Shown: one piece after another, positions 1-64,000 of the stretch | Layout: every line of letters begins with the position of its first letter | How positions within the stretch are numbered: the first letter of the stretch is position 1 | Source of the DNA: Rhizobiaceae bacterium | Lineage (GTDB): Bacteria; Pseudomonadota; Alphaproteobacteria; Rhizobiales; Rhizobiaceae | Direction: 5' to 3' | Assembly: GCA_029212415.1 (NCBI GenBank) | Contig: JARGOF010000009.1 | Span: 18,578-82,577, forward strand | Length of the DNA stretch: 64,000 nucleotides | Program-made: the position numbers and the translations under genes | Notes under the pieces: model-generated | Database searches by the model: none | Seen by the model: the letters and a program-made list of their open reading frames with translations, nothing else | What the model was told of the DNA's origin: nothing

Positions 1-78
1 GTGCAGCCGCTCAGCAAGAGCGATCCGCACAGGACCGACAGGCAGGATCTCAATGTGGTCGTCATTCCGTTGCCTCAT
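1..78 (-). CDS. Possible N-terminal fragment of a gene cut by the left edge
   Basis: An open minus-strand frame leaves the window at base 1. An ATG at 78 gives 26 residues beginning MRQRNDDHIEILPVG, and a TTG one codon upstream is also possible. The composition looks coding, but there is no clear ribosome binding site next to either start and too little protein to assign a family. The long palindrome at 132-181 lies just upstream. I do not recognise the product. Confidence 0.3.
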   Translation of the reverse strand, partial: MRQRNDDHIEILPVGPVRIALAERLH

Positions 79-131
79 CAAACCAATAGCGCGTACACGT
101 TGTTTCCTGTCGCCAGGCTTCCTGCAGGATA

Positions 132-181
132 ATAGAGCGCTTCATGATCAAATGGAATCATTTGATCATGAAGCGCTCTAT
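132..181. repeat. 50-bp perfect palindrome
   Basis: Bases 132-153 and 160-181 are exact reverse complements (22-bp arms) around a 6-base spacer, GGAATC. The arms contain GCGCTTCATGATCAAAT. It lies between the end of the minus-strand gene at 306 and the possible minus-strand gene start at 78. There is no T-run on either side, so an operator or a REP-like element fits better than an intrinsic terminator, but neither is proven. Confidence 0.7.
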
Positions 182-305
182 GCAAACAATGGCCTTTTGC
201 CTACGTGAATCAGGTTGTCGGCAGCTTACAGGGTCTGCGCGGGCTTTGCTTGTCTTTCTGATGACAGTCAAAGAAAATAAGCATTGAGATCTCGGGCAGG
301 GCGCG

Positions 306-1343
306 TTAGCGCCCGCCGCCGCCCTGAATGGCGAAGCAGCTGTAATATAGGCTTTCATCCAGTTCCGGATTGGTGGCGCACAGGTGAAAATTCACCAGCT
401 CCTGTTCGTTGGAATATTGCGTATAGGGCCCGATAAGGTAGCGCCCAATGCCGCTCTTGTAATAGCCGAAATGGTCGATCAGGCCAGCTGTTGAAGGGTC
501 TGATTCCTCTATCGCCATCTGCAATTTGTCGTCGTGGTTGAAATTGTCGGGCAATTGGTCAAACGGGCCGTCATAATAATTGTTGATAGCCACATTGGCG
601 CCCAGAACACCAATAAGGATTTTGCGATCCAGTCGGGCATCGCCGTAGAAGGCGAAACCGCTGCGCCTGCCGATGACGATGCGGTCGGTATAGGAGGCCG
701 GGATCAATTGATCGGGGACCGTCTGTGCTTCGTTGAGTACATAATGGAATATTTTCAAAAGCGGATTGTAGACGAGATAAAACTGAATGCCGGATTCATC
801 ATAGACTGGCCCCAGATATAGCTCTGCATCGGCCAGCTTGTCAGCCGGTGGCGTGACGTCTGACAGGTCGTTCAGATCGAAAACGACAGTTCGTCCCTGG
901 TAGCTGATGGAATAGGAAAGATCGTTGAGGCGGGCAATCGCCACGCCATCATCCGCGCCGAGGAGCTTGTAATTCATCTCTCCTTCCGGGCGCCCCGCAT
1001 TTGCGGCCGGAAAATAGGCGAAATGCACCAGCCCCTCATCACGGTCGGAGGCGGCCAGACGGATGTTGCCGGCATATTCAATGCCGTTGTGGAAAAAGCG
1101 GAAATAATAGTAGTTCTCTGTAGGCAGAACATGCACCCGATCCGGCAGTTCGGCCAGGATATGGCCAAAAACCGCACCGATATCATCGATATCCATGTTT
1201 GAATCCATGCCCAGGTTTTCCAGAAACTGCTGATTGGTTGCAATCTTTGGTCCGGAATCGGCACTTTGCGCCTGCGCGGCAGCACTGCCCGATCCGCAAA
1301 GAAAAAGGCCAAGGGCCATTGCCGAGATTATCCATGCTTTCAT
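306..1343 (-). CDS. Secreted protein of unknown function
   Basis: 345 residues starting at MKAWIISAMALGLF, a typical signal peptide with a hydrophobic core and likely cleavage after the AAAQAQ region. Longer versions using ATG at 1358 or an earlier start would only extend the signal sequence. The mature part is soluble, rich in Asp, Tyr and Asn (for example TENYYYFRFFHNG), has few cysteines (in LCATNP and YSCFAI near the C-terminus) and ends in GGGGR. I recognise no domain. It is in the same direction as the large repeat protein upstream (1558-5619), about 215 bp away, so the two may be co-expressed secreted proteins. Confidence 0.75.
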   Translation of the reverse strand: MKAWIISAMALGLFLCGSGSAAAQAQSADSGPKIATNQQFLENLGMDSNMDIDDIGAVFGHILAELPDRVHVLPTENYYYFRFFHNGIEYAGNIRLAASDRDEGLVHFAYFPAANAGRPEGEMNYKLLGADDGVAIARLNDLSYSISYQGRTVVFDLNDLSDVTPPADKLADAELYLGPVYDESGIQFYLVYNPLLKIFHYVLNEAQTVPDQLIPASYTDRIVIGRRSGFAFYGDARLDRKILIGVLGANVAINNYYDGPFDQLPDNFNHDDKLQMAIEESDPSTAGLIDHFGYYKSGIGRYLIGPYTQYSNEQELVNFHLCATNPELDESLYYSCFAIQGGGGR

Positions 1344-1557
1344 CAGAACTGTGTCCATGTTGCAGCCAGCCGGTCTTGCGACCAACTATATCGCAGGTTC
1401 AATTGGGGTCAATTTTTCCTTGATCTCACCAAAGCCCATCCTTGTCTGTGAGACAATCATGAACTCCGGCTTTCAGGATCGGAGCGGGCCGGTCGACAAG
1501 TTGCGATATGTTGCGTTTGCCGACCGGCCAAACCGGTTCTCAAAGATGTCGGCCGAT

Positions 1558-4500
1558 CTAGTTCTTTTTCAACTCGAACAAGATGATTGGTTCCTGCTTC
1601 GTATCCTGCTTTTTTTGCGGCTTGGGTTGCAGAATCAGCGGTTTCAAAACCTGGGGCTTGATCACCTGAACAGATCCGCGGGGTTGGTGGACCTGGGGTC
1701 TGGGGTTCACCGGCTTTGGTTTTTGAACCTGTGGTCTGGGTTTTACAGGTTTGATGACCTGGACTGAACCACGGGGCTTGTGGACCTGCGGTCTTGGTTT
1801 TACCGGCTGCGGTTTTATGACCTGGACTGAACCACGGGGCTTGTGGACCTGCGGTCTTGGTTTTACCGGCTGCGGTTTGATGACCTGGACTGAGCCACGG
1901 GGCTTATGGACCTGCGGTCTTGGTTTTACCGGCTGCGGTTTTATGACCTGCACTGAACCACGGGGCTTATGAACCTGTGGTCTTGGTTTCACTGGCTGCG
2001 GTTTGATGACCAGCGGTTTGGATCCGATTGGCTGATGAATCTGAATGGAGCCAGCCGGTTTGTGGATCGGTGGCCGCGGTTTGATGGGCTTGATTTTCGA
2101 TCCGACCGGTTTGTGAACCGGTTGCAGTGGCTTGATTGGCTTCAGTTTGGAGCCGACAGGTTTGTGTATTGGGTTCGGTGGCACGGGGGTGAAAGCCGAA
2201 CCGACCGGCATGTGGGTGGAACCGACCGGGAAATGTCCGGCCGAGCCCAATGGCAGGTGAATTGATTGCGGGAATTGATGTCCGCCACCTGAGCCAATGG
2301 GCAAATGGATGGATTTGGGCAATTGATGCTGCGGATTCGACCCGACCGGCATGTGGATTGAATTTGGAAATTTGTGCCCGCCAAACGAACCGAGCGGCAG
2401 GTGCAGAGATGCAGGGAACTGGTGCCCGGGGTTGGAGCCGATCGGCAGATGGACCGATTGCGGGAATTGATGCGCCGGGTTTGAGCCCAGAGGCAGATGC
2501 AGCGATTGCGGGAATTTATGCCCGGCATTTGAACCAAGGGGCAAATGGATTGATTGCGGGAACTGATGCGCGGGGTTGGAGCCCAGCGGCAGATGCAGCG
2601 ATTGCGGGAATTTGTGCCCGGGGTTGGAGCCGATCGGCAGATGCACCGATTGCGGGAACTTGTGTCCGAAATTCGATCCCAGTGGAAAGTGGATGGATTG
2701 CGGGAACTTGTGTCCCGGGTTGGAGCCGATGGGCAGATGGATGGATTGCGGGAACTTGTGTCCCGGGTTGGAGCCGATCGGCAGGTGGATGGATTGCGGG
2801 AACTGATGTCCCGGATTGGATCCGATTGGCAGATGCAGCGATTGCGGGAATTGGTGTCCGCCAAAAGAACCGATGGGCAGATGGATGGACTGCGGGAACT
2901 GGTGCCCCGGGTTGGAGCCGATGGGCAGGTGGATGGATTGCGGGAACTGATGTCCCGGATTGGATCCTATCGGCAGATGGATCGATTGTGGGAACTGGTG
3001 TCCGCCAAAAGAACCGATGGGCAGATGGATGGATTGCGGGAAGAGATGGCCACCCGATCCCAATGGCAAATGTATGGAATTGGGGAACTGATGCCCGCCA
3101 ATGGAGCCGATCGGCAAATGAATGGATTGCGGGAACAGATGTCCCGGATTTGATCCGATCGGCAGGTGGATGGAATTCGGGAAAACATGGGCTGGTCCCG
3201 AACCGATGGGCTGATGCACGGAATTGGGGAACAGATGTCCTGGGTTCGAGCCCAAGGGCAGATGGATGGAAGCCGGCGCCAAATGACCGGGTCGCGATCC
3301 GACCGGCAGGTGTATGCCGCCTGTCGGAGGCGTGCCGATGATTTCCGTGCTGTCGCAGGCCTCGTCGTTCTCGGCATTGGCATCGCCGGGCCAATAGGCA
3401 TTTCCTGCATAGAGCACATTGAGCAGATCGGCATCGATGACACCGGTCTCGTCCATGCCGAGATTGAATTGCATCTCGGCAATGGCCGCACTTGTTTTCG
3501 GTCCCATTGCGCCATCAATCGGCCCCGGGTCGTAACCAAAAAGCGTCAGTGTGTGTTGAACCGCTCTGACAACATTTGCCGGATTATCCGCATCGGACAT
3601 GGGCCAGTCGACGGCGGCACAATTGGTCAGATTGGTATAGGGGAATGCAGCGCCAATGGCCATGTCCAGAACCAGAGGCAGGCTCTGGCCGGGTTTCAAG
3701 GTCAGCTGCGGGTGGTAACACATGGTTTCGCCACCGATGACGGCGCATTCCCATGGCGCGCCGGCAGCGACAAAGCCGAGCGCTTGTGGGGCTGTAACGT
3801 CTCGCAGATAAATCGGGCCATTCCAATCTCCGCCACCCAGATTGGTGACTTCAATACGGGCGGTGCACAGGCCGCCACGTGCGCAGAATTCCGGCATATC
3901 CTTGGAGATGGCAAGTTCGGGCTCACCTGGCAGGCGGGGAGAGCCTGCGCCCTTGTAAATTTCAATGTCGCCCATTCCACTGGATATTTCATCGGATAAA
4001 ACGTGCACAAAATAGGACCCGGCAGGACCGTCAGCCGGTGTAGCGGGCCCGGAAACGGGATAATCAGCATAGGCAGCATTCGGGTAGAGTTCGTCGATCA
4101 TATCGGCGTATTGGCCCTGCAGGCCGTTGAGGATATCGGCGCCATCGCCGGATGCATCGTCACAGGGGCTTTCAGGTCGACACAGGCGTTCACCGGAGGA
4201 CCAGACAAAGGCATCACGCTGATCCGTTTCGAGGGTTCCTGTGGGGGAATAGCCGAAACCGAAGTCAACACCGCCACTGCCGGCGGCCCTGTAAAATGGG
4301 TGCCCCAGGTCCTTGCGATCGTACCAGGAGATGTCGTGCCGGCCGATTGGAACCCAGATGCCATCCGCGTTCTTTTTTGCCCGAACGGTGCGGGACTCAT
4401 CGGGCCAGGCAAAGGGATCGTCTGCGGCAAGCCCCAGATTGCGCATGCCGCCACGTTCGGCAAGAGCCATTTCGCCATCTGCTGAAATGGCAATGTCACT

Positions 4501-5619
4501 CACCGGATTGCTGCCGCCGGCGCGTGTATAATCTTCCTGAGTGGCAAAAAATCCGGGCATGGAAAATTCCCGCCTGACATCATCCGTCAGGAAGGATCCA
4601 TCTGCGGCAAGGCCGACCGACCAGATGCTGTTTTGTTGCTCGGTCGGGTCAACGTCCCACAACGGGTTGCCAAAGCCCTGGCTGGCCCACAGGGCGTAAT
4701 AGAGCCGCGTCTGGCCATCGGCGGGATCCGTGTGCGGGGCCAGACCCCAGATGCGCCGACGGAAATCGGCAATATTCCAGCATTGCGGTGTATTGGAAAA
4801 GACACCTGTGCTGCATGATTGCACCTGCGCATCAGAAGCAGGATCAAAGGCAATTGGCGGCAGGCTGCTTGCCTGACCGGTGGCCATATCGGTGAATTGT
4901 GCTCGGCCTTCGACGCCATGGTCATAGGTGCCGACAATATTACCGTCCAGATCGAGCCGGAAAATCAGCCCGGATTCAAGATCGCTGACATAAAGATTGC
5001 TGCTTTGCGGGTCGAAGGCGATATTGCCAAGCCCGGCGCCGGAATTTGCCCGACCGTCCACATCAAGCAACGCAAAGATGGCAGGCTGGTAGCCATTGTC
5101 TGCGTCAAGCTTGTAAATTGTACCGGGATCGCCGCCAGGACCCCACTGGCCTTCCATCCAGGTTCCCGCCGCTTCGTCCCAATGCAGGCCGAAAGCCGAT
5201 GTGGCGCTCAAATAGACATTGGGGGGCGATTGATCGTCAAATGTAATGCCAAAGACCTGGCCCACCTGTGCAGCGCTGATCTGCAGTTTTTTCGGCGCAT
5301 CGCGCCATGGCCGTCCCATTGGCGGCGAAGCGGGATCGCGCAAATCAACGGCTTGTGCGACAATGCCGTCCGGATCAAGGACAGGCTCAGTGCCGCCGGA
5401 TGGCGGCAATCGTGTGCCTGAAAACTGGCTGACAATGGCTTCCCCGGTCAATATTTCCGGCGTCTGGGCGCTGGCTGGAGCGCTGGCAATTGTGACCAAA
5501 GAAAGGCTGAAAAGCAGGCAGGAGAACATCCTTCCGCTTCGCTGGAGCCATTTCACGGGATCTGCATATTTACGATCAACTGTCGAACAGATTCCGAAAA
5601 CACCAGTGGAAGCGGGCAT
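1558..5619 (-). CDS. Large secreted repeat protein with peptidoglycan-binding domain
   Basis: 1353 residues. The start at 5619 is supported by GAGGAG eight bases upstream. Residues 31-52 form the hydrophobic core of a long signal peptide ending near APASAQ. Residues about 55-560 resemble a propeller-type extracellular domain (for example NIAFDPQSSNLYVSDLESG); about 560-660 resemble a conserved-repeat (DUF11-like) segment. Residues about 676-743 match a PG_binding_1 domain (VQHTLTLFGYDPGPIDGAMG). From about 769 to 1150 there are about 23 copies of a 16-residue unit, consensus IHLPIGSNPGHxFPQS, two histidines per unit. The tail, to 1353, has Lys/Pro repeats such as HKPRGSVQVIKPQPVKPRP. Known-family part: signal peptide and peptidoglycan binding. 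Inference: a surface or envelope-attached protein, perhaps metal-binding through the regular histidines. No anchor motif is visible. Confidence 0.85.
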   Translation of the reverse strand: MPASTGVFGICSTVDRKYADPVKWLQRSGRMFSCLLFSLSLVTIASAPASAQTPEILTGEAIVSQFSGTRLPPSGGTEPVLDPDGIVAQAVDLRDPASPPMGRPWRDAPKKLQISAAQVGQVFGITFDDQSPPNVYLSATSAFGLHWDEAAGTWMEGQWGPGGDPGTIYKLDADNGYQPAIFALLDVDGRANSGAGLGNIAFDPQSSNLYVSDLESGLIFRLDLDGNIVGTYDHGVEGRAQFTDMATGQASSLPPIAFDPASDAQVQSCSTGVFSNTPQCWNIADFRRRIWGLAPHTDPADGQTRLYYALWASQGFGNPLWDVDPTEQQNSIWSVGLAADGSFLTDDVRREFSMPGFFATQEDYTRAGGSNPVSDIAISADGEMALAERGGMRNLGLAADDPFAWPDESRTVRAKKNADGIWVPIGRHDISWYDRKDLGHPFYRAAGSGGVDFGFGYSPTGTLETDQRDAFVWSSGERLCRPESPCDDASGDGADILNGLQGQYADMIDELYPNAAYADYPVSGPATPADGPAGSYFVHVLSDEISSGMGDIEIYKGAGSPRLPGEPELAISKDMPEFCARGGLCTARIEVTNLGGGDWNGPIYLRDVTAPQALGFVAAGAPWECAVIGGETMCYHPQLTLKPGQSLPLVLDMAIGAAFPYTNLTNCAAVDWPMSDADNPANVVRAVQHTLTLFGYDPGPIDGAMGPKTSAAIAEMQFNLGMDETGVIDADLLNVLYAGNAYWPGDANAENDEACDSTEIIGTPPTGGIHLPVGSRPGHLAPASIHLPLGSNPGHLFPNSVHQPIGSGPAHVFPNSIHLPIGSNPGHLFPQSIHLPIGSIGGHQFPNSIHLPLGSGGHLFPQSIHLPIGSFGGHQFPQSIHLPIGSNPGHQFPQSIHLPIGSNPGHQFPQSIHLPIGSFGGHQFPQSLHLPIGSNPGHQFPQSIHLPIGSNPGHKFPQSIHLPIGSNPGHKFPQSIHFPLGSNFGHKFPQSVHLPIGSNPGHKFPQSLHLPLGSNPAHQFPQSIHLPLGSNAGHKFPQSLHLPLGSNPAHQFPQSVHLPIGSNPGHQFPASLHLPLGSFGGHKFPNSIHMPVGSNPQHQLPKSIHLPIGSGGGHQFPQSIHLPLGSAGHFPVGSTHMPVGSAFTPVPPNPIHKPVGSKLKPIKPLQPVHKPVGSKIKPIKPRPPIHKPAGSIQIHQPIGSKPLVIKPQPVKPRPQVHKPRGSVQVIKPQPVKPRPQVHKPRGSVQVIKPQPVKPRPQVHKPRGSVQVIKPQPVKPRPQVHKPRGSVQVIKPVKPRPQVQKPKPVNPRPQVHQPRGSVQVIKPQVLKPLILQPKPQKKQDTKQEPIILFELKKN
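1755..2006. repeat. Four tandem 63-bp direct repeats
   Basis: Units begin at 1755, 1818, 1881 and 1944 with the same opening bases, TGACCTG, and differ at only a few positions. They encode the 21-residue Lys/Pro repeat in the tail of the large secreted protein. Near identity at the DNA level, including third codon positions, suggests recent expansion and possible length variation between strains. Confidence 0.85.
2200..3320. repeat. About 23 tandem 48-bp coding repeats
   Basis: This stretch encodes the 16-residue HLPIGS-type units. The units are more diverged than the 63-bp repeats at 1755-2006: position 1 is I, L or V; position 3 usually L; positions 8-9 NP, FG or GG; position 12 K, Q or L. 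Two units are one residue short. The even spacing across about 1.1 kb explains the long spurious open frames on both strands here. Confidence 0.85.
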
Positions 5620-5884
5620 TTCAACACTCCTCGTTGCCAGGTCTGACAGCCATGCGTATCGCGATGTGATACCGAAAAAGACTGCGACCGCATTGAATGA
5701 TGCCGCAGTCAGGACCGTAATGCAAATGCGTCTCCGACAAGGTCTCTGCTCACGGGCGGTCTTTGCTTCAGTTCTGGTCGTCAGTCCCGGTCTTCAGTCC
5801 TGGCAATGCGCCGGGTGCCAATTGTCCTCAAATATCCAACAATGACCGGCCCCTTGAAGAGGGCAGAGGGCTTTTAAATGCTGA

Positions 5885-5898
5885 TTGGTCTGGACAAA
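5885..5898. promoter_or_regulatory. Candidate operator TTGGTC-TG-GACAAA
   Basis: An imperfect palindrome (one mismatch between half-sites) 52 bases before the start at 5951. It matches the motif TTTGTC-NN-GACAAA found in three other intergenic regions of the catabolic island (16235, 24498, 27489). The rest of the 5620-5884 gap holds nothing I can assign beyond promoter space for the divergent genes. Confidence 0.4.
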
Positions 5899-5950
5899 TG
5901 GGTCTCTTACATGGCAATTGGTCTTGATCTACACAGGACAACGACCCCAG

Positions 5951-6697
5951 ATGCTCCAAAAACACCAGTCAACCTATTCTGCGCGTGCCAAGCTCGGATT
6001 GATCGTACCGCCAACCAATACGGTGAACGAAGCTGAATGGATGCGGATGGTGCCCGATGGCGTGACATTTCATACACATCGCATGGCGTTGCATGGCGAT
6101 ACCGAGAGCACTGCGGGGCGGGCTGCGCTTCTTGCCGATCTCGATGACGCCGTGGGCATGCTGGCGCAGGCCAATGTCGACGCCGTGGCCTATGCGTGCA
6201 CGGCAGGCTCAATGGTGACACCGGCAAAGTCGCTGCCCGAAGAACTCAGTCTTCGCACAGGGCAATGTTGCATCACCACTTCAGCGGCGATTATTGACGC
6301 ATTGACCGCACTGGGCGTTCGCAAATTGTCGGTCGCCACCCCCTACGCCGATGCATTGAATGCCCATGAAAAGCATTTTCTGGAGGCGCATGGGTTCGAG
6401 GTGCTCAGGCTGATCGGTCTTGGTATCGGCGCCGGTGGACCGCAGGAATATCCCCGCATCGCCCGCACGTTGTCACAGGCGGTTGCTGACCATGCCCGCG
6501 CCGCCTTTGTACCCGGCAGTGATGCGCTGCTGATCACCTGCACCGATTTCCCGGCGCTGACCCTCATTGCAAGCCTCGAGGCTGAACTCGGCGTTCCCGT
6601 TGTCACCTCGAACCAGGCCACCTTCTGGGCGATGCTCAGGGCGGCTGGGGTGGATGATCGTTTCGAAACATTCGGCCGTCTTCTGGCCGACCATTAA
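5951..6697 (+). CDS. Maleate isomerase / arylmalonate decarboxylase family protein
   Basis: 248 residues from the ATG at 5951; an upstream in-frame start at 5885 would place the candidate operator inside the gene. The family (Asp/Glu/hydantoin racemase fold) uses two opposed cysteines for isomerisation, racemisation or decarboxylation of small diacids. Both are present: Cys83 in YACTAGS and Cys197 in ITCTDFP, matching the spacing of maleate cis-trans isomerases. The N-terminal LGLIVPPTNTVNEAEW is also typical. It is followed at 35 bp by a lyase of the isocitrate lyase family. The likely role is a step in diacid catabolism; the true substrate is unknown, and maleate is only one possibility. 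Confidence 0.8.
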   Translation: MLQKHQSTYSARAKLGLIVPPTNTVNEAEWMRMVPDGVTFHTHRMALHGDTESTAGRAALLADLDDAVGMLAQANVDAVAYACTAGSMVTPAKSLPEELSLRTGQCCITTSAAIIDALTALGVRKLSVATPYADALNAHEKHFLEAHGFEVLRLIGLGIGAGGPQEYPRIARTLSQAVADHARAAFVPGSDALLITCTDFPALTLIASLEAELGVPVVTSNQATFWAMLRAAGVDDRFETFGRLLADH

Positions 6698-6732
6698 AGC
6701 ACTTTCAATCAGAGAACGAAGGAAATACCCAT

Positions 6733-7593
6733 ATGGCCGATCCCAAACTCAAATCCGCACTTTCCTCAGGCGATTTTATTCTCGCACCGGGCGTATTCGA
6801 ACTGGTTTCCGCATTGATTGCCGACAGCATGGATTTCAAGGCGCTCTATGTCACCGGTTACGGCACCGTTGCGTCCTATCTTGGCCTGCCGGATGCCGGC
6901 ATCGCGACCTATTCGGACATGATCAATCGTATCTCGACCATTGTCGAGCGCACCAAGACGCCTGTCATCGCCGATGGTGACACCGGTTATGGCGGATTGC
7001 TCAATGTGCGTCACACGGTGCGCGGTTACGAACAGGCGGGTGTCAGCGCCATCCAGCTTGAAGATCAGGAATTTCCAAAGAAATGTGGCCATACGCCAAA
7101 CCGCCGGGTCATTCCACTGGAGGACATGGTTCGCAAGATCGAAGTTGCCGTCGACAGCCGTCGCAGCGATGACTTCCTGATTATCGCCCGCACCGATTCA
7201 CGCACCGGCCTGGGTCTGGATGAAGCGATCCGCCGCGGGCAGGCGTTTGCAAAAGCAGGCGCTGATGTGGTGTTTGTCGAATCGCCGGAATCCGAAGAGG
7301 AAATGAAGCGTGTATCCGATGCCATCGACGCGCCGCTCTTTGCCAATATGGTCAATGGCGGCCGCACGCCGCTGCTGTCTGCCGACCGGCTGAAGGAACT
7401 GGGATATGCCATCGGCATACACCCCGCCATCGGGTTCCTGTCGATGGGCGCAGCGCTTCGTTCAGCCTATGGCGATCTGAAAGAACATGGTGAAACAACC
7501 GACAAGATCGATCTTTATAATTTCCAGGAATTCAACGAGCTGCTTGGTTTCAAGGATGTCTGGGAATTTGAGAAAAAATTCGCACAGGATTGA
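6733..7593 (+). CDS. Isocitrate lyase / PEP mutase superfamily lyase
   Basis: 286 residues. The start ATG at 6733 follows an AAGGAA-type site. The family is a Mg-dependent TIM barrel that cleaves C-C bonds of 2-hydroxy-di- or tricarboxylates (methylisocitrate, dimethylmalate, oxaloacetate). KKCGH with the catalytic Cys118 is present, as is the DGDTGYGG metal and substrate loop. The length fits 2-methylisocitrate or 2,3-dimethylmalate lyase, but no prpC/prpD or aconitase-type partner is here, so propionate metabolism is not supported. A paralogue with the cysteine at the same residue number lies at 26475-27344. Confidence 0.85.
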   Translation: MADPKLKSALSSGDFILAPGVFELVSALIADSMDFKALYVTGYGTVASYLGLPDAGIATYSDMINRISTIVERTKTPVIADGDTGYGGLLNVRHTVRGYEQAGVSAIQLEDQEFPKKCGHTPNRRVIPLEDMVRKIEVAVDSRRSDDFLIIARTDSRTGLGLDEAIRRGQAFAKAGADVVFVESPESEEEMKRVSDAIDAPLFANMVNGGRTPLLSADRLKELGYAIGIHPAIGFLSMGAALRSAYGDLKEHGETTDKIDLYNFQEFNELLGFKDVWEFEKKFAQD

Positions 7594-7606
7594 TGCAACA
7601 AGAGTG

Positions 7607-7684
7607 ATGATCGGCCTTCTGTCTGGGATCGCAATGATTGGGATCGCAATGATTGGGGTCGCACTGATGGAGGAGCCGACATGA
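7607..7684 (+). CDS. Possible small hydrophobic peptide coupled to the SDR gene
   Basis: A 25-residue frame whose centre is built from a 15-bp tandem repeat and reads GIAMIGIAMIGVAL, hydrophobic enough to be a single membrane segment. Its stop overlaps the next start as ATGA at 7681-7684, the arrangement of translational coupling. The ribosome binding site is weak. It could be a real small protein, a leader peptide or just spacer; I recognise no family. Confidence 0.3.
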   Translation: MIGLLSGIAMIGIAMIGVALMEEPT

Positions 7685-8412
7685 ATGGTTTGCAACGCAT
7701 TGCAGTGCTTGGTGGTGCCGGTGGCATTGGCCGGGTGCTGATCGCCGAATTGCGCGGGCTAGGACACGAAACTGTGGTTCTCGACCTGCCCGTCTCGCTC
7801 GCACGTCACATGAGCGATGTCGAAGCCCTGGCCTGTGATGTTCGTGATGAAGAGTCCATCAGGCAAGCGATGGAAAAGCTTGGCGGCATTGACGGCTTTG
7901 TCAATCTTGCAGGTTACAATGCCGCTTTGACACCCTTGGCAGAGATGGAGACCGGCTATTTTGATGAGGTTGTCGAAGGCAATCTGCGCGGCGCCTATCT
8001 TGCCGCACGCTACGCGCTGCCAAAGATGCGCGGGCGACCGGGCGCCAGCATGGTGATGACCGCCTCTGGCCTGGCGACCAATGTGCGTCCGGGGTATGGG
8101 GCCTATGCGGCGTCCAAGGCTGCCGTCATCGCGATGACCAAGACACTTGCTCTTGAGTGCGCGCCGGACATCCGCGTCAACGTCGTTGCGCCGGCCCTTG
8201 TCGATACCGCTTTTCTGCGCGGCGGTACCGGGCGTTCAAACGAAGACGGTCAGTCGATTGTCGATCTGGAAGCCTACCGCAAGGCAACGCCGCTTGCCCG
8301 CTTGGCGCAACCGCAAGACATCACCGGACCCATTCGCTTCCTGCTGGGCCCCGACAGCGGTTTCATGACCGGACAAACGCTGTGGATCAACGGCGGAGGG
8401 TTCATGCCCTGA
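7681..8412 (+). CDS. Short-chain dehydrogenase/reductase
   Basis: 243 residues; strong GGAGGAG site before ATG 7681. It has a nucleotide-binding GGAGGIG near the N-terminus, an NLAGYNA equivalent of the NAG motif, and catalytic Tyr and Lys in YAASK. Classical SDR length. Such enzymes oxidise a secondary alcohol or reduce a ketone with NAD(P). It is third in the plus-strand group 5951-9300 and probably acts on an intermediate of the same pathway; substrate not predictable. Confidence 0.85.
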   Translation: MNGLQRIAVLGGAGGIGRVLIAELRGLGHETVVLDLPVSLARHMSDVEALACDVRDEESIRQAMEKLGGIDGFVNLAGYNAALTPLAEMETGYFDEVVEGNLRGAYLAARYALPKMRGRPGASMVMTASGLATNVRPGYGAYAASKAAVIAMTKTLALECAPDIRVNVVAPALVDTAFLRGGTGRSNEDGQSIVDLEAYRKATPLARLAQPQDITGPIRFLLGPDSGFMTGQTLWINGGGFMP

Positions 8413-8496
8413 ACCGACAGCCTCGGGTGGATTGGACTCAAACAGGTGAACTGTTAATAGATAACTGGAAGCGTTCTCAATCCCAAGGAAACATGC

Positions 8497-9300
8497 ATGA
8501 GCCGAAAAGTGAAAAGCTCCAAGGTCCCGCCTTCGAACGCGGGACAACAGGGCGATGCATCACAAGGTCTGCAGGAGCCGCGTTATTCGCGCATTCACCG
8601 GATCCTCGTCGAACGGATCATGGAAGGGAAATTTCCTGTCGGGAGCCTGATGCCGACGGAAGTCGAACTGGCCGCAGAATTCAATACCAGCCGCTTCACC
8701 GTGCGCGAAGCACTGCGCAATCTGACCGAACAGGGCTATGTGGAACGGCGCCAGGGCGTTGGAACACGGGTGATCTCGGTCGAGCCGCAGTCGAATTTTT
8801 TCCAGTCATTCGATTCACTGGAAGAGCTGTTCCAGATTGCTGTCGATACCTATTACGTTCTGATGAACAGCGAAAAGATCACCCTGGATGAAAAACTCGC
8901 CGTGCTGGTGGGCGGACAGGCTGGAGAACGCTGGATCAGGATTGATGGTGTGCGCTGGACAGAGCCCGGCGGCCAACCGCTTTGTTTCGTGCAAAGTTAC
9001 ATTCCCGAGCGCTTCGAAAAGCTTGTACCGGAATTTGCCGCACCAAAGGGCCCGTTCTTTGCGATGCTTGAACGCGAATCGCATGAAGCGATCGAGGAGG
9101 TTCAACAGGAAATCCGGGCCATGCCGATGCCCAATGAATTCATCCGGCTGATGGGGCTTCGACCCGGGGATTGGTCGCTGCAGCTGATGCGCCGTTATCT
9201 CACCGCTTCTGGTGTTCTGATCGTTTCGGTCAATTGGCATCCGGCCGAACGTATGGCTTACACCATGCGCATCCAGCGCAATCGGCAGCCGTCCGAGTAA
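8497..9300 (+). CDS. GntR family regulator, HutC/UTRA type
   Basis: 267 residues. ATG 8497 follows AAGGAA at six bases. Residues about 25-100 are the GntR winged helix (YSRIHRILVERIMEGKFPVGSLMPTEVELAAEF, then TVREALRNL). The C-terminal part has the UTRA-type effector fold (WIRIDGVRW, LCFVQSYIP). UTRA domains bind small carboxylates, sugars or amines. The gene closes the 5.9-9.3 kb operon and is a candidate controller of it. Confidence 0.85.
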   Translation: MSRKVKSSKVPPSNAGQQGDASQGLQEPRYSRIHRILVERIMEGKFPVGSLMPTEVELAAEFNTSRFTVREALRNLTEQGYVERRQGVGTRVISVEPQSNFFQSFDSLEELFQIAVDTYYVLMNSEKITLDEKLAVLVGGQAGERWIRIDGVRWTEPGGQPLCFVQSYIPERFEKLVPEFAAPKGPFFAMLERESHEAIEEVQQEIRAMPMPNEFIRLMGLRPGDWSLQLMRRYLTASGVLIVSVNWHPAERMAYTMRIQRNRQPSE

Positions 9301-9318
9301 ACGGCTCTCTTGTTTTCA

Positions 9319-10200
9319 TCATGAGAATATTGGGCGGAAAGCGTCGCCATCGCGGCGCACCCGCATACCATCGGCCATGCGCAGATGAGCCGGAAACAGC
9401 AGCAGATCATCATTGGCGGCTCGGGTGACCAGGTCACGGCGCTGACTAGCTGCAAGTGCTGGATCATGGCAGAAAGCACTGTTCCAGCCGGGGTGAAAAA
9501 CCTGGACCGGCGAATGAATCGCATCGCCGCAAAACAGCGCCTGCTCGCCGCCGCCACAATCCAGCAACAGCCCGATTTGCCCGGGTGAATGACCGGGCAG
9601 CGGCAAGATATCGAGGCCGCGCGACAGGGCAAAGCCGTCGTCCACGGGTTCCGCCAGACCGGCATCGAGCACCGGCCTTACGCTGTCGGCAAAGGCGCCA
9701 TGATTGTGCACGTTCGGCGCGACGGCTTCTTCGGCCAGCCAATGGTCCAGTTCATGGCGACCCATGACATAGCGCGCGTTGGGAAAAGTCGGCACCCATT
9801 TGCCGTTTTCCAGCCGCGTGTTCCAGCCGACATGATCGGCGTGAAGGTGGGTGCACATGACGATATCAATATCTGCCGGGGTCAGGCCATCGGCGGCGAG
9901 CCGTTCCATGTAGCCGCTGGCGCGGCGCTCATGCCAATCGGCGCGGCGCGCGCGTGGCTTGTGTTCGCCGACACAGGTATCGATCAGGATCGTCAGTCCG
10001 CCGACACGCAGAACGAAACTGTGCAGACCCAAAAGGATTGTGTCCGTTTCAAAATCCACATGATGGGGCGAAAGCAGCGCGGTTTCATGGCGCAGTGCAT
10101 CAATATTGCCCTCTGGCAGCAGAAAGGCGAAGGGCAGGGCAAAAGGATCAATATCGATGATCCTGCTGAGTGTCGCACGTCCTAGAGCCTGCGCAGCCAT
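9319..10200 (-). CDS. Metallo-beta-lactamase-fold hydrolase
   Basis: About 293 residues. The ATG at 10200 overlaps the stop of the upstream SDR gene as TGATG, indicating coupling; a GTG at 10203 is an alternative. The metal motif is complete: THLHADH, then H in LPGHSPGQ, D in FCGDAIH and a late H in FPAHL. Lactonases of this type (N-acyl homoserine lactonase, 4-pyridoxolactonase) have similar length and layout. In context it may open a lactone or cleave an ester intermediate. The convergent GntR gene ends only 18 bp away, so no separate terminator is visible. Confidence 0.85.
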   Translation of the reverse strand: MAAQALGRATLSRIIDIDPFALPFAFLLPEGNIDALRHETALLSPHHVDFETDTILLGLHSFVLRVGGLTILIDTCVGEHKPRARRADWHERRASGYMERLAADGLTPADIDIVMCTHLHADHVGWNTRLENGKWVPTFPNARYVMGRHELDHWLAEEAVAPNVHNHGAFADSVRPVLDAGLAEPVDDGFALSRGLDILPLPGHSPGQIGLLLDCGGGEQALFCGDAIHSPVQVFHPGWNSAFCHDPALAASQRRDLVTRAANDDLLLFPAHLRMADGMRVRRDGDAFRPIFS

Positions 10201-11024
10201 CACATGATCGCCGGACGTTCGACCGATTGGCTCTGTGATGCTTTGGCGGCCATCTCCGGTTCGCGTTCCGGATCCCAGTTACGGGCGATGAAGCGGGCGC
10301 CGCTTACCCCGTTGGACGCGTCCGAGCAGAGCCAGCCGATGGCCCGGCGCATGATGGATGCAGGCAGCAGATTTCCGTCCGCGCCCTTCTTTTGCGGGCT
10401 GGGCGGCAGCAAGTCGGTATCAGCAGCGCCACCGGGCAGGTAGACATTGAGATCGACGCCGGTGCCGCTCAGATCCTGGGCCCAGACGCGCGACGCCGCT
10501 TCCAGAGCCGCTTTTGATGGCCCATAGGGAGAATAACCACGGCGCACCATGGTCTGATCCGACGTTGAAATATTGATGATCTTGCCAAAACCACGGGCCA
10601 CCATGCCCGGGGCCAGGGCGCGGGCCATGTTAAACGCGCCATTGACGTTGATGTCGATGATCGAGCGCCAGCTCTCGGGGTCCGTTTCCCAGAAGGGCGT
10701 GGGAACCGTGTTGAAGGTTTCGCTGATCAGCCGCATGCCCCGCCCGGCATTGTTGACCAATACGTCGGCGGGACCGAATTTGACCTCCGTGGCTTCGACA
10801 ACCCGCTGACAGGCTGCAAAGTCGGTGACATCGGCCACCTGAGCCAGTACGCGGTCAGGCGCAATGGCTGCCACTGTCTCGTCCATGGCGTCACTTTGCG
10901 AGGCCGCCGTCAACACCAGACTTGCGCCGGCTTCAGCCAGTTCAAGCGCCATTTCGCGGCCGAGCCCGCGGGCACCACCGGTGATGATGACCACGCGGCC
11001 TTCAAGCGAAGGATGTCTGAACAT
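10200..11024 (-). CDS. Short-chain dehydrogenase/reductase
   Basis: 274 residues, ATG 11024 with a GGAGAG site that overlaps the stop of the upstream aldehyde dehydrogenase gene. It has ITGGARGLG for cofactor binding, NNAGRG, and the YGPSK catalytic pair. The insert ETFNTVPTPFW before the active site is longer than in minimal SDRs. It lies between an aldehyde dehydrogenase and an MBL hydrolase in one minus-strand operon (9319-12544), consistent with an alcohol to aldehyde to acid sequence; that order is inference. Confidence 0.85.
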   Translation of the reverse strand: MFRHPSLEGRVVIITGGARGLGREMALELAEAGASLVLTAASQSDAMDETVAAIAPDRVLAQVADVTDFAACQRVVEATEVKFGPADVLVNNAGRGMRLISETFNTVPTPFWETDPESWRSIIDINVNGAFNMARALAPGMVARGFGKIINISTSDQTMVRRGYSPYGPSKAALEAASRVWAQDLSGTGVDLNVYLPGGAADTDLLPPSPQKKGADGNLLPASIMRRAIGWLCSDASNGVSGARFIARNWDPEREPEMAAKASQSQSVERPAIM

Positions 11025-11035
11025 AGGCTGCTCTC

Positions 11036-12544
11036 CTAGTCTGCAATGCCCATGCGGGGAAGGGCGGGCGCTTCGAGTGCGATGATGGTGGACTTCATTT
11101 CGGTGAACATGGCCCGTGAGCCTTTGGCGCCTTCCCGGCCGAGCCCGGATTGTTTCACGCCGCCAAAACCGGTGCGCAGATCCCGCATGATCGGGCTGTT
11201 GACCATGACAGTGCCGGTGCGAAGCCGCGCGGCGCTGCGCATGGCGCGTTCAAGATTCTGACTCCACACGTAGCCAACCAGCCCAAAGGCGCTGTCATTG
11301 GCGCGGGCGATCACGTCCTCTTCGTCGTCGAAAATCTGCAGCGTGGCAAATGGCGCAAAGATTTCCTCCTGGCAGATGGCAAGACTGTTGGACGGGGCCT
11401 GCATGATCGTCGGCTCAATGTAGAGGCCATCATTTGATTCACCATGGCGCCGCCCGCCTGCCAGAAGTTGCGCGCCTTCGCCGCTGCCGCTGTCGACATA
11501 ACGCATGACGCGGTCCATCTGGGCCTGATTGATCATCGGGCCGATTTCAGTTGCTTCGAGCAATGGATCACCGATGCGCAGCGCACGGGTGCGGGCGACG
11601 AATTGTTCGATGAAACGGTCGGCAACCTTGCGTTCGACAAACAATCGGCTGCCGGCAAGGCACATCTGTCCATTGTTCATGAAGCTGCCAAGCATGGCAC
11701 CGTCCAGGGCGCGCTCGATATCAGCGTCAGCAAAGACAATGGACGCAGACTTGCCGCCCAGTTCCATCGCGCCGCCCTTGATGCCGGGGGCCAGCGCCTT
11801 GAGAATGCGTGCTCCGGTTTCGGTTCCGCCGGTAAAAGAGATCATATCGATATCGGGGTGGCTGGAAATGGCGTCACCGGTGACCTGACCGCGTCCATTG
11901 ACAAGGTTCAGCACGCCTTCAGGCAGGATGCCGCGTTCATCGATGATTTGGAAGAGCCGGGCGAGGGTCAAGGGGGTAATCTCTGAGGGTTTGACCACGC
12001 AGGTATTGCCGAAAGCCAAGGCGCCGGCGATCTTCATGGCGGTCAGGCCCAGAGGCATGTTCCACGGACCTATCAGCGCGCAGACCCCGATTGGATCGTA
12101 GGTGACGAGGCTCATATAGCCCTTTTCCTGGGTATAGACATCACCTCCATCCTGATTGATGAATTCGGAGAAGAAGCGAAAATTCTGGGCAGCCCGGGTT
12201 ATGTGGATGGCCCGCGTCTGCTTCAGCGGCAGTCCGGTATTGATCGTCTCCAGCGCGGCCAGTTCGTCGACGTTTTCCAGGATGGCATCATGAATGGCCA
12301 TCAGGGCGGTCTGGCGCTCAGCCACAGTGCTGCGCCCCCAGGGGCCGGTTTCAAAGGCTTTGCGCGCGGCGCCGACGGCCCGGTCGACATCGTCGGGTGT
12401 GGATTCGTTGAGAATTGCAACGATGCGACCGGTTGCCGGGTCGATCACGTCAATTCCCGTACCACCTGTCGGAACGAAAGAACCGGCGACATAGCCTGTC
12501 ACCTGGCGGGGTGCGCGCTCGAGATCAGCTCTAAATTGGTTCAA
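11036..12544 (-). CDS. NAD(P)-dependent aldehyde dehydrogenase
   Basis: 502 residues. The start is TTG 12544, supported by GAGGAA seven bases before it. Motifs: GPWNMPL, FTGGTETG (cofactor), MELGGKS (general-base Glu) and the catalytic Cys295 in NNGQMCLAGS. Full family length. It oxidises an aldehyde to a carboxylic acid; the natural substrate in this cluster is unknown. First gene of the operon with the SDR and MBL genes, and directly downstream of the GntR gene at 12560. Confidence 0.9.
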   Translation of the reverse strand: MNQFRADLERAPRQVTGYVAGSFVPTGGTGIDVIDPATGRIVAILNESTPDDVDRAVGAARKAFETGPWGRSTVAERQTALMAIHDAILENVDELAALETINTGLPLKQTRAIHITRAAQNFRFFSEFINQDGGDVYTQEKGYMSLVTYDPIGVCALIGPWNMPLGLTAMKIAGALAFGNTCVVKPSEITPLTLARLFQIIDERGILPEGVLNLVNGRGQVTGDAISSHPDIDMISFTGGTETGARILKALAPGIKGGAMELGGKSASIVFADADIERALDGAMLGSFMNNGQMCLAGSRLFVERKVADRFIEQFVARTRALRIGDPLLEATEIGPMINQAQMDRVMRYVDSGSGEGAQLLAGGRRHGESNDGLYIEPTIMQAPSNSLAICQEEIFAPFATLQIFDDEEDVIARANDSAFGLVGYVWSQNLERAMRSAARLRTGTVMVNSPIMRDLRTGFGGVKQSGLGREGAKGSRAMFTEMKSTIIALEAPALPRMGIAD

Positions 12545-12559
12545 TGGGAATTCCTCGGT

Positions 12560-13276
12560 TTATCCACGCGGCATGATCGACGGTCGGTGTGGCTTGGTGG
12601 AAAGAATATGACCGGCCATGGCGTTTTCCGCCCAATCGGGGTTGCGCTGTTTCAGAGCCGTAACGATAACCCGGTGCTGATCATTTGATTGCGCTATATT
12701 GACCGTCTGTTCCCAGACAAATTGCTTGATGACTTCGAGCGGAAGCGACACGGCCTGGGCACTCAGGGTCTGCATCTGCATTGACCTTGTTGCCTTGATG
12801 ATGGTGTTGTGAAAACGCGAGTTGAGTTCGGCAAACCGTTCGGTGGCAGCCGGCTGTCCGACGTTTTCGATCCGATCGATTTCGGCCAGGATATGGTCGA
12901 GCTCCGCCAATTCGCTGTCGGTTATGTTCTCGGCGGCAACGCGCGCTGCAAAACTCTCCAGCCGGATGCGGATATCAAAGACAATGCTGACTTCCTTGAA
13001 GGAAAAATCGGAGACATAGCGGTGGCGGTTATCGGCGCGGGCAAGCCCCTCGGCCACCACGCGCCGCAATGCTTCGCGCACCGGCGTGCGGCTTGTTCCG
13101 GTCATCTGCGCCAGCGCTTCTTCGCGCAGATGCGCACCACTGGGCAATATGCCCTTCAAAATGGCGCGTCGAATCCCCTGATAGGCCCGTTCAGCAGGAC
13201 GTTCGATGTCGCCAATTTTAAGGTCATCGGCAAAATCAGCGTCCTGAAAGGCGCTATTTGCTTCGTTCAGGCTCAT
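12560..13276 (-). CDS. GntR family regulator, FadR/FCD type
   Basis: 238 residues from ATG 13276, which overlaps the stop of the deacetylase gene as ATGA; longer starts would run further into that gene. The winged helix (ERAYQGIRRAILKGILPSGAHLREEALAQMTGTSRTPVREALRR) occupies about residues 25-90 and the helical FCD ligand domain the rest. FCD domains bind small acids with a metal. Being in the middle of the operon it probably regulates the surrounding island, and palindromes of the type TTGTC-NN-GACAA are plausible targets. Confidence 0.85.
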   Translation of the reverse strand: MSLNEANSAFQDADFADDLKIGDIERPAERAYQGIRRAILKGILPSGAHLREEALAQMTGTSRTPVREALRRVVAEGLARADNRHRYVSDFSFKEVSIVFDIRIRLESFAARVAAENITDSELAELDHILAEIDRIENVGQPAATERFAELNSRFHNTIIKATRSMQMQTLSAQAVSLPLEVIKQFVWEQTVNIAQSNDQHRVIVTALKQRNPDWAENAMAGHILSTKPHRPSIMPRG

Positions 13277-14184
13277 GCCGGCGGCTCTATATGGTCCTGA
13301 TGTGTCTGCAGGTACCATTCGGCGATTTCTTCGCGGGTTGCGAACCAGACATCATCGAACTGTTTGGCATAGCGGATGAAATCCCGGATTGCCCGGATGC
13401 GGAAAGGTTGACCGATCACATGCGGGTGCAGCCCGATGTTCATGAACCGGCCGCTGGTCTCGCTTTCTGAATAGAGCCAGTCGAATTGTTCCTTGAACAT
13501 CTGCAAGCCCGTATCCACGGACAGCCCCTGCCTGAGGAAACTGAAATCATTGACTTCAGACGTATAGGAGACTGAAACCATGGGTTTGCCGGATCTGGTC
13601 TTGATCAGATAGGGCTGGTCATCATTGAGCAGGTCGGTGGTAAAAATAAGCCCTTCTTCAGCCAGAATATCAATCGTGTTGAGGGTTGAACGCAAGGAAC
13701 TGGAAAGCCAGCCCTTGGCCTTTTTGCCGACAGCCTGTTCGTAGGTGTCAAGCGTGCGCCGGATGACGTCGCGCTCTGTGGCCTCATCAAACATATAGTC
13801 AGTCAGAAGTTCATCCTGCACGTAGTTGTGGGCGACGATCTCCCATCCACGCTCCAGTGCAGCGTTGATCACCTGACTGCGTTCAGTCGCCATTTTTGCG
13901 TTCATGGTGCAACTTGCCGGAACGCCCTCGGCATCGAATACATCGAACAACCTCCAGACACCGACCCGCTGACCGTATTCACGCCAGGTAAAATTGGGGT
14001 TGTCATAGACATTGCCGGGCAGATTACCGCCGACAATGCCGGGACCGCCCGGATAATAGGGCTTGTCCGATTCCTGGACCTTGTCCCAGAATTCAAAATT
14101 GATCGTCAGAATGACGGCCATGCGTTTGCCGTTCGGCCAAACCAGCGGTTTGCGTTGCGGCATGGGTGTGAAATCGTAATGCAT
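13273..14184 (-). CDS. Polysaccharide deacetylase (NodB) family protein, PuuE-like
   Basis: 303 residues from ATG 14184; a TTG at 14199 overlapping the previous stop is an alternative start. The NodB fold is suggested by VILTINFEFW, NYVQDELL and GLHPHVIGQPFR. The canonical TFDDG motif is replaced by TINFEFW, as in the allantoinase-like PuuE branch that acts on C-N bonds rather than on polysaccharides. Its place between a racemase-like protein, an FAD monooxygenase and regulators argues for hydrolysis of a small amide, imide or ring compound. Substrate unknown. Confidence 0.75.
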   Translation of the reverse strand: MHYDFTPMPQRKPLVWPNGKRMAVILTINFEFWDKVQESDKPYYPGGPGIVGGNLPGNVYDNPNFTWREYGQRVGVWRLFDVFDAEGVPASCTMNAKMATERSQVINAALERGWEIVAHNYVQDELLTDYMFDEATERDVIRRTLDTYEQAVGKKAKGWLSSSLRSTLNTIDILAEEGLIFTTDLLNDDQPYLIKTRSGKPMVSVSYTSEVNDFSFLRQGLSVDTGLQMFKEQFDWLYSESETSGRFMNIGLHPHVIGQPFRIRAIRDFIRYAKQFDDVWFATREEIAEWYLQTHQDHIEPPA

Positions 14185-14195
14185 GGCAGTTCCGA

Positions 14196-14942
14196 TCAAT
14201 AATGCGACAAGAGTGAGCCGAAGCCCTGGATCTTGTCATTGATGCCGTTCTGGCGCAAAGCCCACCAGTAGGTTGCCGTGTTGATGGCAATAACCGGTTT
14301 GTCGAACCAGAATTCCGCTATTCCGGCGAGGCGCGCCATGGCCAGGTTTGTGCCCACCTGAACAATGGCTTCGACCGAAGGATCGTTCAATTCGATCAAG
14401 GTATCGCGCAGTTCCCTTTCGCTCACATGGGCGATCTGCATGGGGCTGGGGCATTTCAGCCCGATAAGATGGACGACCTCATAACCGCAATCGGCAAAGA
14501 ACCGTTTCACCTGATCGTCACCCACCGGCATATAGGGCGTGACGACGGCAATCCGTTTGATGTCACCGTAATTTTTCAAGGCGGCCTGACAGGCATCAGA
14601 TCCCATGGCGACCTTGACGCCAGCGCGCTCTTCGACCCGCTTTTGCAGCTCGATCGACCCCTGCATGCCGTCCCAGAAGGTCTCGGCCGACATGCCCATG
14701 ACCAGGTAATCCACGCTGGCGCTCATGACAGAGTCGACGGCGTCCATCATGGTTTTGCGGATGTCGGCGATCAATGCATTGAAATCATCATCACTGCCAA
14801 CAGGATTGTCCGGGATGACAATGCGCGAAAAGTGGTTGGTGATGCCCACCGGGCGCATCGAATCAAATTCGGGCTGGACCGATGTGTTGGTTGATGGCGC
14901 GATAACACCGAATTTCATCCGATAGCCGAGACTGTCTGTCAT
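14196..14942 (-). CDS. Asp/Glu racemase / arylmalonate decarboxylase-like protein lacking both cysteines
   Basis: 248 residues from ATG 14942, which has AAGGGGAT upstream; the longer frame to 15062 overlaps the next gene and is unlikely. The fold is that of the maleate isomerase family (MKFGVIAPSTNTSVQPEFD; IAVVTPYMPVGDDQVKRFF). The first catalytic cysteine position reads VMGMSAETFW and the second reads VQVGTNLAMARLA, so neither cysteine is present. The chemistry must differ from the classical two-cysteine mechanism. Same length as the cysteine-containing relative at 5951. It sits between the FAD monooxygenase and the deacetylase in one operon. Confidence 0.75.
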   Translation of the reverse strand: MTDSLGYRMKFGVIAPSTNTSVQPEFDSMRPVGITNHFSRIVIPDNPVGSDDDFNALIADIRKTMMDAVDSVMSASVDYLVMGMSAETFWDGMQGSIELQKRVEERAGVKVAMGSDACQAALKNYGDIKRIAVVTPYMPVGDDQVKRFFADCGYEVVHLIGLKCPSPMQIAHVSERELRDTLIELNDPSVEAIVQVGTNLAMARLAGIAEFWFDKPVIAINTATYWWALRQNGINDKIQGFGSLLSHY

Positions 14943-14970
14943 GATATATCCCCTTATGGCCTTGATCGCA

Positions 14971-16173
14971 TCAAGCGACCGTTTCCATATCCTTGAGTGA
15001 CTGAAGCATTGAAGAACGCATGAGATAGGCCTTGTGTGTCTTGTCATCGGTGACAACGGCACGCAATTCGTCGTGGTAGGCCTGGCGGGCTGCCGGGTCG
15101 CCCTCTGCCATCATCTTGCGGTTGCGCAAGGTCTGGGCCTGTACGGTTTCGATGGCAACTTTCCGCCGCTGACGCTCATAGCGGCCCATCAGTGTCAAAG
15201 GTGCACCAAACCAGACTTCGGCAAGCTTCTCGGACAGGTTGATGGCATCATGGATGCCGCCATTCATGCCCATGCCGCCCAGCGGATTGTTGACATGCGC
15301 TGCGTCACCGGCGAGGAAAATGCGCCCGCGAACATAGGATTTGGCCACCCGTTCCTGCACACGATAGGCGGTGGAATGAACCAGATCATAACGCCCCTCT
15401 TTGGGACACAGTTTCTGCAGCCGCTGTTCCATGACGTCCGGATCCTTGATCTGTGCATCGCTCAGCGTCGGGTCGGTCGGCAGCAGGACACGCCAGAGGC
15501 TCGGTGTGCGCAGCAGCACGGCCCATTCGTCCGGATCTGTGACGTAGGCAATGGGTGCAAGGTCGGGAATGGCATCGGGGAATTCAAAGGTCGTGGACAT
15601 CGAAAGAAAGATTTCAGGGATCGTCTGACCCTCAAAGTCGATGCCCAGTGAACGGCGCACCTGACTGTGAGCGCCATCCGCAGCAATGAGATATTTGCCC
15701 TGGACAATTTCTTCCGATCCATCGGCGTGACGCAGGCCAAGAGAGACGCTGTCATCATCCTGTGCGACCGATATGCCTTCGACGCCATAGACCAATTCGG
15801 TCATGTCGGAAGCTTCGATCTGCTCGCGCAGTTCTTCTGTCAGCTTCCATTGTTCGCACTGCAGGCGATAGGGGTGGTTTGTCTCATCGGCAATCATGCC
15901 CATGTCGAATTGAGCAACAACGCCTTCGTTGCGGTCGCGGAACTGCCACTGCGGGCAAATCAGCCCGCGGTCGATGAGTTTTTGCGAAATGCCGAACCGA
16001 TCGAGCATGTCGAGTGTCGGCGGATGGAAGGTTGATGCTCTGAGATCTTTCGGCAGGGCATCGCTTGATTCCAGCACAATCGACGGGATACCCGCCTGCG
16101 CCAGATTTGCAGCGGCCACCAGTCCAACGGGACCTGCCCCAACGATCAATACGCGTTCTTTGGCGTCAGGCAT
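14971..16173 (-). CDS. FAD-dependent aromatic-type monooxygenase
   Basis: 400 residues from ATG 16173, preceded by GGAGG at ten bases. Group A flavoprotein hydroxylase (p-hydroxybenzoate hydroxylase family): GAGPVGL near the N-terminus binds FAD, LIAADGAHS is the DG motif, and GDAAHVNNPLGGMGMNGG is the GD motif. Such enzymes hydroxylate or open aromatic and heteroaromatic rings with NAD(P)H and O2. It leads the minus-strand operon 12560-16173 and faces the Liv operon, so import and ring attack are probably co-regulated. Confidence 0.88.
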   Translation of the reverse strand: MPDAKERVLIVGAGPVGLVAAANLAQAGIPSIVLESSDALPKDLRASTFHPPTLDMLDRFGISQKLIDRGLICPQWQFRDRNEGVVAQFDMGMIADETNHPYRLQCEQWKLTEELREQIEASDMTELVYGVEGISVAQDDDSVSLGLRHADGSEEIVQGKYLIAADGAHSQVRRSLGIDFEGQTIPEIFLSMSTTFEFPDAIPDLAPIAYVTDPDEWAVLLRTPSLWRVLLPTDPTLSDAQIKDPDVMEQRLQKLCPKEGRYDLVHSTAYRVQERVAKSYVRGRIFLAGDAAHVNNPLGGMGMNGGIHDAINLSEKLAEVWFGAPLTLMGRYERQRRKVAIETVQAQTLRNRKMMAEGDPAARQAYHDELRAVVTDDKTHKAYLMRSSMLQSLKDMETVA

Positions 16174-16234
16174 CTTTGTTGAACCTCCATGTATTTTTCT
16201 TGACAAGCAACTGAACGGCTTTCAATGTGTACAA

Positions 16235-16272
16235 GTGATACGGACAAATCAATAGACTTTTGTCCAAATGTG
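16235..16272. promoter_or_regulatory. Divergent control region with two motif copies
   Basis: The 304-bp gap 16174-16477 separates the FAD monooxygenase operon from the Liv operon. It contains GTGATA-CG-GACAAA at 16235-16248 and TTTGTC-CA-AATGTG at 16259-16272; the strong half-sites GGACAAA and TTTGTCC face each other ten bases apart. They match the motif at 5885, 24498 and 27489. This is the most likely joint operator for both directions. Confidence 0.4.
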
Positions 16273-16477
16273 TGAATAAAATTTGTCAAACGGCCTCACA
16301 AGAAGCGCCTGATAATAACGGGGATACAAAAATGGTTCCAGAAAACGTACGCTACAGGTGTGTTCTGTATCGATTGCCCGACCATCGCGCTGCGATTCTG
16401 GTTGACCAGACAAAGTGTAAAAATTCTCGCAATCGACATGACTTTGTATACAAATATCGTATGGGGGACCTGATTTA

Positions 16478-17395
16478 ATGCTCCTGTTGCAGCAGTTCGT
16501 GAACAGCATCATGCTTGGCAGTGTCTATGTGACCGTTGCCGTAGCCTTTACGCTGACCATCGGTATTCTGAATTTTCTGAACTTTACCATCCCGACGCTC
16601 TTCATGATTGCGGGCATGATGGGCTGGGCGCTTTCCTATTATGGGCTGCCGCTGGGTCTGTCCGGTCCGCTGCCCTGGCCGATTGCGCTGATGGGGGCTG
16701 TTGTACTGACAATCATTGCTTCGTTGATCGTTGAGCGGTTCACCTTTCGCTATCTGAAGACCAAATATGGCGATTCGACTGAACACGCGATTCCGCTGGT
16801 CAGTTCGCTGGGTTTCCTGCTTGTGCTCGAAAATCTGGTGCGCATCGGCTACGGCACGGACTCGCGTCGTTTTGAAGGGCCTGACGCCGACCTCACCATG
16901 AACATCGGCGGCATATTTGTCCGTGTCCCGCAGCTTGTCAGTCTTGCTGTCACAGTGGTGATTGTGCTGGGGCTGACCATGATGATCAAGCATTCGCGCA
17001 TCGGGCGCGGATTGCGTGCCATCGCTGAGAACCCGGATGCGGCCAATATTCTGGGCGTTGATACACGGCGTATCGTGCCGGTGGTTTTCATTTTGACCGG
17101 CCTTCTGTGTGGTCTGGCGGGCGCATTGTTCGCGATCAATTATGGCGAAGTGTCACCTGCCATGGGTGAGGATATCGGAACCAAGGCCATCGCAGGCATG
17201 GTGATTGGCGGGCTCGGTTCCATCTGGGGCGCGGTCCTCGGCGGCCTGATCGTCGGGCTGATAGAAATGATGACGGTGCACTTTTTTGGCGCTGACACCG
17301 TGCAGGTGATGGTCTGGGGCGCCCTCTTGCTGACGCTGCTTGCCTATCCAAGCGGATTGCTTGGCCACAATACCATTGGCAAAGGGAAACTTTGA
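16478..17395 (+). CDS. livH: Liv-type ABC transporter permease (LivH family)
   Basis: 305 residues, ATG 16478 after a GGGGGACC site. Multiple membrane segments, with the typical LivH opening (QQFVNSIMLGSVYVTVAVAFTLTIGILNF) and the cytoplasmic coupling loop AIAENPDAANILGVDTRRI. First gene of the five-gene importer 16478-21048. Liv systems carry branched-chain amino acids, amides, urea or aromatic acids; the neighbouring catabolic genes suggest the pathway substrate rather than leucine. Confidence 0.9.
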   Translation: MLLLQQFVNSIMLGSVYVTVAVAFTLTIGILNFLNFTIPTLFMIAGMMGWALSYYGLPLGLSGPLPWPIALMGAVVLTIIASLIVERFTFRYLKTKYGDSTEHAIPLVSSLGFLLVLENLVRIGYGTDSRRFEGPDADLTMNIGGIFVRVPQLVSLAVTVVIVLGLTMMIKHSRIGRGLRAIAENPDAANILGVDTRRIVPVVFILTGLLCGLAGALFAINYGEVSPAMGEDIGTKAIAGMVIGGLGSIWGAVLGGLIVGLIEMMTVHFFGADTVQVMVWGALLLTLLAYPSGLLGHNTIGKGKL

Positions 17396-17396
17396 G

Positions 17397-18314
17397 ATGA
17401 GTGGTTATTGGGCCGGGATCCTTTCGATCCTCGCAATCAACATTATCTTCGCCTACGGGATCTTCATTCCTGTTGCATCGGGTCAGCTGAATCTGGGTGG
17501 TGCGGGCTTCCAGGCCGTTGGCGCCTATTCAGCCGGCTGGCTGTCGGCCAGTTTTGGATTGCCGGTTTCGGTGACGATTGCCTTTGGCGTTATCGTGACC
17601 GGAGTGATCGGCGTGCTGATCGCCTTTCCCATATTGCGGACGAAAGGGGTATATCTTGTCCTTGCGACCTTTGCCTTTGCCGAGGTGATTGCCGGTGCGA
17701 TCCTGAGTTCCGAGCCGCTTGGCGGCGCAATGGGAATTTCCGTGCCCGGCTATATCGACTGGTATGTGTCGGTGATCTTTGCCGGATTGGTGACTGTCTT
17801 CGTTTTCTATCTGATGGCGACCCGCTTTGGCCTGACCATACGCGCCATACATGATGATGAGGACGTGTCGGACCTGATGGGCGTGTCGGTCCGCAATGTG
17901 AAGGTTGCCGCTTTTGGTATCGGTGCAGCCTTGACCGGACTTTCAGGCGGTCTCTACGCCCATTCATTCTCCTATATCGAGATTCAGGGTTTCAACGCGC
18001 TGGTGTCGATCTATGTGCTTTTGTATGTTCTGCTCGGCGGCACCCAGACAGCCTGGGGCCCGCTGGTTGGCGCGACATTCTTCACATTGCTTCCCGAGGC
18101 GCTGCGTTCGGTGCTTCCTGCAACGAAAAACTTCCTTGTGACGCTGTTTGGCGAGACGGGCATTGTCGCACCGCCCGATGAGTCCTGGCGCTTTGTCATT
18201 CTTGGGGCATTGACGGTGTTGATGATGGTCTTCCGTCCGGAGGGGCTTGTCACCCGAACGATGGTCGAGCGACTGCAATTCTGGCGTCCTGCCAACCGGG
18301 GGGTGACACAATGA
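17397..18314 (+). CDS. livM: Liv-type ABC transporter permease (LivM family)
   Basis: 305 residues from ATG 17397, one base after the livH stop, with AAGGGAAA upstream. The first 57 bases of the longer frame lie inside livH. About ten hydrophobic segments; VYLVLATFAFAEVI and the EAA-like loop IHDDEDVSDLMGVSVRNVK are typical of LivM. It pairs with LivH as the membrane channel. The stop overlaps the next start as ATGA. Confidence 0.9.
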   Translation: MSGYWAGILSILAINIIFAYGIFIPVASGQLNLGGAGFQAVGAYSAGWLSASFGLPVSVTIAFGVIVTGVIGVLIAFPILRTKGVYLVLATFAFAEVIAGAILSSEPLGGAMGISVPGYIDWYVSVIFAGLVTVFVFYLMATRFGLTIRAIHDDEDVSDLMGVSVRNVKVAAFGIGAALTGLSGGLYAHSFSYIEIQGFNALVSIYVLLYVLLGGTQTAWGPLVGATFFTLLPEALRSVLPATKNFLVTLFGETGIVAPPDESWRFVILGALTVLMMVFRPEGLVTRTMVERLQFWRPANRGVTQ

Positions 18315-19090
18315 GTGCGCAATCTCCGCTGCTCTCCCTCAAGGATGTGTCCAAGGGATTTTTTGGCCTGCAGGTGATTACAGATGTCAGTTTTGATATC
18401 GCTGCAGGCGCCCGCATGGCTTTGATCGGACCGAATGGCGCCGGAAAGACGACGATATTCAATCTGATCTCAGGCGTTTATACGCCTGACAAGGGCCAAA
18501 TCAATTTCGCCGGGCAGGAGATCAGCCTGGTGCCCTCGCGCAAACGCATTGGCCTTGGGCTGGCGCGCAGTTTCCAGAACATTCGGCTGATGCCGCATCT
18601 TTCTGTGGTCGAGAACATCATGCTTGGCCAACAGTCCCAGGCTGGCGGGTTGCTCAGCATGGCGACACCGCTGATGGGCCGTTCACGCTGGCGGCGCGAG
18701 GCCGAGGATCTTCTGGCGCGGATGAATCTGGAGACCTATCCGGGGGAGGTGGTTGCCACGCTGCCCTATGGTATCCGCAAGAAAATTGAAGTGGTGCGCG
18801 CCCTGGCATCAAATCCCAAGCTGTTGATGCTGGACGAGCCCGCCGCCGGGTTGAATCCGAATGAAACCGCCAGTCTGCGCGACTTTCTGATGGGCATTTC
18901 CGAGGCCGGCACAACCATCCTGATCGTTGAACACGATATGGGTCTGGTGCGCAGCCTGTGCGACCAGGCAGTCGTGCTGAACTTTGGCCGCAAGATCTAT
19001 GATGGATTGACCCGCGACGTTCAGGAGGACCCGCTTGTCCTCGAGGCCTATCTCGGCTCGCGTCATGCGCAGGAGAATGCCCATGCTTGA
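18311..19090 (+). CDS. livG: Liv-type ABC transporter ATP-binding protein (LivG family)
   Basis: 259 residues, start fixed by the ATGA overlap with livM. Walker A GPNGAGKTT, signature-region variant LPYGIRKKIEVVRAL, Walker B LLMLDEPAAGLNPNE and switch His in VEHDMG. Length and the AGLNPNET sequence after Walker B are typical of LivG. It powers uptake together with LivF. Confidence 0.9.
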   Translation: MSAQSPLLSLKDVSKGFFGLQVITDVSFDIAAGARMALIGPNGAGKTTIFNLISGVYTPDKGQINFAGQEISLVPSRKRIGLGLARSFQNIRLMPHLSVVENIMLGQQSQAGGLLSMATPLMGRSRWRREAEDLLARMNLETYPGEVVATLPYGIRKKIEVVRALASNPKLLMLDEPAAGLNPNETASLRDFLMGISEAGTTILIVEHDMGLVRSLCDQAVVLNFGRKIYDGLTRDVQEDPLVLEAYLGSRHAQENAHA

Positions 19091-19835
19091 AGTCAGTCAT
19101 CTGGATGTGACCTATGGCCGAACCCGGGCGGTAAAGAGCGTCAGCCTGACCGTTGCTGCGGGTGAAGTGGTCGCCGTGCTGGGTGCCAATGGTGCGGGGA
19201 AAACCTCATTGCTTCGGGCACTCCAGGGGGCGGTTCGCCCATCTGGTGGAAAAATCCGTTTCGACGGCAAGGACATGACAAACCAAAGCTCGGCGGCGCG
19301 CGTGCGCTCCGGCATGGTGCTGGTGCCCGAGGGCAGGCAGATATTTGTCTCCATGAGCGTTCATGAAAACCTTCAGATGGGTGCCTATCTGCGCAGCGAT
19401 GCGGATATAGCGCGTGATATCGAAGCGATCTATGAGCGCTTTCCGAATCTGGCCGAGCGTCGGCACATGAGCGCCAAAACACTTTCCGGTGGTGAACAGC
19501 AGATGCTGGCCATCGGTCGTGCACTGGTCAGTCGACCGCGCCTGATCATGCTGGACGAGCCTTCGCTGGGCCTGTCGCCGCTTTTTGTCGAGCGCCTGTT
19601 TGATCTGCTGGCCGAACTGAACAGCGATGATATCGCCATATTGCTGGTTGAACAGAATACCAGCATGGCTCTGGACGTTGCGTCGCGGGGGTATGTCCTC
19701 GAACTTGGCTCTGTTCTGCTTGAAGATACCGCCGAGGCGCTTTCATCCAATACCGCCTTGACCGAGGCCTATCTGGGCGGCGGGCAAAATACCGATCAAG
19801 AAGGATCGGAACACGAGCGGGCTCCGGCCCGATAA
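19083..19835 (+). CDS. livF: Liv-type ABC transporter ATP-binding protein (LivF family)
   Basis: 250 residues. ATG 19083 is chosen because AGGAG at 19071-19075 sits seven bases before it; the ATG at 19077 is too close. It overlaps livG by eight bases. Walker A GANGAGKTS, signature LSGGEQQML, Walker B LIMLDEPSLGLSP, switch region VEQNTS. A polar tail after AYLGGG is slightly longer than usual. Confidence 0.9.
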   Translation: MLEVSHLDVTYGRTRAVKSVSLTVAAGEVVAVLGANGAGKTSLLRALQGAVRPSGGKIRFDGKDMTNQSSAARVRSGMVLVPEGRQIFVSMSVHENLQMGAYLRSDADIARDIEAIYERFPNLAERRHMSAKTLSGGEQQMLAIGRALVSRPRLIMLDEPSLGLSPLFVERLFDLLAELNSDDIAILLVEQNTSMALDVASRGYVLELGSVLLEDTAEALSSNTALTEAYLGGGQNTDQEGSEHERAPAR

Positions 19836-19863
19836 ACCAAGACGAACCCAAGAGGGACGGACA

Positions 19864-21048
19864 ATGACAACAATGAAAACAAAATGGCTTGCCGCGGCAG
19901 CGGCGCTGGCCATCAGCTGCTCCACTGCGCTGGCGCAGGACACCATTAAAATTGGTAATCTTGTCGCAACGGCCGGATTTTTGAAAAGCGTTTCAGAACC
20001 CAGCCTTGTGGCATTCGATATGGCCGTTGAAAAAATCAATGCGGCTGGCGGCATCAATGGCAAGCCCATTGAACTGATCCGCTTTGAAACATCGTCTGAC
20101 CCGAAACAGGCATCTGTCGGCACACGAACATTGGCGCTGGACGAAGGTGTTCTGGCCATTCTCGGACCGTTCTCCTCGGGTGAATCGGCTGTTGCCTTCA
20201 ATGATGCGGATCGTCTGAAGGTTCTGATGATACCAACCGCAGCGTCGAAGCCTGGTCTGACCGAGGGGCATCGGTATGGCTGGCGCCTGACCGAGGACGA
20301 GAGCAAGCAATTCAGCCGTTTGCTGGCAGCAATGAAAGAAAAGGGCATCAAGTCCGATGTTGCAGAGATCGTCTTCGTTTCGGAAGAAGTCGTGTCCAAT
20401 GCGGCAGGCAAGCAGCTCTATCCTGCACTGTTGGAGAAAGCCGGTATCAAGGCTGGCGACCCTATCCCGGTTCAGTATAAAACCTTCGACATGTCGGCGC
20501 AGGTTGCCAAGATCATGCAGAAGAAGCCGGATATTGTCGCACTGGCCGGACTGCCGGAATCCGCATCCAAACTGATCGCTGAACTGGACCGTCAGGGCTT
20601 TGAAGGCCGGGTTATCGGTTCACAGATTTTTGCCGATCCAAACCTGGTGGAGCTTTTGGGTAACACCGGTGACGGGACGCTTGTTGTTGCCGGCTTTTGG
20701 CAGGGACGCACACCAGAAAGTCAGGCCTTTGACGACGCGTTCATCAAACGTGCGGCCGAACGCGGTATCCACAAACTCGGCGCGCATCACTCTGATGCAC
20801 AGGCCTATGACGCCGTATTTCTGCTGAAGCAGGTGATGGAAGCGGCTGGTGTAACGGGTGATCCGGCCAAGCTGGCGGAAGAACGCGAAGCCATTGTCGA
20901 TGCCATGGAAGGCGTTCGCTTTTCAGGCGTTCTGGCCGATGACATTTGTTTCGACGGACATGATGCCGAACTGCCAGGCTATGTCATCGAAATCAAGGGT
21001 GGCGAATGGACCAAATTTGCTTCGGCACCCGCCGATGAATGTAAATAA
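19864..21048 (+). CDS. Liv-type ABC transporter periplasmic substrate-binding protein
   Basis: 394 residues, ATG 19864 with GAGGGACGG upstream. Signal peptide MTTMKTKWLAAAAALAISC, likely cleaved after ALA. The mature protein is a type I periplasmic binding protein (Leu/Ile/Val family): IKIGNLVATAG, INAAGGINGKPIELI and the AILGPFSSGES ligand-loop region. It delivers substrate to LivHMGF. A receptor at the 3' end of the operon is common where expression is high. The substrate cannot be read from sequence. Confidence 0.88.
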   Translation: MTTMKTKWLAAAAALAISCSTALAQDTIKIGNLVATAGFLKSVSEPSLVAFDMAVEKINAAGGINGKPIELIRFETSSDPKQASVGTRTLALDEGVLAILGPFSSGESAVAFNDADRLKVLMIPTAASKPGLTEGHRYGWRLTEDESKQFSRLLAAMKEKGIKSDVAEIVFVSEEVVSNAAGKQLYPALLEKAGIKAGDPIPVQYKTFDMSAQVAKIMQKKPDIVALAGLPESASKLIAELDRQGFEGRVIGSQIFADPNLVELLGNTGDGTLVVAGFWQGRTPESQAFDDAFIKRAAERGIHKLGAHHSDAQAYDAVFLLKQVMEAAGVTGDPAKLAEEREAIVDAMEGVRFSGVLADDICFDGHDAELPGYVIEIKGGEWTKFASAPADECK

Positions 21049-21126
21049 GGTTCAGTAGACACGAAATGCCGTCCCTGCCATGGTGGGGGCGGTCGTTACC
21101 AGAACGGATTAGGACACCCTTGAACG

Positions 21127-23049
21127 ATGACAAATTCCTCTCCGGCATATCTTGATCGGCTGGCCGCTTTCCTGTCCTTCCTTGTACCGCTATTGGCCGT
21201 CGCATGGGTGTTGGCCGTGCCGCAGAGAATGGGATTTCTGATTTATCCCGAACAGGTGGCTGCCGTCATGCTGGGGCTGGCACTATGCGTGGTCTATGCC
21301 AGAAATATGGCCAACAAGGGGCCCGTGCAACGCAGTTTGGACACGCTGTTTGCTCTCACGTCCATCGGACTTGGCCTCTATGTCTTTGTGCGCTTTCCGG
21401 TGCTGACGGAGGGCGCTCATCTGCATCCCACCGAAGGTTTGATATTGGGGATCATCGTGTCGTTCCTGGTGCTTGAGGGGCTGCGTCGTGTCGTTGGCTT
21501 GACATTGGTGTTCATCACGCTGGCCATGTTTCTCTATGCTCTTTTCGGCAGCCATGTACCCGGTCCGCTTCGGGGTCGCAGCCTGCCTTTTGCGGATGTG
21601 ATGCTCTTTTTGGGCACCGACAGCGCTGCAACCTGGGGCGCTCCGCTGCAGATCGCAGCTTTCGTTGTCGTGATTTTTGTTCTTTTTGGGGGCTTGCTTC
21701 TGGCCGTTGGCGGCGGCGAGTTCTTTACCCAGATCGCCATGCGGATCGTTGGAAACGGACCGGGCAATACGGCCAAGGTCGCCACGGTCGCATCGGGTCT
21801 TTTTGGTTCCATTTCCGGTAGCGCGGTTTCCAATGTCATGTCGACAGGCGTTCTGACGATACCCATGATGAAGCGCTCGGGCTTCAAATCCGAGCAGGCC
21901 GGAGCGATTGAGGCGGTGGCCTCCACCGGGGGGCAACTGGCGCCACCCGTCATGGGGGCGGCGGCCTTTCTCATGGCGGAACTGTTGCAGATACCCTACC
22001 GCGAAATCCTGCTGGCGGCCGTCATGCCTGCGGGCCTTTATTATTTGTCACTCTATGCGCAGATCGACTTCATCGCGCGGCGCGACGGACATGGCGCCGC
22101 CGGATGGATGAAACGTGAGCAATTTCGTGAAGTGCTGTCAAAAGGCTGGTTGCCGATGGTCGCATTCGTTTTTCTTCTGGGCGGCATATTTGCCTTTAAT
22201 CTGCGTCCGGAGATTGCTGTCATCTGGGGCATGGGCGCGCTCATCTTCGCGCCGCTTCTTTTGAATATTCTGGGTCGTGGCAAGCCCCGGCAGAGTGTTG
22301 GAAATATTGCTGCCAGCATTGCGCGGGCGGGCAGTTCAACCTGCGACGTGCTGCTGATCACGGCTGCTGCAGGCATGATCATTGGTCTCCTCTCCATGAC
22401 AGGCCTGGGCTTTTCCCTCTCCTTCTTCCTGATCAGTTTTGGCGGGCAGAATCTGTTTGCGCTGCTGATTGTCACTGCCCTGGTCGGCATACTGCTGGGA
22501 CTTGGTCTGCCCACCACCGGTGTCTACCTGTTGCTGGCTTCGCTGGCAGCGCCTGCGCTGGTTCAATTGGGAATCAGGCCACTGGCTGCCCATATGTTCG
22601 TTTTCTATTTTGGCATGCTTTCGATGATCACGCCGCCCATAGCGATGGCAGCCTTCGCTGCAGCCTCGATCTCGGGTGGCGGGCAATTCCAGACCGGCGT
22701 GCAGGCGTTCAGGTTCGGCTGGATCGCATATTTTCTGCCTTTCCTGTTCATCTACAAACCCGCCTTGCTGATGATCGGCACATGGCAGGATATTGCCTAT
22801 GTCTTCATCAGTGCGGTGGTTGCCTTGATCCTGGTTTCTGGCGGGTTGATCGGTTTTGCGCGGGTGCGCCTTGGCAGTGCTTCACGGGTTCTCTGGGTGG
22901 TAACGGGGTTGCTGATCATTGCGCCGCTGCACGAATTTGGTCCGGTCGGGCTGGAATTTGCCGTTTCGGTTTTTGGAGCGGCTGTTCTGGGCGCCTATTA
23001 CTGGGTGGCACGCGCCACTGCCGCTTCAGACCATGTGCGTACAGGCTGA
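21127..23049 (+). CDS. TRAP transporter fused membrane component (TAXI-type, DctQM fusion)
   Basis: 640 residues with many membrane segments. The N-terminal four-helix part corresponds to DctQ and the large remainder to DctM, with GSISGSAVSNVMSTG and GLGLPTTGVYLLLASLAAPAL typical of the DctM core. This fused form goes with TAXI receptors. It follows the Liv receptor gene at 78 bp in the same direction; its probable receptor (23430-24389) is convergent. TRAP systems use a sodium gradient to import organic acids. Confidence 0.88.
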   Translation: MTNSSPAYLDRLAAFLSFLVPLLAVAWVLAVPQRMGFLIYPEQVAAVMLGLALCVVYARNMANKGPVQRSLDTLFALTSIGLGLYVFVRFPVLTEGAHLHPTEGLILGIIVSFLVLEGLRRVVGLTLVFITLAMFLYALFGSHVPGPLRGRSLPFADVMLFLGTDSAATWGAPLQIAAFVVVIFVLFGGLLLAVGGGEFFTQIAMRIVGNGPGNTAKVATVASGLFGSISGSAVSNVMSTGVLTIPMMKRSGFKSEQAGAIEAVASTGGQLAPPVMGAAAFLMAELLQIPYREILLAAVMPAGLYYLSLYAQIDFIARRDGHGAAGWMKREQFREVLSKGWLPMVAFVFLLGGIFAFNLRPEIAVIWGMGALIFAPLLLNILGRGKPRQSVGNIAASIARAGSSTCDVLLITAAAGMIIGLLSMTGLGFSLSFFLISFGGQNLFALLIVTALVGILLGLGLPTTGVYLLLASLAAPALVQLGIRPLAAHMFVFYFGMLSMITPPIAMAAFAAASISGGGQFQTGVQAFRFGWIAYFLPFLFIYKPALLMIGTWQDIAYVFISAVVALILVSGGLIGFARVRLGSASRVLWVVTGLLIIAPLHEFGPVGLEFAVSVFGAAVLGAYYWVARATAASDHVRTG

Positions 23050-23371
23050 TCAATGAAAGTGCATTCCGCTTGATCCTGAATGGTATCCGGAAATTACCGC
23101 AATGCGTCCCTGCGGTTTGCAGGGGCAAGGCGCTCCGCGGTCACAGTTGCATCGCACGATAGATTGCCTTTGCAGATTGCGCCCGCACTTTTGATAGGTG
23201 CAACCGATCTGTGAGGTGACGTGAGGCTGACTGATTTGTAGGTTCAACATTGACCAGTGAGGTTTTTCGTTTGCCCCGCGATGTACGCTGGCAAAAAGTC
23301 GGTGGTCTTTTGACCACGAATTTTTCGATCACAAGAGTTTTCAATTGAAAGCAGCGGATCTGACAAAACCG

Positions 23372-23404
23372 AAAAGAAAAACCGGGGCGCGATAGCCCCG
23401 GTTG
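23372..23404 (-). terminator. Intrinsic terminator of the TAXI receptor gene
   Basis: A hairpin with 8-bp perfect arms (ACCGGGGC at 23381-23388 and GCCCCGGT at 23395-23402, loop 6) is followed on the minus strand by TTTTTCTTTTC. It ends the minus-strand gene at 23430. The rest of the 23050-23380 gap shows no gene I can support. Confidence 0.8.
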
Positions 23405-23429
23405 CATTCAGCAAAAATGTGTTTTCAGG

Positions 23430-24389
23430 TCAGTGTGGGACACCGGCCTTGTCGAAAAAGGCAATTGCGCCGGGATGATAGGCGATGTCGCCCTTCTTGC
23501 CGATCGTTTGCGGATTGAATTCTTTCCAAAGCGGACCCGTGCCTTTCAGAAACTCCGTGCCGTTATAGATAGCTTCGGTGACTTTGCCGATGATTTCGTC
23601 TGATACGCCGGCGTTGGCAAACAGCAGATAGTCATAGGCAATAATGGTCGTGGCTTCGTCAAGGCCAGGCAGAACGTCATCGGCTGGAACATCCTCGAGA
23701 TAGGCACCGGGCAGGAATTTCTGAACCCCGGCAAGCCCGCTTTCGGGAACCGGAAGAAACTGAATGTCGCCGCGTGAGGCTTCCAGATCAAAGCCAGCCT
23801 GCGAGCCGATCGTGGCAATGGAGACGTCAATCCGTTTGTCCTTGAACGCCTCATACTGCTGCGGGAAATTCGCAACCGGTACACTTGTCACATCGTCATA
23901 GGTCAAACCGCCGGCGGCAAGTGCGGCCTGCACAATGAAATCACCCAGTGAGTTCTCTGCATAACGGGGCACATTATGTCCCTTGATGTCGGCGTAGCTT
24001 TTGATGCCGTCCGCTTCGGCTGCAACCAAGGCAATCTTGAACGGGAACAATGTTGCCACAAGGCGCAGGTTTTCTGAAGGTTTGGTAGACATGCCCGTGC
24101 CAGTGACTGCGAAGTAGGTCTGGGGATAGTTGGCAATTGCCATTTCCAGCCGACCTGAATCAACCTGCGGAATATATTGCGAAGAGTTTGCGCTGACCTG
24201 CGGGATTACCTGCAGGTCGGAATTGAGCGCGATCACCTGGGCAAGTGCCGTGCTGATCTGCGCGGTCGCGCCACCCTTCGTCGTGCCCAGTCCCAATACC
24301 TGGGCAGAGGCTGGTGCGGAGAATGCGGCGGCTCCCAGAACCAAGGCGGCAGCCAGGGTCGTCTTGCCGTATGCGAAGAAGTTTGTCAT
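23430..24389 (-). CDS. TAXI family TRAP transporter solute receptor
   Basis: 319 residues from ATG 24389, preceded by GGAAGG; the frame continues to 24566 but the signal peptide (TTLAAALVLGAAAFSAPASA) begins at this ATG. The mature part LGLGTTKGGATAQISTALAQVI and YAENSLGDFIVQAAL fit TAXI receptors. It probably serves the fused permease at 21127-23049. The gene is divergent from the ThDP enzyme at 24675, and their shared promoter region carries the TTTGTC-CT-GACAAA palindrome. Confidence 0.85.
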   Translation of the reverse strand: MTNFFAYGKTTLAAALVLGAAAFSAPASAQVLGLGTTKGGATAQISTALAQVIALNSDLQVIPQVSANSSQYIPQVDSGRLEMAIANYPQTYFAVTGTGMSTKPSENLRLVATLFPFKIALVAAEADGIKSYADIKGHNVPRYAENSLGDFIVQAALAAGGLTYDDVTSVPVANFPQQYEAFKDKRIDVSIATIGSQAGFDLEASRGDIQFLPVPESGLAGVQKFLPGAYLEDVPADDVLPGLDEATTIIAYDYLLFANAGVSDEIIGKVTEAIYNGTEFLKGTGPLWKEFNPQTIGKKGDIAYHPGAIAFFDKAGVPH

Positions 24390-24497
24390 CGATGTGTGTC
24401 CTTCCAAATTATGTTGGCCACATATCATTGGCCAGATATTGTTTGCCGTCTGTCCGTACATTGCCGTGCGGAGCTGATCATATCCTAGACCGCCTGA

Positions 24498-24511
24498 TTT
24501 GTCCTGACAAA
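24498..24511. promoter_or_regulatory. Perfect palindrome TTTGTC-CT-GACAAA
   Basis: The best copy of the island motif, with exact 6-bp arms, sits in the 285-bp region between divergent genes starting at 24389 and 24675. A weaker copy, CTGTCCGTACA, lies near 24450. GntR-type regulators bind short palindromes of this kind, and two such regulators are encoded nearby. Confidence 0.45.
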
Positions 24512-24674
24512 CTCTATTGGTGATTAATCGACAAAAATTCCCCATTATGTAGGGTTTTTTCTGCAAAATTCTGCGGTGTCTCGTACAATTTTTACTTGAT
24601 TGTTCGATCTTGGGACTTGCTGCAGGTCATTACTCCACATATTGTTTGGACAACTCATCGAAGGAGAATTTGAC

Positions 24675-26384
24675 TTGACAGCACGCCCCGAAACCAAGCC
24701 TCCGATTTTGGCTGCCGAGAAATATCTGACAGCACTGACCAATGGCGGCGTTGATGCGCTTTACGCCGTTGCCGGTACCGATTTTCCATCCGTCATAGAA
24801 GCCTATGCCCGTGCGCCCGAAACAGGTGCAAAATTGCCGCGGCCCTATACTGTACCCCATGAAAACCTGGCTGTCTCCATGGCTCATGGTGACGCCTTGC
24901 ACACGGGTCGCCCGCAGACAGCGATGGTGCATGTCAGTGTCGGAACAGCGAATATGGTCTGCGGCGCACTCAACGCGATCCGCGATGGCGTGCCTGTCAT
25001 TCTCAGTGCCGGACGTACGCCGCTGACCGAGGATGGCGCGCCGGGTACCCGGTCGCGTTTCATTCATTGGGCGCAGGAGATGTTTGACCAGGGCGGCATG
25101 ATCCGCGAGGCGGTCAAATGGGACTATGAGTTGCGCGACTCCGAGCAAGTCGAAGATGTGGCCATTCGTGCGCTGGATATTGCACAGGCACCGCCGCCGG
25201 GACCCGTCTATCTTTCGCTGCCGCGGGAGTTGCTGGCGCGTGAGGTCAGCCCCAATGATACAGCGCGTCGACGTTCGCATGTATCCGTTTCGACACCTGA
25301 GGCGGCGGCCATTGACCGGTTGGCCGATGCGATCCGCAAGGCCGAATATCCGATGATCGTTACCAGCAATAGCGGACGTGATCCGGGCGCAACCGAGGCA
25401 CTTGCCGCGCTGGCGGAATTATGGGCCTTGCCGGTGATCCAGTACAATGCCCGCTCGGTCAATCTTCCCTTTGACCATCCGATGGCTGTTGGGTTTGACA
25501 CCAGGGACCTGCTGGCACCGGCCGACCTGATCATCTCCATTGCCTGTGATGTGCCATGGGTTCCAAGTGTCACCAGACCCCGCCCCACTGCCCAGCTATG
25601 GGAGATTGATCACGATCCGCTGTTTACACGCTATCCTTTGCGCAGCTTTCCAGCGGTTGAATCGATTATCGCCGGGCCGACAGCTGCCCTGACATCACTG
25701 GCTCTGGCTTTGGGTGAGCCAGGTCGCGATGACACGACACGGATCGACCGTCGTCGCATGGCGGTTGCGCGCCAAAGGGCGTTCCGCCTGACACCAGAGA
25801 TGATTGATATGAGCCGGTTCACAGCCGAATCTGCAAGTGCGGTCCTGGCGGCACAATTGCCCGGTGATGCGGTGGTGGTGAATGAATACTCCTTCCGCAC
25901 CGCGCTGGCGCGATTTGAACGACCAGGTCAGTTTTATGGCTTTACACCGGCTGGTGGGCTTGGGTTCGGTTTCGGTGCCGCTTTGGGTGTCGCGGCAGCG
26001 AACGCGCGCAGCACTGAGGCCAGCGGTCCGGTTGTCGCCATGTTGGGTGATGGTGCCTATATGTTCAACAATCCGGTTGCCTGCCATTGGGCCTCGGCCG
26101 CCCATAAGCTGCCGGTCCTGTCCGTCATCTTCAACAATCGTCGTTGGGGCGCAGTGCGCAATTCGACCCTTGCCATGTATCCGCAGGGCGCAGCGGCAAG
26201 CGACGATGGCATGTTGCTTGCGGATCTGTCCCCTTCGCCCGATTATGCAGCAATTGCCCGGGCGCACGGCGGGCAGGGCATTACGGTCAAGGATATATCC
26301 GCCCTTCCGGCCGCTATCGACCAGGCGCTCGCGGCCGTTGCCGGTGGGACGCAATGTCTGCTTGATCTGCAGATTGAGGAATAA
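24675..26384 (+). CDS. Thiamine diphosphate-dependent enzyme (acetolactate synthase-like)
   Basis: 569 residues. TTG 24675 is preferred because AAGGAG lies nine bases before it; the earlier TTG at 24600 lacks one. The N-terminal domain has the catalytic glutamate in PHENLAVSMAHG; the C-terminal domain has the ThDP motif GDGAYMFNN closed by FNNRRW. The family includes acetolactate synthase, benzoylformate decarboxylase, benzaldehyde lyase and related 2-oxo acid decarboxylases. No small regulatory subunit is present, so a catabolic decarboxylase or carboligase is more likely than valine biosynthesis. Confidence 0.85.
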   Translation: MTARPETKPPILAAEKYLTALTNGGVDALYAVAGTDFPSVIEAYARAPETGAKLPRPYTVPHENLAVSMAHGDALHTGRPQTAMVHVSVGTANMVCGALNAIRDGVPVILSAGRTPLTEDGAPGTRSRFIHWAQEMFDQGGMIREAVKWDYELRDSEQVEDVAIRALDIAQAPPPGPVYLSLPRELLAREVSPNDTARRRSHVSVSTPEAAAIDRLADAIRKAEYPMIVTSNSGRDPGATEALAALAELWALPVIQYNARSVNLPFDHPMAVGFDTRDLLAPADLIISIACDVPWVPSVTRPRPTAQLWEIDHDPLFTRYPLRSFPAVESIIAGPTAALTSLALALGEPGRDDTTRIDRRRMAVARQRAFRLTPEMIDMSRFTAESASAVLAAQLPGDAVVVNEYSFRTALARFERPGQFYGFTPAGGLGFGFGAALGVAAANARSTEASGPVVAMLGDGAYMFNNPVACHWASAAHKLPVLSVIFNNRRWGAVRNSTLAMYPQGAAASDDGMLLADLSPSPDYAAIARAHGGQGITVKDISALPAAIDQALAAVAGGTQCLLDLQIEE

Positions 26385-26415
26385 AGCGGCTTATCCGCAG
26401 TCTCTCATCCCATGA

Positions 26416-26444
26416 AAAAGGCCGCCTCCGTCGATGGGGCGGCC
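26416..26444 (-). terminator. Intrinsic terminator between convergent genes
   Basis: Arms AAGGCCGCC (26416-26424) and GGCGGCCTT (26436-26444) pair perfectly with an 11-base loop; on the minus strand the stem is followed by TTTTT. It terminates the lyase gene at 26475 and may act weakly on the plus strand for the ThDP gene. Confidence 0.75.
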
Positions 26445-26474
26445 TTCATGCTGTTGCGGAATGGAAAGTCAGGA

Positions 26475-27344
26475 TTATTTGGGCGCTGACCACTTTTTCT
26501 CAAATTCCCAGATCTTGGGAAAGCCGATGAGCTCATTGAAGGTTGCGAAACTGAAGAGGTCGAGATCGGGTGATTGCGATGTGCCTTCATTTTTGAGCAG
26601 TCGCAGTGATTTTTCAATTGCTGCCGCCGCCGCAAGACCCGTCATCGCCGGGAAAATTGCCATGCTATAGCCGATTTCCTGCAGTTTTGCTGTGGGCAGG
26701 ATGGGGGTCTGGCCACCATCAGCCATATTGGCCATCATCGGTGCGTCTATTCTTTCGCATGCCAGGCGCATTTCATCTTCGCTCTGAAGCGCCTCGAGAA
26801 AGACCACATCGGCACCTGCATCACGAAAGGCCAGTCCGCGTTCAACGGCACCATCAAAGCCCTCGATCTGGCGTGCATCGGTGCGCGCTATGATCAATGT
26901 TTCGCTGGGGTTTTCCCGTGCGGCACAGGCCACCTTGATCTTCTCCACCATATCTGATGTCGCCACCACGCGTTTGTTCGGCGTATGGCCGCATTTCTTT
27001 GGAAATTCCTGGTCTTCGATCTGTATTCCAACGGCACCGGCCTGTTCATAGCCGCGCACCGTGTGGTCCACATTCAGCAATCCGCCAAAGCCGGTGTCTG
27101 CATCAGCAATGACGCTGGCTTGTGAAGTGGCACAAAGGGTTTGCAACCGTGTCAGCATTTCCGAATAGGTGGTGATGCCGGCATCGGGAATGCCCTGTGC
27201 CGAGGCGGTGCCCCAGTAGCCCGACGAATAGACAAAATCCAGACCGACATGATTGCCGATCACGGCGGCGATCATGTCGTGGATGCCGGGGGCGCAGACA
27301 AATTCTCCTGCATCAAGGGCCTTGCGAAGGCTGGGTTTGGTCAT
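26475..27344 (-). CDS. Isocitrate lyase / PEP mutase superfamily lyase (second copy)
   Basis: 289 residues from ATG 27344 with AAAGGAAG upstream; the longer frame to 27572 has no signal for an earlier start. KKCGH with Cys118 and DADTGFGG are present, and the N-terminal APGIHDMIAAVI and IPDAGITTYSEM align with the paralogue at 6733-7593. Two such lyases in one island suggest two C-C cleavage steps or alternative substrates. The candidate operator at 27489-27502 lies 145 bases before the start. Confidence 0.85.
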   Translation of the reverse strand: MTKPSLRKALDAGEFVCAPGIHDMIAAVIGNHVGLDFVYSSGYWGTASAQGIPDAGITTYSEMLTRLQTLCATSQASVIADADTGFGGLLNVDHTVRGYEQAGAVGIQIEDQEFPKKCGHTPNKRVVATSDMVEKIKVACAARENPSETLIIARTDARQIEGFDGAVERGLAFRDAGADVVFLEALQSEDEMRLACERIDAPMMANMADGGQTPILPTAKLQEIGYSMAIFPAMTGLAAAAAIEKSLRLLKNEGTSQSPDLDLFSFATFNELIGFPKIWEFEKKWSAPK

Positions 27345-27488
27345 TGTTCTTCCTTTGTTGATTGGGGGCTGCATCGGAGCAGTTCCGTTCGTTTTACGGG
27401 ATCGAAATTCCCGCCCCGCATCACATTGGCAGAACGATACATAGAAAGCAGGATTATGGTCAAGACAACCTGTTGTGTTTCTGCCGGC

Positions 27489-27502
27489 TTTGTCCGTACA
27501 AG
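27489..27502. promoter_or_regulatory. Candidate operator TTTGTC-CG-TACAAG
   Basis: A near-palindromic copy of the island motif upstream of the lyase gene that starts at 27344. Four of six half-site pairs match the reverse complement. The same TGTCCGTAC string occurs near 24450 and, on the other strand, part of it at 16238-16246. Confidence 0.35.
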
Positions 27503-27603
27503 TAGGCGCTAGCCGGCAACCAATCTTTAACAGGCATTGGTATTCACGACATTCTGATGCAGCACTGGTCACGCGGACAAGCGCAGGGCTGCCAAGACAT
27601 ACT

Positions 27604-28446
27604 CTAGTGTTTCAGCCAATCGGCGAAGGCATCGGCAAAGTCCGGATGCCAGCGAGACAGGGGAGGGCGATTTTCGGCGATATCGCCGGCTGCCCACAGA
27701 ATTCGTTTGGCGTCCGTTGCACGGTCAACGTCATTATCCGGGCATAGAATGTAGAAATCTTCGCGCTCGACAGCCTCAAAGAGATAGCTGACGGTTTGCT
27801 CGGCAGTCCAGGCACCTTGTGGTTTTTCCGTTCGGTTACCAGCGGTCAGCGGCGTAAATACGAAACCCGGGATGAACAATCGAGCCTCGACCTTGCAGTC
27901 CGGCGTATTGCGCAATTCATGTTGCAGCGCTTCGGTGAATGCCTTTACGCCTGCCTTTGAGATATTATAGGCGGGATCGCCCGGCGGAGTGGTGATCCCC
28001 TGCTTGGAACCGGTATTGATGATCAGGCCCGGTTGCCCGGATCGTACCATGCCCGGCGCGAAGATCTGCGAACCCTGAATGATGCCCCACATATTGACAT
28101 CCACGATGCGGCGCCAGTTTTTTTCCTCGTCAAAAATGCTGCTCCCGCTCTGCATCCCGGCATTGTTCATCAGGACATTGACCGGGCCGAAATCTGTCGT
28201 CACGCGGGCTTCGAGCGCTGTCAATTGGTCCGCGTCGGCCACATCGGTAGAGATCGCCATCACATTGCTTTTTGCGGTGCCTGCCTTCAGTAGGATCTCC
28301 TGCGCCCTTTGCAGTTTTTCCCCCGGCAGATCGGCGATGCAGACCTTCAGGCCCTGCGCTGCAAGATGGTGCGCTGCGGCCAGGCCTATGCCGGATGCGC
28401 CTCCGGTAATCACTGCCACATGACCTTGGTGAATTGCCTGATGCAT
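27604..28446 (-). CDS. Short-chain dehydrogenase/reductase
   Basis: 280 residues from ATG 28446 with GGAGGAC upstream. GGASGIG cofactor motif, NNAGMQ, and the catalytic pair in YNISK. Longer C-terminal region than the other two SDRs here, ending FADAFADWLKH. Third SDR of the island; substrate unknown. The gene follows the LLM gene on the same strand at 48 bp, so they are likely co-transcribed. Confidence 0.85.
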   Translation of the reverse strand: MHQAIHQGHVAVITGGASGIGLAAAHHLAAQGLKVCIADLPGEKLQRAQEILLKAGTAKSNVMAISTDVADADQLTALEARVTTDFGPVNVLMNNAGMQSGSSIFDEEKNWRRIVDVNMWGIIQGSQIFAPGMVRSGQPGLIINTGSKQGITTPPGDPAYNISKAGVKAFTEALQHELRNTPDCKVEARLFIPGFVFTPLTAGNRTEKPQGAWTAEQTVSYLFEAVEREDFYILCPDNDVDRATDAKRILWAAGDIAENRPPLSRWHPDFADAFADWLKH

Positions 28447-28493
28447 TTGCTGTCCTCCAATTTTTATCAATTGTAATCAGGGGTCGGCGGTTT

Positions 28494-29486
28494 TCAAACT
28501 GTCAGGGACTGCAAGGCTTCCGCTGCAATTTCGAAGGACCTCATGCGCGCTGTGTGATCGTGGATCTGACCGGTCACAATCACTTCATTGGGTTCATAGC
28601 GCTTCAAAAGCGATGCAATTGCGCTGCGGACCGAATCCTTCGATCCGACTGCCGAGCAGGAAAGCGCCTCATTGACCCCGGCCAGCAGGGCAGGATCGAG
28701 ATGCGCTTTGATATCCTCAACCGGCCGTGGCAGCGGGCCTGGACGTCCGCTGCGCAGATTGGCGAATGCCTGCTGCATGGACGACATGAGGTAATGCGCC
28801 TCCGTGTCGTCAGATCCGGCAAACACATTGATGGCCAGCATGAAATAGGGCTTTTTCAGATAGTCGGAAGGTTGAAATGTCTCGCGATAAACTGCGATGG
28901 CCTGTTCAAGTGCGGCGGGCGCGAAATGCGAGGCAAATGCATAGGGAAGGCCAAGATGTGCGGCCAGTTGCGCGCCATAGAGGCTTGATCCGAGAATCCA
29001 GACGGGAACATGTGTGCCGACACCCGGTATGGCCTTTACCTGTGCGCCTTGCTGCGCATTGGCGAAATAGCCGAGAAGTTCGACAACATCCTGGGGAAAG
29101 TTGTCTCCCGATTGCAAATTGCGGCGCAGTGCTCTGGCGGTCGCCATGTCTGTTCCCGGCGCACGGCCCAGGCCCAGGTCAATGCGATCGGGAAAGAGCG
29201 TGGCCAGGGTTCCGAACTGTTCCGCAATCACCAGTGGTGCGTGGTTCGGCAGCATCACGCCACCGGCACCAACCCGCATGGTTTTCGTAACGCCTGCCAC
29301 GTGCCCGATCAGCACGGATGTGGCTGCGCTGGCAATGCCACTCATATTGTGATGTTCTGCGAGCCAGTAGCGGTTATAGCCACAGGCCTCCGCATGTTGG
29401 GCCAGCTCGGCCATGTTGCGCAGGGCGGTTTGTGCGGTGCCGCCTTCTGGAATGGGGGCGAGGTCAAGGAGTGAGTAGAGTGTCAT
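28494..29486 (-). CDS. LLM-class flavin-dependent oxidoreductase
   Basis: 330 residues, ATG 29486, weak ribosome binding site. Luciferase-like TIM barrel: [20 protein letters not shown] and [33 protein letters not shown] are characteristic of the MsnO8/YhbW branch. These use reduced FMN supplied by a separate reductase, none of which is visible nearby. Function in the island could be ring or C-N oxidation; this is inference. Confidence 0.85.
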
Positions 29487-29591
29487 CGTGTACCAATGCG
29501 GATTGATTGTCTTTGGCTGGTGATAGCAGGTGTCCTGCTGTCTTGCCAGTCATACAACACGGCACTCGAAACGCTCCTCTCGGTTTGCAGT

Positions 29592-32540
29592 TCAGGCGTC
29601 CAGTAACTTTTTTCTGCCGTCGCTGATGGGCAGCAGGAAATAGAAGGTTGTTCCGCCGCCCGGGTTTGCTTCGAAATTGATGGTGCCGCCAAAAGCTTCA
29701 ATAATTGATTTCGTTATGTTCAGCCCCAATCCGGTGCCGTGCCTGTGGCGGGTAGAGGAATCGTCTGCCTGGGCAAATCTCTGAAAGATTTTGTCATGGA
29801 AATCCGCGGGGATGCCTGATCCGTTGTCGCTCACCGATATTTTCACCAGATGGTTTCGCGCCAAGGCAACCGATATTGTCACCTGGCTACCTTCCGGCGA
29901 GAATTTGGCTGCATTGGAGAGAAGATTGACCAGGGCCTGATTGAAACGGCTCTTGTCGACCTGAACGCGCAAATTCTCCTGAATTTTTCCGGGCACGTAG
30001 CGGACGCCGTATTTATCCGCGTAGCTTTGATTTTGTACAATGATTTCCTCAACCAGTCCGCTGATATCGGTCGATTCAAAATCATAATACATTTTGCCGG
30101 CGGCAATTTTTTCCATATCGAGGATATCGTTGACGAGATCGGTCAGGCGCTCGCAATTGCGGTAGGAAATATCCAGCAATTTGGTGCTCTTTTCATCGGC
30201 ATTGTTGTTCCATGCTGCCTTCAACATGCCGAGCGAAGCCTGAATGGCGGTCAGTGGTGTCCGCAATTCATGGTTCACGGTTGAAATGAAGCCATCCTTC
30301 ATGATGTCCATTTCCTTGCGCGCAGTAATGTTCTCGGTAAAAACGATAATCCCACCGGTTTCATTCTGTACGTTTTTCCATGGATGAAGCTCATAGCGCA
30401 GCCATTCCCTCTCGTGATCTTCGCGGACAAATATATCCTCTTTGACCCTGATAACGGCTCCCTTCATTGCTTGCTGGTACTGCTCAACCCAATCGGGATG
30501 GTTTTGTTCAATCTCCGGGAACACTTCGTAGTGGCTCATGCCCGTCACATCGGGCTGTGATAGCCGGTAGTCCTGGTACCAGCGATCACTGACGGCAACG
30601 TAGCGCATCTTTTCGTCAAACATGGCAACGGCAGCCGGGACATGTTTGACGAAGGTGGAAAGCAGGTTCTGATGCTGTGCAAAAAGGTCTGATTTGTTCT
30701 TGAAACGCTGGGCAAAATTGATAATCAGACCGGCCATGACGGCCAAAATGATGCCGATGACGAGGGTCAGCTTTGGAAGAAAGGATATGTTCTCTTCAAG
30801 AAATTGCTGATTGGGCGACAGTGTCAAAGTCCAGGGCTGACCAAACAATTTGATCGTGTCCTCGACGATCCATTGGTTGTCGATGGGATCGTTGAAGTTG
30901 GTCGATTTGAAGAGTGTCGAGCCATTTGCCTGCAGGCGGAGATCATAATATTGGTCCTCGGCGCGCGGCATTGAAGAAAGGACGGTGTCCTTGATGCCGA
31001 ACAGGCCGACAATGTAGCCATCAAGCCGCTCCCCGATATAGATGGGGGAGTAAGACAGGAATGCCTTGTATCCACGCGCGGAATCGATCGGAGGGGTTAT
31101 TGTCGGCAGCTTAAGGCCATCGGCATTTTCCCGGATACTGTTTTTCAGGAACTGTTCTGTCAGCCCGACAGCCAAAAGGTTGGTCTCCTGGGGTTCAATC
31201 CATCTTACCTGACCGTTGCTTTCTATTCGCTCAACCGCTTTGAGACCCGGCTGGTCCCCGATATAGTTTTTGGCATCATTTCGCCATTCCTCCTGTTGCA
31301 TGGTCTCCCGTAAGCCGGCGCGTTCGGCCATACGATTGAGTGCCAGCATACGGCTTTCCACAGTACGGAGTATGTTTTCCTTGATCGTGTTTGCTTCGAT
31401 TTTTGTTGCGTTGGCAACGAGCGCTGTTTCTTTCAGCGCAATTTTCTCATGTAAAAAGTAGGCGCCGATCAACACGATGCAGAACCCGGCAATGGGTAAA
31501 ATATAGTAGTTTCTCGTCAAACTGCCTTTCTGGCTGTTGCCAATCAGCATGACGATCATGAAAGCGCCGAAAAGCGCCGTAAACAAAAGGCCGGAGACAA
31601 GTATAAGCAGCGGTTCATTGCTTTTTTCAAGCTCTTCAAATTTTGTCGAACTTGACCAGACCAGCAACCATTTTTTTTGCAGGATATCCATTTCCTTGCG
31701 GATCACATATTTTGGCTGACGAGCCTCGGATGCATCCACGTTGCTGTCAAAAATGAGATCGTCCGGGGATTCCTTGGTGCCGTCATAAACGGCCAAATGC
31801 AGGGTGTCTCCCTGGCTGCTGGTGAGACCCCGCATGAAATTCTTGCCGATGAAGGGCGCGTAAATCCAGCCGGTCAAAGCTTGTCTGCGTTGCTCGATGG
31901 TTTCAGTCGGCATGCCCTGTCGATACATGGGAAGCAACAGCAGAAACCCGGGTGTTTTTTCCGCGTCCTGAACCAGAAGGATTCTTCGTGTGATGGCTGC
32001 ATTTCCGGTGTCCCGTGACAGGGTGGCGGCCTCATATCTGTTGGCTTCGAAGGCTATGTTCAGACCGACTGCCTGGGCATTGGTGACGACCGGTTCAATC
32101 AATGTGATGATGAAGTTTGCCGGAAATTCACCCTCGGGATGAATGGTGAAGTGGGGGTAACCATCAGCGCGGGCGTTTTGTTGGAAAGCCTCAAGGGACC
32201 CATCCTCGACATTGTCGATTTTGCCGATGCCGCTTATGCCTGGAAAATTGTTGAGAATATCGACAGACTGTGAATAGGCCTTCCATTCACGCCGCTCGAC
32301 GTGACTCGACCCCTGGAAAAAGCCCTTGCCACCCAGCAGCGCCTGCTCGTAGGTCTTTATTCTGAAATCGAGCGCTCTGTCACTTTCATTTGCAAGAGAT
32401 TCAAATCTTGTCTGATTGGTGGCATCAATATTATCGAGGGTGACTCTCCAGGCGTAGAACGTAAGCGCCAGCAATATTGAAAGCATCACGGCTACAAATA
32501 AGTAATTCTTGTCAAATTTGAGCAGGGAGCGGTAATTCAT
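29592..32540 (-). CDS. Membrane sensor histidine kinase with CHASE and PAS domains
   Basis: 982 residues. TM at about 13-31; extracellular CHASE domain about 70-260 (GISGIGKIDNVEDGSLEAFQQ region); two TM segments about 310-365; a second extracellular sensor region about 370-590 that includes AFLSYSPIYIGERLDGYIVGLFG; TM about 597-620; PAS about 640-745; HisKA with His757 in NHELRTP; HATPase with NLLSNAAKFSP, DNGSGIP and GTGLGLNI. It has no attached receiver. A receiver protein and an Hpt protein are encoded just upstream on the same strand, so a multi-step phosphorelay with separate parts is likely. Confidence 0.88.
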   Translation of the reverse strand: MNYRSLLKFDKNYLFVAVMLSILLALTFYAWRVTLDNIDATNQTRFESLANESDRALDFRIKTYEQALLGGKGFFQGSSHVERREWKAYSQSVDILNNFPGISGIGKIDNVEDGSLEAFQQNARADGYPHFTIHPEGEFPANFIITLIEPVVTNAQAVGLNIAFEANRYEAATLSRDTGNAAITRRILLVQDAEKTPGFLLLLPMYRQGMPTETIEQRRQALTGWIYAPFIGKNFMRGLTSSQGDTLHLAVYDGTKESPDDLIFDSNVDASEARQPKYVIRKEMDILQKKWLLVWSSSTKFEELEKSNEPLLILVSGLLFTALFGAFMIVMLIGNSQKGSLTRNYYILPIAGFCIVLIGAYFLHEKIALKETALVANATKIEANTIKENILRTVESRMLALNRMAERAGLRETMQQEEWRNDAKNYIGDQPGLKAVERIESNGQVRWIEPQETNLLAVGLTEQFLKNSIRENADGLKLPTITPPIDSARGYKAFLSYSPIYIGERLDGYIVGLFGIKDTVLSSMPRAEDQYYDLRLQANGSTLFKSTNFNDPIDNQWIVEDTIKLFGQPWTLTLSPNQQFLEENISFLPKLTLVIGIILAVMAGLIINFAQRFKNKSDLFAQHQNLLSTFVKHVPAAVAMFDEKMRYVAVSDRWYQDYRLSQPDVTGMSHYEVFPEIEQNHPDWVEQYQQAMKGAVIRVKEDIFVREDHEREWLRYELHPWKNVQNETGGIIVFTENITARKEMDIMKDGFISTVNHELRTPLTAIQASLGMLKAAWNNNADEKSTKLLDISYRNCERLTDLVNDILDMEKIAAGKMYYDFESTDISGLVEEIIVQNQSYADKYGVRYVPGKIQENLRVQVDKSRFNQALVNLLSNAAKFSPEGSQVTISVALARNHLVKISVSDNGSGIPADFHDKIFQRFAQADDSSTRHRHGTGLGLNITKSIIEAFGGTINFEANPGGGTTFYFLLPISDGRKKLLDA

Positions 32541-32643
32541 ATGATCTGACCTTGTTGGCTACCCTGGTTCTGTTGCTGAAGCCGTACTGCTTGGGGCAGG
32601 TTGTTTTACAGTTTTACAGTCTGACGGGTGGCGACAGGGCAAT

Positions 32644-33036
32644 TCAGGACGCCGTAACGCGATCTGTCAAGCCGGGAATTCCAGCATTGTAGAGTGTGGA
32701 ACTCTCAGGAGATACAGTGCGCACCAAAGTATTCAACTCGTCAAAAAGCCCTGCGACTGTATTTATCTGTGCGGCGGTAGGATCCATGCCGGTGCTGGCA
32801 AGCGCGCTCAAATAGCTCTCGAGCGATCCAGCGGCAGAACTGATCGCTGCAAATCCGATCGAGCCGCTGCTTCCCTTGATTTTGTGCGCCATTGCAATCG
32901 CATTGGAAATGGCCTCGGAACCGTCAATTGAAGCATCTTCCAACTGCCGTATGTGCGTTCCAATGGCGTCTGCTTCAGTGATCAAGGTAACGCAATGGTG
33001 TTTTATCAGGGCTCTGAGCTGGTCCTGATGGCTCAT
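32644..33036 (-). CDS. Histidine phosphotransfer (Hpt) protein
   Basis: 130 residues, start set by an ATGA overlap with the receiver gene. One Hpt domain with the phospho-acceptor His51 in AHKIKGSSGSIGF, the family pattern HxxKGxxxxxG. No other domain. It would shuttle phosphate between the kinase, the receiver at 33033-33431 and perhaps the receiver domains encoded downstream at 33996-43034. Confidence 0.88.
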   Translation of the reverse strand: MSHQDQLRALIKHHCVTLITEADAIGTHIRQLEDASIDGSEAISNAIAMAHKIKGSSGSIGFAAISSAAGSLESYLSALASTGMDPTAAQINTVAGLFDELNTLVRTVSPESSTLYNAGIPGLTDRVTAS

Positions 33037-33431
33037 GCGGCCTTCTCCGACTGATAGTGATTCCAGATTTCCACTATTCTGTCGACGAGCTTCATGGGAT
33101 CGTAGGGCTTGGAGATGACATCGGCAGCGCCCAATTTTTTGTAGCCTTCAACCTCATGTCTTTGGGCCTTGGCTGTCATGAAGATGACAGGTGTTGCCGC
33201 AAGTTCGGGTATATTCTTGAACTTGTTGAGTACTTCGATTCCGTCCATGCCCGGCATCATGACGTCCAGCAAAATGAGATCAGGCTTGAACAGCGGGGCG
33301 CTTTGCAAAGCGGAAAGACCGCCGTTACAGACATTCAAGGTAAAGCCTCCGAGGTTCTCCAGAACCATTTCGGTTACAGCGCGGATGTCGGGGTCATCTT
33401 CAATGTAGGTAATCCGTGTCAGTTTTTTCAT
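33033..33431 (-). CDS. Single-domain response regulator
   Basis: 132 residues from ATG 33431. Receiver domain only: acidic pair at 12-13 (EDD), phospho-acceptor Asp56 in LLDVMMPGMDG, Thr86 in MTAKAQ and Lys108 in SKPYDP. No output domain, so it works by protein contact or as a phosphate carrier. First gene of the minus-strand group receiver, Hpt, kinase. Confidence 0.9.
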   Translation of the reverse strand: MKKLTRITYIEDDPDIRAVTEMVLENLGGFTLNVCNGGLSALQSAPLFKPDLILLDVMMPGMDGIEVLNKFKNIPELAATPVIFMTAKAQRHEVEGYKKLGAADVISKPYDPMKLVDRIVEIWNHYQSEKAA

Positions 33432-33995
33432 TTTCCATTGTCCCTTGGCCACGTGGCGGCACTTCCTGTGTCGGAAATTGCTGACGGAGTTGGCGCGTTA
33501 TCTGGTACTTAAGAAGGCCGCCGCTAAATAAAGTATTAATCGCAAAAGCACATTTCGGTCACCGCAATGCAACCATTGGATGATTTTTACCGGTTCGGGG
33601 TTTTCGGTAAAATCGACGTTTCCTGAAATATAACAATAATTTCATGCTGTTGAAACGTGTGTGCCATTTTGGACATCACGCCTCCGGCGCGCGTGAGCAA
33701 CTTTTTTTAACGCCATCTATTTGTTCTGTAAATATAATATATTCTTAAATCAAATAGCTGTTTTTGCGCAAAACCATCCGTTATGTTTCTGAAAGAGCGG
33801 AATAATTAAAATTTTGAACACTTAGTTTTGCCATTGTCAGGTTCACTGGCGTCGTTTCATTAAGTATTAATTTGCGACACCTATAAAGTGCAATTGCCGT
33901 GATACGGGATAAATGCGGCCCGAAGCACGATGAAACGGTTTTGGACGTTTAGGTAATCGGGCGCTGCCCGGCAGAATAAACAGGAGGGGTTCAGT
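33432..33995. other. AT-rich divergent intergenic region with a repeated 10-mer
   Basis: 564 bases, clearly richer in A and T than the flanking genes, between the minus-strand phosphorelay genes and the plus-strand exopolysaccharide operon. The 10-mer AAGTATTAAT occurs at 33531-33540 and 33862-33871, each followed within a few bases by a CGCA- or TGCG-like string. It likely holds both promoters. No coding frame is convincing. Confidence 0.5.
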
Positions 33996-35933
33996 GTGGC
34001 CCAGGCGCAGGTAGAATTTGCAGGACAACAGGCTGCCGGAAGGCGTGTTCTGGTTGCTGAGGACAGTTCCATTACCCAGGACCTGTTGAAGCTTGTGTTA
34101 ACGCAGCGCGGGCATCAGGTGGACATTGCCAATGACGGACAGGAAGCCCTTCACGCGCTGAGGAGCAGCAGTTACGATGTGGCTCTGCTCGATTTTCATC
34201 TGCCCAAAATGGATGGTCTGCAGGTTGCTACGCAGTTTCTGGCGGGACGCCAAGGTCTTTCGCGGCCATTGTTTGTGGCCATTACCGGTGATGTGGAAGG
34301 CTTGCTGAAGCACCCGGAGAATTGTGAACATTTCGATGAGGTTGTTCCCAAGCCGCTGAATATTGATGTGGTCTGCGGGATTGTGGAAAACGGGACTGAA
34401 ACTTCCGGGACCGGTGATGCGGCGCAACCCAATGTTGTCGAGATGGTGAAGGCAGCTCCAGCCGAGCCTCTGCCGCCCGCCAGAACAGCTCACGCGCAAC
34501 GAGAAATCATTCAGAGACCGGCCACAAAGAGATCAGCTGCCGAGAGACCGGTCACCCAGACACCGGACACCCAGACACCGGACACCCAGACACCGGTGAG
34601 CCCATCGAGAGAGACTCAAAAGACAGTTAGTCCTGTGCGCTCAGCGATTGAGGATCTGGGTTACACATTCCTGCGTTGGCCCGATGATTTTGATCCGATG
34701 CAGCAATCAGCCCGATCATTGCTGGCAACGCCACAGCCGGGTGAAGCCGATGCCATTTTGTTGTGTGAGGCGGTGCGCATGGAGGATCTGTCAGAACTCT
34801 TGCAGAGCCATGATTTGCATCTTCTGCCAATTATCGATCTCACAGGCGAAAGAAGCGCTGGAACCGATGTCAGCGGTGTGACCCTGTCCTATGGGGAAAC
34901 CGGCAAGATCAGGGATGTCATTGAGGCTTTTCATGATCGGCGCGCCTGTATTCATGACGATCTTCTGCAATCGGATGATTTTGGCGACAAGCTGCTGGGT
35001 CGAATGTTCACGAGTGGCAAGGATCTGATCGCCCGGTACGACGGTGCAGACACCGGCTTCATTGCTTTTAACACCATTGTAGATGCTGCCACGGTTGGTC
35101 TTGAAGCGACAAAGCTGACAGAAAACGGGCTTTTGCGTCCCATTTTCTTCGATCGGTTGCATGAATGTGGGCACTGCGGTTCTGCACGTCTGAACGTGCG
35201 TGAGGAATGCCCGGAATGCCATTCGGCGAATCTCAGCGAAGAACCCTATCTTCATCATTTCAGATGCGCCTATCAGGGGCCTGAGTCTGATTTTCGCAGC
35301 GGCGATGATCTGATCTGTCCCAAATGCCGTCGGGAATTGTCGCATTTCGGCAGGGATTACGACAAGCCGGGTATCATGGTTTCCTGCGCAACCTGCGGAA
35401 CATCGACATCGGAGCCGACCGTCGGCTTTGTATGTGTTGACTGCGCCGCCAGATCCGATGGTGAGGCGGTTCGTACGCGGGATGTCTTTTCCTATGCGTT
35501 GACTGAAAAAGCCGTTGGCTATCTGGAGGCAGGAGAGGCGTTTCTCGGCTTTACACAAAAATCCTTGCGGTTCTCAGACTTGCCATTCGATCTTGTTGTT
35601 GCCCTGAATGAGGAAGCCCGTCGATACAATCAGGATCAGACAAGCTTTGCTCTCTTGAATATTGCCTATGAAAACGAACGCGAAATCGATATTGAACACG
35701 GTCCGCGCAAGTTTACGCAAGCCAGAGACCTGTTTCTCGAGAACCTGCGCGCGGCGCTGGGCCCTCACAGCAAGGTATTCAGGGGCAGAGGTTACGACTA
35801 TGCGCTCATCAACCAGAGCAGTCCGGACGATGTCCGTCGCGATATGACAGGCATCCTCAGTCAGGCCAATGCGCATATCCGTCTGGATATTGGAGCGTCG
35901 ATGACCGTATTCGGCCCGAAGGACTTTGGCTGA
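33996..35933 (+). CDS. Receiver / zinc-ribbon TackOD1-like / degenerate GGDEF protein
   Basis: 645 residues; GTG 33996 with GGAGGGG upstream. Residues about 16-130 are a receiver (Asp66 in LLDFHLPKMDG, late Lys in VVPKPLN). A Pro/Thr/Gln linker (about 150-210) includes three TQTPD-like repeats. Residues about 280-500 contain five CxxC pairs between 391 and 483 (CGHC, CPEC, CPKC, CATC, CVDC) in a context I recognise as the TackOD1 output domain. The last 110 residues look like a GGDEF domain, but the signature position near 594-602 reads FRGRGYDYALI, so cyclase activity is unlikely. Coupled by TGATG to the glycosyltransferase gene; it is probably the phosphorylation-controlled regulator of that enzyme. 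Confidence 0.75.
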   Translation: MAQAQVEFAGQQAAGRRVLVAEDSSITQDLLKLVLTQRGHQVDIANDGQEALHALRSSSYDVALLDFHLPKMDGLQVATQFLAGRQGLSRPLFVAITGDVEGLLKHPENCEHFDEVVPKPLNIDVVCGIVENGTETSGTGDAAQPNVVEMVKAAPAEPLPPARTAHAQREIIQRPATKRSAAERPVTQTPDTQTPDTQTPVSPSRETQKTVSPVRSAIEDLGYTFLRWPDDFDPMQQSARSLLATPQPGEADAILLCEAVRMEDLSELLQSHDLHLLPIIDLTGERSAGTDVSGVTLSYGETGKIRDVIEAFHDRRACIHDDLLQSDDFGDKLLGRMFTSGKDLIARYDGADTGFIAFNTIVDAATVGLEATKLTENGLLRPIFFDRLHECGHCGSARLNVREECPECHSANLSEEPYLHHFRCAYQGPESDFRSGDDLICPKCRRELSHFGRDYDKPGIMVSCATCGTSTSEPTVGFVCVDCAARSDGEAVRTRDVFSYALTEKAVGYLEAGEAFLGFTQKSLRFSDLPFDLVVALNEEARRYNQDQTSFALLNIAYENEREIDIEHGPRKFTQARDLFLENLRAALGPHSKVFRGRGYDYALINQSSPDDVRRDMTGILSQANAHIRLDIGASMTVFGPKDFG

Positions 35934-37198
35934 TGTATGCGCTCATCGCCGACGGGTTCAGCTATCTCCAGTCCCAAAGTGGTCTGAGTTTGCTGTTGCT
36001 GTTTTGGTATGTCTTCATTTTCGAAATTCCGCGTTACACGGTCAATTTTGCGATTGCTTTGCTTTTCAGGAAACATCCTGGAGATATGGCGCCTGACCTG
36101 ATTGACGGTGAGCGGATCAGTGTCATTGTTGCTGGCCACAACGAGGAAGACGCCATTGAGCGGTGTGTGCTTGCTCTTCATGAGCAAAGCCGCCCGCCTG
36201 ATGAGATTATCGTTGTCAGCGATGGTTCAACAGATCGCATGGCGGAAAAAATCGGCACTTTGCTGAGGCACGGCCTGATTGACAGTGCCCATGCGACTGA
36301 ATTGCGTGCTGGCAAATCCGCTGCTGTCAATCTTGCAGACCGCTCGGTTACCGGGGAGATCATGATCAACATTGATTGTGACTGTTCGTTTGATCGACAT
36401 GCTTTCAGAAACATCGTCAAGCCGTTTGTGGACCCTGATATAGGGGCCGTCTCAGGAAATATCCTGGTCCGCAATCCGCAAAAAAGCCTGGTGACCGCGT
36501 TCCAGGCGATAGAATATCTGATCAGTGTATCGATGGGCAAACAGGCGGCGGCGCAACTCGGGCAGGTCACGTGCGCCTCAGGCGCTTTCAGTGCCTTTCG
36601 TCAGACTGCTTTGCACGGCGTTGGCGGCATGGATGCCGGTGGCGGCGAGGATCTTGATGTGACTTTGAGGTTGCGGCAGGCTGGCTGGAAAATCGACTTT
36701 GCTGAATCTGCCATCTGTTACACGGATGTGCCTGACACATTGACGGCGCTTACCCGGCAGCGATTTCGCTGGGAACGGGATGCGGTCCGTCTGCGCTACC
36801 GCAAGCACATTGATCTCATGAACCCGTTTTCACCGCAATTCAACTGGGTGGAACTGGTCCATGAGGTGGAGTTTTTCTTTTTTCACATCGTCGCCGCGAT
36901 TGCGCTGCCAATCTACCTGGTCTGGCTGTTTTTTACCTATGGAGATCTGGCCCCAATCGTTCTGGTGGCCGCTCAGGCCGGTCTTGTGGTGATGGATGTG
37001 TTCACGTTTTCCCTGGCGGCCATTGCAACGCCGAAGGTTCGAAGCAGAACCCTGCTGCCCTACCTGCTCGGCTACAGTATCTTCAATGGCTTCCTGATGC
37101 GGTTCATTCGCATTGCTGCCTATATGCAGGAATGGGTTTTCAAGGCGTCCTACAAAGACACCTATGTGCCCGACAAAGTCCATCGAGTGAGAGGTTGA
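35933..37198 (+). CDS. Processive family 2 glycosyltransferase, membrane-bound
   Basis: 421 residues, start overlapping the previous stop (TGATG). One N-terminal TM (about 15-40) and several C-terminal TMs (about 310-395) flank a GT-A domain: DGSTD, DCD at 148-150, ED at 239-240 and QRFRW at 276-280. These are the D, D, ED, QxxRW residues of cellulose, chitin, hyaluronan and poly-GlcNAc synthases. It would polymerise a sugar on the cytoplasmic side and export the chain. No PilZ domain is present, so any cyclic-di-GMP control must act through a partner. Confidence 0.88.
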   Translation: MYALIADGFSYLQSQSGLSLLLLFWYVFIFEIPRYTVNFAIALLFRKHPGDMAPDLIDGERISVIVAGHNEEDAIERCVLALHEQSRPPDEIIVVSDGSTDRMAEKIGTLLRHGLIDSAHATELRAGKSAAVNLADRSVTGEIMINIDCDCSFDRHAFRNIVKPFVDPDIGAVSGNILVRNPQKSLVTAFQAIEYLISVSMGKQAAAQLGQVTCASGAFSAFRQTALHGVGGMDAGGGEDLDVTLRLRQAGWKIDFAESAICYTDVPDTLTALTRQRFRWERDAVRLRYRKHIDLMNPFSPQFNWVELVHEVEFFFFHIVAAIALPIYLVWLFFTYGDLAPIVLVAAQAGLVVMDVFTFSLAAIATPKVRSRTLLPYLLGYSIFNGFLMRFIRIAAYMQEWVFKASYKDTYVPDKVHRVRG

Positions 37199-37201
37199 TC
37201 G

Positions 37202-38200
37202 TTGATCCGTAATCTGAACAAACGCCAAAGGCCTGATACGCTTGTCAATCAGAGAAGACGCGGTGGTGGCAACTGGGGCCGTCGCATCTATCTGCTGATC
37301 CTTGCTGTCGTCTGCGTGACCGTATTGAACTATCTGTGGGGCGATGCCGTGAGGCTTCACGCGGATGGTCTTGTCATTCGCGAGCGCAATCTTGTGGCTG
37401 CGACCTCCATTGTGCGGGTGGAGGATGCCAGCGTTGATCAGGGAGAGACGGTTGAAAAAGACGACATATTGTTTCGTGTTGGTTCCATCGAAACCCTTGA
37501 TCGCATAGCCGATTTGTCTACGCGCATCGCCGAGCTTTCTCAGAGAAGAGCGTCACTGTTTTCACGCTCCGAACTGGCCAGTGAACTCCTGCCACTGGCG
37601 CGTCGCCGTTCGAACGAGGCCAGCGATGTGCTGGTCAGATTTGACAATATGGCGCTTCGAGGTCTTGTCACGACAGCGCGACAGGAAGAGGCCATGCGCG
37701 CGAATTTTGATGCGCAAAAAGAGCTTGTTCTGCTGGTCAATGAAACGTCGACACTCAAATCCGAAATATCGGCCTTTGAGTTGGCGCATCAGGATGCGGC
37801 CAGAGCTCTGGAAGACCTGAAGGGTTATTATGCCAGCGGGATTGTCCGCGCCCCGATTTCGGGCACGATCGGGGGAAAGGTCCCTTCCGTCGGTGACGTC
37901 TACCGCGCTGGCGAACCGATCCTTTCGATTTACTCCGGTGAGCCCTATATTCTGGCCTATTTGCCGACCAAATACCTTTTCCCGATCCGCAAGGGAATGC
38001 GTGTCCGCTTGAACAGCGGGAGACATTCAGAAAACGGGATCATCACTGAGATTCTGCCCTTTTCAGAAGCGCTTCCGGAAGAATTTCAAAATACGTTCAA
38101 ACCGCGTGACCGCAATCAACTGGCAAAGATACATTTTGCCAAACCCTCGTCGATACCAGTTTATGCGAAGGTTGAAATTTCTCGTGGTTTTCTATGGTGA
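37202..38200 (+). CDS. HlyD-like membrane-fusion protein
   Basis: 332 residues; TTG 37202 with GAGAGG upstream, three bases after the glycosyltransferase stop. Basic N-terminus, one TM at about 28-46, a barrel/lipoyl-type region (VRVEDASVDQGETVEKDDILFRVG), a helical hairpin of about 120 residues, then the second lipoyl half (GIVRAPISGTIGGKV) and a C-terminal barrel. It resembles the Alg44-type periplasmic partners of polysaccharide synthases. It probably guides the polymer through the periplasm. No outer-membrane porin is seen next to it. Confidence 0.82.
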   Translation: MIRNLNKRQRPDTLVNQRRRGGGNWGRRIYLLILAVVCVTVLNYLWGDAVRLHADGLVIRERNLVAATSIVRVEDASVDQGETVEKDDILFRVGSIETLDRIADLSTRIAELSQRRASLFSRSELASELLPLARRRSNEASDVLVRFDNMALRGLVTTARQEEAMRANFDAQKELVLLVNETSTLKSEISAFELAHQDAARALEDLKGYYASGIVRAPISGTIGGKVPSVGDVYRAGEPILSIYSGEPYILAYLPTKYLFPIRKGMRVRLNSGRHSENGIITEILPFSEALPEEFQNTFKPRDRNQLAKIHFAKPSSIPVYAKVEISRGFLW

Positions 38201-38390
38201 GCAATTTCACCAATCACAATGACCCGAAACAACACTCCATGTGGACTTGGGACCAATTATCGCGCCATGCAGCCGATGATTGGTTCTGTGGTTTCGTCTC
38301 CGTGCAAACCCAGGTGAAAAATATCCTTCAAAACTTTAGAAGCCAACGATGTGAACGGCAGTTGCAAGCATTGCAAAATTGGAGATTGTT

Positions 38391-40811
38391 TTGACGATTG
38401 AAGTCGCGCCCAATTCGCAGCCGCCTGTCGAAGACGCATTACAGGCCGGGAGAGGACGTGGTCAGAAGCACCGCTTCGGTCTATCCGCCAAAATCAGCAT
38501 CTGGACGATGCTCTTCGGCTTCGTTACGGCCATCGGCGTTGTTATTTTGATGTACAATACAAGTGCGAGGACGATTTCCGAGATCGAGACCCTTGCCAAT
38601 ACGGAAGCCATGCAACGGGTAGCCGTTCGGCTGAATGCCACCACTGAACAATTTCGGCAGGATGCACTGATCCTTTCAAAAACGCCACCCATACAGGGAA
38701 TTCTGCGTTCAATCAGCAATGACGGCATTGATCCATTTGATGGATCCAGCAGGCAGCTCTGGCAAGATCGTCTGGCGCAGATCTTTGAAAGTTTTCTTGA
38801 GACCAGGCAGGAATATTTGCAGGTGCGTTTCATTGCTGATGCCGGTGGCGGGATGGAAATCGTTCGCGTCGAACAATCAGGCGATGTTATTCGGCGTTCT
38901 CCGGCTGAAGATTTGCAGGAGAAGGCCGTCGAGCCGTACTACAGGGCAACCGCGGGATTGGCAGAGGGGAAGGTCTATCTCAGCAGAATTAATCTGAACA
39001 AGGAATTCGGTGTCCTGGAAACGCCTTACCGTCCAACGATCCGGGCTGCGACACCAATCTATTCTGATGCGGGTAAATTCGTCGGAATGATTGTCATCAA
39101 TGCCGATGCCGGCGTGTTTTTTTCGCGCATAGCTGCGGTCCTTCAAAAGGGCCAAAGCCTGCTGCTGGCCAATGATGCAGGCGACTATCTGTATCACCCC
39201 GACGAAGGCCTTACATTCGGCTTCCAACGCGGCCAGCGACACCGTATCCAGGACCAGTTCCCGGCGCTTGCCGGCTCCGGGTTTGATTTCACGGGCAAAG
39301 TGCAAGGCGAAGATGGCGAGCAGCATCTGTTTTCGCAACAGGTCGCCTTTGATCGGGACCAACCGGATCGTTTTCTCACCATTGGCGTGCTGTCGCCGGT
39401 TCACAGCCCATTCAACCAGATTTTTGGCAAATACAACGGACTTGTTATTTTCATTACAGCCGCCTGGGTGCTGCTTGGAGCCGTTTTTTCCGCATTCAGG
39501 ACAGGACATCTGGTTCGGTCCTTGAAAGAACTTGCAGCGGCGGCTAGGCGGCTGGGGCAGGGCGCGCAGGACATTGATTTGTCAAATCTGCAAAAACGCG
39601 ACGATGAAATCGGCGATCTGGCGCAGTCATTTGTTCAGATGGTTGATAAAATACATGCTCGAGAAACCCAATTGCTTGAGCAGGCTGAGGCGCTTTCACA
39701 ATCCAACAGCGGATTGAGCCTTCTGAATACGCAGCTCTCTGCTGTCATGGAAAATGCTCTTGATGGTCTGATTGTCATTGATGAAAAGGCTATCATTCAA
39801 AGTTTCAATCCGGCGGCCTGTCACATGTTCGGCTACACAGCCAAGGAAGTCATCGGCGAGCATGCTTCTTTGTTGGTGCCGGAGCGTTTCCATACCAGAA
39901 ACGAGAACTACCTTCAGGAACTTCTTTCAGCCAATGATGCAAGTATGTTTGCAGTCGGTCGTGAAGTTTTGGCGCGTCGAAAGGACGGTACGGAATTTCC
40001 GATAGAGTTGGGAATCTCGCCGATGTTTGTCGGCAAAAAACGAATGTTCCTGGGCATGACCAGTGACCTTTCGAGGCGCAAGGCAATCGAGCGACAGAAG
40101 GAGCAGAGGTTTATTGAAGACCTGCGGCGTTCCAACGAAGAATTGAGCCAATTTGCCTATGTGGCCAGCCATGACCTGCAGGAGCCGCTGCGGGTCGTTG
40201 GCAGTTATGTGGATTTGCTGGCGCGCCGCTATCAGGGCAAACTGGACGCCGAAGCTGATGAATTCATTGCCTACGCCGTCGATGGTGTGACGCGCATGAA
40301 GGCCCTGATCAATGATATCTTGGGCTATTCGCGGGTCAGCCACAATCCGATCAGCCAGGAGCAGGTCGATACCAGCGCTGTTCTGGCACGCATTGAGCGA
40401 TCCCTGGCCAGTCGCATCGAGGAGGCGGACGGAAAATTGGAGCACGGAACGCTTCCTGTGGTGCTTGCCGATAGCGTTCAGGTTGAGCGACTTTTTCGCA
40501 ACCTGATTGACAATGCCATCAAGTACAGATCAAAAAATCCACTATCAATTCATATTGAGGCGAATTCACAGGGTGATCGATGGGCGTTTTCAATTCGTGA
40601 CAATGGTATTGGAATTGACCCTCAGTTCAAAGATAAGGTATTTGGTATATTCACGCGACTGCATGGCCGCGATGCCTATGCAGGAACGGGTATAGGGCTG
40701 GCATCATGCCGCCGCATTGTTGAACGCCATGGGGGAGAGATTACGGTCGAACAGGTCCCTGGCGGCGGATCCATTTTCAGATTTACCCTGCCGAAAGGCC
40801 AAAGTAATTAG
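38391..40811 (+). CDS. Membrane sensor histidine kinase with Cache-like, HAMP and PAS domains
   Basis: 806 residues; TTG 38391 is chosen because GGAG lies six bases before it. TM about 33-53; extracellular double-Cache-like region about 65-345; TM about 348-368; HAMP about 368-425; PAS about 440-560 with FNPAACHMFGYTAKEVIGEHASLLVP; HisKA with SHDLQEPLRVVGSY; HATPase ending with GTGIGLASCRRIVERHGG. The DLQEPLR-type kinase core is the one usually partnered with Rcp1-like receivers, and such a gene follows at 27 bp. Confidence 0.88.
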   Translation: MTIEVAPNSQPPVEDALQAGRGRGQKHRFGLSAKISIWTMLFGFVTAIGVVILMYNTSARTISEIETLANTEAMQRVAVRLNATTEQFRQDALILSKTPPIQGILRSISNDGIDPFDGSSRQLWQDRLAQIFESFLETRQEYLQVRFIADAGGGMEIVRVEQSGDVIRRSPAEDLQEKAVEPYYRATAGLAEGKVYLSRINLNKEFGVLETPYRPTIRAATPIYSDAGKFVGMIVINADAGVFFSRIAAVLQKGQSLLLANDAGDYLYHPDEGLTFGFQRGQRHRIQDQFPALAGSGFDFTGKVQGEDGEQHLFSQQVAFDRDQPDRFLTIGVLSPVHSPFNQIFGKYNGLVIFITAAWVLLGAVFSAFRTGHLVRSLKELAAAARRLGQGAQDIDLSNLQKRDDEIGDLAQSFVQMVDKIHARETQLLEQAEALSQSNSGLSLLNTQLSAVMENALDGLIVIDEKAIIQSFNPAACHMFGYTAKEVIGEHASLLVPERFHTRNENYLQELLSANDASMFAVGREVLARRKDGTEFPIELGISPMFVGKKRMFLGMTSDLSRRKAIERQKEQRFIEDLRRSNEELSQFAYVASHDLQEPLRVVGSYVDLLARRYQGKLDAEADEFIAYAVDGVTRMKALINDILGYSRVSHNPISQEQVDTSAVLARIERSLASRIEEADGKLEHGTLPVVLADSVQVERLFRNLIDNAIKYRSKNPLSIHIEANSQGDRWAFSIRDNGIGIDPQFKDKVFGIFTRLHGRDAYAGTGIGLASCRRIVERHGGEITVEQVPGGGSIFRFTLPKGQSN

Positions 40812-40837
40812 AACTGTGAACCCAACGGGAGCTCGAC

Positions 40838-41278
40838 ATGCAAGCAGCTAGAGGACCAGGACCAATCGAAATACTATTGGTGGAAGACAATCCGGCTGAT
40901 ATTCGGCTGACGATCGAAGGGTTCAAGGAAGCGAAGATCGCCAACAATCTCACAGCCGTCATGAACGGTCAGGAGGCGCTCGACTTTCTCTACAAGCGCG
41001 CCGACCACGTCGATGCAGTGCGGCCTGACCTTATTGTTCTCGACCTCAATCTCCCGGGGCTCAGCGGGCATGAAGTGCTAAAGCAAATCAAAGGCGATCC
41101 AGATCTGAAGACAATACCGACCGTTGTATTGACCTCCTCGGAGGCCGAAAACGATATTGCCAAGTCATATCAACTGCAAGCAAACTGCTATATAGTAAAG
41201 CCCGTTACTTTCGAGGGCCTGATGTCGGTGGTAAAAGCGATCGATAACTTTTGGTTCACTGTTGTTGTGCTACCATAG
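40838..41278 (+). CDS. Rcp1-like single-domain response regulator
   Basis: 146 residues. LLVEDNPADIRLTIEGFKEAK is typical of Rcp1, the partner of bacteriophytochrome-type kinases. Phospho-acceptor Asp69 in VLDLNLPG, Thr99 in VLTSSE, Lys121 in IVKPV. No output domain. It lies between its probable kinase and a REC-GGDEF-EAL protein whose start is only 19 bases after this stop, forming a three-gene signalling unit. Confidence 0.9.
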   Translation: MQAARGPGPIEILLVEDNPADIRLTIEGFKEAKIANNLTAVMNGQEALDFLYKRADHVDAVRPDLIVLDLNLPGLSGHEVLKQIKGDPDLKTIPTVVLTSSEAENDIAKSYQLQANCYIVKPVTFEGLMSVVKAIDNFWFTVVVLP

Positions 41279-41297
41279 GCTGAACCGATGCAGCGGA

Positions 41298-43034
41298 ATG
41301 ACTATGATACACAACAGTCCAAAAACACTGTCCATATTGCTCATTGAAGACAACCCGGCAGACAGACGTCTGGCGGAGATTGCCCTCGATGAAGCTGCGA
41401 TGGAAGGTCATATGATCTGTGATTTGCGGACGGCCGGTACCCTTGCTGAAGGGTTGGCCTGCCTGCAAGAAGCGACCTGCGGTGTGATTTTGATTGATCT
41501 CGATCTTCCCGACGCCAAGGGGCTGGATGGTGTGCGAAGGTTGCATGCGGCCTATCCTGATATTCCCATTGTTGTCCTGACCGGCCTTTCTGACCAATCG
41601 CTGACCATGGGTGTGCTGGAAGCCGGCGCAGGTGATTATCTTGAAAAATCGGATATGCGGCCCAAGGCATTGCTGCGAACACTGCGATACGCCATAGAGC
41701 GCAAGGCTATGGAGTGTCGTCTGGTTGAGCTTGCCGAGACGGATTCGCTTACCGGCCTGCTGAACCGTCGTGCCTTTCTTGCAAACGTGGAGGTGGCGCG
41801 CCTTCAGGCTGCAGAAGGCCTGTCGGAAAGCGCGATATTGTTGATCGATCTTGACCGCTTCAAGGATATCAATGACCTCTTCGGGCATCAAACGGGCGAT
41901 GAGGTTCTGGTCGCAATTGCCGATGCCATCAAGACAGTTCTGTCCGAGAATGACAGTGCCGCCAGAATTGGTGGCGATGAATTCGCCGTGCTTTTGCGTA
42001 ATGTTGCAACAGAAGAAGCAGCGTTTCGCAGAACCGATGAGATTCTTGCAGCACTGAAAGCAATATGCATGCTCAATGACGGTCGGTTCGGCGTACATTT
42101 CAGCGTTGGTGTCTCGCTGATCTCCTATGGAGAGACAGAAACGAGCACCCTGATTTCGCGTGCCGACCATGCGCTTTACAAATCCAAACAAACAAAAGAC
42201 ACCGCCGTCGTCCTCTATGACGCGCAGATGGACGCTTCTTTCAACGAGAAGCAGGTGCTCAAGCAGAAGATGGCAGCCGACATTCAGCAAAACCGCTTCT
42301 ATCTTGATTTCCAGCCAATCGTCGACGCCGGAAATCATTCAATTGTCGCAGCAGAGGGCCTCGCGCGCTGGCGTGGCGAAGACGGTGCTCTGGTCGGTCC
42401 GGTTACCTTCATTCCCATTGCAGAAGAGAGCGGCATGATCGCCACATTGGGAGGCCGATTGTTTGAGGACCTTTGCGCCTGCATCAGCAAACGTTTTTCT
42501 GACCAGAAAAACGTCGTCATACCGATTTCCATCAATGTATCGCCGATTCAGGCCCGTGATCCGGGGTTTGCTGTTCGGTTCATCAACACCATCGAGCGTC
42601 ATGCGATACCACCGCAATATATCAATATCGAACTGACTGAATCCAGCTTTGTCCATAGCATTGATGTGGTGCAGACCAATCTGGAGATGATCCGGCACTA
42701 CGGTGTGGGGGTCCAGATTGATGATTTCGGAACCGGCTATTCATCACTTTCCCTGCTGAAGGACCTGCCTTTCGATGCGGTCAAAATTGATCGCAGTTTT
42801 GTTCAGGATGTCGGTAAGGTCGTTTGGGCCGATGCCATCGTCAAGGCTCTTGTGGACATGGGTGAAAATCTCGGATTTCGCACGATCGCCGAAGGTATAG
42901 AAACTGAAGAGCAGGCACTGGCGCTGCGCGATCTGGGTGTGACCTGTCTTCAGGGCTACTATTTTTCGCGGCCAATCAGTCGCGAAGCCTTTGCCACCTT
43001 GCTGTCGGGCGACGGTTACTGCAACGTAGCCTGA
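41298..43034 (+). CDS. Receiver-GGDEF-EAL cyclic-di-GMP protein
   Basis: 578 residues from ATG 41298. Receiver (LLIEDNPADRRLAE; LIDLDLPDAKG), then GGDEF with an intact RIGGDEFAVLL signature and a DSLTGLLNRRAF opening, then EAL with EGLARW, INVSP, ELTESSF, DDFGTGYSSLSLL, KIDRSFV and AEGIE. The EAL signature reads EGL, a tolerated variant, and the downstream catalytic glutamates and aspartates are kept. It could both make and break cyclic-di-GMP, switched by phosphorylation from the adjacent kinase. Confidence 0.9.
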   Translation: MTMIHNSPKTLSILLIEDNPADRRLAEIALDEAAMEGHMICDLRTAGTLAEGLACLQEATCGVILIDLDLPDAKGLDGVRRLHAAYPDIPIVVLTGLSDQSLTMGVLEAGAGDYLEKSDMRPKALLRTLRYAIERKAMECRLVELAETDSLTGLLNRRAFLANVEVARLQAAEGLSESAILLIDLDRFKDINDLFGHQTGDEVLVAIADAIKTVLSENDSAARIGGDEFAVLLRNVATEEAAFRRTDEILAALKAICMLNDGRFGVHFSVGVSLISYGETETSTLISRADHALYKSKQTKDTAVVLYDAQMDASFNEKQVLKQKMAADIQQNRFYLDFQPIVDAGNHSIVAAEGLARWRGEDGALVGPVTFIPIAEESGMIATLGGRLFEDLCACISKRFSDQKNVVIPISINVSPIQARDPGFAVRFINTIERHAIPPQYINIELTESSFVHSIDVVQTNLEMIRHYGVGVQIDDFGTGYSSLSLLKDLPFDAVKIDRSFVQDVGKVVWADAIVKALVDMGENLGFRTIAEGIETEEQALALRDLGVTCLQGYYFSRPISREAFATLLSGDGYCNVA

Positions 43035-43477
43035 CACACAGCCTACGACCGTGATGTTACCCGGTCAATTTTCCCAAGCCGTTGCCGATGACGAGTGTAG
43101 AAGTCACTTCTGCCGGCGATTGCGGCGAAACTATTCACCATCATCAGATTCTTGAGACATGAGCAAAAGCGTGCTCTGTCGCACTTTGCGAAAAAGACCG
43201 CCATGGATACAGGTGCGGAAATAGGCGCGCGCCGAAACGGTTGGATGGAGAGGCGACGCGTGCCTTGTCATGGTGATGCGCGCTGGCTGCAAATCTGTTC
43301 CCCGGGTTTTTTTGAGACCGTTTCTCCCATCAAAAATATTCGATGTCGCCGCTCCATTTGACATGGATAAGCCGTGATTGTGCGGAACTAGAAGGCGTGG
43401 CGCGCGTTGTCCCCCATATGACTTGTTTGATCGCGCGCCAAAGGGTTTGCGGTCTTATCGCTTTGAGGAGCATTGGT
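43035..43477. other. Intergenic region without a supported gene
   Basis: 443 bases between the REC-GGDEF-EAL gene and the OmpA-family gene, both on the plus strand. Short frames on both strands overlap each other and lack ribosome binding sites. Probably the promoter region of the OmpA-family gene. Confidence 0.4.
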
Positions 43478-45223
43478 ATGAAAATTATTCGTCCGCACTA
43501 TGTCGTCGCTTTGGCGTCGTTGTTTCCGTTGGCCAACTCGCCTACGATGGCTGCCTATTTTTCGCCGGGTTCCCTCGGCACTGTGAGCCAGGAAACGCGT
43601 GGGCATGACACAGGCCATGTCCTGCTGGTACAGGCCGGCGAGCCCGAAAGCGTTCTCAATGCGCGTGCCAACCTGTTGGCGTCCGAGGAAGCTCTACGCA
43701 TTGCCGAAACCGACAATGGTGACGTTGATGCCGCACGAAAGTCTGTGAAAAAGGCCCGTCGCGGTTTGGCACAGGCGCTGGCTGACGCGGGACTGCCGCT
43801 TGCCGGGCAGTCTGCTGAAAAAGCAGAAGCCGAAGCTGTTACACCCGAAAAGGCGCCGGAGGCTTCTGTGCAGGCCGACGTCGCTGCCGAACAGCCCGTT
43901 GAGGCAACGCCAAAGCAGGTTGAAGAAGCGCAGCCACAGGAAAACTCTGTCGAAACTGCACCTGCTGTTGCGGATGTACCCAAACCGGAAGAAAAGCCGG
44001 CAGCTATCGCACCAGCAGCTATCGCAAATGACGATGGCAATGGAAAGAAGGGCAAGGCAGCTGCAGCAACTGCCGAGGAGAAAAAGCCCAACAAACGCAA
44101 TGCCGAGGATAAACTGACGAAAAAGCAGAAACGTGAAAAGGCGAGGGCGGAAGCTGAATCTGCCACTGGCGGCGAAGAAGCGAAGAAGGAACAGCCCAAA
44201 GCCAAGCCTGCTGCCCCGGAATCAACGGGCATTCAGGGCGAGGAGGCCGATCCTCAGGTCGACAAATTGCGCAAGAAGCTCGCTGCTGAGCGCGATAAAG
44301 TGCGCAAACTGGAATCCCGGCAGAGCAATCAGAAGGATCGCAAAGATCGCAAGGATCGAAAGGACCGTGGGGACGAATCCGAAGTGCGTGGTGGCGACAA
44401 TCGGACGATCTTCAAATTGGGTGATCGGGTCATCATTCGCAGTGACAGTGAAACCGATCGCATTTTGCGCGGCGCCAACGATATTGAAGTCACCAATTTG
44501 CCACGCGGACGCAGTCAAACGACTGTCACGCGCCCCAATGGATCGCAGATCATCACGATCCGCGATGCAAACGGCGATATCATCTACCGGGTGCGCAAGC
44601 AGCGCAATGGTCGCGAACTCGTACTGATCGATAATCGTCCTCTTTATGAGGAGCGGCGCCCGCGCGGCGGAGTGGAGATCAATCTGCCACCTATCCGGCT
44701 GGAGATTCCGCAGAGCGACTATGTCATTGAAATGGGCAACAGGGTCAATCAGAACGCCATCCGTTCTGCTCTGACGGCACCGCCGGTGGAAAGCGTTGAA
44801 CGGGCCTATTCGCTGGAAGAGGTGCGCTATTCGGAACGGTTGCGGGACAAACTGCGTCGCATTGATACGCCGGTTACCTTTGACAGCGGCAGTGCGGCAA
44901 TATCCCCACAGGAGATTCCGACACTGGACCGTCTCGCGCTCGCCATGGAAGCGATCCTCGATCAGGATCCCGACACGATCTTTCTCATTGAAGGTCATAC
45001 GGATGCGATTGGATCAGAAATTTCCAATCTTGCGCTCTCGGACCGGCGTGCCGAATCCATTGCAATCGCCCTGTCGGAGTATTTCAACATTCCACCAGAG
45101 AACCTGATCACCCAGGGCTATGGTGAGGCCTATCTCAAGGTGCCGACGCTGGAAGCCGAGCGCAGCAACCGCCGCGTGGCAGTGCGCAACATCACAAACC
45201 TGTTGCGCGAACCTGGGCGTTGA
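43478..45223 (+). CDS. OmpA-family outer-membrane/peptidoglycan protein with long charged linker
   Basis: 581 residues from ATG 43478, which has GAGGAG upstream. Signal peptide about 1-26. Residues about 50-270 are a low-complexity Ala/Glu/Lys/Pro region followed by a coiled-coil-like segment with four RKDRKD-type repeats. The C-terminal 120 residues are an OmpA domain: VTFDSGSAAISPQEIPTLDRLA, EGHTDAIGSEISNLALSDRRAESI, ITQGYGEAYLK and ERSNRRV. That domain binds peptidoglycan. The long linker would span the periplasm. Placement inside a cyclic-di-GMP and polysaccharide island suggests an envelope or attachment role. Confidence 0.85.
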   Translation: MKIIRPHYVVALASLFPLANSPTMAAYFSPGSLGTVSQETRGHDTGHVLLVQAGEPESVLNARANLLASEEALRIAETDNGDVDAARKSVKKARRGLAQALADAGLPLAGQSAEKAEAEAVTPEKAPEASVQADVAAEQPVEATPKQVEEAQPQENSVETAPAVADVPKPEEKPAAIAPAAIANDDGNGKKGKAAAATAEEKKPNKRNAEDKLTKKQKREKARAEAESATGGEEAKKEQPKAKPAAPESTGIQGEEADPQVDKLRKKLAAERDKVRKLESRQSNQKDRKDRKDRKDRGDESEVRGGDNRTIFKLGDRVIIRSDSETDRILRGANDIEVTNLPRGRSQTTVTRPNGSQIITIRDANGDIIYRVRKQRNGRELVLIDNRPLYEERRPRGGVEINLPPIRLEIPQSDYVIEMGNRVNQNAIRSALTAPPVESVERAYSLEEVRYSERLRDKLRRIDTPVTFDSGSAAISPQEIPTLDRLALAMEAILDQDPDTIFLIEGHTDAIGSEISNLALSDRRAESIAIALSEYFNIPPENLITQGYGEAYLKVPTLEAERSNRRVAVRNITNLLREPGR

Positions 45224-45297
45224 TGATCAACCGGCAACCTGTGTCAGGTCAAAATGGGTCTGATGCGGGGCAAACTGTGAAAGTTGATTGCTGAATT

Positions 45298-45335
45298 GAC
45301 CAGCGGCTTGAAGCGCGCATTTCAAGCCGCTGGTC
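45298..45335 (+). terminator. Strong hairpin between convergent genes
   Basis: Perfect 15-bp arms (45298-45312 and 45321-45335, core CAGCGGCTTGAA) with an 8-base loop, followed by CTTTATAT on the plus strand. It lies between the OmpA-family gene (ends 45223) and the minus-strand PAS-GGDEF-EAL gene (ends 45510). The T-run is weak. Confidence 0.6.
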
Positions 45336-45509
45336 CTTTATATGCAGGAGGACTCCACTCCGGCCTTCTGCAGCGAAGGGTTCGCGCCCAGTGGCCGCCC
45401 GCAGCGTCAGACGTCTTGACCTATGCGAAAACATCGCTCTTTACCGCCTTCATGGCGGATCGACTCACTGGATCACGAACAGAGAGGCTCAATCAAAGCC
45501 AGACATGCT

Positions 45510-47696
45510 TTAATAGCCGTTCGACAGTTTTGGATGTTGCGTTATTATCTTTCCGCTGAATTGCTTCAGGACTTCCTCGCTTGGCATTGGCCGGTAGAAA
45601 AAGTAGCCCTGGCCCCTTTCGCAGCCGAGCGTTCTGAGGTGATCTGCTTCGGTTTTGCTTTCAATACCTTCTGCAACTGTCGAGTATCCAATTTCACGCC
45701 CCAACTGAACAAGGGACTGAACGATTGCACGATCGGAACGGGATTTCATCATGTCCTTGACGAAGGATTTGTCGATTTTCAGGATTGAGAAGGGCAGGCT
45801 TTTCAAGTGGGTCAGCGACGAATAACCGATACCGAAATCATCCAGGGCGACGCGTACGCCGGCATCCAGCAAATGCTTGAGCTGGTCAGTGATGACACGT
45901 ACCGACGCCCCGAAGACCGTGGTTTCCGTTACCTCAAGGACCAGCCTGTTGGGATGCAGACCATAGCGTGAAAGCATGTTGATGATCTCAAGCGAGAACC
46001 CCGGTTGCCGCAGATCAGCGGCTGTCACGTTGCAGCCAATCCGTCCGACTTCAAAACCTGCCTTGTCCCATTTGATCATGTCGCTGCAAATCTGTTCCAG
46101 CATGTTCTTGCACAGTTCAACACATGTCTTCGGGTCGTCGAAGATTTCCATGAATGCTTCGGGTGAAAGGATTCCCTGCTGCGGGTGAACCCATCTGGCC
46201 AGTGCCTCCACACCGCTGACTTCGCCAGTCTGCAGATCTACAATCGGTTGATAGAAGGGAACAACCTGATCGTGCGATAAAGCGCGACGGAATTCCTGTG
46301 TGACGACCACGCGCCTGCGGAAATTTTCCATCATTGCAGGGTTGTAATTTTGCAGGATAGCACTGTCATCGCGTTTGGCCGCGTAGAGTGCAAGATCAGC
46401 GTATCGCATGAGTTCCGTACTCTCGGTGCTGTCCGTGGGAAACACTGCATAGCCTGCGCATGCTGAAATATTGAAACTGAAATTCTCGACCACGACATCG
46501 AATTTGAATTTTGAAAACAATCTGGTCAGTTCTTTTTCGAGCGATTTGGGTTCATCGGAATGTTCTATCAAAACAGCAAATTCGTCTCCTCCCAGCCGCG
46601 AGAAATGGCACCGGTCACCCATCCTTTTGCTGAACCATTCAGTAAAGCGCACCAGGACGGTATCACCCAGGTCATGGCCAAATTGATCGTTGATTTCCTT
46701 AAAATTGTTCAAGTCCACCACACAGAGCGCCACTCTGTTCGGGCTGTTGACAGGTTGATCCAGCAACATTGCAAACTGCTTGTGAAAACCCGAGCGATTG
46801 GCAATCCCCGTCAATGGATCGACCAGCGCCAATCTTTCCAGTTCCAGATGTTGCTCGCGTTCATGGGTGACGTCCTGATAGGTCCCGAACAGGCGGCTCA
46901 GCTCGTTGTCGACGAACTCAGCCTCGCCGATGGCCCGAACCCATCGTGAAATGCCCGCATCCGTTACCATCGGGATAACTATGTCGAAGGGTTTTCCAGT
47001 TTCGATCGTATGGTCAATCGCAGCTGTCAGTTTAACCAGAGCTTCGCCCTTGTAGACGCTGCTTGCCAGTTCAAAGTCCAGGACGGTGCCGATTGGAATA
47101 CCGCAGATGTTGTAGATTTCATCCGTCCATTCAACCAGATTGTCGGCCAACGACCAGCGCCAGGCGCCAATCTTTGCCACACGCTCGACTTGCGCCAACA
47201 GGGTGCGCTGCAGGCGTGCTTCCCGGTCGATGACTTCGAGGCGTTCCTTGGCTGCGACTTCCATGGTGACATCACGGGCAACGCCACGATAGCCCAGGAA
47301 AACACCGGCAGCGTCAAACCGCGGCGATCCACTTGATTCAAACCAACGGATCCTGCCGTCGTTTGGCCTCAACGGATATCTGAAATGACCGAAGTTTTCC
47401 CGTCGTTCAAGAAGTTTGCGATGTTCCGCCCAGAAATCGGCATCAATCGAAGAATCAATGATATTAAAACGCGATCGATTGACAAACTCGGTCTTCTCAA
47501 GGCTGGTCAGGTTTGTAAATTGATCGCTTACAGAAGTGAGTACATGCGACGCATCTGATTCCCACGCCCAGAAATCTGCTGCGGAGAGAAATTCATTGAT
47601 ACCATCGTTGTCGGCCACTGCGTTCTCGTTCCTTGTTTGCGCGAATTTATCACCATGTCTCAAGTATTTTGAGTATTCGTAAATATATACCCTCAT
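45510..47696 (-). CDS. PAS-GGDEF-EAL cyclic-di-GMP protein
   Basis: 728 residues from ATG 47696; a GTG at 47618 with AAGGAACG upstream is an equally plausible start (702 residues). Two PAS domains (about 35-150 and 170-280), the first with a PAC region ending YRGVARDVTMEV. GGDEF with an intact RLGGDEFAVLIEH signature. EAL with the intact motif EALARW, INM-type core, EVTETTVFG, DDFGIGYSSLTHLKSLPF, KIDKSFV and AEGIE. No membrane segment, so it senses a cytoplasmic signal. Transcribed towards the OmpA-family gene. Confidence 0.9.
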   Translation of the reverse strand: MRVYIYEYSKYLRHGDKFAQTRNENAVADNDGINEFLSAADFWAWESDASHVLTSVSDQFTNLTSLEKTEFVNRSRFNIIDSSIDADFWAEHRKLLERRENFGHFRYPLRPNDGRIRWFESSGSPRFDAAGVFLGYRGVARDVTMEVAAKERLEVIDREARLQRTLLAQVERVAKIGAWRWSLADNLVEWTDEIYNICGIPIGTVLDFELASSVYKGEALVKLTAAIDHTIETGKPFDIVIPMVTDAGISRWVRAIGEAEFVDNELSRLFGTYQDVTHEREQHLELERLALVDPLTGIANRSGFHKQFAMLLDQPVNSPNRVALCVVDLNNFKEINDQFGHDLGDTVLVRFTEWFSKRMGDRCHFSRLGGDEFAVLIEHSDEPKSLEKELTRLFSKFKFDVVVENFSFNISACAGYAVFPTDSTESTELMRYADLALYAAKRDDSAILQNYNPAMMENFRRRVVVTQEFRRALSHDQVVPFYQPIVDLQTGEVSGVEALARWVHPQQGILSPEAFMEIFDDPKTCVELCKNMLEQICSDMIKWDKAGFEVGRIGCNVTAADLRQPGFSLEIINMLSRYGLHPNRLVLEVTETTVFGASVRVITDQLKHLLDAGVRVALDDFGIGYSSLTHLKSLPFSILKIDKSFVKDMMKSRSDRAIVQSLVQLGREIGYSTVAEGIESKTEADHLRTLGCERGQGYFFYRPMPSEEVLKQFSGKIITQHPKLSNGY

Positions 47697-47869
47697 AGGG
47701 TGTTTTGATGATACTTGGTTAACGTATTCAAAGTGTCAACGGTCGTGCTTACCATAACCCATAGTTGTGGGCATATCCTGAAATTCGGTGGTCTGCCTGA
47801 CTGTGCTTGGTGTTCATGGGCAGGCATGGTATTTCGCGAAATAGTCTCCGCTATTTGAAGGTTTTGCCT

Positions 47870-48547
47870 GTGATACCCTGGATCCATCTTGATTCCGCAG
47901 AAATGCCCGGCGGCGGGGAACTTCGCCTCAAGCAAAGGGGCAGCGAATTTTCCATCATGCTGGGCTCCATCGAGCTGATGAACAGCCGCCTGAACGGGTC
48001 TGAAGAGGCACTTGCCACCATGTCCTGTGAACGGATTGCTGGCCTGAAACGACCACATATTCTGATTGGCGGGCTTGGCATGGGCTTTACCCTGCGTGCC
48101 AGCCTTGCCGCATTGGGCAATGATGCGCGTATCTCGGTTGCGGAATTGGTGCCGTCCGTCGTTGCATGGGCGCGGGGTCCCATGGCCGGGATATTCGGCG
48201 CATGCCTGGATGATCCGCGCGTCACATTGATGGAAGAGGATGTCGGGCGATCCATCGGTGCCCGCAAGGCAGCCTATGATGCCATCCTTCTTGACGTTGA
48301 TAACGGACCTGAAGGGCTCACGCGCAAAGCCAATGACGACATCTACAGCATCGAGGGACTGCGGGCTGCGGGGTGGGCTTTGCGGCCAGGCGGGATTCTT
48401 GCTGTCTGGTCATCGGGGCCGAACAGTCAATTTACCCGCCGCCTGGGTAAGGCTGGCTTTGTTGTCGAAGAGGTGAGTGTATGCGCCAATAAAAAAGGCC
48501 GTGGTGCCCGTCACGTCATCTGGTTTGCAACCAAAAGGCAGGACTGA
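47870..48547 (+). CDS. Spermidine synthase-like (aminopropyltransferase-fold) protein
   Basis: 225 residues from GTG 47870, with GAAGG upstream. SAM-type Rossmann fold with LIGGLGMGFTLRASLAAL and ISVAELVPSVVAWARG at the expected places for the spermidine synthase family, and AILLDVDNGP as motif II. Shorter than true SpeE proteins (about 280) and missing a clear N-terminal beta domain. Alphaproteobacteria often carry such homologues; whether it makes a polyamine is unclear. Confidence 0.75.
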   Translation: MIPWIHLDSAEMPGGGELRLKQRGSEFSIMLGSIELMNSRLNGSEEALATMSCERIAGLKRPHILIGGLGMGFTLRASLAALGNDARISVAELVPSVVAWARGPMAGIFGACLDDPRVTLMEEDVGRSIGARKAAYDAILLDVDNGPEGLTRKANDDIYSIEGLRAAGWALRPGGILAVWSSGPNSQFTRRLGKAGFVVEEVSVCANKKGRGARHVIWFATKRQD

Positions 48548-48581
48548 TCCTTTTCAAATGTGCCCATTTGAACAGGATCAG
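48544..48581. terminator. Hairpin between convergent genes
   Basis: Arms of 17 bases (48544-48560 and 48565-48581) pair with one mismatch around TGCC. The hairpin starts inside the stop region of the spermidine synthase-like gene and ends 22 bases before the minus-strand DUF6481 gene. No long T-run follows on either strand. Confidence 0.5.
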
Positions 48582-48603
48582 CTTTCAAAAATGATCGGTG
48601 CAA

Positions 48604-48954
48604 TCAGCGTTTGCGGGCTTTTCGAGCCGCGTATCGCCGATCCCGTTCCGCCTTGCGCTCGGCCTCTTCAGCGACGGCTTTGTCCGCTTCAAGTCTGAGG
48701 GCGGCAGCACGCGCTTCTTCTTCAGCCTTGGCTCTTTCAGCCGCTTCAATTTTCTCGCGTTCGGCTTTTTCTTTCTTCAGGCGCAGGTTCTCAGCGCGCC
48801 GCGCTTCACGGGCGGCCGCAACGGCGGCCCTTTCTGCGCGCTTTTCCAGCATTTCCGGATCCGGAGCGGCTTTGAATTTGTTCAACAGTTCAAGTTTGGC
48901 TTCAGCCGCAGCCTTGCGGCGGTCTTCCAGGCCACTTCCCATAGGTTGTTTCAT
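48604..48954 (-). CDS. DUF6481 family protein
   Basis: 116 residues, almost wholly Ala, Glu, Lys and Arg, predicted to be a single long helix or coiled coil (for example AAREARRAENLRLKKEKAE). The N-terminal LEDRRKAAAEAKLELLNKFKAAP is the conserved part of a small alphaproteobacterial family usually annotated DUF6481. Function unknown. The strong composition bias produces an open frame on the opposite strand. Confidence 0.75.
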   Translation of the reverse strand: MKQPMGSGLEDRRKAAAEAKLELLNKFKAAPDPEMLEKRAERAAVAAAREARRAENLRLKKEKAEREKIEAAERAKAEEEARAAALRLEADKAVAEEAERKAERDRRYAARKARKR

Positions 48955-49275
48955 ATGATGTCAGCTCATGTCGATGCAGTTTTCGTTGACTGACGTTAGC
49001 CGATCAGATGATGACCGAGCGTTGCTTCTTCGTTGCAAAACGTCAGATGAATGGCTTGTCTAGCCCATTGGACGGTTTGAATCAATCGCAAGTCGTGAAC
49101 GGATGCATATGATCTTTGCAATCAAGCAAACCGCGACGAATTGTCAAACATAGATAATATTGAATATGTTAGTATGCATCTTCGGCTGGCATTGACCAAT
49201 TGGGTTTCCAGCCGATTGCCGGATGGACTGTTTGCATCCGGGATGAGGCGAAACAGCACGCTATTGGAGCAAGGC
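48955..49275. other. Intergenic region between divergent genes
   Basis: 321 bases, moderately AT-rich, between the DUF6481 gene (minus) and the MBL-fold gene (plus). A TTG-started extension of the MBL frame covers part of it but lacks a ribosome binding site. No other feature seen. Confidence 0.4.
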
Positions 49276-50196
49276 ATGATCAGAAATACGCTACGCCTGT
49301 TTTTACTTGTAATATTCATGACAACACCACCGGCCCTGGCGGGCAATCTCGAAGTTCAGGTGGTCACGGACGGCGTTTGGGCGCTGGTCGGACCGCATGA
49401 ACAGCGATCTGCCTCCAACCTTGCCAACAATGCTACATTTGGTGTTGTGGCAACCGGTGATGGTGTGGTGTTGATCGATGCCGGCGGCAGTTGGAGGGGT
49501 GCGCAGGAAATCCACGCAGCCATAGGATCGCTCACTGATGAACCGGTAAAATTCGTCATCAATACCGGTGGGCAGGACCACCGCTGGCTGGGCAATGGCT
49601 ACTGGAAATTGCGGGGGGCCAAAATCATCGCGTCCGCCCGTGCAGTGGATGATCAGGCGGAGCGTCAATCGATGCAATTGTCCATGCTCAAACAATTGCT
49701 GGGTGATGCATTGAGCGGGACTGAACCGTCACAGGCAGATATCGTTTTTGAGGATTCCTACAGTTTCGAACTTGGCGGCATGACCTTCGAGATCTTCCAT
49801 CCAGGAACGGCCCATACACCAGGCGACAGTTTTGTATGGCTGGCAGCGAAGGACACCGTATTTGCCGGCGATATTGTTTTTGTCGAACGGTTGCTGGGCG
49901 TACTGCCGCAGTCAAATGCGAAAAGCTGGATTGCGGCCTTTGAAGCGATGGCGGCGCTCAATCCCGCCCATGTGGTTCCAGGCCATGGCCATGCCACGAA
50001 CATGCAACGGGCTCAGTTCGATACCCACGACTATCTGGTCAATCTGCGCGAAAAAATTGCCCAACACATTGAAGATGGCGGCGACATGATCGGTTCGGTT
50101 GGAGTGGATCAGTCGGCATTTGCCGGGCTGGAGCAATTTGACCTTTTGTCCAAACGCAATGCGCAGCAGGTGTATTCGGAAATGGAATGGGAGTGA
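49276..50196 (+). CDS. Exported MBL-fold protein with incomplete metal site
   Basis: 306 residues from ATG 49276 with GGAG upstream. Signal peptide about 1-22 (NTLRLFLLVIFMTTPPALA). The fold is metallo-beta-lactamase (GVVLIDAGGS; HPGTAHTPGDSFVW; FAGDIVF; HVVPGHG). The usual HxHxDH is replaced by TGGQDH, so two of the three site-1 ligands are missing while the Asp-His pair, the later His, the Asp and the last His remain. This pattern suggests single-metal chemistry or a changed role. Related exported MBL proteins accompany quinoprotein and oxidative pathways. It precedes the Rieske gene but is separated from it by a 19-bp inverted repeat. Confidence 0.8.
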   Translation: MIRNTLRLFLLVIFMTTPPALAGNLEVQVVTDGVWALVGPHEQRSASNLANNATFGVVATGDGVVLIDAGGSWRGAQEIHAAIGSLTDEPVKFVINTGGQDHRWLGNGYWKLRGAKIIASARAVDDQAERQSMQLSMLKQLLGDALSGTEPSQADIVFEDSYSFELGGMTFEIFHPGTAHTPGDSFVWLAAKDTVFAGDIVFVERLLGVLPQSNAKSWIAAFEAMAALNPAHVVPGHGHATNMQRAQFDTHDYLVNLREKIAQHIEDGGDMIGSVGVDQSAFAGLEQFDLLSKRNAQQVYSEMEWE

Positions 50197-50289
50197 TCCG
50201 TAGCCGCGTTCATCCGGATCAATCTTTGGGATTCGCAGGCAATGACGCGAAAATCGCAATCTCGACCTGAGCGGTTCCTAAAGCGCTTC

Positions 50290-50331
50290 ACATTTGCTAC
50301 TATTGAACAAGCGTTCAATAGTAGCAAATGT
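50290..50331. promoter_or_regulatory. 19-bp perfect inverted repeat containing TetR-type operator
   Basis: Arms ACATTTGCTACTATTGAAC (50290-50308) and its exact reverse complement (50313-50331) flank AAGC. The centre, TATTGAAC-AAGC-GTTCAATA at 50301-50320, recurs at 60064-60083. The repeat ends 11 bases before the Rieske gene, so a bound protein would block translation or initiation. Typical for TetR-family regulators. Confidence 0.75.
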
Positions 50332-50341
50332 TGGTAAGGTC

Positions 50342-51559
50342 ATGAAACACCCGGAATCCAAGAGAAAAACGTCTATTCCAAAGGACTGGAACAGGGGCGG
50401 CCTTCCTGGATGGACCTACCACAGTGATGTGTTCCTTAAGCTGGAAAAGCAGGCGATCTTTGGCAATCACTGGCAGATTGCCTGCCATGTTTCCGACATT
50501 GCGGAAAGGGGCAGCTATCTTGCATTTGACGTTTGTGATGAACGCGCACTGATTGTGCGCGGCCAGGATGATGAGGTCCGGGCTTTTCACAACCTGTGCC
50601 GACATCGCGGCTCGCGGCTGGTTTCAGATGAGGCCGGCCAATGCAAGAGTGCGCTTGTTTGCCCTTTCCACGGATGGGTTTACAATCTGGATGGCACATT
50701 GCGGGGGGCCGCCCGACCTGAAAGTTTTCCGGCTTTTGATAAAAGCATGTTTGGCCTGAAGCCGCTTGAACTGGAGATATGGAACGGTTTCATTTTCATA
50801 CGGTTCGCCAAGGGCCCGCAGCCCTCCGTCCGTGATCTGATGCAGCCCTTTGCCGAAGAAATGTCGCATTATCGCATGGCCGATATTCTGCCAACGGATG
50901 GAATGTGGTCGCAGACTTCACCGGTGAACTGGAAATCGGTGCGTGATGTCGACAATGAGGGCTATCATGTGGCGCTTGCCCACCCGGCGCTTCAGGATCT
51001 TTATGGTTCCAGTTACTACGATGAGCCATTCATCGATGGTGTTTGTCGTTCCTATGCCGAATGCAACAGCAACGGCGGACGACGCTGGAGTGTCAAGCAT
51101 TACACCAGGCTTCTTGCGCCTGGTGAAAGCCTGCCGGAAACAATGAAACGATCGTGGATCTATTACACATTGTTTCCCAATGCCGTCATTGCGGTCACAC
51201 CGGAACTGGTTCAGTTCTATCAGGAGTTTCCCCTGTCCACCGGTGAGACCCTGCTGCGCGGAGCAATCTACAAAAACCCCGATGAGACAAGGCAGCAAAG
51301 GCTTGCCCGCTACCTGGCCTATCGCATTGACCGCGATACGATGGCCGAAGACGTGCAACTGACCCAATGGTCCAATGAAGCCATGACCTCCAGCGGTTTT
51401 GAGGGCTTCTACCTGTCTGATCTGGAATATGGGGTAAAAACGCATCATGACCTGATCCGGCGCGCGCTGCCGGTCTCAACGCTTGATCAGCAGCCTGGTG
51501 AGGATGCAATCGGACCATTGAACGATCAAATGCTGTTGCATGAGACAGCCGTGGACTGA
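50342..51559 (+). CDS. Rieske non-heme iron oxygenase, alpha subunit
   Basis: 405 residues from ATG 50342, immediately after the inverted repeat. The Rieske cluster is CRHRG...CPFHGW (two Cys, two His). The catalytic domain has WKSVRDVDNEGYHVALAHPAL, where Asp and the two His bind mononuclear iron. The overall form resembles the glycine betaine, stachydrine and carnitine oxygenases, which N-demethylate or cleave quaternary amines, more than ring dioxygenases. No ferredoxin or reductase partner is adjacent, so it must use one encoded elsewhere. The neighbouring methyltransferase-BetI-like, aminotransferase and GMC genes favour an amine substrate. Confidence 0.85.
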   Translation: MKHPESKRKTSIPKDWNRGGLPGWTYHSDVFLKLEKQAIFGNHWQIACHVSDIAERGSYLAFDVCDERALIVRGQDDEVRAFHNLCRHRGSRLVSDEAGQCKSALVCPFHGWVYNLDGTLRGAARPESFPAFDKSMFGLKPLELEIWNGFIFIRFAKGPQPSVRDLMQPFAEEMSHYRMADILPTDGMWSQTSPVNWKSVRDVDNEGYHVALAHPALQDLYGSSYYDEPFIDGVCRSYAECNSNGGRRWSVKHYTRLLAPGESLPETMKRSWIYYTLFPNAVIAVTPELVQFYQEFPLSTGETLLRGAIYKNPDETRQQRLARYLAYRIDRDTMAEDVQLTQWSNEAMTSSGFEGFYLSDLEYGVKTHHDLIRRALPVSTLDQQPGEDAIGPLNDQMLLHETAVD

Positions 51560-51562
51560 GAA

Positions 51563-52939
51563 TTATCCGTTCCAGATCCCTTCTGATCGCAGATCATCCA
51601 TGGTGCGCGAAATGCCCTCATGCAAAATGCCGGCCATGTCATCAATCTGTTCTTGCGCAATGATGAGAGGGGGCGACATGACACACATATGGATGAGGGG
51701 TCGCACCAGCAGGCCCAATTCCTGGCAATGACGATCGATGCGCGCGCCCACTTCGGTATCAAGACGAAGCGGATTTCTGCTCTCCTTGTCGGCCACGCAC
51801 TCAATACAGGCCATCAGCCCCATGCCGCGGACCTCGCCGACAAGCGACAATTCTTCCAGCGACTTGAGCCTGTCCTGGAAATGGGGCGAAACGGATCTGG
51901 CGTTGTCGATAATGCCGCCTTCCAGCAGATCAAGGTTTTTCAGTGCCACAGCGCATCCGACGGGATGGCTGGAATAGGTCAGTCCATGGGCGTACATGGC
52001 TTCCGGGTGGTTTGAGGCCCGCAAATCCTCCATCAGTGCGGCAGAGACCATCATGCCGCCCAGGGGAAAATAGCCCGAGGTCACGCCCTTTGCGAAGGTG
52101 ATGATATCCGGCACCACATCAAACATTTCCCGCGACGCAAAAATGTGACCCAGCCTGCCGAAGGCGGTGACGACTTCATCTGCGATGAAGAGGATTTCGT
52201 TCTGGCTGCAGATGTCTCGGATGCGCTTGAAATAGCCCTCCGGCGGCACGATGACGCCGCCCGATGCCAAGATGGGTTCTCCCACAAAGGCCGCAATATT
52301 TTCCGCGCCATGATCGGTGATCGCCTGTTCGAATTCCGCAACCAGATGGTCAGCAAAAACCGCCATATCCATCCCTTCAGGCCGCCTGAAGGGATCCGGG
52401 TTGGACAGTTTGATGAACAGATCGTCTGCATAGTCCATCCAGTCCCGGTTTCTTTGGCTGCCGTTGAGCGAGGCCGAAAGATAGGTGCTGCCATGATAGC
52501 CGCCTTCTCGGCACAGGATCTTCTTCTTTGATGGCCTGCCTCTGACATTGTTGTAAAATTGTGCGAAGCGAAGGGCGCTTTCAATGGCTGTTGAGCCGCC
52601 GGTGGTGAAGAACACATGTTCAAGGTCACCGGGTGCATGCTCTGCCAGTCTCGAAGCCAGTTCGATGGCGGGTTCATTGCTGGTATACCAAGGCGAATTA
52701 TAGGACAGTTCCATCGCCTGTCTGTAGAGCGTATCGGCCATTTCCTCATTGCGATGGCCGACATTGGTACACCACATGCCGGCCGGACCGTCGATCAGCC
52801 AATTATCCTTATCATCACGCACATAGACACCGCTGCCAGCGCCTATGATGCCTTGCTTTGCACGACCGATCGAACCGGCGCAAGGCCATGGCTGGACAAG
52901 GTTTTCCGGCTGCGGTCCATCTTTGGAAATGCTGGTCAT
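51563..52939 (-). CDS. Class III (omega) aminotransferase, PLP-dependent
   Basis: 458 residues; ATG 52939 overlaps the stop of the fusion gene (ATGA). Core motifs [28 protein letters not shown] (Asp holding the PLP ring nitrogen) and the Schiff-base lysine in [15 protein letters not shown]. The omega/class III group acts on amino groups far from a carboxylate: putrescine, beta-alanine, 4-aminobutyrate, taurine. With a Pot-type importer nearby a diamine or aminoalkanoate is reasonable, but this is inference. Confidence 0.88.
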
Positions 52940-54459
52940 CGGCGGTCCTTTTGTTCAATCAGGGTTCCGTCCTCGTGAAAATGCTTCGGGAACAGCGTTC
53001 CAAGTGTTTTCAGGGAGGTCTCCAAAGCCGTTTTGCGCTTGAAATCCCTGCCTGCCAGCATCAGCCGCAACCACAATCCTTCCTGCAGTGCATAGATGGA
53101 CGTTGCTATGGCCTTCGGTTCGAAATTGTATCCGGCTTCGGTTTTCAATCCCTGGCACAGATCGCGCAGGGTCCCCAGAAAATCATCGTCACGTGCCCAG
53201 CACAGTTTGCGGTAGGCCGGGCGTGTTTTTGCCTCGGACAGGAAGGCAAACCAGGTGGCAATCTTGCGGGTGTTGCAAACGTGGTTGTCAAAATCGGCGA
53301 CAATCATGGCCCGCAGTTGCGCTGCCGGATTGTCCGCGGCCTTTTCTATGGCGGTTTTCCAGTGAAGGGCGTAATCATCCGCCATGAACTGCAATGTTTC
53401 GATGAACAGCCGTTCCTTGCTTTCAAAATGGAAATTGGCAATTCCGCGCGACAAGCCGGCGCCCTTGGTCACATGGGCCATGGTCGTTTCCGCATAACCG
53501 CGCGTGGCGATGGAATCGATGGTCGCACCGATCAGTTGTTGTTGCCTGAATTCCCTGGATGCCCTGCTACGCGCCGGCACGGCGTTGCTGCTGTGCTGTT
53601 TTTGCTCTGCGGGAAGGGACGGTGCGCTGCCCGCTTTGGCCAAAGGCGGTTTCGTTGCAAACAGATGGGTCGGGCGATGCTCGCCGCTCTCCAGCACCAC
53701 CAGCATGGCGGCCCATGTTTGAATGTTCTTGTCGACATAGGATTTGCCGACGGCTTCGCAGGCAGGTTCGTAGAGGGGCCCTTTCAATTGCTCCAGTTCA
53801 GCCCTTGCCGTCTTGCGATACCAGGCATTGCGGTTGACGCGTTTGATTTCGGCAAGGCCCGCCAGTTGCATGGCGCGTTTGGTGCGTTCGGGCGAAGCCA
53901 TGCCAAAACTCAAACCTTCCGCCTTCAGATAGGCGCGCATGGCCGCTGAAGGCTGGCCATTATGGGAGGTCAACCAGTCACTGGCGGCAAACGAGCCTCC
54001 CGGCCTGATGATCCGGAAGATCTCCGCAAACAGGGCTTCCTTGTCTGCCACATGAACCAGCGCGTCCTTGGAAAACACGATGTCGAATGTCCCGTCCTCA
54101 AAGGGCAGGGGACCAGGTTCTCCCAAAACGAAAGATGCACGCTCCGTCAGCCCGTTGGCGATATTGCGCGCTTTTGCCCGATTTATGACAGGGTCTTCGA
54201 CATCAAACCCGACAATATGCGCCAGGGGGTATGTTTTTGCCAGATGAAGCGTGGCTCCGCCTGCACCGCAGCCCAGGTCCAATGCGCGTGCACCGGCAAA
54301 GTCGAGATTGGAGACGATCCGGTCAACCTCTTTTGAACCACCGGGAGACAGAAAACCCTCTCCCCACAAAGACTCGAGGAAACGGATGGCCTTATCGTCA
54401 TATTCCGGACCCTGGGTGGTTTCCTGCGCCACTATCGCACCCGCATTTCCAAATTGCAT
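52936..54459 (-). CDS. Methyltransferase fused to BetI-like TetR regulator
   Basis: 507 residues from ATG 54459; the frame extends to 54564 without an obvious start there. The N-terminal half (about 1-285) is a complete SAM methyltransferase of the phosphoethanolamine/sarcosine type: [15 protein letters not shown] (motif I), [16 protein letters not shown] (motif II), [12 protein letters not shown] (motif III), then the family C-terminal [23 protein letters not shown] 35-residue linker leads to a complete TetR protein (about 315-507): [39 protein letters not shown] is the HTH, followed by an all-helical ligand domain as in BetI. No stop or frameshift separates them. Gene is divergent from 54506 and coupled to the aminotransferase. 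Confidence 0.85.
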
Positions 54460-54505
54460 GATGCGCCGTGCTCTGATGTAATCAGTGCAAACGGAGAGCG
54501 TTGCC

Positions 54506-54730
54506 ATGCTGCAGATCGTTTGCGAGACCCATGAAGACGAGGCCCAAAAGCGCCTGTTGAACACACCACCCGGTCCAGCACAGTCCGGCGTTGAGCGTTA
54601 TTCGGCCGCCATGCATTTTTATCAGAACGGCAAGCTTTCCGCAGAGCTTCTCGAGATCTATCGCATCTGCTGCAAACTGGATCATGAGGATCCGATAAGG
54701 GTTGCACGGCTCGAAGGAGTGATTGCTTGA
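54506..54730 (+). CDS. Small protein of unknown function
   Basis: 74 residues from ATG 54506, with GGAGAG seven bases upstream, divergent from the methyltransferase-TetR gene with 46 bases between starts. Cys-containing ([19 protein letters not shown]) and mostly helical ([24 protein letters not shown]). It ends four bases before the convergent serine hydrolase gene. I do not recognise a named family. Its position suggests control by the same operator-binding protein. Confidence 0.6.
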
Positions 54731-54733
54731 AGG

Positions 54734-55921
54734 TCATTGTCCGGCCATTCTGGAAATCTGCTTGAGAAAGGCGACGCCTTGCACATCCAGCAGATCGTCC
54801 TGCGGCAAAGCCTGAGACGACAGTTTGACGATGACAATTTGCGTTTCCGGATCAACAAAGAGCCATTGTCCATGAATGCCGATTGCCAGAAAGGCCAATG
54901 ACGGTCTTGCCAATTGATACCACTTGTTGCGATAGCGCCCGCCGGGCAGAAAAGTGGCGAAATTGCCATTGTTCCAGGCCGCTTCATCACCATTGTGGCG
55001 CATGTCATGTATCCATGCTTCGGGAATGACCTGAACACCATTTGCCGCGCCATGATCGAGCAGCAGGTTTCCAAGCTTCAGCAGGTCGCGCGCCGTGACG
55101 CTGATGCCGCCTGCACTGCGCGGCGTCCCCTTTTGGTCAACCGTGATCAGGGCATCGGAACTGGCGCCCATGGGATGCCACAACAGTTCCTCCATGATCT
55201 GCGCATAATTGGCGCCCGTGCAACGCTCCAGAATGATCCCGAGCAAATCCGAATTGGGCGAGAGATATCGGAACGGACCGCCATGTGGCCCGGGGCCTTT
55301 CGCAATGGAGAGAAGCATGTCTTCGAGTGCTTCATTCGGCCTGCCGGCCAGCGGGGGATTCCACAGGGTTGCTCTTCGATAACGGGCATAATCGCCGTCT
55401 TCGTTGAGATATTCTTCGCTGAAATCAACGTTGGCACGCATATCCAGCAGATGCTGCAAGGCGCAATCGCCATAGCCACCTGACAGGGCCTGCGGCACAT
55501 AGTGGGACACCGGCCTTTGAAAATCGAGTGCGCCCGAATTCTGCAACAGGCCGGCAAGGATACCGGTGAAGGACTTGGAAACGGAGAAGACGATGTGCGG
55601 ACGATCGGCTGTGGAACAGGCTCCCTGCCAGCAAAGGATCGGTTTTCCCGCCTTGGCAACGAGGAAATGATCCGTTTGGGAGCGCTGAAGAAACGACGAA
55701 ACGGTCTCGGGCCTGTCGGAAAGGCGGACCATTTGCGAAAAAAACGCGTCTGAATTGTCTGCTTTGAGCGCATCTGCGGGTGGCGCGCAGGCACGTATGA
55801 TCGACGATGGGACAAGTTCAACTACATTTTCAAATGCCCATTGGCTGTAGGGGCGTTCCCGCCAATTTTGCAAACCAACATCGCTACGGGCAAATCCATA
55901 TTTCTTTTGAAAGTGTTCCAT
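54734..55921 (-). CDS. Serine hydrolase, beta-lactamase / penicillin-binding class C family
   Basis: 395 residues, ATG 55921 after AAAAGGCAGG. Catalytic SxxK in VFSVSKSFTGIL. Downstream, PNSDLLGIILERCTG contributes the second-Ser/Asn region. No signal peptide is evident. Family members include esterases, amidases, D-aminopeptidases and 6-aminohexanoate-dimer hydrolase. It is the last gene of the Pot operon (51 bp after PotD), so it may hydrolyse an imported amide or ester. Confidence 0.82.
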   Translation of the reverse strand: MEHFQKKYGFARSDVGLQNWRERPYSQWAFENVVELVPSSIIRACAPPADALKADNSDAFFSQMVRLSDRPETVSSFLQRSQTDHFLVAKAGKPILCWQGACSTADRPHIVFSVSKSFTGILAGLLQNSGALDFQRPVSHYVPQALSGGYGDCALQHLLDMRANVDFSEEYLNEDGDYARYRRATLWNPPLAGRPNEALEDMLLSIAKGPGPHGGPFRYLSPNSDLLGIILERCTGANYAQIMEELLWHPMGASSDALITVDQKGTPRSAGGISVTARDLLKLGNLLLDHGAANGVQVIPEAWIHDMRHNGDEAAWNNGNFATFLPGGRYRNKWYQLARPSLAFLAIGIHGQWLFVDPETQIVIVKLSSQALPQDDLLDVQGVAFLKQISRMAGQ

Positions 55922-55972
55922 GCCTGCCTTTTCAAAGCGCCAGGGGCTGCATTGAGCCCCTGGCCATTGTTC

Positions 55973-57034
55973 TTAAGACTTGAGTTTGGTCCAGACTTTC
56001 TCGCGAAGGTCCTTTGATGCGGGCGAACAGGCTTTGAAAGCTCTCAGTCGCTCGTCATATTCAGCCGGTGTATTGACGGCCGGATCGGCTTTCAAATCCT
56101 CCTTGAGGAACGCGCCCGAGCCATTCACCGCGTTGGAATAACCTGTATAGTTCGAGGCTTCCGCAGCAACTTCCGGTGACATCATCCAGTTGACGAAAAC
56201 TTTTGCCGCTTCCATGTTCGGTGCGTCTTTTGGCACAGCAATCACATCGGTCCAGAAGGTGGTGCCCTCTTTTGGATAGACATAGACAACATCGGCCTTC
56301 TTGGCCTTCACGCGGTGTGCCGCGCCGTTCCACTGCATGTGGACGGGCACCTCACCGGCAACCATACGGTCAATGGTGCCGTCATTGGAGTAGAGTTTCA
56401 CAAAGGGCTTCTGGGCCATGAGGACATCGAGAATTTTCTGTGCTTCGGCGGGATCTTCCGTGCACTTGTCGATGCCGGTGTAATAGGCCGCGGCATTCCA
56501 GACATCGGACATTTCATTGAGCATGGCAATTTTGCCCTTCAGCTCTTCCTGGGGCTCGAAAATCTCTTTCCAGCTCTCTTCCAGTTTGCCGCCGGGAACC
56601 ATTGCAGGATCATAGGTGAAGCCGGTTGTGCCCCACATGTAGGGCGCGGAATATTCGCGTTTCTCATCGCCGGCGATCGAGGTGAAGGCTGGCAGCAGGT
56701 TCTTGAAATTTTCCATCTGGCTGACGTCGATCTTGGCCAGCATGCCCTTGTCGACCATGATTCCAAGGGTCGTGGTACCCGGGAAGATGACGTCGTAGCC
56801 GCCACCGCCGGCCTGCAATTTGGCGAGCAGATCGTCTTCGGAAGCATAATTGTCAACGGTTATCTTGGTGCCGGTTTCCTTCTCGAATTTTTCAATCAGC
56901 GCTGGTGCAAAATAATTCGACCAATTGTATAATCTGAGTTCTCCCTCAGCCGATGCACTGCCTGCAAAACCACCCAGGATGAGGGCTGTGGTCGCAAGCA
57001 ACTTGATGGTCTTGCGCTTGTATTGATTTGACAT
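55973..57034 (-). CDS. potD: Pot-type ABC transporter periplasmic binding protein
   Basis: 353 residues with GGAGG upstream of ATG 57034. Signal peptide about 1-29 (KLLATTALILGGFAGSASA). Mature start GELRLYNWSNYFAPALIEKFEKETGTKITVDNYASEDDLLAKLQAGGGGYDVIFP is typical of the spermidine/putrescine PotD/PotF class. Ligand-binding residues cannot be assigned with confidence. Symbol is given at family level; the ligand may be another amine. Confidence 0.88.
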   Translation of the reverse strand: MSNQYKRKTIKLLATTALILGGFAGSASAEGELRLYNWSNYFAPALIEKFEKETGTKITVDNYASEDDLLAKLQAGGGGYDVIFPGTTTLGIMVDKGMLAKIDVSQMENFKNLLPAFTSIAGDEKREYSAPYMWGTTGFTYDPAMVPGGKLEESWKEIFEPQEELKGKIAMLNEMSDVWNAAAYYTGIDKCTEDPAEAQKILDVLMAQKPFVKLYSNDGTIDRMVAGEVPVHMQWNGAAHRVKAKKADVVYVYPKEGTTFWTDVIAVPKDAPNMEAAKVFVNWMMSPEVAAEASNYTGYSNAVNGSGAFLKEDLKADPAVNTPAEYDERLRAFKACSPASKDLREKVWTKLKS

Positions 57035-57088
57035 TGTGAACCTCCGTCTTGTTTTCAGGCATTGGAATGAATTTCCGCCGGGCCTGAT

Positions 57089-57901
57089 TTACCGGCTCTG
57101 TTCTCGTCCCAAAAAGAGGGACAGGGATACGAGCACCAATGAAAGCAACAGCATCAGTGAGCAAATGGCATTGACTTCCGGGGTTACACCCGTGCGCACA
57201 AGGCCAAAAATGTAGATTGGCAAAGTGGTCGAGCCGGCACCGCCGAGAAAGAATGTGGTGACAAAATCATCAAGGGAAATGATGAAAGCGAGGATGAGCC
57301 CGGATAGAATCCCCGGCAGGATCTGCGGCAAAGTCACTCGGTAGAAGGCTCTGATCGGATTGGCATAAAGGTCGGCAGCCGCTTCTGCCATACGTGGGTC
57401 CATTCCTTCCAGCCGAGCCCGGATTGGCAGATAGGCAAAGGGGATGCAGAAAATGGTGTGCCCGATGATGACGGTGCCAAGACCGAGCGTGAAACCAAGG
57501 CTGGCGAAAAACATCAGGGTTGCGACGGCTGGCACGATCTCCGGAACGGTGATGGGCAGGGCGATCATGGCGTTGAAAGCCGTTTTGCCTTTGAACTTGT
57601 CGGTTGCCATCCGGGTTGCCGCCAGCGTTGCCAGAATGGTGGCACTGATCGAAGCAATGGATGCAATGATCAGGGAATTTGTTGCCGCCCGGATGATGTC
57701 ACGGTTTTCGAAAGCCATGGCGTACCAGTCCAGCGAAAACCCGGTCCATACGGTCACGGTGCGATTTTCGTTAAAGGACAATATAATCAGGATAATGATC
57801 GGCAAATAGACATAGGCAAAGAAGCAGCCCGTGGCGATGAAAAGTCCGGGCCAGTGACGCGCATCGCCCTTGTAGGGTTTTTTGAAACCGGGCAGGCTCA
57901 T
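57089..57901 (-). CDS. potC: Pot-type ABC transporter permease (PotC family)
   Basis: 270 residues from ATG 57901, coupled by ATGA to the previous gene. Six hydrophobic segments with LPITVPEIVPAVATLMFF and the coupling loop EAAADLYANPIRAFYRVTLPQILPGI (EAA motif). PotC partners PotB in polyamine-type importers. The frame extends upstream to 58003, but that part overlaps PotB. Confidence 0.88.
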   Translation of the reverse strand: MSLPGFKKPYKGDARHWPGLFIATGCFFAYVYLPIIILIILSFNENRTVTVWTGFSLDWYAMAFENRDIIRAATNSLIIASIASISATILATLAATRMATDKFKGKTAFNAMIALPITVPEIVPAVATLMFFASLGFTLGLGTVIIGHTIFCIPFAYLPIRARLEGMDPRMAEAAADLYANPIRAFYRVTLPQILPGILSGLILAFIISLDDFVTTFFLGGAGSTTLPIYIFGLVRTGVTPEVNAICSLMLLLSLVLVSLSLFLGREQSR

Positions 57902-58794
57902 TTGCCCACCTGTGCATTTGTCCGGTAGCTCCGTGCGTAGCTGGTCAGCGCGATCATCACCAGCAACAGCAGGAACAGGCCGAGCGCAGCGCCAAATGGC
58001 CAATTGCGGGCGGCGCCAAACTGCAGGCCGATCAGATTGCCGATCATCAGGGTCTTGCCGCCACCCAGCAATTCCGGGGTGACATAGGAACCCAGAGACG
58101 GCACGAATACCAGAATGCAGCCGGCAACCATGCCGGGGACGGCGAGGGGAAAAATGACCCGTTTGAGGGTATGCCAGCGGCTGGCATAGAGGTCAAAAGA
58201 GGCTTCCACCAGCCGGAAATCAATTTTTTCCAGGCTGGAATAGATCGGCAACACCATGAAGGGCATGAAGGAATAGGTCAGGCCGATTGCGACGGCCAAT
58301 TGCGTGTGGAGCAAAGGCAATGGTTCGGAAATGACGCCAAGCCACAACAGGGTGTTGTTGATGGTGCCGTGATCGCGCAGCAGCAGGATCCAGGCATAGT
58401 TGCGCACCAGAAGATTTGTCCAGAATGGAAGTGTCACCATGAAGATCAGCACCGCACGCCAGCGTTGGCTGCGGGTTGCCATGAAAAGCGCGACGGGAAA
58501 GCCCACGATCAATGAAATGGTCATGGTCAGCGCGGACAGCCAGATGGATCTCAATATGATTTTGAAATAACTAAGATTCAGCGCAATTGTCCCGTCCAGT
58601 TCGCGTTCAAAGAACAGCCGCGTATAGGCGTCGAAACTGAACTGCCCCCAAATCACGCCGCCGGAGTAATCGCGTCCCTGTATGGAAATCCAGGCCATCA
58701 GCATGAGCGGAATGACCATGAATATGCATATGGCCAGCGCAGCCGGGCCAATCAGCAGTATACGGAACATAAGTGGCCGCGTGCTTGCTCTCAC
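57898..58794 (-). CDS. potB: Pot-type ABC transporter permease (PotB family)
   Basis: 298 residues from GTG 58794, with GGAGG ten bases upstream inside the end of potA; the longer frame to 58842 overlaps potA. Six hydrophobic segments and the coupling loop EASFDLYASRWHTLKRVIFPLAVPGM. First membrane gene of the importer, immediately after the ATPase. Confidence 0.85.
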   Translation of the reverse strand: MRASTRPLMFRILLIGPAALAICIFMVIPLMLMAWISIQGRDYSGGVIWGQFSFDAYTRLFFERELDGTIALNLSYFKIILRSIWLSALTMTISLIVGFPVALFMATRSQRWRAVLIFMVTLPFWTNLLVRNYAWILLLRDHGTINNTLLWLGVISEPLPLLHTQLAVAIGLTYSFMPFMVLPIYSSLEKIDFRLVEASFDLYASRWHTLKRVIFPLAVPGMVAGCILVFVPSLGSYVTPELLGGGKTLMIGNLIGLQFGAARNWPFGAALGLFLLLLVMIALTSYARSYRTNAQVGK

Positions 58795-58796
58795 CT

Positions 58797-59927
58797 CTAT
58801 TTGTCCTCCAGCACGGAGACTGAGCGGGGATCGACAGACCACCCGATCGCATCACCGGCAACAAAGGGCAGGGTTGTCATGGTGGAGTTCTGGCATCTGG
58901 CCCGCATGGCGGCGCCATTTGGCAAGGTATAATGATAGATCGTATCCGTGCCGTGATAGACGACATTTGAAATCGTACCGGGCAGCTTGCCCTCTGCAGG
59001 CAGGCTCAGGCTGATGCATTCCGGCCGGATGGCCAGTGTGACGCTTTGACCTTGCTGAGCCACCTTGCCATCCTGAACACGAATGGGGCCGGTCTGATCG
59101 ATGGCATAGTCACCGGGCTCACCTGCGGAACCGGACGGGCCTGCTTGCAGCAGATTGATTTCCCCGATGAAGCCGGCAACAAAACGGTGCTGCGGACGAT
59201 CATAGATATCTCTCGGGGTTCCCACCTGGAGAATTTGCCCCTTGTCCATGACCGCAATCCGGTCGGACATTGTCAGCGCTTCTTCCTGGTCGTGGGTCAC
59301 GAATATGAAGGTGATGCCGGTTTCAAGCTGCAGGCGTTTCAACTCCAGTTGCATGTCCTTGCGCAATTGCAGGTCAAGCGCTGAAAGCGGTTCATCGAGC
59401 AGAAGCAGTTTTGGTTTTGGCGCCAGGGCTCGGGCCAGAGCGACGCGTTGTTGCTGACCGCCGGAGATCTCGGTGATGCGCCGGCCAGCCATGCTTTCCA
59501 TGCGAACCAGGCTCAGCATCTCGTCAACGTTCGTTTTGATTTCCGCTTTTGGTCTATTCTGCATTTCCAGACCAAAGGAAATATTCTGGGCAACAGTCAT
59601 ATGCGGAAACAGGGCATAGTTCTGGAAGACCGTGTTGACGGGGCGTTTGAAGGGGGGCAGGTCGATGATGTTTTCACCATTGAGCAATATTGTGCCGCTG
59701 GTGGGTTGTTCAAACCCTGCGATCAGCCGCAGCAGGGTCGTCTTGCCGCATCCGGAAGGCCCGAGAAGGGTGAAAAACTCATTCTGCCGGATATTGATCG
59801 AAACATTGTCCAGAGCCTTGAAGGCACTGTCACCTGCACCAAACACTTTAATGAGTGAAGTTGCGGCTATTGCATCCGGCTGGCCGGTGGATTTTGCCGG
59901 GTCCGCAACCGCGTCGCCAATGATCAA
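58797..59927 (-). CDS. potA: Pot-type ABC transporter ATP-binding protein (PotA family)
   Basis: 376 residues; TTG 59927 with AGGAG nine bases upstream. Walker A GPSGCGKTT, Q-loop in VFQNYALFPHMTVAQNI, signature ISGGQQQRVALARAL, Walker B KLLLLDEPLSALD, switch His in VTHDQEEA; the C-terminal 120 residues form the TOBE-type regulatory domain. Leads the operon potA-potB-potC-potD-serine hydrolase, downstream of the operator at 60064. Confidence 0.9.
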   Translation of the reverse strand: MIIGDAVADPAKSTGQPDAIAATSLIKVFGAGDSAFKALDNVSINIRQNEFFTLLGPSGCGKTTLLRLIAGFEQPTSGTILLNGENIIDLPPFKRPVNTVFQNYALFPHMTVAQNISFGLEMQNRPKAEIKTNVDEMLSLVRMESMAGRRITEISGGQQQRVALARALAPKPKLLLLDEPLSALDLQLRKDMQLELKRLQLETGITFIFVTHDQEEALTMSDRIAVMDKGQILQVGTPRDIYDRPQHRFVAGFIGEINLLQAGPSGSAGEPGDYAIDQTGPIRVQDGKVAQQGQSVTLAIRPECISLSLPAEGKLPGTISNVVYHGTDTIYHYTLPNGAAMRARCQNSTMTTLPFVAGDAIGWSVDPRSVSVLEDK

Positions 59928-60063
59928 GGATTCGTTCTCCTGAAGATGTTGATGTACGAATTTGGTACCTGTTTCAAACGCACTCCATTTGCGACGATCT
60001 TCGCCAAAAGGCTACTGATGAACTTGGCGTTTAGCAAGTCCAACAAGCCGTTTAATCGCAAAT

Positions 60064-60083
60064 TATTGAACATCCGTTCAATA
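60064..60083. promoter_or_regulatory. TetR-type operator TATTGAAC-ATCC-GTTCAATA
   Basis: Perfect 8-bp arms, four-base spacer, 137 bases before the potA start. The arms and spacer length are identical to the site at 50301-50320 before the Rieske gene. It lies in the 461-bp AT-rich gap 59928-60388, which shows no gene. Confidence 0.75.
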
Positions 60084-60388
60084 AATCGACATTTTTTTGA
60101 GCAATAGGTCGTTAAATTAAATCTATTTAAATCAGTATTTTAGGGTGAATCTTCGAAAGTATTCGAGGCGACAAATGTAATTTTTGTAAAAACTTCGGGT
60201 GGGGCCGTCAAACATGCTGTTCGATCACAGGTCAGGGCATTCCTGACGCCGATTTTCGGGATGCTTCAAGTCAATTTTCAGCCGATCCTGAATAGCAGAA
60301 ATCATGTCCCCTGGAACTCAATAATTGTAAATCAAGATGAAATATATGGAGAGCCAATGAGGCCTGTTGTGAGGGGCCAGCAGAAGCA

Positions 60389-61921
60389 TCACGCGTGTTG
60401 ATGCGCAGCCCAGTTTTCGGCAATCGCCACAACCAATGCATTGATCGGACCGCTTGGAATGCGCGGGATGATTGAGGCGTCGACGACAAAGACATTCTCC
60501 AGGCCATTCAGCCTGAGATCGGGGTCAACGACCGCTGCGGCATCATTGCCCATCCGGCAGGTGCCACAGGGATGATGGTGGGTGGAAGCGGCGCGTGCAA
60601 TGAAAGCATCCATGGCCTCGTCTGACGTGATGTCGACACCCGGCAGGACTTCCACATCGCGCCATTCGTCCATTGCCGAATGGTGCCCGATCGTTCGTGC
60701 CAATTTCAATGCCTTGCGAAAGGTCGTGCGGTCATATTCGGTTTCCAGGTAATGGGGATCAATCAGCGGTGCCGTCCGGCGATCCGGACCGCCGGGGATT
60801 ATCCGGCCTCTGCTGGACGGGTGGGTGACGCCGCACAGGATCGTGTAGGCGGCGCCATAGGGTGGCGCGGCTAGACCCGGAGCGACACTGGGCGCAACCA
60901 CACAGGCCAGAACGACGTCGGGACTTGCGTCGGAGCGTGTCAGGTCTTCGCTGTTGAGATACATCAGTGATTCCGAATGCTGCAGCCGCGACGGTGGAAC
61001 CGGTTTTGCGGATCTGTAAACATTGCCAAGGGCAAGCAGGTGGTCCTGAAGATTGGCGCCAATCTGCGCATTGTCGACCCTGCACGTGATGCCGGCCTGC
61101 GCGAGCACAGTAGGATCGCCGATTCCCGAACGCATCAAAAGCAAAGGCGTCGACACCGTACCGGCGCACAGAACAATCTGATTGGCCGAAAGTGCCCGGG
61201 TTTCATTGTCGCGTGTCGCGACGACCTCCACCGCTTGGCGGCCGTCGATGCGCAGACGATCGATTTCCCAGCCGGTGATCAATGTGAGGTTTTGGCGCGC
61301 TCGTATTTCGGGCGTAAGATAGGCATCTGCCACGCTCAGTCTTTGCCCATTGCGCAGGGACAGTGAATTGGGCGCTGTGCCAGCCAATGGACCGCTGTTG
61401 TGATCGCGCAATTGGGAAACGCCCAGTGCATTGCCAGCCGCCATGAACGCGCGGGCAACAGGGCTGACGTCATCGGATGGCAGGTAAATATCCAGCGGGC
61501 CGTCATAGCCGTGGCCGACGGCCTCGGGAATGGGGAATTTTTCGCTGCGCTTGAAGGCTTCAAGCATAGTGTCAAAGGACCATTGATCACCCCCGGCCTG
61601 ATGCCAGGCCAGATAGTCATCCCGGTGGCCACGCACATGGGCCATGGCATGCATGCAACTGGAGCCGCCCACAATCCGGCCGCGCGGCCAGTCATGAATG
61701 CGATCGGCGGTGAAGGCCTGTGGCGTGGTCTGATAGGCCCAATCGAAATCCCGGCCGGCAAGCGCGGGCCATTTCAGCGGATCCTTGATATCCGGATCGC
61801 TGGGGAACTCTCCGGCCTCGATCAGGCCGACACTGCAGTTCGGGTCTGCGCTCATGCGATTGGCGATTACACAACCGGCAGACCCTGCGCCGATGATGAG
61901 AACATCGAAATTCTGTGTCAT
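60389..61921 (-). CDS. GMC family oxidoreductase (choline dehydrogenase-like)
   Basis: 510 residues from ATG 61921. FAD-binding [14 protein letters not shown] near the N-terminus, GMC signature region PRGRIVGGSSCMHAMAHVRG, active-site His in STHHHPCGTCRMG and the partner region INALVVAIAE near the C-terminus. Length and motifs fit the BetA/alcohol dehydrogenase branch, which oxidises alcohols to aldehydes with FAD. Cotranscribed with the GntR gene upstream (37-bp gap). Confidence 0.88.
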   Translation of the reverse strand: MTQNFDVLIIGAGSAGCVIANRMSADPNCSVGLIEAGEFPSDPDIKDPLKWPALAGRDFDWAYQTTPQAFTADRIHDWPRGRIVGGSSCMHAMAHVRGHRDDYLAWHQAGGDQWSFDTMLEAFKRSEKFPIPEAVGHGYDGPLDIYLPSDDVSPVARAFMAAGNALGVSQLRDHNSGPLAGTAPNSLSLRNGQRLSVADAYLTPEIRARQNLTLITGWEIDRLRIDGRQAVEVVATRDNETRALSANQIVLCAGTVSTPLLLMRSGIGDPTVLAQAGITCRVDNAQIGANLQDHLLALGNVYRSAKPVPPSRLQHSESLMYLNSEDLTRSDASPDVVLACVVAPSVAPGLAAPPYGAAYTILCGVTHPSSRGRIIPGGPDRRTAPLIDPHYLETEYDRTTFRKALKLARTIGHHSAMDEWRDVEVLPGVDITSDEAMDAFIARAASTHHHPCGTCRMGNDAAAVVDPDLRLNGLENVFVVDASIIPRIPSGPINALVVAIAENWAAHQHA

Positions 61922-61958
61922 GGCAAAGTCCGCAGTCGTGGTGGGGAAGTGTGATGAT

Positions 61959-62636
61959 CTATGCGGCAAAGGATCCGGCGTTTGATCGCTCGTTGATCTG
62001 CCGCTGCACGGACATCAGATGGGCGCGCATCGCCGCTTCTGCAGCCTCGGGATCGCGTCTGGCAATGGCATTGGCGATTTTTTGATGTTCAGCATCGCGC
62101 TGGGCCACACGTTTGGGGCAACTGGGCGGCGTGTTTTGGGCAACGCGCACACGGGCGTCAACGCCGACCTGCCGCAACATCTTATAGAATCCACCGGCCA
62201 GATGGTTTCGGGCACCACGCACGATTGCCAGATGAAAACCCAGATCTATTTCACCGGACTCGGCATTTTTAGGCGTTGTCGCCATTTCCGTGATCTGGGC
62301 GATCTCCAGCGCAGAGGCACGCAGGGAAGCCAGGCGCGCCAGGCCGGGTTCCATCAACAGACGCAGTTCCAGCACTTCCAGCGGATTTGTCATGCGCACC
62401 AATTCTTCGCTGTAGCGAGGGTGCGACGTCGATGAACGCCGTGCGCGAACCGGGTCCAGATCGCCCTTCTGGCGCAAAACCTCCAGGGCCTTGCGCAACT
62501 GGTGCCGTTTTACATTGAGTTGCTCTGCAAGGGCACGCTCAGAGGGAAGTTTTTTGTCTTCGTTCTGCAATTGCCGGACAGCAGCGACAATGTCGTCGAT
62601 ACCATTCAGCTTGTCCGTGTCGTCTGGCGCGGTCAA
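61959..62636 (-). CDS. GntR family regulator, FadR/FCD type
   Basis: 225 residues; TTG 62636 with GAGGAGAACC upstream. Winged helix about 1-85 (KLPSERALAEQLNVKRHQLRKALEVLRQKG) and an FCD helical domain after it (LELRLLMEPGLARLAS; DLGFHLAIVRGARN). It is divergent from the GMC gene at 62969 and leads the GMC gene at 60389, so it probably controls both GMC genes. Three fitting half-sites lie in the gap. Confidence 0.85.
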   Translation of the reverse strand: MTAPDDTDKLNGIDDIVAAVRQLQNEDKKLPSERALAEQLNVKRHQLRKALEVLRQKGDLDPVRARRSSTSHPRYSEELVRMTNPLEVLELRLLMEPGLARLASLRASALEIAQITEMATTPKNAESGEIDLGFHLAIVRGARNHLAGGFYKMLRQVGVDARVRVAQNTPPSCPKRVAQRDAEHQKIANAIARRDPEAAEAAMRAHLMSVQRQINERSNAGSFAA

Positions 62637-62694
62637 GTCCGGTTCTCCTCATTTCCACGTATTGGCCCATCTGGCTGGGCGACTTGTCTGGCTC

Positions 62695-62775
62695 AATTGC
62701 CGGGTCCAAATATCGGTCCCAGATATCAGGCCCAAAAATCAGGCCCAAAATCGGGCCCAAAAATCGGGTAAAGCG
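62695..62775. repeat. Degenerate 12-13 bp tandem repeat
   Basis: Four to five head-to-tail copies of a unit near GGCCCAAAAATC, with diverged copies at the left edge. It is in the untranslated leader of the minus-strand GntR gene (start 62636). Could affect leader structure or simply be slippage. Confidence 0.6.
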
Positions 62776-62845
62776 GACAGTTCTTCCGCGAGATGGCAAA
62801 CTACGCCCTCCGGAATGACCTATCATGCTCGTATCCAACCATGCA

Positions 62846-62908
62846 ATTGTCAACCACTATAACTGGTTCTGCCTTGGTTGACAATATTACGTGATGAGTG
62901 GTTGACTA
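62846..62908. promoter_or_regulatory. Three FadR-type operator copies in divergent promoter
   Basis: ATTGTCAACCA at 62846-62856 and its exact reverse complement TGGTTGACAAT at 62875-62885 form an 11-bp inverted repeat; TGGTTGACTAT follows at 62899. Each copy fits the FadR-family pattern TNGTNNACNA. They lie between the GntR gene and the GMC gene and suit autoregulation plus control of both. Confidence 0.65.
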
Positions 62909-62968
62909 TTGCGAGCATGTTCGTACTCTTCGATCAGGGCAATCATTGCATCAATGAGGGGATAGACG

Positions 62969-64000
62969 ATGACGTTTGCGGAGACATTTGACTACGTCAT
63001 CGTTGGTGCGGGGTCTGCCGGATGTGTTCTGGCAAACCGGCTGAGTGAAGATCCTGAGGTAAGTGTTCTTCTGATCGAAGCCGGTGATTGGGATCGCGAT
63101 CCGATGATCCATATTCCGCTTGGATGGGGCAAGTTGCTGACTGAGCGCCGGCACGACTGGATGTATTTTTGTGAGCCTGAGGACAATGTCGGAGGCCGGC
63201 GTGTCGAATGCGCACGAGGCAAGGTTATCGGGGGGTGTTCGTCAACCAATGCCATGGCCTATGTGCGCGGAAATCCAGGCGATTACGATCGCTGGGCTGA
63301 GCAGGGGCTGACCGATTGGTCCTATGAAAAGACACTGCCGTATTTTCGCAAACAGGAAAATTGGGAAGGCGGCAGTGATCGCTACCGTGGCAATGGCGGC
63401 CCATTGAACGTTCAATTCTGCCGATACAAGGACGCGCTCATCGACGCCTTTGCCGAGGCAAGCAGATCGGCGGGCTTTGACCAGACAGATGATTATAATG
63501 GTGCCCAGCAGGAGGGCTTTGGCCAGTTGCAAATGACCATTGCCAAAGGTCGTCGCAGTTCGACAGCCTCCGCCTATCTGCGTCCTGCCCTGCGTCGCAA
63601 AAACCTCAAGGTTCTGACCAAGGCAATGGCGACAAAAATTCACATTTCAGACGGTCGCGCCACGGGTATCGACTATATGCGTGAAGGATCCTCGCATAGG
63701 GTCTCGGCGCGGCGCGAGGTTTTGCTTGCGGGTGGTGTTATCAATACGCCGCAACTGCTTATGTTGTCGGGTATTGGTGATGGCGAAAAACTGAATGCAC
63801 TGGGCATTGAACCCTTGGTTTCATCACCCGATGTCGGGATGAATCTGCATGATCATGTTTCCGTGATCCTGATGTATCGCCGCAAAAAGCCCGGGCCGTT
63901 TTTAAAGATGATGCGGGCTGATCGCATCGGTCTGGATTTCGCAAAGACCTTTTTGACCGGGCGGGGGTTTTCTGCCGATGTGCCGGGTGGCGTTGTTGCC
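62969..64000 (+). CDS. GMC family oxidoreductase, N-terminal part (runs off window)
   Basis: ATG 62969 with GAGGGG upstream; open to the window end (344 residues present of about 530 expected). [17 protein letters not shown] (FAD), [29 protein letters not shown] (GMC signature) and [18 protein letters not shown] (second GMC signature). Paralogous to the GMC gene at 60389; the active-site His-Asn end lies outside the window. It probably oxidises an alcohol in the same or a linked pathway. Confidence 0.85.

Follow-up and report, generated by a model that had tools for sequence, protein, structure and literature searches.

The window analysed here is a 64,000-nucleotide stretch of a genome (G000) from the family Rhizobiaceae. 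Its minus strand carries a single reading frame that begins with the ATG at 54459, ends with a stop codon at 52936, and encodes 507 amino acids without an internal stop, as claimed in a preliminary description of this DNA, which had read the frame as a methyltransferase followed by a TetR protein. The amine genes that had been assigned to the neighborhood of the fused gene are also present, namely those of a Pot-type transporter, an aminotransferase, and a Rieske oxygenase (Table 1). The score of the Rieske protein with the model of GbcA, the glycine betaine monooxygenase, was 140.1 bits, against a cut-off of 670. The small protein of 74 amino acids encoded next to the fused gene had no match in Pfam and NCBIfam; its homologue in SL42 (WP_237371325.1) is annotated as a hypothetical protein, and identity outside the genus is 59% or less. 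The gene for the serine hydrolase was found only in the two clusters with a fused gene when the window and 46 other loci were searched.

Table 1. Features of the fused-gene cluster, in window positions.
Feature	Position	Strand	Basis or remark
Predicted operator 1, 19-bp arms, 4-bp spacer, core TTGAACAAGCGTTCAA (50303-50318)	50290..50331		before the Rieske gene
Rieske oxygenase, GbcA/CntA-like; likely start ATG 50342	50294..51559	+	below GbcA cut-off
Class-III aminotransferase	51563..52939	-	PRK07036 score above cut-off; 4-bp overlap with the 3' end of the fused gene
Fused gene, methyltransferase and BetI-like TetR repressor, 507 aa (P0001)	52936..54459	-	reading frame, Pfam, same fusion in L009/G299
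BetI-like TetR repressor domain, residues 298-495	52975..53568	-	Pfam, scores, dN/dS 0.043
Linker, residues 276-297, predicted disordered	53569..53634	-	pLDDT < 50 at 276-300; no SD-backed start
Methyltransferase domain, residues 1-275, PMT-like fold	53635..54459	-	Y20 and H136 align with the catalytic dyad of PMT enzymes
Conserved small protein, 74 aa	54506..54730	+	divergent from the fused gene, 46 bp between starts
Beta-lactamase-fold serine hydrolase	54734..55921	-	family match
PotD-like substrate-binding protein	55973..57034	-	family match
ABC permease (PotC position)	57089..58003	-	position and orthology only
ABC permease (PotB position)	57898..58842	-	position and orthology only
PotA-like ATPase, first gene of the minus-strand run	58797..59927	-	family match
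Predicted operator 2, TTGAACATCCGTTCAA	60066..60081		about 146 bp before the potA-like gene

The three domains expected for the fused protein were all recovered by Pfam above the gathering scores: Methyltransf_11 at residues 60-158 (1.6e-21), TetR_N at residues 310-354 (2.7e-9, 37.1 bits), and TetR_C_6, described as "BetI-type" (PF13977), at residues 378-489 (5.9e-18, 65.6 bits). An AlphaFold2 model of the protein, built from an input alignment of 14 rows (mean pLDDT 77.6), has a Rossmann-type domain, a low-pLDDT stretch, and then an all-helical domain. Values of pLDDT are below 50 at residues 276-300, and are only 54-70 in parts of both domains. The fused protein is thus predicted to consist of two domains joined by a disordered tether.

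A scan of genome contigs revealed the same unbroken fusion in a second Rhizobiaceae MAG (JARGOX010000022.1, referred to as L009), with 93% identity. The same sequence is represented by G299 in the whole-genome set, where tblastn identities were the same. The two fused genes align without gaps, and 472 of 508 positions, including the stop, are identical. The whole-gene dS is 0.284, and dN/dS amounts to 0.135 in the methyltransferase, 0.20 in the linker, and 0.043 in the TetR part; these ratios indicate that both fused domains are under purifying selection. An assembly or sequencing error that deleted a stop or shifted the frame would create an apparent fusion, and a stop is indeed present at this place in homologues. 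Yet such a hidden defect near residues 285-315, named in the preliminary description as the possible flaw of the fusion, is contradicted by the gapless copy in the second species and by dN/dS values well below 1 in every main part of the gene, which makes it very unlikely.

Among 8 genomes of the genus, only the window genome and G299 matched the fused protein at 1e-20, and both carry the fusion; the next-best matches within the window genome were 25-31% identical. In a family sample, 76 of 297 genomes matched at 1e-30, which leaves 75 others for comparison. The methyltransferase and TetR genes were adjacent in 57 of these 75, and appeared as separate hits in 43 cases, as same-frame hits with a stop at the junction in 12, and as partial in-frame hits in 2. 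The remaining genomes had, at the 1e-30 threshold, TetR alone (14), both genes at a distance from each other (3), or the methyltransferase alone (1). When the junctions of the 57 adjacent cases were inspected, a stop preceded TetR in 56, and in the remaining case (G073) the methyltransferase was a remnant. In all, 58 loci were inspected, and both domains were found in 57 of them (one of these, G749, lies outside the 75 genomes), while G073 gave no methyltransferase match at 1e-15. A second, overlapping family sample (393 genomes) yielded 14 matches at 1e-120, corresponding to G299 and 13 genomes with a stop; G749, the new member among the 13, was checked by eye. At the class level, 18 of 385 genomes matched at 1e-40, with each place covering essentially one domain, and 7 records of a plasmid collection matched at 1e-30, 2 of which span both domains, each in two pieces.

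The fusion is local: two sister species within the Rhizobiaceae carry it. The possibility raised earlier, that homologues are always two separate proteins, therefore holds outside this pair of species but fails for the sister species, where the protein is fused. The accompanying view that each of the two families normally stands alone needs qualification, given that the two genes are neighbors in 57 of 75 other matching family genomes. Because of this adjacency, the fusion can be regarded as joining an existing gene pair, and it is accordingly less surprising than had been held.

Two further candidates were considered and rejected. In G067, two hits in one reported 606-aa frame suggested a second fusion, but the fetched sequence contains a stop before TetR. 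The 12 full-length hits with an in-frame junction stop suggested programmed stop read-through in the relatives. The reading frames of the 43 separate adjacent pairs were distributed 30/11/2, and the total number of in-frame pairs, including the 12 full-length and 2 partial hits, was 16 of 57, which is about chance. Read-through was rejected because in-frame junctions are not enriched over all pairs. Some relatives appear to carry damaged genes: the methyltransferase beside TetR looks broken in G217 (L197/L132), where the in-frame piece spans no more than residues 183-271, and also at the G073 locus (L196), and the TetR gene of Mesorhizobium loti UFLA 01-765 (L011:10778-11457) is apparently split over two frames.

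In the closest unfused relatives (L106, L108, and L109), the methyltransferase stop is located 65-77 nt before TetR position R299, in another frame. For the best TetR start of each locus, the SD energy ranged from -3.2 to -13.8 kcal/mol in 34 unfused loci. No SD-backed TetR start was found in codons 255-300 of the fused gene, where the SD energy of the two sole internal starts is +0.1 (TTG 273) and +0.3 kcal/mol (GTG 294); the gene's own ATG has a weak SD (-2.1). Since the fused linker contains no SD-backed start for TetR, the hybrid is probably, though not certainly, the main form of both proteins and supplies most of the TetR. A shorter product that includes TetR is possible, because the best candidate starts of L009 in a stretch of about 120 codons are SD-like ones (-7.2 and -6.9) inside the methyltransferase, upstream of the linker and 112-116 codons before R299. 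As far as the reading frame, dN/dS, and the SD test go, the enzyme and the DNA-binding domain would share one chain.

The unfused genes of Rhizobiaceae are part of an island with the recurrent order small< GcvT< FAD1< FAD2< MT> TetR> SBP> transporter< aminotransferase> Rieske<, where MT is the methyltransferase gene and SBP the gene of the substrate-binding protein. In 35 family loci, some of which are cut by the ends of the fetched stretches, the small protein (the 74-aa protein of the window) and TetR were present in 35, GcvT, FAD1, and FAD2 in 34, the methyltransferase in 32, the aminotransferase in 29, and the Rieske gene in 16. A full island, such as L106:3255-17864, encodes two CrtO-like FAD proteins and a GcvT-like protein, for which TMAO demethylase was the best NCBIfam match, at a score well under the cut-off of that model; in full islands, the small-protein gene adjoins the GcvT-like gene. 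The window cluster is shortened and contains neither GcvT, nor the two FAD proteins, nor the operator of the methyltransferase. Elsewhere in G000 and G299, the GcvT partner had only matches of 27-33% identity, and FAD1 had no match at 1e-15 in a search run without a positive control. A rhodobacterial cluster on a Fuscovulum ytuae plasmid (L136) combines the methyltransferase gene with genes for a transporter of the polyamine type, two alpha subunits of ring-hydroxylating dioxygenases, an aminomethyltransferase, and a "dimethylsulfoniopropionate lyase family" protein.

Four gene trees (37, 42, 33, and 19 rows) place the fused pair beside L106, L108, and L109, whose islands are complete and whose junctions are out of frame. 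Support for this group was 0.847 for the methyltransferase, 0.998 for TetR, 0.905 for the aminotransferase (0.99 without L108), and 0.991 for the Rieske protein. G214 (L099), which has a similarly short but unfused island, was considered as an evolutionary intermediate and rejected, as the trees group the fused pair with full-island loci. The G214 island seems to have shrunk in parallel; shortening thus seems to have occurred more than once, since it took place there without fusion.

The best PDB matches of the fused protein in a Foldseek search were AtPMT2 and AtPMT1 (27% identical), and the 50 best rows were all on the first domain. Residue conservation was assessed in rows selected by coverage from 46 loci (41 rows for the methyltransferase and 42 for TetR). 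The SAM-binding motif (D61, G63, G65, and D86) is conserved in 41/41 rows, and the residues of the catalytic dyad, Y20 and H136, in 41/41 and 40/41 rows, respectively. The catalytic Tyr and His and the phosphate-contact residues of PMT enzymes are named in two papers (PMC6705855 and PMC4357015). The positions of PfPMT Tyr27, Tyr160, Arg179, and Tyr181 are occupied by L28, W162, E181, and L183, each in 41/41 rows, while Tyr175 is retained as Y177; PfPMT residues were assigned from the spacing of residues and from the alignment with AtPMT2 rather than with PfPMT itself, and Lys247 has no assigned counterpart. Since four phosphate-contact residues are replaced, phosphoethanolamine is unlikely to be the substrate. 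The original assignment to a phosphoethanolamine/sarcosine type is thus not upheld in its first part, nor in its second, because the score with the model of sarcosine/dimethylglycine N-methyltransferases (NF041675) was 58.2 bits, against a cut-off of 550. The acidic residue that replaces the arginine, together with the adjoining PotD-type uptake system, suggests an amine without phosphate, perhaps a diamine.

The three-fold higher dN/dS of the methyltransferase, compared to that of TetR, could also mean that only the TetR half matters, and that the other half is decaying and tolerated, the more so as the pathway may have changed in a cluster that lacks the GcvT-like and FAD genes. We consider this improbable, since a dN/dS of 0.135 still reflects strong constraint and Y20, H136, D61, and D86 are intact.

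BetI is a choline-responsive TetR repressor. The product of the fused gene scored 111.7 bits with the BetI equivalog model TIGR03384, whose cut-off is 201.3, while another protein of the window genome, a BetI, reached 213.5 bits. BetI as a name for the TetR part is ruled out by this score, and the part is best called a BetI-like paralogue on the basis of the model scores. Of the earlier designation as a BetI-like TetR protein, the TetR_N and BetI-type C-terminal domains stand, while identity with BetI does not, the genuine BetI being encoded elsewhere in the genome. A second BetI-like TetR gene, whose product is 31-34% identical to TetR, precedes the methyltransferase gene in L106, L108, and L109, i.e., in 3 of 35 family loci, which are the closest relatives of the fused pair; it is missing from the fused clusters.

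A 20-bp site had been proposed at 50301. The site exists, and forms the center of a larger, 42-bp inverted repeat with perfect 19-bp arms. In L009, the arms of operator 1 are 21 bp long, and the one base that differs from the window is changed in both arms. The core TTGAAYNNNNRTTCAA occurs as 48 exact sites in 31 of 35 family loci (680,319 bases; the count omits the locus of the fused sister, L093, and those at the class level, L126-L129), and is absent in its exact form from the other 4. The mean for 179 permuted half-sites was 0.106; two of the permuted motifs scored 9 and 5, and both closely resemble the real half-site. When one mismatch was allowed, 70 of 73 sites in the 35 loci were located at the starts of methyltransferase, FAD2, aminotransferase, or Rieske genes, compared to 1 site in all in a control interval inside genes. 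Such a site was present at 27/32 testable methyltransferase, 28/34 FAD2, 29/29 aminotransferase, and 9/12 Rieske gene starts (the remaining 5, 6, and 3 starts of methyltransferase, FAD2, and Rieske genes, respectively, had none). The methyltransferase and FAD2 sites are largely identical, because the two genes are divergent. By its distribution, TTGAAYNNNNRTTCAA marks promoters of a conserved family island. A different inverted repeat, with 23-bp arms and a 4-bp spacer, lies near the left end of the window (position 132) and was the longest found in a perfect-arm scan.

The sites of the window are at 50303 (Rieske gene, plus strand) and 60066 (potA-like gene, minus strand); neither they nor any further site belong to the fused gene itself. 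Across the window genome, five exact sites have A/T flanks: two belong to this cluster, a third immediately precedes the true betI, and two lie elsewhere. The betI site is a palindrome located between a substrate-binding-protein gene and betI (L150, G000:C25:236106). The same palindrome is similarly placed in G085 (L145), where the gene in the position of betI was recognized as BetI-like by eye and its other neighbor again encodes a substrate-binding protein; G085 has no match to the fused gene. As betI itself is preceded by this palindrome, BetI could cross-bind the island sites, and BetI and the fused regulator may share operators. One could go further and propose that the 50303 and 60066 sites are targets of the genuine BetI, and that the fused TetR half has another target, given the palindromes before the BetI gene of G000 and the BetI-like gene of G085. 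We give this proposal little credence, as 70 of 73 sites are at island promoters within 35 TetR-bearing loci, and 2 of the 5 A/T-flanked exact sites of G000 belong to this very cluster.

The reading we favor, with a probability of about 0.6, is that the fused protein is a local TetR-type repressor of an amine-uptake and catabolism island, which carries the N-methyltransferase of its operon as an N-terminal domain on a flexible linker. The TetR halves would dimerize on both palindromes and act as repressors of the Rieske gene and the potA-led run, each monomer of the dimeric repressor carrying one tethered methyltransferase. An imported amine or a pathway intermediate would release the repressor, and the methyltransferase half would stay active and methylate a non-phosphorylated amine of the pathway. 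The fused gene and the aminotransferase gene may be part of the potA-led run, and the protein would therefore limit its own amount. Such autoregulation by read-through is a guess, because the fused gene lacks an operator and is separated from the transporter genes by a small open reading frame on the opposite strand. No terminator-like site was found on the minus strand in 54400-60250, and a promoter scan of the same interval returned 6 sites (3.3 in shuffled sequences), none of them at the start of the fused gene. As for the origin of the fusion, the island may have shrunk in this lineage, with the demethylase/FAD-protein block and the methyltransferase's operator leaving the cluster, and the stop codon and the TetR start may have been lost during this shrinkage. 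By default, the protein can be viewed as two functions on one chain, made 1:1, for which allosteric coupling is not needed.

The two halves may nevertheless be coupled. In this case, the state of the methyltransferase (SAM/SAH or amine occupancy, or turnover) would alter TetR binding and so set transcription of the amine genes. The adjacency of the two genes in 57 of 75 other matching family genomes is in line with this idea, as are the operator (with at most one mismatch) that marks the promoter of the methyltransferase gene in 27 of 32 testable loci, the intact catalytic dyad, and the retention of the fusion since the species split (dS 0.28). On the other hand, the linker is predicted to be disordered and its dN/dS is above that of both domains, which argues against a tight interface, and in 14 of 75 genomes TetR occurs with no methyltransferase match at the 1e-30 level. 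On balance, we regard coupling as a possible but unlikely alternative. If true, SAM supply or methylation turnover would directly set island transcription, and unfused relatives would run the same logic with two co-regulated proteins.

The regulatory case is now stronger than in the preliminary description. Whether or not its halves communicate, the protein would be a rare enzyme-switch hybrid formed from two usually neighboring genes, and the two fused species and 56 inspected unfused pairs constitute a clean natural experiment on the attachment of an enzyme to a regulator. The conserved operator and island define a testable regulon for an amine-degrading pathway, whose members are the transporter, the aminotransferase, the Rieske oxygenase, the GcvT-like protein, two FAD proteins, and the small protein that belongs to no family. 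Among the papers listed by searches of the open-licence PMC literature, no title or abstract beginning described a methyltransferase-TetR fusion. A strict search for a gene cluster of the island type matched no paper, and none of those listed by a looser search showed one in its title or abstract beginning. As far as these parts of the literature go, the components of the protein are of known kinds, while their combination in one chain was not found.

One of the closest known counterparts is the unfused pair of the Rhizobiaceae island. The genes of this pair are direct homologues, in similar order and with the same operator, but code for two proteins with a stop between them, and most such islands additionally contain the GcvT-like and two FAD proteins. 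PMT enzymes are the best sequence and fold match (AtPMT2/AtPMT1) and share the SAM motif and catalytic Tyr/His with the fused enzyme, which differs from them at the four positions where PfPMT contacts phosphate (L28, W162, E181, and L183). With BetI, the fused protein shares TetR_N, the BetI-type C-terminal domain, and a palindromic operator of similar design; in contrast to BetI, it falls under the BetI cut-off, is encoded outside any bet cluster, and carries an enzyme domain. According to PMC12442346, the betI box of Ruegeria BetI1 is ATTGACG*CGTCAAT and two BetI2 boxes share AAACTTGAAC; these published boxes are related, but not identical, to the island palindrome. A different comparison is with PutA, BirA, and NadR. 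These are trigger enzymes with a DNA-binding domain and established coupling. Like them, the fused gene would encode an enzyme and a transcription regulator in one chain, but the folds are different, and coupling, established in their case, is only hypothetical in that of the fused protein.
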